This document shows positions 1 to 49,107 of a stretch of DNA of 49,107 bases, piece by piece. The notes under the pieces are model-generated. The model did no database searches and was not told the DNA's origin. It saw nothing but the letters and a program-made list of their open reading frames with translations. Each line of letters starts with the position of its first letter. Positions within the stretch are counted from its first letter, which is position 1. The stretch comes from Planctomycetota bacterium (lineage in GTDB: Bacteria; Planctomycetota; Planctomycetia; Pirellulales; Pirellulaceae): assembly GCA_027619595.1 (NCBI GenBank), contig JAQCHP010000019.1:1-49107 (forward strand). Direction: 5' to 3'. Both the position numbers and the translations under genes were made by a program.

Positions 1-630
1 AACGAAGCTTTGGTGTTATTGGCGGAGGGAGTCCCCGGCGAATCGATCGAAAAGGCCGCCAAAAAATTCGGCATGCCGATGGGGCCGTTGGAACTGTACG
101 ATATGGTCGGCATGGACACTGCGTTGTTTGCGGGCGGCATCATGCGAGATGCCTTCCCCGATCGCATGATCGACTCGCCGATATTGGCGTCCCTTGTCGC
201 AGCAGGCCGCTTGGGACGGAAATCCGGACGGGGGTTTTACTCGTATCAGAACAAGAAGCAAAAACGAGAATTCGATCCTGAGTTGTTAACCACGATCGGC
301 CCACACGTGCAACCGGTAACACCTTCGTTGCCGAACGATTTGCTCACGAATCGGCTATTCATGCCAATGCTGTTAGAAGCGACGCATGTCCTGTCGGCCG
401 GACTGGTGCGTGATGCGCGGGATGTTGATTTAAGTCTTATTTTTGGGATTGGTTTTCCACCCTTCAAAGGGGGGCTCCTCTTCTGGGCGGATCGCCTCGG
501 TATCACGAGGATTCTAGAGATGCTCAAACCATTAGCAGCCTACGGCGCAAGATTTGCTCCTACTGAATTTCTGCAAGACTTAGTCCGTCGAAACGCATCG
601 TTTTACTCACATTCGACCGCTGGCGACTAA
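1..630 (+). CDS. fadJ: 3-hydroxyacyl-CoA dehydrogenase, C-terminal part (FadB/FadJ-type alpha subunit), 5'-truncated
   Basis: The reading frame is open from base 1 (N-E-A-L-V...), so the gene starts outside the window and only its last 209 codons are visible. Two 3HCDH C-terminal domains can be seen. The first has GMPMGPLELYDMVGMD and ends in LGRKSGRGFYSY. The second contains the FadJ-typical GIGFPPFKGGLLFWAD. In the family this half oxidises L-3-hydroxyacyl-CoA with NAD in beta-oxidation; the hydratase half would lie upstream. The stop is 18 bp before fadA, so the two are probably co-transcribed as a multienzyme alpha/beta pair. FadB and FadJ cannot be told apart from this fragment. Confidence 0.9.
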   Translation, partial: NEALVLLAEGVPGESIEKAAKKFGMPMGPLELYDMVGMDTALFAGGIMRDAFPDRMIDSPILASLVAAGRLGRKSGRGFYSYQNKKQKREFDPELLTTIGPHVQPVTPSLPNDLLTNRLFMPMLLEATHVLSAGLVRDARDVDLSLIFGIGFPPFKGGLLFWADRLGITRILEMLKPLAAYGARFAPTEFLQDLVRRNASFYSHSTAGD

Positions 631-648
631 CGAGGAGTTCACTCCCAG

Positions 649-1809
649 ATGAAAGATGCCGTCATCATTGATGCCGTTCGGACACCGATCGGCCGAGCGC
701 ATGCGGAACGTGGTTTTTATCGTCACACGCGCAGTGACGACTTGGCAGTTGCGTGCCTCCAGGCGCTGCTCGACCGGACCGGTATTTCCGCTGACCAGGT
801 AGAAGATATCGTCTTGGGAAATACGCAGCAAACCATGGAACAGGGCATGAACGTAGCCCGAAACGTGGGACTGATGGCCGGGTTGAGCGTTGCGACGGGC
901 GGTACGACTGTCAATCGACTGTGTGGCAGTAGTCTCCAAGCGCTTAACCAAGCTTCGCATGCGATCGCGGCGGGAGCTGAAGACATACAAATCGTCGGCG
1001 GCCTGGAGCATATGCAACACTTGCCCATGGACTACGGCCTCGATATCAATCCGAAACTTTTTAGAAGCACGTCGAAAGGCGCGCTCATGATGGGCGTGAC
1101 CGCCGAATTCTTGGCACAATCGCAAGGGATCTCGCGGGCCGATCAAGATGCATTTGCCGTGGCGAGCCATCAAAAGGCCACGACTGCCCAGCGCGAAGGA
1201 AAATTTGCGACCGAACGAATCTCCTTATATGGTTACGACGAAACCGAGAATTTGATCCTACTCGATTTTGATCAGTGCGTTCGCCCCGACACAAGTCTGG
1301 AGGCCCTTGCCGCACTGGAGCCAGCCTTTATGCCAAAGATTGGTACGGTCACTGCAGGGAATAGTTCACCTTTGAATGACGGCGCAGCGGCGTTACTAAT
1401 CATGTCGGCTGACCGAGCACGGGAATTGGACCTACGGCCCATTGCCAAAGTGCGCGCATCCGCGGTTGCGGGGGTTGACCCATGCGTCATGGGAACGGGT
1501 CCGGTCCCCGCAACCCGCAAAGCCCTGCAACGTGCCGGGCTTTCTTTAGCCGATATCGGTTTGATCGAATTAAATGAAGCATTTGCGGCTCAGGCACTCG
1601 CCTGCATTCGCATGTTGCAACTCGATGTAACCAAGGTCAATGTACATGGGGGGGCCATTGCGATTGGACATCCTTTGGGAGCCAGCGGTGCCCGTATCGC
1701 CACCACCCTTGTCCATGCGATGCGGCGTAACCAGATCCAATTCGGCCTTGCGACGATGTGCATTGGCGCTGGACAAGGCATCGCCACCGTGTTTGAACTG
1801 GTAGCGTAG
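649..1809 (+). CDS. fadA: Acetyl-CoA C-acyltransferase (3-ketoacyl-CoA thiolase)
   Basis: This 386-residue protein has normal thiolase length. The nucleophile cysteine is C92 in NRLCGSSLQALNQ. H341 lies in GGAIAIGHPLGASG and the second catalytic cysteine C371 in MCIGAGQG. It cleaves 3-ketoacyl-CoA with CoA to acetyl-CoA and a shortened acyl-CoA in the cytoplasm, the last beta-oxidation step. The ATG is preceded by GAGGAG about 11 nt upstream. It follows the hydroxyacyl-CoA dehydrogenase closely, matching the usual fadBA/fadJI pairing. A purely biosynthetic acetoacetyl-CoA thiolase is less likely given its neighbours. Confidence 0.93.
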   Translation: MKDAVIIDAVRTPIGRAHAERGFYRHTRSDDLAVACLQALLDRTGISADQVEDIVLGNTQQTMEQGMNVARNVGLMAGLSVATGGTTVNRLCGSSLQALNQASHAIAAGAEDIQIVGGLEHMQHLPMDYGLDINPKLFRSTSKGALMMGVTAEFLAQSQGISRADQDAFAVASHQKATTAQREGKFATERISLYGYDETENLILLDFDQCVRPDTSLEALAALEPAFMPKIGTVTAGNSSPLNDGAAALLIMSADRARELDLRPIAKVRASAVAGVDPCVMGTGPVPATRKALQRAGLSLADIGLIELNEAFAAQALACIRMLQLDVTKVNVHGGAIAIGHPLGASGARIATTLVHAMRRNQIQFGLATMCIGAGQGIATVFELVA

Positions 1810-1901
1810 CACGACAAGTCGAAAACGTACTCTTGTAGTCTTGTAGATAGCCAACGTCACGATGGACGGGCCAAACCGGCCGAGAGATGCTGGAGAACCG
1901 C

Positions 1902-3563
1902 ATGACCCGGATTGATGCGAGCCAGAAGACGATTCCTCACCTCTTCGCGTGGCGCGCTGCACTTGACCCCGATTCGATCGCTTTACTCGTTAAGCGACAG
2001 AAAACCTTCCAACAGGTGACATGGCGTATTCTGGAAGAAGATGTCTTGCGGGCTATCGATCTGCTGGCTCAAACTGGCGTAGCCGCTGGAAAGCGAGTCG
2101 TGCAAATCGCGGAGAATCGCTACGAATGGATTGTCGCTGACCTTGCAATTCAGTCGCTCGGTGCCGTTCATGTTCCGCTTCATGCAACGCTCACCCCGGT
2201 TCAACAAGCAGCGCAGGGGATCGATAGTGACCCTTGTTGCATCCTGTTGTCGACACTCGATGAGCTCAATAGCAAAACACTTACGACTCATTTCCACTCC
2301 CTACCGATGGTGACTTTTGCAGAGTGTAACGAGCCGGGCGTGATTCAATGGCCCGCGGCGTTATCCCATGCCGACGCAGAACGAGGTCGTGTTCTTCGTG
2401 ACGCATGGTTAGATCAAGTTACACCCGACACGGTAGCAACCATACTCTATACCTCCGGAACAACCGGAGAACCCAAAGGGGTGGTCCTATCGCAGGGCAA
2501 TATCACGAGCAATGCTTGGGCCACTGCTCGTGTGTTCGCCGACCAGGAAGAAGAGGTACGGATCAATATACTCCCCTTAAGTCACATTTTTGCGAGAACG
2601 TGCGATATGTACGTTTGGCTGGCGCGAGGGGCTCAATTGGCATTGGCAGAATCTCGAGAAACCATTGTCGATGACTGCCAATCGGTCCAACCCCACCTAT
2701 TAAACGGAGTTCCCTATTTTTTTGAACGCACGATTCGAACGCTACACGGGTTGGGCATAGCGGATCAGCCCGGCATCCTGCAGAAGGCCTTCGGCGGGCG
2801 ACTGCGCATGTGCTGCTCAGGGGGCGCACCGCTTCCGGATGCAGTATTCGATTATTTTGCCGGCCAGGGGATCCCATTGCTTCAGGGATACGGACTTACG
2901 GAAACGTCGCCGGTCATCACCGTCAACGCGCCAAATGCATCCCGACGCGGGTCGGTTGGCCTTCCCCTTGCCGACGTCGAAGTGCGCATTGAATCCGACG
3001 GAGAGATTTCGGCCCGTGGCCCCAACGTCATGCAGGGATATTGGCGCAAGCCGGCTGCCTCGGCCGAAGTCCTCCAGGACGGATGGTTTGCCACAGGCGA
3101 CATTGGACACGTGGACAACGACGGGTACTTGTGGATAACAGGTCGCAAGAAAGAAATTCTGGTAACTGCAGCAGGAAAAAAGATTGCCCCAGCTTTGGTC
3201 GAATCCCTGCTCAATCAAGATCCATTGATCGCTCAGTCGATCGTCCTCGGAGATGACCGAAAGTACTTAATTGCATTGATCGTACCCGACACGGATCAAC
3301 TCCAAGCCCGCCTGGAAGCCAACGGCTTGCCCGTGGATGCCTGGACCGGACCGGTACTCAATGGCGCGGTGCAAGGATGGTACGAACAAGCAATTCGGAC
3401 ACGTCTGGAAAACCTGTCTCGCTACGAGCAGGTGCAAAAATTTTGTCTGTTGACTCAGGGTTTTACGATCGAAACAGGAGAACTTACACCTAAAATGAGT
3501 CTCCGTCGCGCTATCATTACATCGCACTACCGCGATCGGATTGAAGCCTTGTATGCATCGTAA
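1902..3563 (+). CDS. Long-chain fatty-acid-CoA ligase (AMP-binding)
   Basis: An ANL-superfamily acyl-CoA synthetase. The ATP/AMP loop is YTSGTTGEPKGVV, the adenine motif GYGLTETSPVI, then GWFATGDIG, and the hinge with catalytic lysine region GRKKEILVTAAGKK near the C-terminus. It activates free fatty acids to acyl-CoA with ATP, feeding the neighbouring beta-oxidation genes. An ATG exists at 1887, but the ATG at 1902 has GGAG 6 nt upstream and starts directly at MTRIDASQ, so I place the start there (553 aa). It resembles the FadD15-like branch with a short N-terminus. Substrate chain length cannot be read from the sequence. Confidence 0.9.
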   Translation: MTRIDASQKTIPHLFAWRAALDPDSIALLVKRQKTFQQVTWRILEEDVLRAIDLLAQTGVAAGKRVVQIAENRYEWIVADLAIQSLGAVHVPLHATLTPVQQAAQGIDSDPCCILLSTLDELNSKTLTTHFHSLPMVTFAECNEPGVIQWPAALSHADAERGRVLRDAWLDQVTPDTVATILYTSGTTGEPKGVVLSQGNITSNAWATARVFADQEEEVRINILPLSHIFARTCDMYVWLARGAQLALAESRETIVDDCQSVQPHLLNGVPYFFERTIRTLHGLGIADQPGILQKAFGGRLRMCCSGGAPLPDAVFDYFAGQGIPLLQGYGLTETSPVITVNAPNASRRGSVGLPLADVEVRIESDGEISARGPNVMQGYWRKPAASAEVLQDGWFATGDIGHVDNDGYLWITGRKKEILVTAAGKKIAPALVESLLNQDPLIAQSIVLGDDRKYLIALIVPDTDQLQARLEANGLPVDAWTGPVLNGAVQGWYEQAIRTRLENLSRYEQVQKFCLLTQGFTIETGELTPKMSLRRAIITSHYRDRIEALYAS

Positions 3564-3626
3564 AAATCGACCTGTCGACCAGGTGCCAGTCCAATCCAAC
3601 ATATTATTTTAGCAAAAGGGAATGCC

Positions 3627-5555
3627 ATGGCCGCCAACTCGCCATCTCGTCAAGATTTGCCCGCCACGGATCCCAATCACGCGGAATCGTTTGCCGAAAC
3701 GGCATTAAAGCTGGGCGGCAAGAGCGCTGAAGAAGCGCGAAGGACCGGCGATATCGACCGCGCCGACGATCAAGTCGAACAGTTATTCAAGTCCCAATAC
3801 CAAACGGTTAATAGCCCAGCACACCGAGCGGTATGGGACCGCGGTGTCCCCGTTGATCTTTTTCGTTCGCAGGCGTTTACCACGCCTGCTCCGGTGCAGC
3901 AAGTTATGGACCGTTCGATCGATGTGGTTCAAGGCCATCGACGTGCCAAGACACTACTCGACGAGCAGGGCAAGCTGCGGTCAGCAGTCTTCCAGGATCT
4001 GGCCGATGCTGGCTATTGGGGGTTGCTCGTGGATGCCGAACATGGCGGTACCGGAGCGCCTTTTCGTAGTTTTGCACCGTTCCTGACGCGGATGGCCATG
4101 GCCGACCCGACGGTCGCCGGGCTCGCCTCCGTCCACGGTTGCATCGGCGCTGTCGACCCGGTGCGCACATTCGGCAATGCAGATCAGAAACGCCGATTTC
4201 TTCCCGAATTGGCGAGTGGTAGAAAATTATCTGCGTTTGCTTTGACGGAGCCCTGCGCAGGTTCCGACCTGACGGCGCTGCGCACCCGAGCGGTATTGCA
4301 AGGAGATCATTATGTCATTAACGGCGAAAAGTTGTTTATTACGAATGTTGTTCCGGGACGCATGATTGGATTGGTCTGCTTGATCGACGACCAGCCATCG
4401 GTATTGATTTGTGAACTCCCCGCTCAGGAGGACAACCATTTCCAATTGCGCAAGTATGGCCTGTATGCGCTCAAGCAGGCTTTCAACCAAGGAATCGTCT
4501 TTAAGGATTTCCGCGTTCCGTGCGAAAACCTATTGGAAGTTCCGCGAGGGAACGGTTTGACAATCGCCTATCATGGGCTCAACCTAGGCCGCGTAGCCTT
4601 ATGTGCCAATGCGGCGGCGACGATGCGGCTCATGATGGCGAGCATGATTCCATGGGCACAGTACCGCGTCACTTACGGTGAAAAGATCGCTTCGCGTGAA
4701 CTTGTGCGTCGCCGACTGGGACAATTGGCGGGTATGATCGTGGCCAGCGACGCGCTCGTACACTGGTGTTCTGGATTGATCGACGACGGATATCGTGGAG
4801 AAATGGAGTGTATCGTCGCCAAGATCTTTGGTTCGGAGTTCCAAAAGGAAGCCGCAATCGAATTGTTCATGAAAACGCACGGCGGGCGATCCTTTTTGCA
4901 TGGGCACATGTTTGGCGACAATGTGCATGAATACCTAGCCCCCTGCATCTATGAAGGAGAAGGCGAGATGCTGGGGATGGCTTTTTTCAAGTCACTGGTA
5001 AAACATCACGGTACGCGATACTTTGAACCGGTTGGCAAAGCGTTGCAGGCCGCTGGGATTCGCGATCTACAGCCCTGGAATCCAGTTCATTTATGGGCGC
5101 TGCGCAAGGCGCTGGTGCCCTATGCGCAATGGACGCTGGGACGATCTCTGCGGAGCGCACCACGTCCGCAACTGCCCGACATGCCAGCGAGTCTGAGAGA
5201 ACATGCCGAATTTGCGTGCCACCAATTGCAGAAATCTGCCATGGAAACCAGTACCACGATGCGAAAACACCAATTAAAGCTAGCGGACCGACAGTGCCGT
5301 ATGTCGGAACTCTCGGCACGTATCCAAACGCTGATGGTAATATTGTGTACCAGTTTATATGCAGCCCGACAAAGCGACGAGCTGTTGCGGGATGCTGCGG
5401 ATATCTTTTGCACGTCCGCCACCGACCGATGGCTGGGGCGACGGCCGTCCGACCGCAGCTTCCGCGCGGCGACCCGCTTGGGAGAATCAATTGCTGGCGG
5501 GGGCTTTGCCTCCATTGCGGGTGTGGTGCCGGATGATATCCTGATGCAATATTAA
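3627..5555 (+). CDS. Acyl-CoA dehydrogenase with long N- and C-terminal extensions
   Basis: A flavoprotein that makes the first alpha-beta double bond in beta-oxidation. Family landmarks are [11 protein letters not shown] (about residues 206-216, FAD/substrate loop), ITN at 238-240, a [10 protein letters not shown] helix, and YEGEGEML with the likely catalytic base E443. At 642 aa it is much longer than the usual 380-400 aa short-chain enzymes and resembles VLCAD/ACAD9-like or FadE-like enzymes with an extra C-terminal helical domain. The first 75 residues are polar and unlike the catalytic core. AAGGG lies 6 nt before the ATG. The electron acceptor (ETF) is not encoded in the window. Confidence 0.88.
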
Positions 5556-5584
5556 TCGTGGCCTAGACTCGGGAGACCCATTAC

Positions 5585-6328
5585 GTGCCAGACTTTGCCG
5601 TCATCATTCCGGCCGCCGGAAAGAGCACTCGGTTTAGCGACCCGCATTTTAAGAAACCATTCGCGTTGCTCGACAATCGTCCTGTATGGCTGCATTCAGC
5701 AGAAAAATTCATCAATCGATCGGATGTAAAACAGGTACTGATTGTGATCAGTCCCGAGGACGAAGAATTTTTTCGCGAGAAGTTTGGAGCGAATGTCGCC
5801 TTCATGGGGTTCGACGTTGTCCGCGGGGGTGCAGAGCGTGCCGATTCAGTACAACGAGCCTTGGAAAAGGTGCACGCTGACCTGAATTGGATTGCGGTCC
5901 ACGATGCGGTGCGACCTTGCTTGGCCGACGCGTGGATTGATCGAGTGTTCGATGCGGCGACGCAATCGGGCGCAGCCATTCTTGCTACCCCCGTGACGGC
6001 CACACTCAAACGGTCCGACCCATCAGGCAAACAGGTGCAAGAGACGATTCCACGCGCCGACTTGTGGGAGGCTCAAACACCCCAAGTCTTTCGCAAGGAC
6101 TTGCTACTAAAAGCCTATGCCGCACGTGGTTCGTTCCAGCCGACGGATGAGGCCCAATTGATCGAGAAACTCGGACACCCTGTGGCAATCGTCCAAGGCT
6201 CACCCATGAATCTAAAAATAACAACCAAAGAAGACCTGAAGATGGCGACGCAAGTCCTCAAGGCATTGCCGAAGCCGGCGTTGCCCAATCTGGACCATCC
6301 GTTTGCCGACGATCATTTGTGGCGTTGA
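5585..6328 (+). CDS. ispD: 2-C-methyl-D-erythritol 4-phosphate cytidylyltransferase
   Basis: IspD couples MEP with CTP to give CDP-methylerythritol, the third step of the MEP isoprenoid route. The nucleotide-binding start is IIPAAGKSTRF (residues 6-16), followed by VHDAVRPCL and, later, TPQVF and TDEAQLIEKLG, all typical of the family. The start codon is GTG; the product begins MPDFAVIIPAAG, so no residues are missing. The length of 247 aa is normal. It sits 29 bp after the acyl-CoA dehydrogenase and its stop lies only 11 bp before the preferred tyrS start. A second MEP-pathway gene, ispG, is at 45.3-46.4 kb. Confidence 0.93.
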   Translation: MPDFAVIIPAAGKSTRFSDPHFKKPFALLDNRPVWLHSAEKFINRSDVKQVLIVISPEDEEFFREKFGANVAFMGFDVVRGGAERADSVQRALEKVHADLNWIAVHDAVRPCLADAWIDRVFDAATQSGAAILATPVTATLKRSDPSGKQVQETIPRADLWEAQTPQVFRKDLLLKAYAARGSFQPTDEAQLIEKLGHPVAIVQGSPMNLKITTKEDLKMATQVLKALPKPALPNLDHPFADDHLWR

Positions 6329-6339
6329 GACCGAAGAAA

Positions 6340-7653
6340 ATGTTGCAAGAATTAGAATGGCGCGGACTGGTCCATCAGATGACCGACCGCACGGAACTCA
6401 ACGCTTGGCTCAACAGTGGCGTCCCCCGTACGGTCTACGCGGGGTTTGACCCCACCGCAGATAGCCTGCACGTCGGAAGTTTGCTTCCGTTGCTCATGCT
6501 GCGTCGCTTCCAACGGGCCGGGCATCGACCCATTGCCCTGGTGGGTGGGGCGACCGGAATGATTGGTGACCCCAGTGGTAAAAGCCAAGAAAGAAATCTT
6601 CTCACGCCCGACGTCCTGCAACACAACGTCGCGGGAATCCGGGCTCAAATGTCGCGATTCCTCGATTTTGACCGGGGAGCTGACCCTTCCCCAGGCCGAC
6701 ACAACGTCCCAGGCCAACACGGCGCACTACTGGTCAACAACCTTGATTGGATGGACGGGTTTTCGTTTCTCTCTTTTCTGCGTGACGTCGGCAAGCATTT
6801 CCCCGTCAATGTCATGATGGCGAAGGATTCGGTCAAGAGCCGGCTTGAGCGTGAGGATTCGGGGATTAGCTACACCGAGTTCAGTTACATGTTACTTCAA
6901 GCTTATGACTTCGTTCACTTGCGCCGGGAACATGACTGTCGATTGCAATTGGGTGGTAGCGATCAGTGGGGCAACATCACGGCTGGGATCGATTTGTCGC
7001 GTCGTATCGACGCGGTTCCCCTCCATGGACTTACCTGCCCGTTGTTGACGAAAAGCGACGGCAGCAAAATGGGAAAAACGGAATCGGGCGCGATTTGGCT
7101 CGATGCCAAGCGAACCAGCCCGTACGAATTTTTTCAGTATTGGCGGAACGTTTCGGACGATGACGTATCTGTTTGTTTGCGCATGTTGACCGACGTTCCT
7201 CAGGGTGATATTGAATCACTGGACTCGGCTCGCGCCGCCGAACCTCACTTGCGTGCCAGTCAACAGCGACTGGCCGAAGAGCTGACTCGACTTGTCCATG
7301 GAGAGTCCGCCTTAGCAAATGTGCTGCGTGCGACGGACATATTGTTCGGGGCCGAAATCACAGACCTGGACGATTTGCAACTGCTGAGCATCTTTCATGA
7401 TGTTCCCAGTGTCTCAATGTCACTCGATTCGTTGCAGGGAGAAGGTTTCCCCGTGGTAGATGCGTTTGTGAATACTGGGCTCTGCCGCAGCAAGGGCGAA
7501 GCGCGGCGCACCGTGGAACAAGGGGGCGCGTATATAAATAACCGGCGAGTTGATCATTTTGAGCGAAAACTTACCACCAGTGACCTCGCCAGCCCTTCGG
7601 TAATTGTGCTGCGGAGCGGCCGAAAAAAGTATGCCTTGTTGCGGTTATGCTAG
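6340..7653 (+). CDS. tyrS: Tyrosyl-tRNA synthetase
   Basis: A class I aminoacyl-tRNA synthetase charging tRNA-Tyr. The HIGH-type motif is HVGSLLPL, the KMSKS-type motif is KMGKTESG, tyrosine recognition lies around YMLLQAYDF and GGSDQWGNI, and a C-terminal S4 RNA-binding domain includes GLCRSKGEARRTVEQGG. A GTG at 6319 would overlap ispD, but the ATG at 6340 yields MLQELEWRGLVHQMTD, which is where family members begin, so I choose it (437 aa). The length fits the bacterial TyrS1 type. Confidence 0.95.
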   Translation: MLQELEWRGLVHQMTDRTELNAWLNSGVPRTVYAGFDPTADSLHVGSLLPLLMLRRFQRAGHRPIALVGGATGMIGDPSGKSQERNLLTPDVLQHNVAGIRAQMSRFLDFDRGADPSPGRHNVPGQHGALLVNNLDWMDGFSFLSFLRDVGKHFPVNVMMAKDSVKSRLEREDSGISYTEFSYMLLQAYDFVHLRREHDCRLQLGGSDQWGNITAGIDLSRRIDAVPLHGLTCPLLTKSDGSKMGKTESGAIWLDAKRTSPYEFFQYWRNVSDDDVSVCLRMLTDVPQGDIESLDSARAAEPHLRASQQRLAEELTRLVHGESALANVLRATDILFGAEITDLDDLQLLSIFHDVPSVSMSLDSLQGEGFPVVDAFVNTGLCRSKGEARRTVEQGGAYINNRRVDHFERKLTTSDLASPSVIVLRSGRKKYALLRLC

Positions 7654-7725
7654 AGATCAAAAGAGCATCCCAGCTGTCATGCCTATTGTGTAACTAACTG
7701 TCTCATCCTACGAGTTCAATGACTT

Positions 7726-9051
7726 ATGTCGACACTTACTCCCGCTTCGCCCGCACAAATTGAACAGCATTTGCGCTATTTGACTGAGCAAATCGGCGCG
7801 AGGTTGGCTGGATCGAATAACGAACGGAAAGCGGCGAACTATATCGCAGACCAAGGGCGTCACTTCGGTGCTGTGGTAAGCGACGAACACTTCCCCGTGC
7901 GAGAGCGGGCCGTTCAGTCGGAACGCGTAGAAGTCTTTGCCGGTGGGGAATGGCGAGCCTTCCCCTGCTCGTTGTTTAGCAACACTCCAGGTACCGGTGG
8001 CAAAGCGATTGAAGCACCCATCGTCTTTTTCGAAGCCCCAGCGGAACACCATCGAGCCGATTTTCAGCATTTAACGGGTCGAGCTGTGGTACATCTCGGC
8101 ACGCACATAGAGTCTCGGGTCCAATACGAACGTTTGATCGCAGCGCGACCGGCCTTTTTAATGTTCGTGGATATTCGTTATCCCGGGAGCGTCCCCTTAG
8201 CGGACGGTATGTTCCCAGAATACACCCACGCGATCGGTGCAGTCCCGACAGTGAACATTGCCTATCTGGATGCATGGAACTGGCGGATTGAGGGGGTCAC
8301 TGCTGCGCGTCTGACGGTTGAAGGGGGGATGCAGGATAGTGAATCGTGCAACGTGTTGCTCGACCTGCCGGGCGAAACGGATGAGACAATATTTGTGGGA
8401 GGGCACCATGACACACAGGCCGATTCCGTGGGTGCCGACGACAACGCAACCGCAGTGGCCGCATTGCTCGAATTGGTGAGAATGCTCGCCCCGCGAACCC
8501 GCCGGCGCAGCATTCGACTGATTAGCTTTGGGGCTGAGGAGCAGCTGTCCGTCGGTAGTGCCGCCTACGTTCGCCGACACCGTAATGAACTAGAGCACAA
8601 CGGATGCTTGATGTGGAATTTCGATTCCATCGGCTCGCCGTTAGGTTGGACTGAGCTGTATGCCAACGGAACACCGGAAATGACTGAGTGGATCACCCGT
8701 GAGCTGGCGGCTCGCGACGTTTGGGTTGCGCCTCGGACGCAAATATTCCCGTATTCCGATCATTTTCCGTTCGTGGCCGCGGGAGTGCCGAGCGTGCTAC
8801 TCTACCGCCCCAACTGCATTGCGGGCCGATTCTTCCACCATCGGCCAGATGACGATTTGAGCCGCGTATCGTGCCAGTTTGTGGCCAGTCTGGTCGATGC
8901 TTCCGCTGCTCTGTTGGATAAGTTGGCCAATCTGCCCGAGCTACCATTCCCCAAGCGAATCAGCCCGGAGCTGGCCGACCGAGCCAACGAAGTATGGGCG
9001 GACCTGTTTGGTGGATGGGGCAGCACGCGCGCTTCCAGTCCCCGGTCCTAA
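7726..9051 (+). CDS. M28-family metallopeptidase (aminopeptidase-like)
   Basis: A 441-aa protein with a PA-like region in the first half and a peptidase M28 domain in the second. The zinc ligands are readable in order: GGHHDTQ, GADDNATAVAA, SFGAEEQL, FDSIGSP and YSDHFPF, matching the H-D-E-E-D-H ligand pattern of the dizinc family. Family members remove N-terminal amino acids or cleave small peptides. There is no obvious signal peptide at the chosen ATG, so it may be cytoplasmic, unusual for M28 enzymes. No strong ribosome binding site precedes it. The exact substrate is unknown. Confidence 0.82.
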   Translation: MSTLTPASPAQIEQHLRYLTEQIGARLAGSNNERKAANYIADQGRHFGAVVSDEHFPVRERAVQSERVEVFAGGEWRAFPCSLFSNTPGTGGKAIEAPIVFFEAPAEHHRADFQHLTGRAVVHLGTHIESRVQYERLIAARPAFLMFVDIRYPGSVPLADGMFPEYTHAIGAVPTVNIAYLDAWNWRIEGVTAARLTVEGGMQDSESCNVLLDLPGETDETIFVGGHHDTQADSVGADDNATAVAALLELVRMLAPRTRRRSIRLISFGAEEQLSVGSAAYVRRHRNELEHNGCLMWNFDSIGSPLGWTELYANGTPEMTEWITRELAARDVWVAPRTQIFPYSDHFPFVAAGVPSVLLYRPNCIAGRFFHHRPDDDLSRVSCQFVASLVDASAALLDKLANLPELPFPKRISPELADRANEVWADLFGGWGSTRASSPRS

Positions 9052-9085
9052 TCGTTGGGAATGTGCCAAATCAGTGGAAACTTGA

Positions 9086-9113
9086 TTGACACCCCTGCGC
9101 GAACCTGTAGAAT
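9086..9113 (+). promoter_or_regulatory. Sigma70-type promoter of the PEP-CTERM gene
   Basis: TTGACA at 9086-9091 and TAGAAT at 9108-9113 are separated by 16 bp. The -35 matches the consensus in all six bases and the -10 in five of six. It predicts transcription from about 9120 and an untranslated leader of about 80 nt before the ATG at 9203. The position in the gap after the M28 peptidase supports independent transcription of the PEP-CTERM gene. Confidence 0.7.
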
Positions 9114-9202
9114 GGCGGAAGTAGTTGTTACCTAAAGCGTTTGGGTTCCATGCAGCTCACGCGTTAAGTCGCAACGACACTCTGCCTCTGAGGAACTACA
9201 GT

Positions 9203-10079
9203 ATGGCAATCTACTACCGATCGTCTGTTTCTACACTAACGGTGCCTCGTGCTTTAGTTGGATTCGCGACGTGCCTGCTAGTCTCCTTCGTTGCGGCCGA
9301 CCTATTCGCTGGCGTTACGGTCTTTGAGTCTGCCGGCGCAACTCCAGCGTCAATTACTCCGACTCGGGATGCGTTTCGCGCGGCGGTTGGCGGTGGCAGT
9401 GTTGCGGCAGCCAACGGAGATTTTGGTGGCTTGCGACGTGAGATCAACTGGGACGCTGTGCCGGAACAATTCTCCGACCCGAACCCTCTACCGGGAAACT
9501 TTTTTAACAGCAATTCGCCACGTGGTGCTGTCTTCACTACCCCTGGTCTTGCATTCCGCGTTAGTGCCAATACTGGAAATAGCACCGGTACACCAATACT
9601 GTTTAATTTTCCCGACGATCTACAGACTTTTACCCCACAGAAGTTGTTTGGGGCAGTAGGTAGCGGAATTACCGACGTCACGTTCTTCGTACCTGGTACG
9701 AATACACCCGCAACAACGACTGCCTTTGCGGCGGTATTCGTGGACACCGAGGACGACAACGGTGTCACGTTCACGAAGATGGATTTTTTTGATGACAACA
9801 ACGCGCTGCTGTTCAGCCGCAACGTCCTTCCCGGGGGGGAACCAAGGACTTTCGTTCTTAGGCGGTGTGGCAAACGCTGGCGAAAAGATTTCCCGCGTAC
9901 GCATTACCACTCCGAACAATTTTATTACCCTCGACGGTGGTCGTGACAATGAAACTATAGATTTTGTCATCATGGACGATTTTTTGTACGCCACCCCTGT
10001 GCCCGAACCTAGTTCATTGGCAGCAGCCGTAATCGGGCTCACGGGGATCATTACCATTGCGAGACGGCGTCGCAAATAA
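9203..10079 (+). pseudogene. PEP-CTERM exported protein, broken by a +1 frameshift in a G7 tract
   Basis: The frame opens with a signal peptide (MAIYYRSSV, then ALVGFATCLLVSFVAA) and runs as a secreted beta-rich domain of unknown function up to NVLPGG. It then reads RTFVLRRCGKRW and ends at 9946. Skipping one G of the seven at 9833-9839 restores a continuous protein: NQGLSFLGGVANAG, then VPEPSSLAAAVIGLTG and the basic tail ARRRRK ending at 10079. That tail is a textbook PEP-CTERM sorting signal, recognised by exosortase and linked to the cell surface or matrix. The ATG at 9203 has GAGGA 8-9 nt upstream. The break may be a real mutation, a sequencing error or slippage in the homopolymer. Confidence 0.8.
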
Positions 10080-10122
10080 ACCAAAACCCTATCTGCGAGC
10101 CAACTCAACTCGCTTCGTTTTC

Positions 10123-10223
10123 GTTTAACGGCAAGCCGTAGGCGTCTCTTTCTTCCTCGCTTGTTCAACGGCAAGCCGCAGGCATTTCTCTCTCGCCCCT
10201 AGTTAAACGCTAGGCCGCAGGCG
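10123..10223. repeat. Three imperfect about 22-bp repeats with about 40-bp period
   Basis: Units start at 10123, 10163 and 10202. They share a core close to GTTTAACGGCAAGCCGCAGG, separated by pyrimidine-rich spacers (TCTCTTTCTTCCTCGC and similar). The core contains a short inverted repeat, ACGGC-AA-GCCGT. The array lies 40 bp after the PEP-CTERM stop. It looks like a small intergenic repeat family, not a CRISPR: units are degenerate and spacers are low-complexity. Confidence 0.7.
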
Positions 10224-10746
10224 GCTCTTCCGTAATTGCACGCTCAACAAGACAGTCCTTTACTTTGCGATGTCGATCACTATTCCAAATAAAATGAGCC
10301 GTTGAGGCATGCGACTGGGAGATAACGACAAACGCTTTCTCGCATTGCGTTGCGGTCTGGTGTTCCGTTAATCAATGGAACGAACGGACGGACGCGGCAC
10401 TACGATCGCGTTAAAGGAATACCCGACACTCCAAATCTTAGTAACAATGTTTAAGGAATTGAACATTCGCTGTACCGACAACCGGAACCGGCCTACAATC
10501 AGCAAACACCGACCTCGAACCAGTCAAAGAGCCTCTTTTTTAACGATTCCGAATTGGGGGTTTTTCTTGCCCGACTCAACCTTTGATCCGACAATCGGCC
10601 GATATTGGCTTCCATCGCATTCGAAACTGCCTTAGGCTATGGATCCAGGGCGCATTGCACCTACAGCTCACGGATGAACCAACTCCGTTTCCCTCCTCCC
10701 TCGGCCGCACATGCGGAATCGCGGGATCTACCGCTAGTGCTGCATC
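10224..10746. other. Intergenic stretch without a supported gene
   Basis: About 520 bp between the repeat cluster and the desaturase. Short open frames exist (for example 10375-10635 plus) but have no recognisable composition or domain. From 10674 a frame different from that of the desaturase reads MNQLRFPPPSAAHAESRDLP, which could be a lost N-terminus of the desaturase. I see no promoter of consensus quality. Confidence 0.4.
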
Positions 10747-11847
10747 ATGCCACCACTTATGGCAACAGAACTCGACACGGTCGCTACGACGAATTCTGTC
10801 CCAAGGTTGATCACCATCCCCTTGGGAATTGTTTCAATGTATTGCGGCGGTCATGAGCTACTGGGAAGCCACCCTTTCATCACGTTCGCTGTCGGCTTAT
10901 TTACCGCCAGTATGATGGTCTGCTGGACCAGCACCTTGCACGAAGCGGCTCATCACACGCTCTTCAAACGCAGATGGCTCAACGTTTGGATTGGTCGTTG
11001 GATAGGTAGCATGATGTTCATTCCCTATTCAGCGTACCGAGAAACCCATATCCGCCACCATGCCTATCTGAATCAACCGCGTGACTGGGAACTGTGGCCG
11101 TATAGCGATCCGACGAAATCACTTACGTTTCGACGGATCTACGCATGGTTCGACCTAATCTCGGGGGTTGTTAGTAGCGCAATCATTTATGGCCGCATTT
11201 TTTTTCATCGCAAGTCACCTATCGCCAACCATGCAGTCCGCACGACAATTCGTGGCGAGTATTGGGGCCTCCTCGCGATTTGGACTGCCATTTTCGTATC
11301 GATCTATTTGACGAATTCCTGGCACATCCACCTTCGCGGGACGCTGTGGCCGATCATGCTGGCTGGCACGCTGCAAACGTTGCGGAAGTTTACTGAACAC
11401 TTAGGGATGTCGAGTTTCGATCCTCTGCTTGGCACTCGCACCGTAATTCCGCATCGCCTCTGGTTACGAATTGCTTCATTTTTCAACTTCGACATTATCG
11501 TCCACGGACCTCACCACCGACACCCACGTGCGGCCCATACTAGCCTGAAGCGCCGCATGACGGACTATGTCGACGCCCAGAGGTCGACACGTTTTCCGGT
11601 CTACGATCGATATTGGCTGGCAGCGTTCGACATGTTTCCACATTTTCTTTTCAATCCGGGGTGTGGTATCAATGTCGGCGCGACTCCCCCTACCAATCTC
11701 GTTGCGGATGTCGACGATTTCCCGACCGATGTCGTGTTAGATATTCCCCAAATCCCTCCGTCAGGCACGAACCAAGAAAAAGATGGCCGTATCATGCCAT
11801 CACACTCGCCACCGCTAACGGAATCCCCAGAAACTATCCATCGATGA
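10747..11847 (+). CDS. Membrane fatty acid desaturase
   Basis: A di-iron membrane desaturase. The three histidine boxes are HEAAHH (65-70), HIRHH (101-105) and HGPHHRHP (253-260), with hydrophobic segments at about 22-60, 80-95, 135-150 and 172-215. Family members insert double bonds into acyl chains or hydroxylate lipids using O2. The ATG at 10747 follows an in-frame stop at 10735; an ATG at 10759 is also possible, and neither has a Shine-Dalgarno site. The last 50 residues are polar and probably disordered. The stop overlaps the next gene's start (ATGA), so both are translated together. The substrate is unknown. Confidence 0.85.
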   Translation: MPPLMATELDTVATTNSVPRLITIPLGIVSMYCGGHELLGSHPFITFAVGLFTASMMVCWTSTLHEAAHHTLFKRRWLNVWIGRWIGSMMFIPYSAYRETHIRHHAYLNQPRDWELWPYSDPTKSLTFRRIYAWFDLISGVVSSAIIYGRIFFHRKSPIANHAVRTTIRGEYWGLLAIWTAIFVSIYLTNSWHIHLRGTLWPIMLAGTLQTLRKFTEHLGMSSFDPLLGTRTVIPHRLWLRIASFFNFDIIVHGPHHRHPRAAHTSLKRRMTDYVDAQRSTRFPVYDRYWLAAFDMFPHFLFNPGCGINVGATPPTNLVADVDDFPTDVVLDIPQIPPSGTNQEKDGRIMPSHSPPLTESPETIHR

Positions 11848-13001
11848 AAGAATTCCTTTTACTTACCGGAGCAACAGGACTGGTGGGAACCTACCTGCTC
11901 CGCGACCTGCAATTGGCCGGTCACCGCGTCGCCGTTCTCGTCCGACCTACGAAGCGACTATCGGCTGCCAGGCGAATCGAGCATCTGTTGGCACAGTGGG
12001 AAATTCGTGGGTGCTATGGCCTGCCATTTCCTCACATGATTGAGGGGGACATCAACCTACCAGGTCTGGGTATCTCGAACTCCAACAAGCGATGGCTCCG
12101 CGAACAGTGTCGTTCGGTCGTACATTCTGCGGCCAGTGTGTTGTTCCGATCGTTGCCGAATGGCGAGCCAACGCAAACCAATTTGCACGGTACGAATGAG
12201 TTGCTGCGAATGTGCCAACAGTTAGGGATCGGCGAATTCCACTTTGTTTCGACTGCCTATGTCTGCGGACTACGATCAGGAACTGTGTACGAAAATGAAC
12301 TGAATTCAGGACAAGAATTTCGCAATGATTACGAACGGAGCAAAGCTGGAGCGGAGAGCCTCCTGCATGCAGCCGATTTCCTTGAATCCCTTACCGTTTA
12401 TCGCCCCCCCTTTATTGCGGGAGACTCCCGTACCGGATTCACAACATCGTACCACGGACTCTTGCACTATTTGCGACTTATGTCATTTCTCGTAGCGACG
12501 ACTGAACCCGGACTAGACGGCGTACGGCGCGTACCTATTCGCATCCCGTGTACGGGACAAGAAAAGAGAAACTGCGTACCTATCGATTGGGTTTCTGCAG
12601 TTATTGCGCGCCTCTTTAGTTCGCCGAACGCCCACGGAAGAACATTTCATCTGGCAGGGAATCACCGCATCACGCCAGCTCAGATTATTGAATTTGCGAG
12701 TAGCTACTTCAATTCAACCGGCGTATGTTTCGGACACAGTCCCCAGCACAATCCTTCTGAACTCGAACTACTGGCGGAATCCTATCTCACCGTCTACCGC
12801 GAGTATCAAAACGTAGACGCCGATTTTGATACAAAGAACCTGCAAGCTCACGCGTCCGATATCATCTGCCCGAGCCTTGATGAGGAAATGCTGCATCGAT
12901 ATATCCGGTTTGGCGAAGCGAACCACTGGGGCAAACGACCGTCTACCGAGGGAAGAGGCCTATCTTTGACTTCTGGACCAACTAGCACGGTACAAATATA
13001 G
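11844..13001 (+). CDS. Extended SDR / thioester-reductase-like NAD(P)-binding protein
   Basis: A 385-aa protein opening with MKEFLLLTGATGLVGTYLL, where TGATGLVG (8-15) is the Rossmann motif of extended SDRs. S136-T137 and Y163-x-x-x-K167 (YERSK) form the catalytic set. The fold resembles the male-sterility/thioester reductase branch (NAD_binding_4), whose members reduce acyl thioesters or modify lipid aldehydes. The ATG lies inside the desaturase stop (11844-11847), a strong sign of a two-gene module. I infer a joint role in modifying an acyl chain; the product is unknown. An open frame extends upstream of the ATG, but it overlaps the desaturase and is not family-like. Confidence 0.78.
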   Translation: MKEFLLLTGATGLVGTYLLRDLQLAGHRVAVLVRPTKRLSAARRIEHLLAQWEIRGCYGLPFPHMIEGDINLPGLGISNSNKRWLREQCRSVVHSAASVLFRSLPNGEPTQTNLHGTNELLRMCQQLGIGEFHFVSTAYVCGLRSGTVYENELNSGQEFRNDYERSKAGAESLLHAADFLESLTVYRPPFIAGDSRTGFTTSYHGLLHYLRLMSFLVATTEPGLDGVRRVPIRIPCTGQEKRNCVPIDWVSAVIARLFSSPNAHGRTFHLAGNHRITPAQIIEFASSYFNSTGVCFGHSPQHNPSELELLAESYLTVYREYQNVDADFDTKNLQAHASDIICPSLDEEMLHRYIRFGEANHWGKRPSTEGRGLSLTSGPTSTVQI

Positions 13002-13123
13002 GCGTTGCCCAAGCTCTCTCATGTGACTGGCGGATAGACCAACGCATTTCGAGCAGCGACGCCAGGGGGCGGTTCCGCTGGCCAGAGTCCCCGCAGCGAC
13101 CAGACTTCTTTAGGATCCTGGGG

Positions 13124-14602
13124 TTATGGCCCGTCGAGCGTTACGACGGGGTCAAACATTTGCATGTTACGGTCAGACTTGCGTCGCGAAGGACAATTGT
13201 CGATCTGCGCAGCGACGCAACGAAGCAAAAATTGCGAACTCACGTGATCAGCGGATCTTACCTGAGGGAGGCCCTGCAATGCACTATTGGCCGCGGCAAA
13301 TGACCCCGCTTCAAAGGCGCACAGTGCTTCCTCATATTGGCGGATCCAGAGCACCATAGCATCGGTGGCAAACTCTTTACCGACCGAACAGAGGCCATGT
13401 AGGTCAACTGGATTCTCGATTCCGGGTACCCGGCACGTAGCGATGCGATGCGTTAGGAAACTTGCCGGCAGGGCATTGCGCGTTGCTTGACTCAAGACGA
13501 TTGGCGACTGAATTACCTTAGTGGCCGATTCGAGTCGACTGGCAATATTGACTGTAACTCCACGCGGCCTGTACTTGGGACGGCGTTGACTCCCGGAATT
13601 GCCGACAAGCGCAGATCCGGTATGGATTCCGCAACCTATGCGCAACGGGCGTTGAATTTGGTTGTGCCAGCGCCGACTCAGACTTGGCAGTTGCCGCTGC
13701 ATCTCCCACGCAGCGCCGCACGCTTTCTCTGCATGGTCTGGCTGCGGCAAGGGAGCATTCCAAATCGCTGATAACCCATCCCCATAATAGTCGACGATGA
13801 CCCCCTCCTGGTCCATGACACAGGCTGTCAATAGGTCCATTAATTCGCTAAGTAAATCGTAAGTAGTCCGCGGCGGGACAATTGCAGTAACCCGAGAGAA
13901 TTCGCGTAGGTCGCAAAAGAGGACAGTCACAATTTGTTCGCGCGCTGTGAGGAGTCGCGGATTACGTTGTAACTCCTGGACTAACTGGGGTGCGAAAGCC
14001 TGCTCGAACAGAATGCGAGTCTTGAGCGAGCGCTCTTCGGCCTCAAGTCGCGCCACCCCGCTTCCTAGTGACTCCGCTACCAACTGCAACCAAAGTGCCT
14101 CCAACGGCCGAATTTGGCGGCGGCGATTGTCGTTGCGGACGGCCCGGATTCCATAGACAATACCCCACAGTGAACCATCTTGCTGCAAAATGGGCACTGC
14201 TATTGCTGCGGCTCGCAGGGACTCCCGCCCCGTCGACACTGATCCATGCACCTGGCACGATGAACGGCTCTGCTCGACCTCCATCAGCAGGTCATAATCT
14301 ACTGCCTCTCGGAAATCGGGAGACCGGTGATATTCAGCCACGGTACGCCATTTCACATGGTCGCGTTGCAGAATGAACCCCGCGTCGAGTCCACCGGGCT
14401 CGCAAACGGCATGCGCGGCATCGGCAAAAAAATCTGTACTACCTGCCACTTTGCGCTGCAGGCTCGCCAGGGAATTGAACCAATGACCAATCGTAGCTGC
14501 ACTAGGAGCGCGTCCCAGCGTGGAAAAATCAACGTGCGTGCGTTGAATTGGCGGCGCCTCGGTCGCGGAAATCAGCTTGTCGGTCAGGTTTTCCGCAAAC
14601 AT
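13124..14602 (-). CDS. GAF domain / class III adenylate-guanylate cyclase
   Basis: 492 aa. A GAF-like sensor region covers about residues 40-185, then a short helix, then a class III cyclase homology domain (about 222-400) and a C-terminal helical tail. The metal-binding aspartates are D231 (VLFCDLREFSRVT) and D275 (DYYGDGLSAIWN). The transition-state Asn/Arg pair lies in TVNIASRLES. The residue that normally selects adenine (an Asp before TVN) is a Val here, so ATP versus GTP use is open. Related planctomycete proteins often carry an N-terminal FHA domain; none is visible here. It converges on the SDR gene. Confidence 0.83.
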   Translation of the reverse strand: MFAENLTDKLISATEAPPIQRTHVDFSTLGRAPSAATIGHWFNSLASLQRKVAGSTDFFADAAHAVCEPGGLDAGFILQRDHVKWRTVAEYHRSPDFREAVDYDLLMEVEQSRSSCQVHGSVSTGRESLRAAAIAVPILQQDGSLWGIVYGIRAVRNDNRRRQIRPLEALWLQLVAESLGSGVARLEAEERSLKTRILFEQAFAPQLVQELQRNPRLLTAREQIVTVLFCDLREFSRVTAIVPPRTTYDLLSELMDLLTACVMDQEGVIVDYYGDGLSAIWNAPLPQPDHAEKACGAAWEMQRQLPSLSRRWHNQIQRPLRIGCGIHTGSALVGNSGSQRRPKYRPRGVTVNIASRLESATKVIQSPIVLSQATRNALPASFLTHRIATCRVPGIENPVDLHGLCSVGKEFATDAMVLWIRQYEEALCAFEAGSFAAANSALQGLPQVRSADHVSSQFLLRCVAAQIDNCPSRRKSDRNMQMFDPVVTLDGP

Positions 14603-14804
14603 CTTCCGTTACACACCGGTTTGGAGGTGCAATATACCCATCGCAACGCCGTATGGTCGTCGCAACCCCAACATTCATTGCAACCGTGCGATGAGGCCGC
14701 CCATCGGGCATACAAGTTTACCCCACGCCGAGATTGGTGTGGCAAAATTGTGGCTGCGACTTCAGCGAAAAAAAGCCGTCTCGGCCCCCTTGTCGTGAGT
14801 GGAC

Positions 14805-14838
14805 AAAAAAACAGCCGGCGTCTGAACAACGCCGGCTG
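14805..14838 (-). terminator. Rho-independent terminator of the CxxCH protein gene
   Basis: The arms CAGCCGGCG (14812-14820) and CGCCGGCTG (14830-14838) form a perfect 9-bp GC-rich stem with a 9-nt loop. On the minus strand the stem is followed by seven T (14811-14805). It lies 40 bp downstream of the stop at 14878, in the right orientation to end that transcript before the cyclase gene. Confidence 0.9.
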
Positions 14839-14877
14839 CCGGTTGGATTGAATTGATGATTAGATCCGAATCCACGA

Positions 14878-15282
14878 TTACTCTTTTTTGGCTTTTTCAG
14901 AGGGTGGTAATTTACCTGATTTGAACAGCTCTCCGTAAGGGACACCGTCTGGACCCTTTTCTTCCTCCGCCTTCGTCATGGCCTCCTCGAATTCCTTAAG
15001 TACCTTTTCCTTTTCGGTCTTGATCCGGTCCTTGGCTTCACCCTCGATCAGCTTAGCGAGTAGGTCACCATAGGCATTTCGCACTTCTTTGCTCTTCTCG
15101 CCCTTCACATGACAAATGTTGCAGCCGGCTTTTTTGACCGACTTTTTAAACTCTTCATTGGTATTGTCCTTCGAATATCGTTCCTCAAACACAGGCTTAA
15201 AGGCAGGCAAAGCCAGCGCACTTTGTTGAGTCAACAAACCGACGGTAACCGCGGCAGCAGCAATCAGAATCAGACACTTCAT
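14878..15282 (-). CDS. Small exported protein with one CxxCH (c-type heme) motif
   Basis: 134 aa. The signal peptide is MKCLILIAAAAVTVGLLT with a likely cut after SALA. The mature part has a single CNICH motif (about residue 50), the covalent heme c attachment pattern, followed by a highly charged, Lys/Glu-rich helical region. No distal axial Met is obvious. The ATG at 15282 has AGGAG about 9 nt upstream; frames starting further up lack this. With its own promoter and terminator it is a stand-alone unit. It may be a periplasmic monoheme cytochrome or a protein that only resembles one. Confidence 0.75.
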   Translation of the reverse strand: MKCLILIAAAAVTVGLLTQQSALALPAFKPVFEERYSKDNTNEEFKKSVKKAGCNICHVKGEKSKEVRNAYGDLLAKLIEGEAKDRIKTEKEKVLKEFEEAMTKAEEEKGPDGVPYGELFKSGKLPPSEKAKKE

Positions 15283-15364
15283 CGAATTAATTCTCCTTTG
15301 TTCCCAGACCAAAACAATTCGGGGGTGCGGCGCCTGGCGGGTGGGACGGGTTGAGGCAGCCGGT

Positions 15365-15395
15365 CGACAATCGCCCGGCCATTGGCCGGTTGTCG
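15365..15395 (-). other. Stem-loop at the 5' end of the CxxCH gene leader
   Basis: CGACAA (15365-15370) pairs with TTGTCG (15390-15395), and CCGGCC (15375-15380) with GGCCGG (15384-15389), around a 3-nt loop with one 4-nt bulge (TCGC). It begins just after the predicted start of transcription, so it would cap the 5' end of an mRNA leader of about 110 nt. A role in mRNA stability is an inference. Confidence 0.5.
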
Positions 15396-15400
15396 CCTCT

Positions 15401-15430
15401 AATTTAGCACTCCAGGATCGGAAATGTCAA
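15401..15430 (-). promoter_or_regulatory. Sigma70-type promoter of the CxxCH protein gene
   Basis: On the minus strand TTGACA (15430-15425) and TAAATT (15406-15401) are 18 bp apart. The -35 is perfect and the -10 matches at five of six positions. Transcription would start near 15394, about 110 nt before the ATG at 15282. Confidence 0.72.
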
Positions 15431-15745
15431 TTGTCCACTTTGCCGGCACGGCCTCAGGACCTGGGACCTGCTAGTAAAATCATTCGGACTGGAGAATCTG
15501 GGGCAGCCTTTCGGGCGAGATTCTGTTGAAAAACTGCATTTTTGGCCACGCAAATCCCAGACGGTGACGGGCGGCCACGAAAGTCCATCGACCCCGACAC
15601 TTGGCCGGCCACCGAAACAAGATCCACCGGAGCGACGTTGCTAGCTTCAGCGCCCCATGGCACCTACCCGCCTGGAATTCGGCCCCGGAGGACTAAGCAC
15701 ATGGCTAGAAACAATGAACCATTAAGCCGCAAAAACGATGCCCGT
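15431..15745. other. Intergenic stretch, nothing recognised
   Basis: About 315 bp between the promoter of the CxxCH gene and the stop of the redoxin gene. Short frames on both strands lack domain features, and I find no terminator with a T-run for the redoxin gene. AATGAAC at 15713-15719 could pair with GTTCATT at 15744-15750, but the loop is long. Confidence 0.4.
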
Positions 15746-16558
15746 TCATTGGGGTGCTCCCCACAGTTTGTCCGCCGTGGCCAAAACGTCAGCCGGTGAA
15801 AGTCGATTGATAATGCGTAGCGGTTGCGCCATGTCCCGCACTGTGCCATCGCCGTCCACAAACAAAATCGTGGGCGCGTTTGTGTCATCCCGATGTTCAC
15901 CTGCTCCAGGATGAATCATTCCCAATGCCTTGGCCATCGACTGATCGGCATCGGAAACAACGATCAAATGAGGAAAATCAGCTTGATTCATGGTAGCCAT
16001 TTCGACAGGGTCATTCGAAACGACTATCACGCGAACTCCACGCTTTGTGAACTCGACATGCTGCTTTTCGAGCTCCCCGAGCTCAATCATGCAGACCATT
16101 CACCAACGCCCGCGAAAGAACACAAGGATCGTTGAGGCCGCCGACGTCAGGTCTTGATTCGTAAATTCCAAACCGCTGGACAACTGGGTGGAAAACGCCG
16201 GCACGGCACTGCCCACTCGAACAGGCCCATGATAGACGGGAGTGGAGACCCCAACACCCAACCCGTACCACTCCAAACCGCACAGGACCACACTACCCGC
16301 ACATAAAATTCCACGCCAGACGTTCGGCCGGACATACAGCATCCCCACCATGGTTACCGCGCCTAGCGTCGACAGCCCAGGGATGTACCACGGGGTGACG
16401 AGCACCTTCTGCTTTAACTGCCAAAAATACAGCGCCGGTCCAACAACAAAGCAGAGAGCCCCTGCTAATAGCACCAGTGAAGGCATTCGTCGAAATACGT
16501 TCGAGCTCCTTTGCGTTCGCTCAGGTGTCGATTCGTTCGAAGGTAGCGCTGAGTCCAT
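15746..16558 (-). CDS. Candidate selenoprotein: membrane-anchored redoxin with UxxC active site (in-frame TGA at 16100-16102)
   Basis: One frame of 271 codons has a single internal stop, TGA at 16102-16100. Before it: a basic N-terminus, three membrane segments (about 27-46, 57-76, 82-103) and a thioredoxin-fold start ending VFFRGRW152. After it: M-V-C156-M-I-E-L, then VRVIVVSNDP and NAPTILFVDGDG, typical of AhpC/TSA-like redoxins. The TGA sits where the family has the first Cys of CxxC, so decoding as Sec gives U153-x-x-C156. No other stop occurs. Positive-inside charge puts the redoxin domain outside the membrane. The ATG at 16558 is preferred over a TTG at 16576. The alternative is a TGC/TGT to TGA nonsense mutation leaving a 152-aa stub. 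Confidence 0.75.
16068..16086 (-). promoter_or_regulatory. Candidate bacterial SECIS hairpin
   Basis: Downstream of the TGA the minus strand reads TT-GAGCTC-GGG-GAGCTC-GA: six Watson-Crick pairs plus a U-G and a U-A pair, with a GGG apical loop. Fifteen nt separate the TGA from the core stem and 21 nt separate it from the loop. Bacterial SECIS elements are known to lie just 3' of UGA inside the coding region, with G at the start of the apical loop. The hairpin encodes E-L-G-E-L, common after CxxC in redoxins, so part of the symmetry may come from codon choice. Confidence 0.55.
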
Positions 16559-16605
16559 ATCCAAGTTACTTCCCAAGGTGCATCAAGCGTTTGCTTCCAC
16601 ACGTG

Positions 16606-16634
16606 AATCTATCCGATGTGTCAGTGCTGGTCAA
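16606..16634 (-). promoter_or_regulatory. Sigma70-type promoter of the redoxin/selenoprotein gene
   Basis: On the minus strand TTGACC (16634-16629) and TAGATT (16611-16606) are 17 bp apart, each one or two changes from consensus. Transcription would start near 16599, about 40 nt before the ATG at 16558. This separates the gene from the response regulator upstream. Confidence 0.65.
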
Positions 16635-16669
16635 CAGAACAGTAGCCGTTCAAAGCCCCCTGGAAAGTG

Positions 16670-18028
16670 TCAATCGGGTTCGACTTCTCGTAATTTACGA
16701 TACAAGGTCTTTCGGTCAAGTCCGAGGATCCTCGCGGCTTGTGACCGATTCCCCCCGGCTACATCCAACACGTGTTGGATGTAGCGGCGTTCAAGTTCCT
16801 CTAGACGCACTAGTTCGAGCGGATCATCGCCATCGATTAAAACGCGGCCCTTACGAAATTGCCTAACTTTATCTGGTAGATCGGCGATATCAATACGATC
16901 AGTACGCGCCAGCGCTACCGCTCGCTCCATCACGTTTCGTAACTCCCTCACATTTCCGGGCCAATTGTAAGCCAGCAGTCGCTCGGCAGCCTCTGGCCGT
17001 ATCCCTCCAATCGGCTTGCTCATCAAGTTCGCAAATTCCTGCAAAAAGTGTTGAGCAATCGTCAACACGTCAGAACCGCGGGCCCGAAGCGGTGGCAACT
17101 CGACTTGAATGACATTGATTCGGTAGAATAAGTCTTCACGAAACTGGTTGGCTTCAAGTGCCTCTTCGAGGTCGCGGTTGGTAGCGGAAAGTAGTCGAAC
17201 ATTGATCGGAATTTCGCGATCTCCGCCCACAGGTCGCACCGTACGCTGCTCGAGAACTCGCAGTAGCTTCACTTGCATAGACAAGGGCAACTCGCCGACC
17301 TCATCCAGAAATAGAGTGCCGCCATCGGCTTGAAGAAACAATCCTTTACGCTCGACTCGTGCGTCGGTAAAGGCCCCCTTCGCATGTCCAAATAACTCAC
17401 TTTCCAGGAGAGGTTCGGGAAGTGCCGCGCAGTTCACTGCCACGAACGGCCCCGTGTTTCGCGGTCCTCTGCGGTGAATCCAACGCGCTACTAACTCCTT
17501 TCCGGTACCACTCTCCCCAGTCAACAAAACCGAACTATTGGCTGGCGCGATCTGGGCGAGCTGTTGATAAATGGCCAACATAGCTGGACTATTGCCGAGG
17601 ATCTCGCCAAAGTGGCTGGCATGGTCGACCGTTTCCGTCAACCTGCGTACTTGTTGCTGCAATCGCTGGTGGGCAATTGCGCGGTCTAGTGAGACGGTGA
17701 GTAGGTCCATTTCCAACGGCTTCGTAATGAAGTCGTATGCTCCCGCCCGTAACGCGGCCACAGCGGTTTCCATGCTGCCAAAGGCAGTCATCACGATCAC
17801 AGGCAGTCCGGGGTGTGATGCGGCAACTTGCGCGCACAATTCAAGTCCCGACGTGCCGGGCATACGCACATCGGAAACGACAACATCCACGCTATGCATG
17901 TTCAGATACTGCAAGGCTGAGGCTGCGGATGTACTCGACGCAGCTTCATACCCTCGCAAGCGCAGGTCGGTTTCCAGAAGTTCACACATTCCTACGTCAT
18001 CGTCTACAACAAGCACAGAACCGCTCAT
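16670..18028 (-). CDS. Sigma54-dependent response regulator (NtrC/AtoC family)
   Basis: 452 aa with three domains. The receiver (about 1-120) has D9/D10, phospho-acceptor D53 (VVSDVRMP) and K103. The AAA+ domain has Walker A GESGTGKE (171-178), the sigma54-contact loop GAFTDA (218-223) and Walker B GGTLFLDEVGEL. A Fis-type helix-turn-helix (GNRSQAARILGLDRKTLYRK) closes the protein. It opens sigma54 promoters after phosphorylation by its partner kinase. Its ATG overlaps the kinase stop (ATGA at 18028-18025). Its targets are unknown; no sigma54 site was recognised nearby. Confidence 0.93.
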   Translation of the reverse strand: MSGSVLVVDDDVGMCELLETDLRLRGYEAASSTSAASALQYLNMHSVDVVVSDVRMPGTSGLELCAQVAASHPGLPVIVMTAFGSMETAVAALRAGAYDFITKPLEMDLLTVSLDRAIAHQRLQQQVRRLTETVDHASHFGEILGNSPAMLAIYQQLAQIAPANSSVLLTGESGTGKELVARWIHRRGPRNTGPFVAVNCAALPEPLLESELFGHAKGAFTDARVERKGLFLQADGGTLFLDEVGELPLSMQVKLLRVLEQRTVRPVGGDREIPINVRLLSATNRDLEEALEANQFREDLFYRINVIQVELPPLRARGSDVLTIAQHFLQEFANLMSKPIGGIRPEAAERLLAYNWPGNVRELRNVMERAVALARTDRIDIADLPDKVRQFRKGRVLIDGDDPLELVRLEELERRYIQHVLDVAGGNRSQAARILGLDRKTLYRKLREVEPD

Positions 18029-19497
18029 GCAACGTCTCCTGGCGGTAAGTGGATGTCAAATTGAGCGCCATGACCCAATTTGCTGGTCACGTGAATTGAT
18101 CCGCCATGCTCACGTACGATGCCGTAGGCAATGGATAGGCCAAGTCCAGTTCCCGAACCAACATCTTTCGTCGTAAAAAAAGGTTCAAACAATTGTCCCT
18201 GCAATTCGTGTGCGATTCCGGGCCCGTTGTCGGCCACGCTGATGCAAATCGATGACGCGTTCGCCGAAAGCTCACCGCTAATTGGCACGCGTGGTACTCG
18301 ACATGCGGCAAGCTCGACGGTTCCACCTTGCGGCATCGCTTGAATCGAGTTCATGACCATATTCGTCACGACTTGCTGGATTTGGCCCTCGTCGAACCAC
18401 GCGGGAATCTCCTCGTGGAGCGATGTCGTTGTGATCGTCACATGCTGTTTCTCAGCAAGTGGCTGCAAGAGCTGACTCGTACGAAGCAGCAAGTTTCGAA
18501 TATCGCCCTTCCTGTGCTGCGGTGGACGTTGTCGAGCAAAGTCGAGTAATTGCCGCACGATGGCGGTGATGCGGTCCGCTTCCGACTTGATGGTTTGTGC
18601 ACTCGCCATAACTTCCTCGCTGTGAAGCTTTCCATTTGAAATCAAGGCGGCTCGTCCAGCGATAATATTGAGCGGAGTTCCAAGTTCATGCGCGATGCCC
18701 GCCGCCAGACGTCCGACCGTCTTGAGACGATCGGCGTGGCGTAATTGATCCAGGGCCGTAGCGCGCTGTTCGATCTCTTGTAAAATGGTCGTGTGCTGGG
18801 CGGCGAGCCGTTCGCACATTTCATTGATCGCACGCGCCAGCTGACTGAGTTCATCCCTTCCCGGGAGATGCAACGGACGGGAAAAGTCACCCGCACCGAC
18901 GCGCTGGGTCTTAGCAATTAACAACTCCAACGGGTGCGCAACCCAGTACCAACCAGCAAGGTAGGAAGTCGACAAACAGACGACCGCAACGCTCGCAATC
19001 GTAGCGAATGCCATCCAGGCCGTTCGTCGCGTGTGATTATCAACTGTGGCTAAAGACTCAGTAATCTCCAGGCCGCCGTGCCAAGGTGCGTCGCGCAGCG
19101 GCAACGGCAGGTACGTATGTAACGACCGGTGGCCGGCTGCGTCTGTCCCCAAAACCGATACCAATTCACCCACCGTCGTCCCCATCCAATGTTGGGGTGG
19201 AACTGCGGGTCGGTACCGTGACTGCGCCTGGCTATCAAACCAAACCCAACGCACTTGCAACAAACGACCGCTCTGGAGGCTCAATCCGTCTAACACCCGT
19301 AGTACGCCGTCTACCCCGTCAACTCGCCAAGCAGCCTCCAGTTTACCTTGAAGTTCCGTCGCTAGGTGTCGAGCATAATTCTGCTGCTCCGTCTCAAATT
19401 CGGCATAAATGGCCCGAACTGACAAATAGCTACCCACCGCAGTCAGAACAACTACGGTTGCCAGCAGGGCCAGCATGACTTTAGCGGCAAGTTTCAT
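18025..19497 (-). CDS. Membrane sensor histidine kinase
   Basis: 490 aa. TM1 at about 7-29, an extracytoplasmic sensor loop (30-158), TM2 at about 162-185, a HAMP-like linker (ARAINEMCERL), HisKA with H270 in GIAHELGTPLN, and the HATPase region with N box (NMVMNSIQAMP), G1 (DNGPGI) and G2 (GTGLGLSIAYG). It should phosphorylate the response regulator translated from the overlapping next gene. The architecture resembles ZraS/NtrB-like kinases. A GGAA precedes the ATG closely. The signal sensed is unknown; the sensor loop has no recognisable ligand domain. Confidence 0.92.
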   Translation of the reverse strand: MKLAAKVMLALLATVVVLTAVGSYLSVRAIYAEFETEQQNYARHLATELQGKLEAAWRVDGVDGVLRVLDGLSLQSGRLLQVRWVWFDSQAQSRYRPAVPPQHWMGTTVGELVSVLGTDAAGHRSLHTYLPLPLRDAPWHGGLEITESLATVDNHTRRTAWMAFATIASVAVVCLSTSYLAGWYWVAHPLELLIAKTQRVGAGDFSRPLHLPGRDELSQLARAINEMCERLAAQHTTILQEIEQRATALDQLRHADRLKTVGRLAAGIAHELGTPLNIIAGRAALISNGKLHSEEVMASAQTIKSEADRITAIVRQLLDFARQRPPQHRKGDIRNLLLRTSQLLQPLAEKQHVTITTTSLHEEIPAWFDEGQIQQVVTNMVMNSIQAMPQGGTVELAACRVPRVPISGELSANASSICISVADNGPGIAHELQGQLFEPFFTTKDVGSGTGLGLSIAYGIVREHGGSIHVTSKLGHGAQFDIHLPPGDVA

Positions 19498-19525
19498 AGT
19501 TTCCTATTATTCCCAATGACTACGA

Positions 19526-19556
19526 TTCTCGGGTGTGGCAGTTCTCGGGTGTGGCA
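19526..19556. repeat. Perfect 15-bp direct repeat upstream of the kinase gene
   Basis: TTCTCGGGTGTGGCA occurs at 19526-19540 and again at 19542-19556, one base apart, a 16-bp period. It lies 29 bp upstream of the kinase start and about 370 bp upstream of the protease start. Tandem copies near a promoter region suggest a regulator binding site, possibly for the adjacent response regulator, but this is inference. Confidence 0.55.
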
Positions 19557-19928
19557 AAAAGCCCCAATGTGGCGTTCCGCCTCAGCCAACCTTCCAACTC
19601 AAAAAAATCCGATGCTTCCACGAGCAATTTGTTCGATCCATCCAACCGCGGCAATTTTTCGGCGAGCAATCCGACCTGTCATCGCCATGTTGGCGATCAC
19701 CTGCAATAATGACCTGTCGGAATAAATCGCACCGAGAACCAAGACTCGGCCATTATCGTACGAAAAGCACGTAGTGCGAATGAGATGCCAGAAGCGTGCG
19801 TAGAATTTCTTGATTGGCACGTCGAATGCACTGACTCCAGCATTGAAGCCGTTGATGCGGCTTTGCCGCTTTTGGGCGGATGATGGCCGACTGGTCCCTT
19901 GTTTTTTCCTTTGGAAAGGATCCCTTGT
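19557..19928. other. Divergent intergenic region with a possible 32-codon ORF
   Basis: The space between the kinase (minus) and the protease (plus). At 19785-19883 (plus) a short frame starts MPEACVEFLDWHVECTDSS and ends LPLLGG. The same frame is open for 25 further codons upstream with protein-like composition, but without an ATG or a ribosome binding site. A small hairpin GCGGC-TTT-GCCGC followed by four T is at 19857-19873. No consensus promoter for the protease was recognised. Confidence 0.3.
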
Positions 19929-21518
19929 ATGAATTTCTCCTGCAGCAAACGATGGTTGGCTGTTGGTGGGTCCGCCATGCTCCTTGCGGCAGGCGTGGCC
20001 GCGACTCACCACCGGACACTTCCCACGAGTGCCCCCAACGCGATTCCCGTAGTATTCACCGAAAATTCACCTCCACCCGTCAGTGACGCAGAAGCCACTC
20101 GGGCCATCGCGTCCGCCAAAGATTTATCCACGGCGTTTCGGGTAGCTGCGGCCCGAGTATTGCCCGCACTGGTGACAATCGAAACGACCGCAAAAGAAGC
20201 GGAAAAACCGAAGGACACAGATCCGGACAGCAGGTCGCGTCGCCGGAATCCGTTTGAAGGGACCCCCTTCGAAGATATGTTCAAGGACGCCCCTTTCGGC
20301 GAAGATTTACCGTTTGGCATGCAACCGGAAGGACGGCAACAAGAAGGAGTCGGCTCGGGCGTGATTATCGACGCATCGGGACTGATCATGACAAACAGCC
20401 ACGTCGTGGGTGGAGGCAAGAATGCCAATGTACTTGTGCGGCTCTCCGACGGACGGGAATTCAAAGCCACAGACGTACGTACCGATCCCAAAACCGACAT
20501 CGCCATCGTTCGTATCGCGGGTGCTGAGGGACTTGTGGCCGCACAACTTGCCGATAGTGACACCATTTCGGTTGGTGACTGGGTCCTTGCCTTAGGGCAA
20601 CCGTTCGGATTGGAAAGTACGGTCACAGCCGGGATCATTAGCGCGACTCGTCGTGGCGTCGGTATCAACGCGCGTGAATCATTCCTACAGACCGATGCGG
20701 CCATTAACCCCGGAAATAGCGGCGGACCGCTGGTCGACCTGGACGGTAAGGTGGTAGGAATCAACACCGCGATTTCGTCGCGAGGTGGTGGCAACGATGG
20801 AGTTGGCTTCGCCGTTCCGGTAAATATCGCCAAGTGGGTCGGTGATCAACTCGCGACGACAGGAAACGTCCGTCGCGCCTATCTTGGGATTGCTATCCAA
20901 CAAGTAACGGCCAGAGAGGCCAGGGTATTTGGCGTTCGCCCGCGCGAAGGCGTATTGGTAGGTGAGGTGTTCCCCAATACCCCGGCAGCCAAAGCTGGAG
21001 TAAAACAGGGCGACGTGATTGTAAGATTCGCAGGTATTAAAGTCGCAAGTCCACGCGAATTACAGTTGATCGTGGAAAGGTCCGACTTAGGCCAACCGCA
21101 CGAACTAGTCGTCGTGCGAGACAAAGAGCAAACCACGCTCACCTTCATACCTGAAGAGCAGCCGAGCAATTTTGGTGAAGTGGCGCGGAACGACAACTCG
21201 CCTGAACCGTCGGTTCGAGCGGAGTCTCTGGAACTCGCTGTAGTTGGTCTGAAGATCAGTGAACTCACCCCAGCGGTCGCTCGTCAGCTCGAAATGCCGG
21301 GCATTCGCGGCGTTGTTGTTACGAGCGTGAAGGCAGGCAGCCCCGCAGAAAGGGCCGGCATCAAAGCAGGAGTCGTGATCTCCCAAATCAATCGACAAGA
21401 TGTGACATCAGTCAAAGACTGTGAAAATGCGATCAAGGACTACCAGCCAGAGGAAGGTGTCTTGCTGCTCATTCGCACGCCGCAAGGGTCACGATTTGTG
21501 GTCATCAACGGCTCGTAG
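19929..21518 (+). CDS. degP: DegP/HtrA-family periplasmic serine protease
   Basis: 529 aa. An N-terminal export segment (KRWLAVGGSAMLLAAGVAA) is followed by a variable acidic/proline-rich linker, the trypsin-like domain with H158 (MTNSHVV), D190 (PKTDIAIV) and S264 (GNSGGPL), then two PDZ domains (about 305-395 and 425-520). Family members degrade or refold damaged envelope proteins. The start at 19929 has AAGGA 7-8 nt upstream; an upstream in-frame start at 19899 lacks support and would spoil the signal peptide. A strong terminator follows at 21531. Its position beside a two-component pair is suggestive of envelope stress control only. Confidence 0.93.
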   Translation: MNFSCSKRWLAVGGSAMLLAAGVAATHHRTLPTSAPNAIPVVFTENSPPPVSDAEATRAIASAKDLSTAFRVAAARVLPALVTIETTAKEAEKPKDTDPDSRSRRRNPFEGTPFEDMFKDAPFGEDLPFGMQPEGRQQEGVGSGVIIDASGLIMTNSHVVGGGKNANVLVRLSDGREFKATDVRTDPKTDIAIVRIAGAEGLVAAQLADSDTISVGDWVLALGQPFGLESTVTAGIISATRRGVGINARESFLQTDAAINPGNSGGPLVDLDGKVVGINTAISSRGGGNDGVGFAVPVNIAKWVGDQLATTGNVRRAYLGIAIQQVTAREARVFGVRPREGVLVGEVFPNTPAAKAGVKQGDVIVRFAGIKVASPRELQLIVERSDLGQPHELVVVRDKEQTTLTFIPEEQPSNFGEVARNDNSPEPSVRAESLELAVVGLKISELTPAVARQLEMPGIRGVVVTSVKAGSPAERAGIKAGVVISQINRQDVTSVKDCENAIKDYQPEEGVLLLIRTPQGSRFVVINGS

Positions 21519-21530
21519 CGCACGGAAAGA

Positions 21531-21565
21531 ATGAGCCGCCCCAATTCATCTGGGCGGCTCATTTT
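21531..21565. terminator. Bidirectional terminator between degP and mnmE
   Basis: ATGAGCCGCCC (21531-21541) and GGGCGGCTCAT (21552-21562) form a perfect 11-bp stem with a 10-nt loop, followed by TTTT on the plus strand. It serves the two converging genes and overlaps the mnmE stop codon. Confidence 0.88.
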
Positions 21566-22965
21566 CCTATGCAGAATCGACTGAAGACACGATCCAATAG
21601 GTCATTCGTATAAACCGCGCCGACCACGTCCGATAGGTGGGCGAGACTTGTTCGTATTTCCGAGGCAACCAATTCTTCGCCGCCGTCATGCTCGGCTAGC
21701 CAGCGCGCTAGTTGCAATGATTCTAACGCGGATTGCAGTGCGTTCGTACAGCGAGTGTAGGTCGAAGCACTTCTGGCGTCACTGCCACTGGCCTCAGCTA
21801 ATCGTTCGGCGATGGTTCCCAACAGTTGCGAGAGCCCTGCTCCGAGATGGCTGCTGGTCCGCATTGCATGAGGATCGTGGACGCGTTGCGGTTCGATATC
21901 ACACTTTGTCTCCACCACGATCCAGTCTGGCATGGAAGCCGACAATGCAAGTTGATTTCGCTCCCACACCGTAAGGGCTCGTGACGTATCGACGCATAAG
22001 AGTCGCAGGGCCGCACGGTCCAGCAGCTCCTGCGTAGAGTTCTGAGCCAAACTCTCTGGGGTAGCGGAATGGGGCACATCTTCGATACCCGCAGTATCGA
22101 CAAGTTCAAAGACACTGCCGTGCCAATCTACCCGGTGGGAAACGTAGTCTCGGGTGGTGCCGGCCTGCGGTGAAACAATCGAGATACTCGATCTTGACAG
22201 CGCGTTCAGGAGATTGCTCTTACCAGCATTGGGTACCCCCCAAATCGCCACGATCGGTATTTCGGTATGCACCGATCGATCTTTGATATTGTCAAGCACG
22301 GACGACACCACATGTTCAGCCTGCTCAATCCGAGACTTCAACTCATCGATTGTCAAAAACGAGATGTCTTCATCGACAAAGTCTAAACCGGCTTCTAGGT
22401 CGGCGCAGAGATCAAGCAATAGCGCTCGTATTTCTTGCAGCGGATGGGACAATCCACCCGCAAGTTGTCGCAGCGACTGCTGTAAGTGCACAGCGTCTTT
22501 AGCGTCAATTACCCCCAGAACTGCTTCGGCTTGCGTCAAATCAAGTCGTCCGGCCAGAAAAGCGCGAAGAGTAAACTCGCCCGGCCGGGCCAGCCGGCAT
22601 CCTGCCTGACAAAGTTCTTCGATGATCGCGTCGAGCACAATCGGTGACCCGATCGTATGGATCTCGACAGTCGGCTGGCGCGTATAGCTCCGTTGGTTTG
22701 GCCACGTACACAGCTGAGCTGGCACTTGGCCAAGCGACGGGATCGTGATCGTCCCTTGCACGACCTGTGACCTATTTGAGTTCAGCTCATGAGCAGCACT
22801 CAGGGGACGCCACCGGGGAGCGACCACCAACAGCGACAGCGGACCACTCAAACGTACAACACCACGAGCAGCTGGGCCGCGTGCCGAGCCGATGGCCACG
22901 ATTGTTTCCTCCACTTGCGGTGCAACTTCCGACGCCGATTTGTTATTCAAACGCGGTTGGCTCAC
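21559..22965 (-). CDS. mnmE: tRNA modification GTPase MnmE (TrmE)
   Basis: MnmE with MnmG adds the 5-carboxymethylaminomethyl group to U34 of certain tRNAs. The N-terminal tetrahydrofolate domain, a helical domain and an inserted G domain are all present. G1 is GVPNAGKSNLLNAL, G2 GTTRDYV, G3 VDTAGIED. The C-terminus is the invariant FCIGK, carrying the catalytic Cys. G4 reads TKCD instead of the usual NKxD, a change in the guanine-specificity position. The length of 468 aa is normal. It lies 9 bp after yidC, a common gene order (yidC-mnmE). Confidence 0.93.
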   Translation of the reverse strand: MSQPRLNNKSASEVAPQVEETIVAIGSARGPAARGVVRLSGPLSLLVVAPRWRPLSAAHELNSNRSQVVQGTITIPSLGQVPAQLCTWPNQRSYTRQPTVEIHTIGSPIVLDAIIEELCQAGCRLARPGEFTLRAFLAGRLDLTQAEAVLGVIDAKDAVHLQQSLRQLAGGLSHPLQEIRALLLDLCADLEAGLDFVDEDISFLTIDELKSRIEQAEHVVSSVLDNIKDRSVHTEIPIVAIWGVPNAGKSNLLNALSRSSISIVSPQAGTTRDYVSHRVDWHGSVFELVDTAGIEDVPHSATPESLAQNSTQELLDRAALRLLCVDTSRALTVWERNQLALSASMPDWIVVETKCDIEPQRVHDPHAMRTSSHLGAGLSQLLGTIAERLAEASGSDARSASTYTRCTNALQSALESLQLARWLAEHDGGEELVASEIRTSLAHLSDVVGAVYTNDLLDRVFSRFCIGK

Positions 22966-22974
22966 AGTGTTGGC

Positions 22975-25497
22975 TTAGGTACGTTTGCGGGTACGACGCT
23001 TCTTTCGATCGTCACGGGATTCTTCTGGCGGTGAGTTGCCGTTGCTACTTCGATTTTGAAACCAATTCACAATACTATTCGCGTCTTTCGGCCCGGATGA
23101 AGGGGCAATCGGACTGGCAAGTTTCGTGGCCGGAACAGCGGCGGATGGTGGACTCTTGGGTAACAATTTTCTCTCGGCCAATGCCCATAGGCTTGAAGAG
23201 ATAAAGTAGAGACATAGCCCCGACGGAACCTTAAAAAAGAGTACCCCCATAAACAGCGTCATAAAGCTCATCATTTTGTGCTGCATTTCTTGCTGTTCAT
23301 CGGTCGGGGGCGGCGTGAACAATTTTTGCTGCACCAAGAACAACCCACACGAGATCATCGGTAACACGTTCAAGTAGGGCCCTAAGTACCCATTCGGTCC
23401 AGCAATAAATTCGGGCATGTAGGACGCCCAATTGGTAAGTTGATCGGGTGCAGCAAGGTTACTGCACCATTCGATTCCGGGTACAAGTGGTGCACCACGT
23501 AGGGCGATATCGACATTAAGACATCGATAGAGCCCGATGAAGATTGGTAACTGCAGCAGCCCAGGCAGACATCCACTGAGAGGATTGACGTTGTGTTTCC
23601 GCAATAATTCCTGTTGTGCTTTGGCTTTCGCCTCCATGTCAGTCTTGTGGACTTCGGCAATGCGTTTCATTTCCGGACCGAGTTCTTGCATTCGTTTGGC
23701 GCTGGCCACCTGCTGGCGGCTCAGCGGAAACATGCATCCCCGCACGATAACCGTAAGCAGGATAATTGCGACGCCAAAATTTCCGACGACCGCATATAGT
23801 CCGTGCAGCAACCGAGTCATCGGTTTGGCGACCGCGGCAAAGATCCCCCAACCATAGACAATGCACTCATTGAGACCATATGCTTCGAGAACCGCCCGGT
23901 CTTTAGGACCAGCAAAAATTCGCCACGATTGTTTGTACGTGCCACCGGCGGCAATTTCTGTGAGCGGTCCATCAACACGACACGTCGTATTCGCCACACG
24001 TTTGTGCTGAGGATCGACAGGTTGAGCCAACCGGGCCACGGCACGCGATACGGTAAAACCAGTAACCGAGGGGGTACCAGCGGCCGAAAGGACTGCGTCG
24101 GTTGGCGCAACACTTTGCAACACAATCGAAAAATACTGCGTATCGACACCGATATATTCTAAATTCGCAGCGCCCGCGGTAACCGTCGTCTCCGGGCTGT
24201 TCTTGTCTTCAGCCTGCTTGATGATGCTGGCAGAAGTCAACATCTGGTGCAATCCATTGGCTTCGCGGTAAATAACGTCTCGCGCTCCAGCAGCGCCCCA
24301 ACTGCGGGGATGTGTCTTCATGAGGTACCACCAGCCCTCAGTAGGCACGCCATTCGCGCCGTCCAGCCGCCATGCGATACGATGTGCTTCTGTTGATCGG
24401 TTATGGATCTCGATGTCAAGTTCTAGGTGGTATTTTTGAGGATCGCCCGACGCACGCTCATCAACGGGGTTCTCTGCTAGCCGGTAGCGTTTCACAATCT
24501 CAAATTTGCCCGACAATCCGATTCGCCGAAGATCCTGCGATGTCAAGTTGCGGCGAAACTCCACGGAATGATCGTCAATCCGATGCGTTGACCAACGCCC
24601 ATTGAGAAGTGATGGAAGATTCGCCAGTTCATCCTTTCCAAAAGGTACGCTGGCATGGTCCAGCTGCGAGATCGTCATCTGAAATGAAGTCGATCCATTT
24701 TGCGCCAACGGAAGCTCGTCACCTCGATTGGATTGCACAATCGCCAGTGGCCTGCGAATGAGTGGCGCTAAAAATTCTATCTCGCGCACATCGCCATTTT
24801 CCGTTCGCCGAATCCCCAAGGATACCGATTCACCGGGCCGAGTCTTCTCCAGAATTCGATCGAGTTCAATCGGGGTCGCCACCGGTTTCTTGTCGACGGA
24901 AACAATCTCGTCTCCCACGAGCAATCCGTCGGGAGAGCCGGGCGTTGCATTCTTCGCGACCGCAGCAGGCGAACCGGGGGCTACGGTCTGAATTCGGCAG
25001 CCCGCATCCGCGTAGTTCATTGCCAAGAAGCCAAGATAGCCAGATCGGTCTTCGCGGTCGGCATAACGAGCCTCACTCAATTCAATGCGTTCGACCCCCG
25101 CACCCTCGTTTGTAAGGTAGACGGCCATTGTGTAGGGGCTGCCAGTGGCGAGAGATCCCAAGACGACGTGCTCTACGGGTGGCAACGATTCCACGATCGG
25201 GGCCTCAGTCACCTCGGCAGAAGCACCGTCAGCAGGAACATTGTCGGTAGCAACACTGTCGATGGGAATTCTGTCGGTAGGAACGGGCGGATTGCCGGCG
25301 GCGTCGCCTGGTGGCTGTGCTGCTTCTGGGGGCTGCCCGTCAGACGGAATCGATGGTGCCTGTGGCAATTTGTCGACCTCAGCCTGCCGCTGCTCTGCCT
25401 CTTTCTGCAGGGCAGCCTGCTGCCTTGCCTGGTACTGGAAATAGGCCATGAAGATCAGGCCCGTAACGAGCCAGAACGCGATCAATCGCTTTTCCAC
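22975..25497 (-). CDS. yidC: Membrane protein insertase YidC with an internal PDZ domain
   Basis: 840 aa, larger than the usual 540-620. TM1 is at the N-terminus (LIAFWLVTGLIFMAYF), followed by a Pro/Asp-rich spacer (45-110). A PDZ-like module (about 154-243, with GYLGFLAMNYADAGC, GLLVGDEIVSVD and PVATPIELDRIL) is inserted ahead of the periplasmic beta-supersandwich. The insertase core starts near AVVGNFGVAIILLTVIVRG and holds the remaining TM segments, ending in a Lys/Arg-rich tail. YidC inserts and folds inner-membrane proteins. The start is GTG with AGAGGAA 7 nt upstream. It is followed by mnmE in the same operon. Confidence 0.93.
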   Translation of the reverse strand: MEKRLIAFWLVTGLIFMAYFQYQARQQAALQKEAEQRQAEVDKLPQAPSIPSDGQPPEAAQPPGDAAGNPPVPTDRIPIDSVATDNVPADGASAEVTEAPIVESLPPVEHVVLGSLATGSPYTMAVYLTNEGAGVERIELSEARYADREDRSGYLGFLAMNYADAGCRIQTVAPGSPAAVAKNATPGSPDGLLVGDEIVSVDKKPVATPIELDRILEKTRPGESVSLGIRRTENGDVREIEFLAPLIRRPLAIVQSNRGDELPLAQNGSTSFQMTISQLDHASVPFGKDELANLPSLLNGRWSTHRIDDHSVEFRRNLTSQDLRRIGLSGKFEIVKRYRLAENPVDERASGDPQKYHLELDIEIHNRSTEAHRIAWRLDGANGVPTEGWWYLMKTHPRSWGAAGARDVIYREANGLHQMLTSASIIKQAEDKNSPETTVTAGAANLEYIGVDTQYFSIVLQSVAPTDAVLSAAGTPSVTGFTVSRAVARLAQPVDPQHKRVANTTCRVDGPLTEIAAGGTYKQSWRIFAGPKDRAVLEAYGLNECIVYGWGIFAAVAKPMTRLLHGLYAVVGNFGVAIILLTVIVRGCMFPLSRQQVASAKRMQELGPEMKRIAEVHKTDMEAKAKAQQELLRKHNVNPLSGCLPGLLQLPIFIGLYRCLNVDIALRGAPLVPGIEWCSNLAAPDQLTNWASYMPEFIAGPNGYLGPYLNVLPMISCGLFLVQQKLFTPPPTDEQQEMQHKMMSFMTLFMGVLFFKVPSGLCLYFISSSLWALAERKLLPKSPPSAAVPATKLASPIAPSSGPKDANSIVNWFQNRSSNGNSPPEESRDDRKKRRTRKRT

Positions 25498-25539
25498 CGC
25501 TGATTCCTCTTCTACACCCTGAGTTATGCCAATTCGCCG

Positions 25540-26292
25540 CTAACGTCCGTCTCGGAGACGTAACCCCAGGAAGTCGTCCAAGTCGGGGTTACCGAGGATC
25601 TTGGCGATTGTCTTCTCCCTTGGGTAGTCAACGCGGCGAAATTCGACCGTTTCATCGCTTAGCAGAACATAGCAAGAACGCGGATCGCCGTCGCGGGGCT
25701 GACCAACACTCCCCACGTTGACCATCGCCTTACCGGGCGTCATCTGAAAAAGGCCATTGAGTTGCTGGGGACTGGAAAATCGCCGATCTTCCGTAAATAC
25801 CCCCGGCACATGTGTGTGTCCTTGCAGGCAGATATGTGGGATCATGGCGAAGATACGCTCTATTTTTCCCGGATTATGAACATCTTCCGGAAAGACATAT
25901 TCCTGCAAAGGGTTGCGGGCCGAACCGTGAACGAACATGAATTCGGGCTCCCGATACACGCGCGGCAATCCGCACAAGAATTTCCAGCGTTGCGTATTAC
26001 GCGCGGCATCTTCGGAATTCTCGAGCTGCTTGCGGGTCCAAAAAACAGCCCGCTCCGCTCCACTGCTAAAGCCCTCCGGGTCAAACAGAGCTCCTTGGTC
26101 GTGGTTGCCGAGCACACAAACGTCACATTCCATGATGCGATCGACACACTCACACGGATTCGGGCCGTAACCGACGATGTCTCCCAAGCAAACAACCTGC
26201 GTGACACCCTGTTGGGCGACATCGGTGAGGACTGCCTCGAGGGCCTCCAGATTGCCGTGGATGTCGCTGAGAACTGCTCGCTTAGTACCCAC
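25540..26292 (-). CDS. Metallophosphoesterase (calcineurin-like, YfcE/ApaH-like)
   Basis: 250 aa. All metal motifs are present in order: SDIHGNLEAL (D9, H11), GDIVGYGPN, GNHDQG, a middle His in VHGSARNP, and GHTHVPG. Such proteins hydrolyse phosphodiesters or dinucleoside polyphosphates in the cytoplasm; the exact substrate is unknown. The start is GTG with GAAGGAA about 9 nt upstream. It lies 42 bp ahead of yidC and is probably the first gene of the phosphoesterase-yidC-mnmE run. Confidence 0.87.
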   Translation of the reverse strand: MGTKRAVLSDIHGNLEALEAVLTDVAQQGVTQVVCLGDIVGYGPNPCECVDRIMECDVCVLGNHDQGALFDPEGFSSGAERAVFWTRKQLENSEDAARNTQRWKFLCGLPRVYREPEFMFVHGSARNPLQEYVFPEDVHNPGKIERIFAMIPHICLQGHTHVPGVFTEDRRFSSPQQLNGLFQMTPGKAMVNVGSVGQPRDGDPRSCYVLLSDETVEFRRVDYPREKTIAKILGNPDLDDFLGLRLRDGR

Positions 26293-26539
26293 TCGACCAA
26301 GTTCCTTCAGAATTCCCTAAGAATCGAGGCGGACAAGATATCGACGCAACGATCCGGGTCGTGCGACCACGGGACCCAACCCTGAGTGCAGCTGAGAGTT
26401 GGTCGACCTTTGTGTGCTTAGAAGCCTAAACCTTCCCGTTCTGTTCGACAAGGCGTTGAAAAACGCTTCAGCCCAACAGGCCGTCGAAGGGCTCGTACTT
26501 TCTTGGTCTTGTTGACGATTCTGGTTGGCGGCGCACCTG

Positions 26540-27664
26540 CTACGCACGACAAGTGAAGTTAGGCAACTTCACCAGGGCCCCCCCTTGCTCGGCCGATTGG
26601 TGTGCACAAATTCCCACGCACGTCCAATTGGCGGATTGTCGAGCATTTGGCCAGGGGTCGCGATCCTCGGCCAACGCCGACATGAATTCATGTACCAAGT
26701 GGGGATGCGACCCGCCGTGACCGCCTCCTTGCAGAAATGACAGATGCTCGGCGTCGTGAATTTCTTGAGGCAACGTAAATCGACGAATGGGCTCGGGCAG
26801 GAGATGAGCAAAGTCGGGCACTTCAACAGAACTGGGGATTTCGGGCTCCGGTTTTTTCGCCGTATGGATGATATGTGGCCTATTTTCCACGAGAGTCCAT
26901 TCAAACGAACGTTTTGTACCGTAGACGTCAAAACTCTCGCGATATTGTCGCGCCACATCGTACAGAAATCGCCAAATATGACAGGCGATTTCCGAGTCTT
27001 TAATCTTGATGTGGCAGCTTTCTACGGCGAAACGGTTACCCGACTTCTTCGCGATATCGTCCCGCACCCGACCTGAACCAAAACAGCTAACATATTCCGC
27101 AATGCCATCTACCAATCCCAGGCACGGGCTAACCACGTGGGTCGCATAGTGCATCGGAATCATCCGCTCCCAATACTCAGGCCAGCCATCCATATCTTGA
27201 GGATGAGAAGCGGCCATGTACTGTATGTCGCCCAATTCGCCCTGTTGTAACATCTGCTTGATAAAAAGGAATTCACGGCTATAGACGACAGTCTCCGCCA
27301 TCATGTACTTCAACCCTGTATCTGCCACCGTCTGACAGATCTGTTCACATTCGGCCACGGTAGTTGCCATGGGCACCGTACACATAACGTGCTTCCCGGC
27401 CTGCAATGCCTGAAGGCTCATGCGTGCGTGATCCGGGATCGGACTATTGATGTGTACGAAGTCAATATCCGGGTTGGATAGCACGTCTTCGTAACGAGAG
27501 TATCGCTGCGTGATTCCGAAATGATCACCACACTGCTTGAGTTGCTGTGGATCTCGGCGGCAAATCGCGCCAATCTCCGCTAGCGGATGAGCTTGATAAA
27601 TGCGAATGAATTCCGCACCAAACCCCAATCCCACGATGGCAACTCGGAACTTTTTCTGAGACAC
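26540..27664 (-). CDS. Gfo/Idh/MocA-family oxidoreductase
   Basis: 374 aa with an N-terminal Rossmann domain (VAIVGLGFGAEF) and the EKP-equivalent loop HVMCTVPMATT, in which the usual E-K-P is changed to C-T-V-P. The C-terminal alpha/beta domain follows, with YATHVVSPCLGLVDG near the substrate site. Members oxidise sugars, inositols or related carbohydrates with NAD(P), and planctomycetes carry many of them. The loss of the canonical lysine suggests altered chemistry. The start is GTG with AGGAG 6 nt upstream. It follows dnaB by 15 bp. Confidence 0.85.
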   Translation of the reverse strand: MSQKKFRVAIVGLGFGAEFIRIYQAHPLAEIGAICRRDPQQLKQCGDHFGITQRYSRYEDVLSNPDIDFVHINSPIPDHARMSLQALQAGKHVMCTVPMATTVAECEQICQTVADTGLKYMMAETVVYSREFLFIKQMLQQGELGDIQYMAASHPQDMDGWPEYWERMIPMHYATHVVSPCLGLVDGIAEYVSCFGSGRVRDDIAKKSGNRFAVESCHIKIKDSEIACHIWRFLYDVARQYRESFDVYGTKRSFEWTLVENRPHIIHTAKKPEPEIPSSVEVPDFAHLLPEPIRRFTLPQEIHDAEHLSFLQGGGHGGSHPHLVHEFMSALAEDRDPWPNARQSANWTCVGICAHQSAEQGGALVKLPNFTCRA

Positions 27665-27679
27665 GGACGACTCCTATAA

Positions 27680-29125
27680 CTAAAACTCAACACCGGTATT
27701 AAACTGTTCAAAGTCATCATAAGCCTGCGTTGCAGGATTCGCAAATCGAGTAAATTCCTTTCGCCACACGAGCTGAACTTCACCCACAGGACCGTTGCGT
27801 TGTTTCGCTACGATGATTTCGGACTGTCCGGCAAATTGCTCTCGTTCGTCACCCGAGTGGTAGTATTCTTCCCGATGGACGAACATTACCACGTCGGCAT
27901 CCTGCTCAATGGCACCCGACTCACGAAGATGGCTCAGACGAGGCCGGTTCTCTTTGGAGACTTCCGCTTGGCGGTTCAACTGAGCCAGACAGAGTACCGG
28001 GACGGACATTTCACGAGCCAATCCTTTGAGCCGACGCGTCATCTTGGCAACTTGTTCTTGCCGCGGATCGCGTGCGTTATCGGGCTCGACCAATTGCAGG
28101 TAGTCGATAACGATTAGTCCGAGAGTTCCCGTCCGACGTCGGACACGTCGTGCGCCTGCCGCAATTTCGCTGACCGTGCGAGTTGGCGAGTCATCCACAT
28201 ACAACTGCGATTCGCTGATTGCGCCTGCTTTCTCCACCAATCGCTCTCGGTCGGCTTTGGAAATTGTACCATTTCTCAAACGATGACCGTTGACTTCCGC
28301 AACGGAACACAACAATCGATCCGCCAGTTCGACAGCGGACATTTCGAGGCTAATAAATAGCACGGGCGCCTTCCCAACCAGTGCAACGTGCTCAGCAATA
28401 TTCATCGCAAAGGCAGTTTTTCCCATACTAGGTCTGGCGGCCAGCACGATCAATTCGGAATTGTGAAGGCCACCCATCATCGCATCCAATTCAGTAAACC
28501 CCGTTTCGACGCCACTCGAAGCGTGTTCACCCCGCATTCTTGCGTCGATGCGATCCATCGCTTCATGGAGAATCGCCTCAATTCCCTTGACCGTACTGTC
28601 CCCCCGTTCGTCTTGAATAGAAAACATCTTCTGTTCAGCGCTATTCAGGAGCGTCTTCGCATCAGCGTCTGGATGGTAGGTATCCTGAATAATCTCAGTA
28701 GCGGACCGAATGAGCGACCGCTTGATCGAGTTACTATGCACGATCCTCGCATAGTGCACGGCATTGGCCGCAGTGGCCACAGAGTTAATGACTCGCCCTA
28801 AATGAGATGCCCCGCCGATCCGCTCATAAACACCTTTTTTTTGCAACTCATCAACAAGTAACGTGGTGTCAATCCGACGCCCAGTGTCGTGCAATTGCAT
28901 CAAGCATTCAAACAGCAGGCTATTGGCTTCATCAAAAAAGTCATTGGCGCGAAGTATGGTCGCAATGTCATCACATACCTCCGGCAGCAGAATGATGCTG
29001 CCGATAACTCCCATTTCAGCCTCCAAGCTATACGGAGGTTGACGGTCGAACAATTCGTCGTTCGGCCGTTCCTTGAGCTCACCTCGGGTACGATCAAAGC
29101 GTTTAACCTTGGTCATCTGCATCAT
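27680..29125 (-). CDS. dnaB: Replicative DNA helicase
   Basis: DnaB is the ring helicase that unwinds DNA at the replication fork. Visible parts are the N-terminal domain (PPYSLEAEMGVIGSII), the linker, and the RecA-like domain with Walker A ARPSMGKTAFAM, LFISLEMS, Walker B LIVIDYLQLV and the arginine-finger region with VAKQRNGPVGEV. The length of 481 aa is normal; no intein is present. ATGs at 29125 and 29116 are both possible, with AAGG just ahead. It is downstream of rplI, as in many bacteria. Confidence 0.95.
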   Translation of the reverse strand: MMQMTKVKRFDRTRGELKERPNDELFDRQPPYSLEAEMGVIGSIILLPEVCDDIATILRANDFFDEANSLLFECLMQLHDTGRRIDTTLLVDELQKKGVYERIGGASHLGRVINSVATAANAVHYARIVHSNSIKRSLIRSATEIIQDTYHPDADAKTLLNSAEQKMFSIQDERGDSTVKGIEAILHEAMDRIDARMRGEHASSGVETGFTELDAMMGGLHNSELIVLAARPSMGKTAFAMNIAEHVALVGKAPVLFISLEMSAVELADRLLCSVAEVNGHRLRNGTISKADRERLVEKAGAISESQLYVDDSPTRTVSEIAAGARRVRRRTGTLGLIVIDYLQLVEPDNARDPRQEQVAKMTRRLKGLAREMSVPVLCLAQLNRQAEVSKENRPRLSHLRESGAIEQDADVVMFVHREEYYHSGDEREQFAGQSEIIVAKQRNGPVGEVQLVWRKEFTRFANPATQAYDDFEQFNTGVEF

Positions 29126-29572
29126 CCTTTGCTAGGTTCGCCACCGAAATTTGTTCGCATCGTCCATCCAGACGGCCGACTCCGCCAGCAGGTCACGACC
29201 GAAACGTTGGACCGACTCGAACGGCCTGAAATCGCCTACCAACGACCCAACTGGAAACGGCAATCAACGCAGGGATCAATCAAACAAAATCAGAGTCGTT
29301 GTCGCTGTGACCCAACGTATGAATTCTAAAGTTGTGCTATTCGACATACGCAGGCTGCACGGCGTATGACACTTTCCACTATGATAGCGACCCAATTCGG
29401 TACATTGAACCATTCGAACCCAGAAAATCAAAACGATTTCCGTAGGGTTGCGTCGGAGCTTGCCACCTTCTTCTCCGAAGACGGAGGAGAGGAAGCCAAG
29501 TATTTCTGTGAAGGTAGGGACAAGCCTATGGGCAACGCTCGTTCAAAGCGCACTGGTTGAAAAGCGAACTCG
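29126..29572. other. Gap between rplI and dnaB, nothing recognised
   Basis: 447 bp with only short frames on both strands (for example 29366-29560 plus and 29428-29634 minus), none with recognisable features. No TTGACA-like promoter for dnaB was seen on the minus strand. A small CTCCG/CGGAG hairpin near 29475-29490 lacks a T-run. Such a long space inside this block suggests that dnaB may have a separate promoter. Confidence 0.4.
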
Positions 29573-30124
29573 TTATTTGCTCGCTTCGGTGTGCGCAGAC
29601 GGAACGACCCAAACCTTAAGCTCTGTTTCGACATTCGCGTGAAGTCGAATCACGACGTTATAGAGACCAACCTCTTTGAGCGGACCCTGCAAACGAACTT
29701 GATCTTCAGTAACCGTATAGCCGAGTTGTTTGAGGCCATTTTGAATGTCAGCGGCGCCAACGCTTCCGTAAAGATAACCTTCTTCATTGACGTTGGCTTC
29801 TACGGTTATGCTCTGCTTGGTAATCGCTTCCGCTAAAGCACGGACGTGTGCAAGCCGCGCCAATTCGATGGCTTCTAATTTCGCACGATGCTTGTCCACC
29901 ATCCGCTTGTGATGATCGGTGGCGATGGTGGCAAGTCCCTGCGGAATCAGGTAGTTGGTCGCGTATCCTCGCTTGACCTCGACAACATCGCCTTGCTTGC
30001 CAAGATGGTCAATTGTTTGAATCAAAAGCAATTGTATACCACCGTGCGGTCCACGAGGGAGCCTAGCGTTCTTTTGGCGGCGTGAGGCAGTCTTTGCAGC
30101 GACCGTCGTCTTGGCACTCGTCAT
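29573..30124 (-). CDS. rplI: 50S ribosomal protein L9
   Basis: 183 aa; the L9 core opens with IQLLLIQTIDHLGKQGD and has the signature GYATNYLIPQGLA. It binds 23S rRNA near the L1 stalk. The N-terminus carries about 30 extra basic residues (MTSAKTTVAAKTASRRQK) not usual in L9, which is typically about 150 aa. The ATG at 30124 is chosen because the frame upstream (MRNCCITNHF) is unlike any L9. It is separated from ssb by about 250 bp. Confidence 0.93.
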   Translation of the reverse strand: MTSAKTTVAAKTASRRQKNARLPRGPHGGIQLLLIQTIDHLGKQGDVVEVKRGYATNYLIPQGLATIATDHHKRMVDKHRAKLEAIELARLAHVRALAEAITKQSITVEANVNEEGYLYGSVGAADIQNGLKQLGYTVTEDQVRLQGPLKEVGLYNVVIRLHANVETELKVWVVPSAHTEASK

Positions 30125-30276
30125 CGAAATTCCACCTATCAATGTGAACCTATCAACATGAAAATGATTCGTGATACAACAATTTCTCAATCACCGATCT
30201 CTTTGCGATCCAAGACGAACCTACCCTGAATCGACCGCCTTCTCTTTTAGCCGTTGTTGACAACCTAGATCAAGTG

Positions 30277-30318
30277 GGCAGGCGACCACTTTACCACGTT
30301 TTCAATGAATCGCCTGCC
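30277..30318 (-). other. Hairpin in the ssb-rplI spacer
   Basis: GGCAGGCGA (30277-30285) and TCGCCTGCC (30310-30318) are perfect inverted repeats separated by 24 nt, upstream of rplI and downstream of ssb. There is no T-run, so it is not a standard terminator. It could be part of an rplI leader structure. Confidence 0.45.
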
Positions 30319-30327
30319 ATAACTGAT

Positions 30328-30364
30328 TTCAACAGCAGCTTTCAATAGTAGCCTTCAACAGGGC
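30328..30364. repeat. Three 12-bp tandem units, 13-bp period
   Basis: TTCAACAGCAGC (30328), TTCAATAGTAGC (30341) and TTCAACAGGGC (30354) are near-identical units just after the ssb stop. Function unknown; it may be simple slippage-derived repetition. Confidence 0.5.
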
Positions 30365-30371
30365 AGATCAC

Positions 30372-30812
30372 TTAGAACGGAATATCGTCCTCCGTGCCGC
30401 CTGCAGTCGCCGCATGGGATTCTCGGCTATCCGAAAAACCGTCATCTTGCGAGTCCGCCGATCGTCCCCCAGAGCGTCCTGCTCCCTTAGCACCTAGCAT
30501 CTGAAAGCGTTCGCCCACCACCCTCAACTTCGAACGCTTCTGACCTTCCGTTTCCCAAGTATCGAGCTTCAATCGCCCTTCGACGAGAATGGGAGACCCT
30601 TTACTTAAGTACTCGCCAGCAATTTCCGCAGACCTACCCCACAGGGTCACATCCACGAATGTCGTCTCCTCGACCCACTCCCCATTCGCATTCTTCCGTC
30701 GATCGTTGACAGCCAATCCGATCTCGGTCACGGCCGTGCCAGATTGTATGTACTTTAACTCCACATCGCGCGTCAGGTTACCAATTAGGATCACTCGGTT
30801 GAAACTTGCCAT
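30372..30812 (-). CDS. ssb: Single-stranded DNA-binding protein
   Basis: 146 aa. An OB fold ([18 protein letters not shown] through [19 protein letters not shown]), a Gly/Ser/Asp-rich linker and the acidic tip EDDIPF, which docks replication and repair partners. It coats single-stranded DNA at forks. GGAGG lies 5 nt before the ATG. Its place after rpsF is the usual arrangement. Nothing odd apart from the missing rpsR downstream. Confidence 0.96.
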
Positions 30813-30971
30813 CGCCGTCCTCCAGTCTGGTCGATGTTGGTGACACGATGAATTTCACGACATGCCCGGCCAGATTGGGTTAAGGCCAGAGCCAGCCAAC
30901 CCTCAAGTCGACTGGCGTGCCGGAAATCCTGAACAAACGTACCGGTACTCTAGCGGCTTCACGTCGGGACT

Positions 30972-31385
30972 TCAAGGGTCGACACCAGCAGTGGCGGTGG
31001 CCAAGGGCGCCTTCGACTCGACTGCTGTCTTGACGGCCGCCGAAAGGGACACCGAACCACCTGCGGCATGTTGCACTAACGCGTCGGCGATTCGGGGATC
31101 AACCTTCAAGATGAGCTGCCGCAAGATAGCCTCGTTCAGCCGGAACTTCCGGACGATCTCCTGCTGACGGCTACTTTCCAAACGGAAATACGAGAGCCAA
31201 TACGTCCCCTTCTTGTGCCCATCGATGGGGTAAGCCAGCTTCTGCTCATTCCACAGCCGGCTGACCAAAATGGTGCCACCCGATTGTTCCACCATGGAGT
31301 TGAGTTCAGCGGAGACACCTGAGGGATCTCGCGCGTAGCGATTTGAATCTAGCAAGAACATACATTCGTAAACGTGAGCACTCAA
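30972..31385 (-). CDS. rpsF: 30S ribosomal protein S6
   Basis: 137 aa; VYECMFLLDSNRYARD and AYPIDGHKKGTYWLSYF match S6, which pairs with S18 on the platform of the small subunit. The start is taken as TTG at 31385 (SAHVYECMFLLD) because AGGAG sits 7 nt upstream and S6 proteins begin just before YE.M.IL; the longer frame to 31415 would add a non-homologous arginine-rich stretch that includes the ribosome binding site. An AT-rich region (31415-31460) upstream may hold the promoter, but I see no clear -35. Confidence 0.93.
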   Translation of the reverse strand: MSAHVYECMFLLDSNRYARDPSGVSAELNSMVEQSGGTILVSRLWNEQKLAYPIDGHKKGTYWLSYFRLESSRQQEIVRKFRLNEAILRQLILKVDPRIADALVQHAAGGSVSLSAAVKTAVESKAPLATATAGVDP

Positions 31386-31515
31386 AATGATTCTCCTGTC
31401 TCCCCGATCGACCAAACGACTTAGTATATACCAACTGTCTTCTATATTTTCGTCTTTTACATTTCTACGCTGACATGCTACCAGGAATTTCCGGAAAACC
31501 TGCGGAACTCACCGC

Positions 31516-32073
31516 TCAATTGAAGCGACTCATACTACGTTCCAGCCCATTTTCAATCCACTCCAGGATCCCCTCAGTAGCTCGGCCGAAAGCCTCGGTC
31601 ATGACAGCCTGCTCATCCGACCGAAATCGGCTGAGCACAAAATCTGCAGCATCCCAGCTCTCGGGCGGGACACCGATCCCGACTCGCAATCGCGGAATAC
31701 CCTCAGTGCCCAAAGCCCGAATAATATCCGCCAACCCTTTTTGCCCGCCGGCCGATCCTTTGCTCCGAAAACGCAACTTACCGAGTGGCAAGTGAAAATC
31801 GTCGCATACCACCAGCAGATCCTCAGGTTCCACCTGGTAAAAGGCTACAGCAGCCGCAACACTCCGTCCGCTTAAGTTCATCAACGTCGTGGGACAAAGC
31901 AGCAATAGCGCCTCATCCGCCAACCGTCCCTCAATACAATCCCCTTGAAATCGTGCTTTGGATGCCCCTAGTTGGAGCCTTCGGGCCAAATCCGCCACGA
32001 CTTCGAAACCCACATTGTGACGAGTCCCCGCGTATTTCCGCCCCGGATTCCCTAAACCAATGACTATTTTCAT
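31516..32073 (-). CDS. pth: Peptidyl-tRNA hydrolase
   Basis: 185 aa. Pth releases peptides from prematurely dropped peptidyl-tRNA. Motifs: GLGNPGRKYAGTRHNVGFE with catalytic His at about 20, MNLSGRSV, and VVCDDFHLPLGKLRFR with the catalytic Asp, then GSAGGQKGLADI. The length is normal. It follows the L25 gene, a widely conserved pairing (rplY-pth). Confidence 0.95.
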   Translation of the reverse strand: MKIVIGLGNPGRKYAGTRHNVGFEVVADLARRLQLGASKARFQGDCIEGRLADEALLLLCPTTLMNLSGRSVAAAVAFYQVEPEDLLVVCDDFHLPLGKLRFRSKGSAGGQKGLADIIRALGTEGIPRLRVGIGVPPESWDAADFVLSRFRSDEQAVMTEAFGRATEGILEWIENGLERSMSRFN

Positions 32074-32161
32074 CGATACTAAGGTACCGCAGATACGCCG
32101 CGCCTTGACATACTACATCCAACCGACGGAATCCTATCCAACAGGGAACGCTCCAGCGACC

Positions 32162-32803
32162 CTACTCTTTTTCGTTAATTTCTTCGCCGTCCTCGCTACG
32201 ACGGCGTCCGATAATCTCTGGTTCATTACCCTCACCTGGAGGCAACCCCGTCTCATCATCATCTTTCACCGCGATACAATGCACCACGACTTCTGCCGGG
32301 TCCGACAGGAGCAGTGCACCAGCCGGCAGCCGAATATCTGCCGCAGTAAGACTGCCGCCCAATTCCAGGGCTTTGACGGAGAGAACCAATTTGTCGGGAA
32401 TCAGGCCGGCTGGGCAACGGAAGCGGATCGTGTGCACGGGCTGCTCGACAATCCCTCCCTGACGCACGCCGGGGGCCTCCCCTTTGAGCTCCACGTTGAC
32501 CGACGATTCAACTAACTCCGACGCCTGAGCGCGGGTCAAGTCGAGGTGTAGGACGAACGATCCCATCATATCCCACTGGACCGACTTAATGAGTGCCGAT
32601 TCATTGACGGCCCCTTTCAGTTCGACCAGGTGAGCCCCGTGACGAATGGCCGCATTAACCTCATCAGCGCACACCGATAGATTAATGTTCGGCTCACCGT
32701 GGCCGTACAGGTTGGCCGGAACCCTGCCGGTCAAACGGAGCCGCTTCATTTCCTGTTTACCGACGCACTGCCGTGCCGCCACATTTAAGGTGGTGGTTGC
32801 CAT
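32162..32803 (-). CDS. rplY: 50S ribosomal protein L25 (Ctc/TL5 type)
   Basis: 213 aa. The N-terminal 5S rRNA-binding domain (RQCVGKQEMKRLRLTGRVP, then VPANLYG) and a C-terminal TL5/Ctc beta domain (VHTIRFRCPAG, VVHCIAVKDDDE) are present, hence the longer form and not the about 94-aa E. coli form. GGGGA precedes the ATG by 7 nt. The tail is acidic. It stands between the GroES-like gene and pth. Confidence 0.92.
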   Translation of the reverse strand: MATTTLNVAARQCVGKQEMKRLRLTGRVPANLYGHGEPNINLSVCADEVNAAIRHGAHLVELKGAVNESALIKSVQWDMMGSFVLHLDLTRAQASELVESSVNVELKGEAPGVRQGGIVEQPVHTIRFRCPAGLIPDKLVLSVKALELGGSLTAADIRLPAGALLLSDPAEVVVHCIAVKDDDETGLPPGEGNEPEIIGRRRSEDGEEINEKE

Positions 32804-32919
32804 GAACTGTCCCCAATCTCAACTACGACGTTAGACATTTTGAGAATCCACCATTCTCACCAGAGAGGCACTCCAATGCAACCCGGGGTGGACGCTCGAA
32901 ACCTGAATACGAGCAAGCC

Positions 32920-33252
32920 CTACGGGGCCGCCGAATCGGGCTTTCCGCGGCGGAAGACCGCCACTACATCCTCTACAGGGATAACAAATAGCTGATTGTC
33001 GGATTCAAAATCGACAGGAATCGCGTTTTTGGGGTGAAACAGGATCTTGTCGTATTGCCGCAGTGGAACATCCTCATTGTTCGCAACCTGGGCTGAAACC
33101 GTAACGATCCTGCCGGTAATCGTGGGGATTTCGGCTTGATCGGGCAAGGCAATTCCACCCCGGGTTTCGCGTTTCGGCTCGTCTTTTCGCACCAACAGAC
33201 GCGCCCCAATCGGCTCCACATATTCAAAAGCCTTCTCTTTCGGCTTGGCCAT
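32920..33252 (-). CDS. groES: GroES-family co-chaperonin (orphan)
   Basis: 110 aa; IGARLLVRKDEPKRETRGGI matches the GroES core with the mobile-loop region (RETRGGIALPD), followed by the beta-barrel and C-terminal VEDVVAVFRR. GroES caps GroEL during folding. Typical GroES is about 95-100 aa; this one has extra residues at both ends and no groEL beside it. The ATG at 33252 with GGGAG upstream is preferred to a GTG at 33258. It is probably one of several groES copies in the genome; a different partner is possible. Confidence 0.8.
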   Translation of the reverse strand: MAKPKEKAFEYVEPIGARLLVRKDEPKRETRGGIALPDQAEIPTITGRIVTVSAQVANNEDVPLRQYDKILFHPKNAIPVDFESDNQLFVIPVEDVVAVFRRGKPDSAAP

Positions 33253-33267
33253 TTTCACTCCCGGTTG

Positions 33268-34227
33268 TTACAACTGGCTCCCATCGCGAAAGATCGCACT
33301 GATCGACTCGTCTTGATGGATACGTTTTACGGCTTCGCCCAGTAAGGGGGCAACCGAACGTATATGCATCTTGCTAAGTTTTTGGTCGGCCGGGAGCGGA
33401 ATTGTATCGGTCAATACAACTCCGGTAATTGGCGCATCCTGGAGCCGCTGAATTGCCGACCCCGATAGCACACCGTGCGTAGCCGCCACGTAAATCTCGC
33501 GAGCACCCTCGGAATGGACCAATTTGGCAGCTCCACAGATGGACCCGGCCGTGCTGATCATGTCATCGAACATCAATGCGATCCGCCCAGCCACCGGGCC
33601 GCCGATAATATTTTCTTGCCGGGTCTCCGACGCGCTGCTCCGCCGCTTATCGACAATGGCCAGTTTTCCTCCCAACCGTTTCGCGTGTCCCGAAGCACGT
33701 TTAATACTCCCTTCATCGGGGCTCACCACCACGATATCCTCCGACTGCAAACCCATTTCCAGAAAGAACTGATTCAAAACGGGGGCCGCATACAGGTGGT
33801 CCACGGGTACGTCGAAAAATCCTTGAATCTGCGGCGCATGCAGGTCCATCGTCAAGGCTCGATCGGCCCCAGCACGCGTGATAATGTTTGCCACCAATTT
33901 AGCCGTGATGGGGACGCGCCCTTCATCCTTGCGATCCTGCCGCGCATACCCGAAATACGGTAAGACCGCCGTGATGCGGGCTGCGCTGGCACGCTTGCAA
34001 CTGTCGATCATGATCAACAGTTCCATCAGGTTCTTGTTCACCGGAGGACAAGTCGGTTGAATCAGGTAAACATCACGACCGCGCACATCCTCGTCAATCT
34101 TGCAAGCAATCTCTCCGTCCGGAAAGTCACTCAGCGAGATCTTACCTAGCGGCAAATTGAGAAAATGACAAATGTCGTTTGCGAGCTGGAGATTCGCCCG
34201 ACCGCTAAAGATTTTCAATTCTCTCAT
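33268..34227 (-). CDS. prs: Ribose-phosphate pyrophosphokinase
   Basis: 319 aa. Makes PRPP from ribose 5-phosphate and ATP. Motifs: IFSGRANLQLANDI, the flexible loop YGYARQDRKDEGR region, TMDLHAPQIQGFFD, and the PRPP loop FDDMISTAGSICGAA (normally DDMIDTAGT, so D is replaced by S). The ATG at 34227 gives MRELKIFSG, the family start; a TTG three codons earlier is less likely. It leads the minus-strand block prs-groES-rplY-pth. Confidence 0.93.
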   Translation of the reverse strand: MRELKIFSGRANLQLANDICHFLNLPLGKISLSDFPDGEIACKIDEDVRGRDVYLIQPTCPPVNKNLMELLIMIDSCKRASAARITAVLPYFGYARQDRKDEGRVPITAKLVANIITRAGADRALTMDLHAPQIQGFFDVPVDHLYAAPVLNQFFLEMGLQSEDIVVVSPDEGSIKRASGHAKRLGGKLAIVDKRRSSASETRQENIIGGPVAGRIALMFDDMISTAGSICGAAKLVHSEGAREIYVAATHGVLSGSAIQRLQDAPITGVVLTDTIPLPADQKLSKMHIRSVAPLLGEAVKRIHQDESISAIFRDGSQL

Positions 34228-34280
34228 GGAGTCCAATTTCAGTTAGAGGGCCAGGCCTTCATATTAACTTCACGCGGCGA

Positions 34281-34559
34281 TTATTGCGCGGGTGCCGCAT
34301 TTTTTTCCTCGATGGTACCCCAGCCGTTGTATGACATCCCTTATACCCCAGCCCTCAAGGCTACAGTCTTTACACCACGGTCTATCGCCAGCCAAGGGCC
34401 CAAATCGACTTGGTACTCACTCGGCTGCGTCATGGGCGCCTGGGCCATTTGTACGGGTGCATGGTGCACATGGGGTCGGCAGGAACCGTTGGGGAATACC
34501 ACGGCAATTGCCAGATTCATGCTTGGCCTCGGTTCCAGAATTCCGGCCAACGCCCGCAT
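34281..34559 (-). pseudogene. Possible broken small ORF between prs and argB
   Basis: A minus-strand frame from 34559 reads 72 codons with HVHHAPVQMAQ and AIDRGVKTVALRAGV, hits TAA at 34343-34341, and continues in the same frame as GMSYNGWGTIEEKNAAPAQ to a second TAA at 34281. Replacing the first TAA by a Tyr codon gives RAGVYGMSYNGWG, which looks natural for a small exported protein. No clear signal peptide is visible, so this may be chance. Confidence 0.3.
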
Positions 34560-34610
34560 CTTTACACGGAACGTAAATATTGAACAGGGGGTGAACGCGA
34601 TCTACGCCGG

Positions 34611-34640
34611 TTGACAAGTTTGGTTTGCCAAGCCTAGCAT
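34611..34640 (+). promoter_or_regulatory. Sigma70-type promoter of argB
   Basis: TTGACA (34611-34616) and TAGCAT (34635-34640) are 18 bp apart. Transcription would begin near 34647, about 24 nt before the GTG start of argB at 34671. AGGAG lies just ahead of that start. It explains arg cluster expression separately from the divergent prs block. No ArgR-box-like palindrome was recognised. Confidence 0.7.
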
Positions 34641-34670
34641 GATCAGTTTTCCCTCACGGTTCAGGAGTGC

Positions 34671-35567
34671 GTGAACTTGGAAGACGCTATTCAAAAAGCG
34701 GATGTGCTCATCGAAGCCTTGGGCTGGATTCGCCGGTTTCGTGACAAAGTCACCGTCATTAAGCTCGGTGGAAGCGTGCTGGAAGATCCCGACGCTCTGC
34801 GACATATCCTGATTGACATCGTTTTTCTCGAAACGGTTGGCATGCGTCCCGTGGTGATTCACGGTGGCGGAGCCGCCATTTCACGGGCAATGCACGACGC
34901 CGGCATTCAACCCAAGTTCGTGCTGGGGCGACGGGTGACCGACCAGAAAACCGTTGAGATTGTCGAACAAGTTCTCGCTTACGAAACGAATGAAGGGCTG
35001 GTAGCCGAAATTGAACGTATCGGCGGCCGTGCGATGAGCCTCAACTTCCGCAGTACGAATGTGCTTTTCGGTGAGAAACTAGCATTGAAAGATGACCAAG
35101 GCAATCCCGTTTCCCTCGGTTACGTGGGACATGTAACACGTGTTGACCGGGCAGTTATCGACAACCTTTGTTATGCGGGACAGGTGCCGGTCATCCCATC
35201 CATGTGCCTGGACACGACAACGGGCGAAAAGCTGAATGTGAACGCCGATACGGCGGCCAAGGCGGTGGCGCAGACTCTGGGCGCTGAAAAGCTGGTTTTT
35301 CTCAGCGACGTCAATGGTGTCCGTCGGCACAAATCCGATCCAGACAGCCTGATCAATTCCTTGACGCCCGAGGAAGCTCGCCGCATGATTGCCTCTGGCC
35401 AAATCGAAGCAGGAATGATTCCCAAAGTCGAAGCGTGTCTTGAAACTTTGAACCGCGGTGTCTCCAAAGTTCACATTATCGACGGCCGACTCCGACATTC
35501 GTTACTGCTCGAAATCTACACGAATCGCGGCGTTGGTACGCAGATTGTCAAGGAATCACAATCATGA
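34671..35567 (+). CDS. argB: Acetylglutamate kinase
   Basis: 298 aa. Phosphorylates N-acetylglutamate, the second arginine step. Motifs: [13 protein letters not shown] (K near residue 27), [14 protein letters not shown], and [19 protein letters not shown] with the ATP-site Lys. The start is GTG with AGGAG 3 nt upstream, a short spacing. The C-terminus overlaps argD by ATGA (35564-35567), indicating translational coupling. Whether it is feedback-inhibited by arginine cannot be read with certainty. Confidence 0.95.
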
Positions 35568-36757
35568 CCACGAATTCACCTGTCCTACAAACGTTCGAAA
35601 AATTCGTCATACCCAACTACAAACGCTATCCCGTCTGTCTCGTGCGCGGACAAGGCTCACGCGTTTGGGACGCGGATGGCCGTGAGTATCTCGATTTCTT
35701 TCCTGGATGGGGCTGCAATCTTCTAGGCCACTGCCCACCACGCGTGGTGGAAGCCGTGCAACGGCAAGTCGCTGAGCTTATCCACGTGCCGAATACTTGG
35801 CATATTGAATCGCAAGGTGAGTGGGCGCGACTGTTGTCCGAGCACAGCTTCGGTGGACAGGCCTTTTTTTGCAACTCAGGGACCGAGGCCAACGAAGCGG
35901 CAATTAAATTGGTTCGTCTGCACGGTGCCCCCGATCGCTATAAAATCATTACGTTTCAAGGAGGTTTTCACGGACGTACCCTTGGCGCAACTTCCGCCAC
36001 AGCACAACCCAAGTACCACGAAGGACTCGGCCCCCTGGTCGGTGGGTTTCGCTACGCCCCCTTCGGTGACCTAGACGCCGTTAAAAAATTGATTGATGAC
36101 CAAACTTGCGCAATCTTGCTGGAACCAATTCAAGGGGAAGGGGGAGTACGGATTCCCACCCAAGAGTTTCTCGCTGGTTTGCGACAACTGGCTGATGCCC
36201 ATCAGTTGCTGCTCGTCTTTGATGAAGTCCAAACCGGCATGGGTCGAACCGGACATTGGTTTGCCTACCAACATTTTGGCATACAACCCGACGTCATGAC
36301 GTTGGCCAAAGCCCTGTGTAGTGGAATCGCCGGAGGCGCCTTACTTACGACGGCGGCAATTGCCCCTAGCCTTCGGCCCGGCATGCACGCCGCAACGTTC
36401 GGCGGAAACCCGATCGCCGCAGCCGCGGGTATTGCCACGATACAAACTATCCAAGAAGAGAATCTTCTCGCCCACGCGCAACAGATGGCTCAGATTTTTG
36501 CCACACGATTGCAAGGTATGGCACAACGCTTACCCGTTATCCGTGAGGTGCGACAAGTAGGCATGATGATCGGCCTGGAATTGATTTGCAAAGGAGCAGC
36601 CGTCGTCCAACAGTGTCTGGACAAGCAACTGTTGATCAACTGTACGCAATCAACCGTGATCCGCTTACTCCCAGCAATGAATATCCAAGAAGACGAAATT
36701 CAACGCGGCTGTGATGTACTTGAAGAGGTCTTGGGACATGTCGTATCCCAATCCTAA
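35564..36757 (+). CDS. argD: Acetylornithine aminotransferase
   Basis: 397 aa, class III PLP aminotransferase. Motifs: [37 protein letters not shown] and the PLP lysine in [10 protein letters not shown]. It makes N-acetylornithine from the semialdehyde with glutamate as amino donor. It starts inside the argB stop codon. The upstream step, argC, is not in the window. The length is normal. Confidence 0.94.
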
Positions 36758-36854
36758 TCGCCCCAAGGTACATGACCCGTGATCGCCAGCCCCAGTCATT
36801 AAAGCCCCAGTCGTCGTAGCCTAGTATCGCAGTTCATTAAGTGAGAAACAGATC

Positions 36855-37766
36855 ATGCGGCATCTGCTGTCCCTATTTGACGTTTCGGCGTCCGAAACTC
36901 AAGAAATCCTGCAAATCGCCGAACGCCTGCAGGCCGACTGGGTCGCCAAGAAGACCAGTACCCTCCTGGCCGGCCGCGTCATGGCACTCCTCTTTTCGAA
37001 ACCGTCACTGCGCACTCGAGTCAGCTTCCAGGCCGCTGTCGCACATTTGGGTGGGTCGAGCTTGTATCTGGACAAAGACGTCGGCTGGGGACATCGCGAA
37101 TCGGACGCAGACTTCAACCGGGTCATCACGCAATATCTGGACGTGATCGTCTGTCGAACTGGAGACCACGAGATCCTCGTCCGCCTAGCGCAGGAAAACA
37201 CCTGCCCGATCATTAACGGTTTGACGAGTTTGGAGCATCCCTGCCAGGCTTTGGCTGATTTGTACACGCTGCAGCAGCTTCGACACGGTCGGCTCAACGG
37301 GCAGAAAATCGTCTACGTCGGCGACGCAAATAACGTTGCGCGCAGCCTAGCCGTCGCGTGCGCACAACTGGATGTTGCGTTCAGTCTGGCAGCCCCCGCC
37401 AAATACCAGCTGGAGCAGACTTTTGTGGAAAAACTACGAAAACACTGCCCGCAGGCACAAATCGAACTTGGAGAGAATCCAGCGCAAGCGGTACGCGATG
37501 CAGATATCATTTACACCGATGTCTGGTCCAGCATGGGACAAGAGTCGGAGCAAGAAGAACGTCGAGTCGCCTTTGCCGATTTTCAGGTAAACGCGCATCT
37601 CATGTCGCTTGCGCCTCCCACGGCGCGTTTTATGCATTGCCTACCGGCTCGACGCGGCGAAGAGGTAACCGACGAGGTTATCGATGGACCCCAAAGCATT
37701 ATTGTCCAACAGGCTGCCAACCGAATGCACGCTCAAAAAGGTGTGCTGGCCTGGATCCTAGGTTAG
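36855..37766 (+). CDS. argF: Ornithine carbamoyltransferase
   Basis: 303 aa. Joins carbamoyl phosphate and ornithine to citrulline. Carbamoyl-phosphate loop [12 protein letters not shown] (PSLRTR variant of STRTR), HPCQALADL, and the ornithine site [16 protein letters not shown] are all present. It is 97 bp after argD; that spacer contains a short direct repeat, GCCCCAGTC, of unclear meaning. No strong ribosome binding site. N-acetylornithine transcarbamylase is less likely given the intact HCLPARRG motif. Confidence 0.93.
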
Positions 37767-37828
37767 AGATACATCCTGGGTCAAAAATGGATGGTCGATA
37801 TCCACGCACAGAACGAGGAAGCAACTCG

Positions 37829-38566
37829 ATGGTCTTGCAATTGAGACACGATGGACGAGCCAACGACGACCTACGAACGCTGCAGGTTACACGCGGTTTT
37901 ACGCAATCGACTCCGGGTAGTGTGTTGATTCAGGCCGGCCGCACAACGGTGCTCTGTACCGCCAGTGTCGCCAATGATGTTCCACCGTGGATGGTGGGCA
38001 AGGGGAAGGGTTGGGTCACGGCGGAATACAACATGCTTCCGGGCAGTACCTCTCCGCGAAAACCACGTGAGCGAGCGGGGAAAGTCGACGGGAGAACCAC
38101 CGAAATCCAACGACTCGTCGGCCGCAGCCTGCGTGCCATCGTCGACCTGAACCAACTTGGAGAGCGATCCATTACAATCGACTGCGACGTCTTGGAAGCG
38201 GACGGTGGAACGCGCACACTTAGCATTACGGGTGCTTACATGGCATTGTGCGAAGCGTTGCTGGCCCAGCCTGACGGGCAAAACCTCAAGGACCGAGTCC
38301 TGCGCGATCAAGTCGCCGCCATTAGCGTCGGGATTGTCAACGGAACGCCTGTTTTGGACCTCGATTATAAAGAAGATTTTGCCGCGACCGTCGATATGAA
38401 CGTAGTCATGACGGGACGTGGGCAATTTATTGAGATTCAAGGTACCGGCGAAGAAGCAACGTTCTCCGATGAAGAATTGGCAGCGCTACTCAAATTAGCT
38501 CGCCATGGCATACAAAAACTGACACAATTCCAAACGGCGAACCTGCTCCCCAATCGGCCCGCATGA
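37829..38566 (+). CDS. rph: Ribonuclease PH
   Basis: 245 aa phosphorolytic 3'-exoribonuclease that trims tRNA 3' ends. Motifs: [50 protein letters not shown] and [15 protein letters not shown]. The ATG at 37829 is chosen because GAGGAA lies 9 nt upstream and the product begins as in the family; the open frame extends far upstream through argF as overlap only. It is 62 bp downstream of argF, probably in the same transcript. Confidence 0.94.
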
Positions 38567-38596
38567 TCGCCAAATTCTTCTGCAACGGAATACGTA

Positions 38597-39886
38597 ATGC
38601 AGATTGAAATGAGATATGGACGCGGACACCTCACGGCGTCGCTCCCCAACGATGCGGAAGTTACGGTCATTCGCAAGACCGCCATGCCGCTCGTGAATAA
38701 CGTCGCCAATTCGGTGGCCACCGCGCTAAGACAACCTGTACAATCACCCTCGCTCGAGTACCTTGCCAGCCAAGCAAAAACTGCGTGTATTGCGATCTGT
38801 GATATCACACGACCGGTACCCAACTCCATCTTTCTTCGCCCCATCATCGAATCGTTGCTGCACGCGGGTATTCCGGTTTCGGCGATTACGATCCTCGTCG
38901 CGACTGGATTGCACCGGCCCAATCTAGGAGCCGAATTGGCCGAACTCGTGGGTGACCCGTGGGTCTTAGAACACATTCGTATCGTCAATCACGACGCTCA
39001 CAATGACGCTGACCATGTCGAAATAGGCAAAACACCAGACCGTGGAACTGTTGTGCGACTCGATCGAAGATTCGTCGAAGCCGACCTACGCATTGCCACG
39101 GGGCTGGTCGAGCCTCATTTCATGGCTGGCTACTCGGGCGGCCGAAAGGTCATCGCGCCGGGAATAGCGCATGCCGAGACGATCACGACATTTCACAATT
39201 CTCGATTTATGGCCGACCCGTTCGCTGCCAATTGCAACCTCCATAAGAATCCTTTGCACGAGGAACAACTGGCAATCGTCAAGATGCTTGGCGGCGCGTT
39301 GGCATTAAATACGGTGATCGACGAACATCGCCAACTGTCATTCGTCAACTTTGGCGAAATCATTGCCAGTCACCTGGAGGCCGTGGCTTTCGTGAGGAAG
39401 TACTGCGAAATTTCTGTACCCAGGCGGTATCCCACCGTGCTCACGAGCGCTGCCGGTTATCCTTTGGACACGACTTACTACCAAACGGTCAAGGGCATGG
39501 TCGGTGGAATCGATATCTTAGAACCTGGCGGCGATCTGATTATTGTCTCCGCGTGTTCTGAGGGATTTGGTTCGACTGAGTTTCGTACCGCTCAGGAGAC
39601 GCTGGTCCAACAGGGACCAGATCAGTTCCTGCAGCAGATTTTTCGCCAATCGCATGCCAAAGTCGACGAATGGCAAACGCAAATGCAATTGAAAGCAATG
39701 GCCGCCGGACGAATCCATCTATTTGCAGAAGGGCTTCGGGAAAGCGATCGACTTGCCACGGGCGTCAACGTCATAGCTAACGTCAGCCAAGCCGTACAAG
39801 ATATCGTTGCCAGTAAACGTGACCGAGCCATCGCCATAATCCCGGAGGGACCCTACGTGGTACCGTACCACCAACCTCATCGTTAG
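38597..39886 (+). CDS. larA: Nickel-pincer lactate racemase family protein (LarA-like)
   Basis: 429 aa (DUF2088/LarA). Key residues line up with the known enzyme: H106 (ATGLHRP), H174 (GLVEPHF), K184 (SGGRKVIAPG), which binds the nickel pincer cofactor, and H200 (TTFHN), which coordinates nickel. The known LarA interconverts D- and L-lactate in the cytoplasm; related proteins act on other 2-hydroxy acids. The cofactor genes larB, larC and larE are not in the window, so activity depends on genes elsewhere. It follows rph by 30 bp. A hairpin downstream separates it from the convergent PEPCK-like gene. Confidence 0.85.
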   Translation: MQIEMRYGRGHLTASLPNDAEVTVIRKTAMPLVNNVANSVATALRQPVQSPSLEYLASQAKTACIAICDITRPVPNSIFLRPIIESLLHAGIPVSAITILVATGLHRPNLGAELAELVGDPWVLEHIRIVNHDAHNDADHVEIGKTPDRGTVVRLDRRFVEADLRIATGLVEPHFMAGYSGGRKVIAPGIAHAETITTFHNSRFMADPFAANCNLHKNPLHEEQLAIVKMLGGALALNTVIDEHRQLSFVNFGEIIASHLEAVAFVRKYCEISVPRRYPTVLTSAAGYPLDTTYYQTVKGMVGGIDILEPGGDLIIVSACSEGFGSTEFRTAQETLVQQGPDQFLQQIFRQSHAKVDEWQTQMQLKAMAAGRIHLFAEGLRESDRLATGVNVIANVSQAVQDIVASKRDRAIAIIPEGPYVVPYHQPHR

Positions 39887-39906
39887 GATCTAGCTACCTG
39901 GCGTTC

Positions 39907-39934
39907 TCCGGTTGAGCTTCGCAGCTCACCCGGA
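39907..39934. terminator. Hairpin between convergent larA and PEPCK-like gene
   Basis: TCCGGTTGAGCT (39907-39918) and AGCTCACCCGGA (39923-39934) form 11 pairs with one mismatch around a TCGC loop. There is no T-run, so it may act as a bidirectional or Rho-assisted stop between two converging genes. Confidence 0.55.
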
Positions 39935-39957
39935 CTCCGACTCTCTGCACAACATCT

Positions 39958-42900
39958 CTATTCATAGGCCAGGCACGGAGCTCGGCCAATCGTTCCATAA
40001 AGACTTTCAAGATACTCAGGCGACTGGACAAACTGAAGTTGTCGTTCTGCCTCACGAAGTCGCTCGGGTAGGGCCAAGCCGGCATCCCGCATCGCGTCAC
40101 CGGATCGTTGGGAATAGGCATTGAGATAGCTAAAATTGCGTGTCCAAAGCTGAATGTCGTGCGTCTGCTTGGAACGCAGTCGCTCTGCATACCAATCGCT
40201 CTGCAACAGGTATTCGGCCGTAAACATGGACCGCACGTCGGGATCCTGAACAGATTTTCCCCTCCAATTTCCCTCAGCCATGATGGTAAGCAAAGCTTGC
40301 AAAGGCGGGCACGCCAAGTAAATGGAACGGTCGTTGAAATACCTCTTGGCGATCGACCGGTGGGCATCGGCAATGTACAAAATCCCATCGGCAAACGCGT
40401 CCAGATCCTGAACTTCGGGTTTCAAGATAGCTTCGTCAAATACTTTGGCGGGATTGTCGAATACACGCCCAAAAAACCAACGCACAAAGCGATCAGTAAT
40501 TCGGTATCCGAGACGACTAGCGAGAATTCGCTGACCACCATGATCAAAATCATCAATTTTTTCCAACATCCCTTGTTCGATGAGAAATTTGGGGTCTCGT
40601 TCACTTGGCATGAGACGGCACCAGACTTCAGGAACCAGATAACTAATATCGTGGTCGACCCGCACATGTGAGCCAATATACCCTGCAGGCGTGGAATACC
40701 CGGCCAAATTAGTGAGGATAAAGCTGACCAGAGTCGCATTGAGATCGACAATGGGTGGGAGCGAATTGAACGGTCCTTTCGTCAGTGCTCCCTCGCTCCC
40801 CACACCCGTTGTGGAGGGACTCTTTCCTGTCAAGGAGCAAACAAAGTCCATGAATAACTCGGGAAGTTCCTGGTAATGGATCGGTCCGTAGACAGCCAAA
40901 CTGCGAATTCCCTTGGCCTTATCGGGTGGATTGTTTCGCCGTCCAATCAGTACAGAGTTCACGGGAAAATGAACCGAATGTTGCGCCGGAACTCCACGCG
41001 CAAGGCGAGTTCCCATCTGGGCAACATGATATTTCATCGGTTCTGCCAGATCGGGACGGTCTTGCAAGTACCGCGGATTCTCGGTGGGAACGCCGTCAAT
41101 CAATCTCGGTGACGACGAACAGGCGACATAACCGTTTCCGTCATCGACGACGCTGTCCAATAGGCGGCGCATTGGTTCGGTGAACTTATCCAAATCGACC
41201 ACGTATTCAGCCATCTGCCGCACTTGCGTAGCAGTAAGCGGTTCGAAGTTCGATATGAAATTGTTGACCCGCGAAAGATCGGACTCCGCTTTCTTGTCGA
41301 GCCCGCGATGAATTGCATCGTCGGGTCGTTGGAACAAACGATACTCACAATTGGCCACAATCTTGTAGCTCTGAGAATTCACAACCGAAAGACCAAGATG
41401 TCGCAGCTGGCCACGTGGAATGACAGTCGAAACGCTGATGTCATCTTCGAATTGTAGTTTTTCGGCAGAATAGAAGTCTTGCCGCAACTTGTAGGTCCGC
41501 CATCGCGTCGGACCTGCAAGCCCTACCCGAAGATACTCACCAACCAGCTTACGATTGCGATACCGAAGCTCGTGCCCCAATTCGCCATTGACAATGTCGA
41601 CACCAAATTGTTCCTGCCACTGCAATTCCCAATCGTCGCCTCTTTGAAATCGCTTGATGACAAACGCCATGGCGTAAACATGATCCGGTATGGAATCCAG
41701 CCACGTGTTGTACTCGTCGTTGTATTCTGCTGAAGGCGTGAGCAGCTTAATAACACTCCCCAACGACCTTCGTGCGTCGAGTACGCGACGGCTGGTACCA
41801 TGTCGGTGACGGTGCGGATGGTCATCCCGCCAGCGTGATGCATAGTCTCGGTCGAACACTTCTCGTACAAGTGCCAAATCACGATCGAGTTGCGCGACGA
41901 AGATTGGTCCGTAAAGCATATAATCGTCGAGCGACTTGCTGATTTCACTTTTTCCTCCTCCGCTGACCGTACACGGTTTGTGACAAACAACCCCTTCCGA
42001 CACCGTGCCGATCAGTCGCCAGGTTGGCGCTTGAGGGTGCTTTTCCATGCGCACCTTGTAGCCCGACGGGGTCATGTAGACCTTTCCGGGAAGTAAAGGA
42101 ATCGACGCCTCTCCCGCCGGTCGAGGCCACGTAATGCGTTGCTTTTGCACCATCGCCTTAGCGTTTTCGGGTATGTAGATCAAATTGGGAAAAAGTTTAT
42201 CGACGCCAAATCCTTCGGGTTGGACGTCCACCACGTGCGGATACTCTGAAAAGACGTTGGCGATCGCAGATCCAGGCGGCGAAACCAACTGAGCGTCGAA
42301 TTCCTCTCCCAAATTAAAGCTGGCGAAGGCGAGCGTTCCGCCCGCGTGTTCCTCTTCTACGTTGCCGAATAAATTGGCCGCATAACTGATTTGCGTCTTG
42401 ACCTCCTTCTTGCAATAGCCGAAATAGTTATCCGCAATGATCGTGATGACGACCCCAGTCTCGGTGCGGCAGGTAATCTTGAAAGGAGTTCCATCATTGT
42501 AAAATTCACCTGCATCACGCCAACACATTCCATCGCGACGTTGCCGTTCACTGGCCTGATCCCAATGACAAAGTCCCAGTTCTTGTTTGGTTAGCGTACA
42601 CAAATGGGGCGCCAGGATGACAGCGCCCGTATGGCCACTCCAATGAACGGCGTCCAGCGCTGCGTCGTTGTCGGGAAGATATGGATCACCGGCGTTGCCA
42701 AAAATCGATTCCACAAAATCGAGATTGGAGACCAGACCGGCAGGAGCAAAAAAACGTATCTCCATACACTTCCTCGCACAGACACCCGGGACACCGGGAG
42801 ACACGAGTGGGTGGATGAGTAGCGAGACAAAAGACCGAGCTGGATCCTCTTGATCGGCCGTAAAGGGAACCGTAAGTAGATCCGCAGGGGGAGTCCAAGC

Positions 42901-43434
42901 ATGGCGAAAGAGTTCAGCAAACACTCGCTTTGGCACGGATTTCTTGTCGTCGGGAATTGGGAGCCCCCCTTCGGCAATATGAAACGTCCCCTGCGTCGTT
43001 CGCCGATCCCGCAAGGGATTGTGCAGTATGCCATTCTTGACGCGGTACGATTTGACAATCGCATTTTCGTAGGTGTCTTTATGTACCGGCAACGATAGTT
43101 CACGTGCGACGCCATGTCGCAACAGGATGATTGTGCGGGGAGGCAAAGAGAGAGGTTGGCCCAAATTCAAATCGGCAAAATGCGCCGCCAGGAACTCTTC
43201 GATGCGAGCATCTGCAGGACATCGTATTTCATCCAGCAGTTTAAGACGCTGATGATATCGCGCTAACAAAAGTTCTGCGTCATCGTGATATGCGGAATCG
43301 CCTGGCAATTGCACGGGCGGCATGCCATTGGCAATCAACAGTAAATTAATGTGGCGATGAAGTCGTTGTTCTTCGACGGAAAAGCGGTCGGGACGCGCAG
43401 CAGACGATCCCAGAGTGTCCAGTGATTCCTGCAT
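39958..43434 (-). CDS. Probable PPi-type phosphoenolpyruvate carboxykinase
   Basis: 1158 aa. Three PEPCK-superfamily signatures appear in order: YFGYCKKEVKTQISYAANL (338-356) with metal/substrate lysines K342-K343, EEEHAGG with H363 as likely metal ligand, and a P-loop SGGGKSEISKS (491-501) like the kinase-1a motif. The length matches the roughly 1100-residue PPi-dependent PEPCKs known from Entamoeba and Propionibacterium, which interconvert oxaloacetate plus PPi with PEP plus phosphate and CO2; ATP and GTP enzymes are 530-650 aa. No export signal. It lies 40 bp after the 2-hydroxyacid dehydrogenase. The family call rests on motifs and length only. Confidence 0.68.
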   Translation of the reverse strand: MQESLDTLGSSAARPDRFSVEEQRLHRHINLLLIANGMPPVQLPGDSAYHDDAELLLARYHQRLKLLDEIRCPADARIEEFLAAHFADLNLGQPLSLPPRTIILLRHGVARELSLPVHKDTYENAIVKSYRVKNGILHNPLRDRRTTQGTFHIAEGGLPIPDDKKSVPKRVFAELFRHAWTPPADLLTVPFTADQEDPARSFVSLLIHPLVSPGVPGVCARKCMEIRFFAPAGLVSNLDFVESIFGNAGDPYLPDNDAALDAVHWSGHTGAVILAPHLCTLTKQELGLCHWDQASERQRRDGMCWRDAGEFYNDGTPFKITCRTETGVVITIIADNYFGYCKKEVKTQISYAANLFGNVEEEHAGGTLAFASFNLGEEFDAQLVSPPGSAIANVFSEYPHVVDVQPEGFGVDKLFPNLIYIPENAKAMVQKQRITWPRPAGEASIPLLPGKVYMTPSGYKVRMEKHPQAPTWRLIGTVSEGVVCHKPCTVSGGGKSEISKSLDDYMLYGPIFVAQLDRDLALVREVFDRDYASRWRDDHPHRHRHGTSRRVLDARRSLGSVIKLLTPSAEYNDEYNTWLDSIPDHVYAMAFVIKRFQRGDDWELQWQEQFGVDIVNGELGHELRYRNRKLVGEYLRVGLAGPTRWRTYKLRQDFYSAEKLQFEDDISVSTVIPRGQLRHLGLSVVNSQSYKIVANCEYRLFQRPDDAIHRGLDKKAESDLSRVNNFISNFEPLTATQVRQMAEYVVDLDKFTEPMRRLLDSVVDDGNGYVACSSSPRLIDGVPTENPRYLQDRPDLAEPMKYHVAQMGTRLARGVPAQHSVHFPVNSVLIGRRNNPPDKAKGIRSLAVYGPIHYQELPELFMDFVCSLTGKSPSTTGVGSEGALTKGPFNSLPPIVDLNATLVSFILTNLAGYSTPAGYIGSHVRVDHDISYLVPEVWCRLMPSERDPKFLIEQGMLEKIDDFDHGGQRILASRLGYRITDRFVRWFFGRVFDNPAKVFDEAILKPEVQDLDAFADGILYIADAHRSIAKRYFNDRSIYLACPPLQALLTIMAEGNWRGKSVQDPDVRSMFTAEYLLQSDWYAERLRSKQTHDIQLWTRNFSYLNAYSQRSGDAMRDAGLALPERLREAERQLQFVQSPEYLESLYGTIGRAPCLAYE

Positions 43435-43474
43435 AACTCAATGACCCTACCTCTACGCGAACCACGGATGGAAA

Positions 43475-44476
43475 CTACAATCGTGCCCGAAAATTCGGTC
43501 GATCCAACACTTCAGGATTACACATACTGGCCGGTCGTTCGCCGGACATGAGCGCCAAAACAGACGCTACGCAAAGTCGGCTCATTTCCTGCACCGCTTC
43601 TTTCGAATTGAAGGCGCTATGGGGAGTCAATAATAACCGTGGCGTTTGGCGTAACGGATGCGTGAGAGGCAGCGGTTCTTGTTGATAAACGTCGATCGCG
43701 GCGCCAGCAATGCCCCCTTCATGTAAGACAGTCATCAGCGCCGCCTCGTCAATCAACCCTCCGCGAGACGTATTGATCAGGTAGGCAGTTGAACGCATCT
43801 GCCGTAAGCGGTGCTCGTTGACAAGATGCCGTGTTTCTGGCATGTTCGGCGCATGCACGGAGATAAAGTCACTTTGTTGAAACAACACATCAAGATCCAC
43901 AAATTCCACGTGGGGAAACGACCCCGCACGATCGGCAGCGGCGACTTGTCGGTCGTGCGCCAAAATTCGCAGATCGAAGCCGACAGCTCGGCGGGCGACG
44001 GCTTGACCAATCGATCCGAAGCCAATTAATCCCAAGGTCTTTCCGGGAAGTTCTAGGCCCGGAAGTTCCGGCCATTCGCCAGCCCGTAAACGCGTTTGCC
44101 CCTCGGCAACGCGTCGTACGATACAAAGGAGCAGTGCAAAACAGTAGTCTGCAACCGCATCCGTCATAGCGCCCGGTGTATTCGTGACGACAACTCCAGC
44201 GGCAGTGGCCGCCTTGAGGTCGACCGTATCGATCCCGACACCATAGCGGGCGACCAATTTCAATCGCGGACAGGCCGCAAAAAAATTGGGGGTAAATGCA
44301 TCATTCGCCGCGATCACTGCGTCGGCCTCCGGCAAAATTTGGATCATCTCCTGTTCGGATAGTGGACCAGCCGTCGGCATAGTTACTAAGCGGCAACCGC
44401 GTCGATGCAGATCCGCCTGAGGGGCCAATCCGTTTACGGAAAATGCAAGTGCGGTCGAGAAAACGGTCCAACTCAT
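43475..44476 (-). CDS. D-2-hydroxyacid dehydrogenase (phosphoglycerate dehydrogenase-like)
   Basis: 333 aa. The catalytic and NAD domains show GIDTVDLKAATAAGV, the dinucleotide loop GLIGFGSIGQAVARR, catalytic Arg in INTSRGGLID, Glu in DVYQQEP and His in LTPHSAFNS. Such enzymes oxidise D-2-hydroxy acids (3-phosphoglycerate, glyoxylate/hydroxypyruvate or others); no regulatory ACT domain follows, so it is not a full SerA. It shares a strand and close spacing with the PEPCK-like gene, suggesting a linked central-carbon role. Substrate not decided. Confidence 0.85.
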   Translation of the reverse strand: MSWTVFSTALAFSVNGLAPQADLHRRGCRLVTMPTAGPLSEQEMIQILPEADAVIAANDAFTPNFFAACPRLKLVARYGVGIDTVDLKAATAAGVVVTNTPGAMTDAVADYCFALLLCIVRRVAEGQTRLRAGEWPELPGLELPGKTLGLIGFGSIGQAVARRAVGFDLRILAHDRQVAAADRAGSFPHVEFVDLDVLFQQSDFISVHAPNMPETRHLVNEHRLRQMRSTAYLINTSRGGLIDEAALMTVLHEGGIAGAAIDVYQQEPLPLTHPLRQTPRLLLTPHSAFNSKEAVQEMSRLCVASVLALMSGERPASMCNPEVLDRPNFRARL

Positions 44477-44524
44477 GAAACTTCATCCAAGACAAGAGAG
44501 TGAAAGACGGTGGATGGCGACGCT

Positions 44525-44557
44525 ATTATACGGAAGTTGGTGGCCTCTTCGAGGCCA
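44525..44557 (-). promoter_or_regulatory. Promoter with palindrome over the -35 region
   Basis: A perfect -10 TATAAT lies at 44530-44525 (minus), about 50 nt ahead of the dehydrogenase start. The expected -35 place is covered by TGGCCTC-GAA-GAGGCCA (44557-44541), a perfect 7+3+7 palindrome. It could be an operator, or an end hairpin of the SLOG gene transcript. Confidence 0.5.
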
Positions 44558-44624
44558 GGAAGCCGATGTGCACGCGAATTAAATCTCCCAGCGAACTAGC
44601 CACGTTTTTGTAGTTTGCTGGGGG

Positions 44625-45095
44625 TCAAAATTCGGCGGGATCCGGCGCGTGCTGAAAAACTTGATACAAGAATCGTTCCGCCATCGCGTAGACCCCAGGC
44701 GAAGTCCGTTCGCGCGGCCCAGCCACGTTGAGGACCTCAATCTCCTGCGTCGCAAGCCAATCACGCACGACTTGAGGGTTCGACTCCCGTGTCAAATCGA
44801 CGGCCAGACAAGGACGGTGATGCTTGCACGTCATCCGGTAGGTGAATTCCGTGCCCCCCGATAACTTGGTGCGATACAAGATCAGGGTCGCGTCAGAATC
44901 GATTACGTTGCGTTCGGTCCGAACGCTATAGTCGCGTTCGTCTGTCTCCTGTAACTGGTAGCGGCCGGCAATTCGTCCATCTTCAGCGCGCCGACCCAGA
45001 GGGCACCATCCACCGTGGGCAATATTGAGCTTCAAGGCAACATCCAATGCGGCACGATCGACTCCGGTCTGTCCCCCCGACACTATGCAGCGCAT
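44625..45095 (-). CDS. SLOG-fold protein, putative molybdenum carrier family
   Basis: 157 aa. The glycine-rich start MRCIVSGGQTGVDRAALD and the later GGTEFTYRM and SPGVYAMAE fit the family annotated as putative molybdenum cofactor carrier, a Rossmann-like SLOG fold that binds nucleotides or nucleotide-like ligands. Function in the cell is not established. The ATG at 45095 has AGGGA 7 nt upstream, better than a start 13 codons earlier. It lies 174 bp downstream of ispG, with an AACCGTT/AACGGTT inverted repeat in between. Confidence 0.78.
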   Translation of the reverse strand: MRCIVSGGQTGVDRAALDVALKLNIAHGGWCPLGRRAEDGRIAGRYQLQETDERDYSVRTERNVIDSDATLILYRTKLSGGTEFTYRMTCKHHRPCLAVDLTRESNPQVVRDWLATQEIEVLNVAGPRERTSPGVYAMAERFLYQVFQHAPDPAEF

Positions 45096-45269
45096 CGAAA
45101 AATCCCTACTAGGCTCGCCCACGACGATTTGCACGTTCGCCGGCCCGATCGCCGCGAACGCCCATAGAAAGTACGATACATCTGTACGGTATCGAAGAAA
45201 AGACGGGGCTTGATCGCCATTGAGACGATCCGCAACCGTTCACGGCCCAGAAAGCAGCAACGGTTACAG

Positions 45270-46418
45270 CTAGGCTTTGCCGGTGCCGGTCGCGATAAGT
45301 CGGTCCAGTTCCTGCCGCACTTTATCGAGAATCGCGTCATAGGGATATTGCCCGAGCGATTCCGGCCCGCGTTTGAGGTTCACAAAATTCGGGCCGCACC
45401 ACAATCCCAAGTCGGCGTCGTCGGTCTCGCCGGGACCGTTCACGCGACAACCCATCACCGCAATCGTAATCGCGTGATCCTCGGCGTAGCGCGTCATTTC
45501 TTTGACTTGTTGCGCTAAATGAATAAAGGCCTCGTTTTCTACGCGCGAACAACTGGGACACGAAATAATATTTAATGATTTGAGACCATAATCTACGACC
45601 GACCGAACGCGACCGGACGCGATATCGGCCAGAATCTGTCGACCGGCCGCAATTTCTTCCGGCTTGCGATCATTGGTCACGGTCAGCGAAACTCGCACCG
45701 TATCCCCAATCCCTTGGCTCACCAATTGTTCAAACGCAATCCGCGTTTTGATAATGCCATCCGGCGGCATGCCAGCCTCGGTCACTCCCAAGTGCAATGG
45801 TACGTCGGGACGACGCGCAGCAAACTGCCGATTCACTTCCACGACGTGTCGCGGATCGGAGTCTTTAAGAGAAACGCAGTACCTTGTGTAGCCAAGGTCG
45901 TCCAAATATTGACAATGGTCGACCGCGCTTTCGAGCATTGGGCCAATAGTATCGTTGGGGCCATATTTGTTTTTCTTGGCAGGATCGACACTACCACAGT
46001 TAACTCCAATACGAATTGCACAATCATTTTCTCGCGCAATCCCCGCCAGATAGGCGACCTTTTCCTGCCAAGGTTTTTCTTGCTCATGGTGGTACAGATG
46101 CCCAGGGTTGTACCGAATTTTGTCGACGTGGGGGGCGACCAATTCCGCCAGTCGGTAATTCTCTTGGAGGTCCACCGCCAGATTGGCTCGCGTCTGTTTG
46201 CGAATTTCAGCGAGCGCTTCCGCATCCTTTTTACTGTCCACGGCAACGCGTACCACGTCAGCCCCCGCTTCGCGCAAGGCTTCCGCTTGGGCCACCGTGG
46301 CGTCAACATCTTGTGTGTGAGTCGCCGTCATACTTTGCACGGCGATCGCATGCTGGCTTCCAATGGTGACAGAACCGATCCTGACGGAACGGGTCGGATT
46401 GCGGCGCAACGCAGGCAA
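45270..46418 (-). CDS. ispG: 4-hydroxy-3-methylbut-2-enyl diphosphate synthase (flavodoxin/ferredoxin)
   Basis: 382 aa. IspG reduces MEcPP to HMBPP with a 4Fe-4S cluster, the penultimate MEP step. Motifs: [15 protein letters not shown], a TIM-barrel core (IRIGVNCGS), then the cluster cysteines in SCPSCSR and [10 protein letters not shown]. The short, single-insert form is as in most bacteria. The start is TTG at 46418, preceded by AGGG and by a good promoter. It is the second isoprenoid gene of the window, together with ispD. Confidence 0.94.
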
Positions 46419-46453
46419 GGGGCACCCTTTTCTTGAGGCAGTGAATCAACTAG

Positions 46454-46482
46454 ATATTAGGCCGATTGACAAAATCACTCAA
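46454..46482 (-). promoter_or_regulatory. Sigma70-type promoter of ispG
   Basis: On the minus strand TTGAGT (46482-46477) and TAATAT (46459-46454) are 17 bp apart. Transcription would begin near 46447, giving a leader of about 30 nt before the TTG start at 46418. Confidence 0.68.
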
Positions 46483-46514
46483 GCTCCGATCCTCCGTTTT
46501 GTAGTCGAGCGTCT

Positions 46515-47021
46515 ATGCCCTACGAGTCGCGTTTTCATGTGGTTCTCTACCACCCGGAGATTCCTCAAAATACCGGAAATATCGGTCGCACCTGCGTAGC
46601 TGTGCGAACGAAATTGTGGCTAGTCCGGCCATTGGGGTTCCAATTAGACGAACACCACGTCCGGCGAGCCGGATTGGACTACTGGCAACACCTCGACCTG
46701 CAGGTCGTCGAAGATTGGCCAGAACTCGTCTCGCACCGACGAAACGCTGACAAATTTTGGTATTTTTCGAAGTTCGGCACCAAAACGCTGTGGGACGCGA
46801 AGTTCGCCGAAGGGGATACGCTGGTTTTTGGGTCGGAGAGCAGTGGTCTGCCAAGCGAAATCCGCGACGCGTATCCGGCTCGTTGCCTGACGCTACCGAT
46901 GGAACCCCCGGTACGCAGTCTGAATTTGGCCAATACCGTGGCAGCCGTCCTGTACGAAGCTTGGCGACAATGCGGCGGTCCGAGGCCAGACCAGGCCCTA
47001 GAGCATCCACGAGGCTCGTAA
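46515..47021 (+). CDS. trmL: tRNA (cytidine/uridine-34-2'-O)-methyltransferase
   Basis: 168 aa SPOUT methyltransferase. Motifs: [30 protein letters not shown] and the knot-forming end [20 protein letters not shown]. It methylates the wobble nucleotide of leucine tRNAs using SAM. It is divergent from ispG, 96 bp apart. The length is normal for TrmL. Confidence 0.93.
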
Positions 47022-47069
47022 CGCCTGGACGCGGCACTAGCGAAGCCGATTGCGAGGGTGCCGGCTGAC

Positions 47070-48749
47070 TTAAAATTCGGCAGTCGGATCAGTTTCCTGC
47101 TTGAGTACGCCGGTTGCCTTGCTCGGCAATTCATAAATGGGCAAGTGGCGGTAATAGACCTCCAGCATGTACGTGCACATGCAGGTCATGTACAAACGAC
47201 CACCATGTGCGCCCCATTGATCATCCACCGGCGACCAGCTCCCGGACTCTTTGCCGTCCTGCTGCTGGCGCGCGGGCAAAGTTTCCCGCATGACGTCATT
47301 CCATTCCCGCCATGCATCTCCGCCCATGTGATGCATCACTTGCGTCGCATAATACCAGTAATACGAGTTTTGATTGTTCCAGTCGATCGGATACAACGAG
47401 ATATGCTCAACTCCCGCGATGAGCCGGGGGTCATTTCGTGGCCAACCCAAGTACTGCCGGCATAACAACGCTTCGGCTGTCATCGGCGTGTCGTGGCCGA
47501 CACCTGGACGATAACCGTAGCGAGAGCCTCCGTCATCACTAGCGAGATCGAGATACTGCTCGATCCCCTCGAGTGTTTTGGAAGGAACGTTTAATCCACC
47601 CATCATCGCACTTTGCAGCGCCATGACAAACCAACCAGTGACGGAAGTATCGCTCCCATCGCCCGGTTGATAACGCCATCCCCCCTGACGATCTTGGATT
47701 TGTACCGCATAGTCGATGGCCAATTGTGCAGGCTGTTTTATTGATGGGTCGCGCGACATCGCGTAAAGTTCACAAATTGCAATGGTGCCCTGTGCTTGTG
47801 CATAGAGTCGATCATCACCCGACCGACCGGCACCCTTTTGCCAAAAGTCGCCACTTTCGCTCTGCATGGCCAGCAACGCGGTCATTCCGCGTTGAACTTG
47901 ATTCTTGTACTCACCCCGCTGGTGTGTGCTGCCATTTCCCTGAAACGCCAATAGCGCCATTGATGTGGCGGCCAACATATTTTCATTCCGAGCGCCGTTA
48001 GCGTACTTTGCCCTGAGACTCCATTGACCGTTTTTTAGCTGATTCCTTTTCAACCATTCCAAAGCTGCCACTACGGCAGCTTCGGTCAGGGCTGTTCCGC
48101 CATACGCGGCGCGCAGTGTCTCTTTTGCAGCTGGATCACGCCCTTCCAAGGCATGACCCAATACCTCTGGCCGTACCAGACTGCTCTGCTCAACGGAGTC
48201 CTCGGTTGGGGACTCCACTACGTCCGGGGCAGCGACTGGATCTTCCGCAGCCAGAGGCTCTTCGAGCGGGATCTGTGGCTCTTCCGGCTCGACGGGTTCA
48301 ATCCCTACGTTCGACAGTTCATCGTCAAGTTGTGAGCCTATCGAATCGGCAAAAATTGCTTCGAGGTTCAGCCTTGGCTGCGTGACAGCCGGAATGAATA
48401 AGATGCCCAGCAAGACCAGCAACAATAAGTGTGCCACAACGCTGGCCAACCACGGCGGAGCGCTGCGGGCGGCAATGTCGGTAATTTCCTCGCCGTCCCT
48501 GGTCGATTCGTGGTTACCGCGACGATCGTGCGAACTCTCGGCAGTAATCAACACAAATGAAGTATTGGTTTGACTCGGAGCGATCGCGACACCCAATCCG
48601 CCTCCGGGCTGAACCGGACCCAATGCAACCGTGCCTTTGTGCTTGGCAGGTCGAAGCGACGACTCCGGTGGTCCGCCGCTGCTGTTCCACCGGGGATTCG
48701 GGGGACTTCCCATATTGGACTGCAGGCCCTTCGCAACGATACAGGGCAC
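47070..48749 (-). CDS. Membrane-anchored squalene-cyclase/prenyltransferase-repeat protein
   Basis: Up to 559 aa. One transmembrane segment (WLASVVAHLLLLVLLGILFI, about 100-119) is followed by an acidic Pro/Glu-rich spacer (150-195) and an alpha/alpha toroid with repeats marked by KNGQWSL, DRQGGWRYQPGDGSD and GAHGGRLYMTCM. Similar proteins in planctomycetes lack the DxDD motif of hopene cyclases, and none is seen here, so cyclase activity is unlikely. The start is uncertain: GTG at 48749, ATG at 48713 or GTG at 48554; the first about 65 residues are Pro/Gly-rich. Function unknown, perhaps envelope-associated. Confidence 0.8.
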   Translation of the reverse strand: MPCIVAKGLQSNMGSPPNPRWNSSGGPPESSLRPAKHKGTVALGPVQPGGGLGVAIAPSQTNTSFVLITAESSHDRRGNHESTRDGEEITDIAARSAPPWLASVVAHLLLLVLLGILFIPAVTQPRLNLEAIFADSIGSQLDDELSNVGIEPVEPEEPQIPLEEPLAAEDPVAAPDVVESPTEDSVEQSSLVRPEVLGHALEGRDPAAKETLRAAYGGTALTEAAVVAALEWLKRNQLKNGQWSLRAKYANGARNENMLAATSMALLAFQGNGSTHQRGEYKNQVQRGMTALLAMQSESGDFWQKGAGRSGDDRLYAQAQGTIAICELYAMSRDPSIKQPAQLAIDYAVQIQDRQGGWRYQPGDGSDTSVTGWFVMALQSAMMGGLNVPSKTLEGIEQYLDLASDDGGSRYGYRPGVGHDTPMTAEALLCRQYLGWPRNDPRLIAGVEHISLYPIDWNNQNSYYWYYATQVMHHMGGDAWREWNDVMRETLPARQQQDGKESGSWSPVDDQWGAHGGRLYMTCMCTYMLEVYYRHLPIYELPSKATGVLKQETDPTAEF

Positions 48750-48944
48750 CCGACAACGCGTTACGTTCGGAAAACGCCCTTTGTTTCAACTGTATCGGCC
48801 GTCGGGTGGGTTGGCAAGAAAATTGAATTACGGCACCGGGTGATTGCCCGACGTACGGCGAGTTGATTCCACCCAATTTGCCGAAAATACCGATGAAGTG
48901 CGGTGTGAATCGATCGGATTGCCGCGATCGGGGTCTGCCCGGGG

Positions 48945-48972
48945 TTCCCTACCACAGAAACCCCGCTACAAT
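48945..48972 (+). promoter_or_regulatory. Possible promoter of the initiator tRNA
   Basis: TACAAT at 48967-48972 is a good -10, but the -35 (TTCCCT at 48945-48950, 16-bp spacing) is poor. It lies about 68 nt before the tRNA, in a gap of about 290 bp with no other recognised feature. Confidence 0.3.
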
Positions 48973-49039
48973 ACTGACTGCTCCGGCCGCTTCTGTTGTC
49001 TGTCTCTCGTGGATGGGCTCGAGCGCGGTCGGCCATGGA

Positions 49040-49107
<68 letters not shown>

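Follow-up and report, generated by a model that had tools for sequence, protein, structure and literature searches.

Several groups of described proteins resemble the gene reported here. ResA and TlpA carry an extracytoplasmic domain on a membrane anchor, SelL selenoproteins have a UxxU motif (where U is selenocysteine, Sec), and peroxiredoxins share a catalytic set of Pro, Thr/Ser, Cys and Arg. Prx-like and redoxin selenoproteins with a UxxC motif have long been known (PMC2398784; PMC13188914, Table 1). In addition, some fusions of Sec-containing redoxins to other domains were described in the GOS survey (Prx-like 3/Unknown_3 and others; PMC2398784), and candidate selenoproteins of planctomycetes are tabulated in PMC4807772, a table that may hold a relative of this gene.

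Our analysis concerns a window of 49,107 nucleotides (the whole stretch of DNA analyzed; contig JAQCHP010000019.1 of the Planctomycetota assembly GCA_027619595.1), in which an earlier note had proposed a membrane-bound UxxC selenoprotein. The best explanation of the locus as a whole, to which we assign a probability of about 93%, is hairpin-guided insertion of Sec at the TGA 16102-16100 of a UxxC redoxin that would be anchored by three transmembrane (TM) helices, face outward and work through a Sec153-Cys156 cycle. Sec decoding of the TGA is strongly supported by sequence comparison, both the membrane anchor and the way it is oriented are predictions, and the catalytic cycle would follow that of the UxxC/CxxC class. 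The features of the locus are as follows.

15746..16558, minus strand: putative selenoprotein gene, 270 aa, with three predicted TM helices, a UxxC redoxin domain and an ordinary TGA end
16100..16102, minus strand: in-frame TGA, codon 153, probably read as Sec, first residue of UxxC
16091..16093, minus strand: codon of Cys156, second residue of UxxC, Cys in 51/51 members of the family
16068..16086, minus strand: SECIS-like hairpin, 8-bp stem UUGAGCUC/GAGCUCGA, apical loop GGG, loop 21 nt past the TGA
16250..16483, minus strand: three predicted TM helices, residues 26-49, 58-76 and 80-103
15749..16225, minus strand: redoxin domain, about residues 112-270, predicted peroxiredoxin fold

The minus-strand frame 16558-15746 has 271 codons including the final stop, that is, 270 residues, and its sole internal stop is the TGA at 16102-16100 (codon 153), in the context VFFRGRW-U-MVC-MIEL. 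This confirms the earlier claim that the frame is broken once, with the 271 codons counting the final stop. The frame terminates with a second TGA at 15748-15746 (-), and its start codon is ambiguous, a TTG at 16576 being likewise in frame. Mechanical ORF calling returned two pieces, 16100-16576 (158 aa) and 15746-16099 (117 aa), just the split that had been foreseen for automatic annotation. In the joined protein, two Pfam matches span the TGA, AhpC-TSA at residues 115-242 (E 2.9e-17) and Redoxin at residues 115-244 (E 2.8e-14). The upstream neighbors on the same strand are a sigma-54-type response regulator and a histidine kinase (16670-19497), and the downstream neighbor is a cyclase (13124-14602). 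ARAGORN found no tRNA within the window; a tRNA match at 49040-49107 (+) is clipped by the window end.

The source genome, a draft of 281 contigs, contains all the components of Sec decoding that the earlier note had proposed to look for. The selA (535.9 bits) and selB (346.6 bits) genes adjoin on contig 118 and selD (385.4 bits) lies on contig 151, all three scoring above their cut-offs, and a tRNA-Sec with anticodon UCA was detected by Infernal on contig 82 (65 bits; L001), where ARAGORN missed it. Among 23 AhpC-TSA matches in this genome, an in-frame TGA is present only in the window gene, and one other match has a TAG. We also identified three homologs of the formate dehydrogenase alpha subunit, one of them above the cut-off, with no in-frame stop in the matched stretch; L153 and L154 (G000:C259, C27) are such homologs.

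In 199 genomes of the taxonomic family, a near-full-length match was found, among the matches listed, only in the window genome and in G057. The G057 homolog, located in the public record SXOA01000010.1 (a MAG of Planctomycetaceae), is 46% identical over residues 28-264 and 44% across the whole alignment, and its only internal TGA is at the same codon as in the window gene. A first scan of genome contigs gave no relative and a second gave only the G057 record. In plasmids, 11 records matched, all of them distantly and as peroxiredoxin-like sequences, and in each case over less than 80% of the query.

Wider, overlapping samples were taken from the order (396 genomes), the phylum (392) and the class (397), with no more than six first-look candidates scored per genome. 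Relatives were drawn from the best 30 loci per search, using profiles built mostly from TGA members (the query profile A3 combined six TGA and three Cys members). After copies of the same gene were merged, at least 51 distinct members that include the N-terminal membrane part were extracted, which are kin to one another, so that the counts are not independent. In the same column, 46 of them have TGA and five a Cys codon, a figure for this sample and not the TGA share of the whole family, as further matches, most with one TGA and some without a stop, lie outside the 51. The placement of the TGA at the first Cys of a CxxC motif, as originally proposed, is thus borne out, and the second Cys of the motif (Cys156) is kept in every member. 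The 46 TGA members come from one genome each and extend down to 17% identity to the window protein, with both halves conserved. The earlier note had named homologs ending at the same place as separate proteins as a point against Sec; instead, 46/51 members read through the TGA and 5/51 have Cys. Four loci were left out of the 51: L038 has Cys, a single TM segment and the soluble type of build; L090 has TGA, and its match begins only at profile position 77; L045 is a brief stray hit that lacks the motif; and L110 (TGA) has the motif KGDWUPFC, which falls outside the motif pattern.

On the unrooted tree of the members, the window gene pairs with L098 (50% identity; support 99/90), and the distribution of Sec and Cys needs three changes, in either direction. 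In a weak test for a conserved operon partner, among the regions of 20 relatives and the window, no neighboring family besides the gene itself was common to more than 5 of the 21 loci. The crude gene finder used for this comparison cuts the gene at its TGA, and even the gene itself was linked across no more than 7 of the 21.

Other redoxins with in-frame stops were observed alongside this family. The genomes of the relatives also encode a second UxxC redoxin group without the three-TM part, with the motif RSAxWUxxC and an in-frame TGA (L028, L032, L040, L042, L057, L113, L114, L116, L117, L118 and L120), several members of which start, by eye, with a signal-peptide-like sequence. Altogether, TGA was found in 16 of 35 distinct motif-fitting redoxins outside the 51, namely this group plus L029, L034, L037, L049 and L090. 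The excluded L110 (G1018:C2:10635-11270) is a further TGA membrane redoxin with a seemingly longer membrane part. L031 (G015:C315:1655-2050), a UxxC redoxin with a Sec TGA, has an in-frame TAG six codons on, where relatives have Gln, presumably through an error or decay.

We used selB to compare the occurrence of the TGA form with that of the Sec machinery. A selB gene above the cut-off is present in 43 of 47 TGA genomes, 2 of 5 Cys genomes and 5 of 28 genomes in which no family match reached the search threshold. The latter set represents 28 of 32 genomes picked from the top of the no-match lists, and G644, which carries the TGA locus L090, was left out. Taken together, the proportions are 43/47 in TGA genomes versus 7/33 in the others (p 9e-11), a contrast inflated by kinship, since the comparison genomes come from few families. 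The TGA genomes without selB above the cut-off (G885, G715, G703 and G542) are all drafts, 84-92% complete, and may either be incompletely assembled at this gene or have lost the Sec machinery recently.

Bacterial SECIS elements are described by a loop of 3-9 nt, a stem of 4-16 bp, a G in the first two loop positions, a spacing of 16-37 nt and a minimum free energy of at most -7.5 kcal/mol, according to the rules given in PMC13188914. The hairpin in the window falls within these ranges, with a loop of 3 nt that has G first, a spacing of 21 nt, 8 bp and -10.0 kcal/mol. The signal shows across the family and not in the window alone. Members were compared with their synonymous recodings. In a narrow test (spacing 19-26, loop 3-5, a range set after the wide-range result had been seen), the hairpins of the 46 TGA members sum to -490.8 kcal/mol, versus -293.4 kcal/mol (sd 20.1) in the recodings, which corresponds to a z of -9.8 and was reached by none of 100 null sets. 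For the five Cys members the same test gave a z of -0.1, with 41 of 100 null sets as low. All 18 TGA members lined up from the window clade keep GAGCU 5' and AGCUCGA 3' of a loop starting with G, and 6-8 of the 8 pairs form; the three Cys members of this clade use other codons, and 3-6 pairs form.

Codon conservation past the TGA provides an independent sign beside the folding test, by sequence comparison. Over codons 154-165, the window gene and L021 have the same codon in 8 of 10 identical-residue columns, as compared with 27 of 97 elsewhere (p 0.002). Several results weaken the hairpin evidence. The wide-range search gave a weak signal (mean z -0.77 in the 46 TGA and +0.41 in the 5 Cys members, with 12 recodings each; -7.5 kcal/mol passed by 44/46 and 2/5, respectively), and its best hairpin for the window is a different one (spacing 30, loop GAAAA, -17.0). 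The downstream RNA of the window, when folded alone, shows no unusual stability (z -0.4 to -1.2), and of three window stretches tried, only one has the hairpin in its minimum-energy fold. Two-sided change is confined to the loop-closing pair (4 cells), and this association taken alone is not significant (Fisher p 0.11).

These data allow us to weigh other explanations of the TGA. In a draft of 281 contigs, and at a codon where five members have Cys, one could suspect a sequencing error over a sense codon, or a recent nonsense mutation that has left a pseudogene. We regard this as highly improbable, because 46 of the 51 members have the same TGA, even at 17% identity, and conserve both halves, the TGA form co-occurs with selB, and the codons past the TGA are more constrained than elsewhere; an error in the source genome cannot explain a TGA that is shared with 45 other genomes. 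Similarly small is the chance that the locus encodes two proteins, a three-TM protein that stops at the TGA and half a redoxin with a start codon of its own. ORF calling does give two ORFs, and the second begins with an ATG (M154) right after the TGA, but Met directly follows the TGA or Cys codon in only 2 of 51 members, the window gene included. Moreover, the five Cys homologs are single unbroken chains, and the cut would land inside a thioredoxin-type fold.

A genome-wide reassignment of TGA, for example to Trp, would also account for readthrough in the window gene, and we find it the hardest of all to credit. TGA terminates both the window gene and the upstream regulator gene (16670-18028), only the window gene has it among the 23 AhpC-TSA matches of the genome, and the five members without TGA have Cys at this place, not Trp. 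Sec insertion at the TGA remains our preferred reading, and the Sec part of the earlier proposal is strongly supported at the sequence level by the same-column TGA and Cys codons, the sel genes, the hairpin and the co-occurrence with selB.

The N-terminal part of the protein was modeled together with the redoxin domain. The AlphaFold2 model, based on a 51-row alignment (pLDDT 93, pTM 0.85), has long helices at residues 26-49, 58-76 and 80-103, followed by the redoxin fold. The three TM segments claimed in the earlier note thus correspond to three long helices in the model, but the hydropathy scan of the window protein detected only two, the middle helix being under the threshold used. Among the 51 members, the scan predicted three segments in 30, two in 16, one in 4 and four in 1. 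An excess of K+R at the predicted inner side (the N-terminus plus the second loop) was found in 45 of 51 members, with 4 ties and 2 against. As positive charges favor the N-terminus and second loop inside, the redoxin domain is placed outside, and the proposed outward orientation is upheld as a prediction. A transmembrane electron relay was considered and set aside, as there is no conserved Cys column in the membrane part (the best column has Cys in no more than 5 of 51 members); for the same reason this part looks like an anchor rather than a relay.

The redoxin domain has a peroxiredoxin fold in the predicted model. Its fold match is 3hjp (Bcp4; Z 22.3, 2.2 A over 156 residues), and the best fold and profile matches overall are BCP-, AhpE- and AhpC-type peroxiredoxins. 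All 51 members match PF00578, with UxxC in 46 and CxxC in 5. The view that a thioredoxin fold begins before the TGA and is completed after it holds insofar as the predicted fold spans the TGA, but it is refined to a peroxiredoxin fold without a peroxiredoxin active site. In profile alignments with 2cx3, 2ywn and 1xvw, the peroxiredoxin Pro aligns with Arg149, Thr/Ser with Sec153, the peroxidatic Cys with Cys156 and Arg with Pro229, which means that three of the four catalytic positions differ and Cys alone is kept. The aligned residues are conserved among the members (Arg149 in 49/51, Sec/Cys153 and Cys156 each in 51/51, Pro229 in 50/51). ResA has a cis-proline before the strand facing its CxxC motif, to which Pro229 may or may not correspond. 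As modeled, the site is a thioredoxin-like UxxC upon a peroxiredoxin scaffold.

Since the UxxC site sits on a peroxiredoxin scaffold with its catalytic positions replaced, we prefer a thiol:disulfide reductase. By analogy, the best reading of the protein is a periplasm-facing, Sec-dependent thiol:disulfide (or peroxide) reductase, where disulfide or peroxide as substrate is a guess. The Sec protein might instead be a peroxidase, that is, a membrane-anchored peroxiredoxin-like enzyme and not a thiol:disulfide reductase. The fold and the BCP-, AhpE- and AhpC-type closest matches fit such an enzyme, and Sec is well fitted to reducing peroxides. We nevertheless hold this to be unlikely, if far from negligible, given the replacement of Pro by Arg149, of Thr/Ser by Sec/Cys153 and of Arg by Pro229 in nearly all members.

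For the preferred thiol:disulfide reductase, we propose the following mechanism. SelB and tRNA-Sec, steered by the hairpin that closely follows the codon on its 3' side, would insert Sec at the TGA 16102-16100. The three N-terminal TM helices would fix the protein in the inner membrane so that its redoxin domain faces outward. Sec153, as the attacking residue of the UxxC pair, would reduce an oxidized substrate (disulfide or peroxide) and then form a selenenylsulfide with Cys156, which an electron donor would reset.

The comparison with described families places this protein near several of them and inside none at the level of NCBIfam models, as the window protein scores below the cut-off of every model. 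The SelL/SelL-related model NF040769 is the sole NCBIfam model matched by all 51 members at E <= 0.001, yet the window protein scores 36.4 bits against its cut-off of 120 bits, and the family has UxxC, with Cys as the second residue throughout, in contrast to the UxxU of SelL. ResA, TlpA and DsbE have a CxxC-type motif in common with the family, ResA structures match the family profile, and the extracytoplasmic domain on an anchor known for ResA and TlpA is also predicted for the window protein. They differ in that Sec and three TM helices are found here and the best fold matches are peroxiredoxins; the window protein scores 30 bits against the ResA cut-off of 170 bits. With the BCP/PrxQ and AhpE peroxiredoxins the family shares the fold and, in the column of Cys156, the peroxidatic Cys, whereas their catalytic Pro, Thr/Ser and Arg are all replaced.

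The known UxxC selenoproteins are the nearest in kind. Like the Prx-like thiol:disulfide oxidoreductase selenoproteins (PF00578; Prx-like 1 in PMC2398784; PMC13188914, Table 1), the window protein is of the AhpC-TSA type with putative Sec first in UxxC. The three-TM anchor predicted here is unmentioned in the accessible portions of these two sources, as compared by description. With the Redoxin family selenoprotein (PF08534, UxxC; PMC13188914, Table 1, HEU0032618.1) it shares, again by description, a Redoxin match and the motif. The GOS fusions likewise join a Sec redoxin to a further domain, but according to PMC2398784 these domains carry, as a rule, at least one conserved Cys, in contrast to the TM region here. 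No three-TM redoxin selenoprotein was found in the portions of PMC2398784 and PMC13188914 at hand or, by titles and the starts of abstracts, among the open-access papers searched. The suggestion of a new three-TM architecture stands within that literature, but as a phylum-wide family and not as a peculiarity of one gene. We file the family as a membrane-anchored subfamily of the Prx-like UxxC selenoproteins found across Planctomycetota.

With this family, the UxxC selenoproteins would gain a membrane-anchored, outward-facing form. Because ORF calling cuts such genes in two and the window protein stays below every NCBIfam cut-off, a family seen in dozens of genomes has probably been annotated in pieces. 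Naturally occurring Sec and Cys relatives (L021 beside L053-L055; L082 beside L075) suit experiments on why Sec is kept. As the formate dehydrogenase alpha homologs of the source genome are without an in-frame stop, such redoxins may be some of the genes for which its Sec machinery is worth having, in a selenoprotein survey that covered the AhpC-TSA and formate dehydrogenase families. Tentatively, and at slightly less than even odds, we suggest that Planctomycetota are characterized by the membrane-anchored redoxin as a module that mostly has Sec and in a few lineages Cys. It may be one of several genes that maintain Sec decoding in these genomes, and would use a hybrid site for Sec-based reduction on the outer side of the inner membrane, in which the place of the catalytic Thr in a peroxiredoxin fold is taken by the Sec of UxxC.
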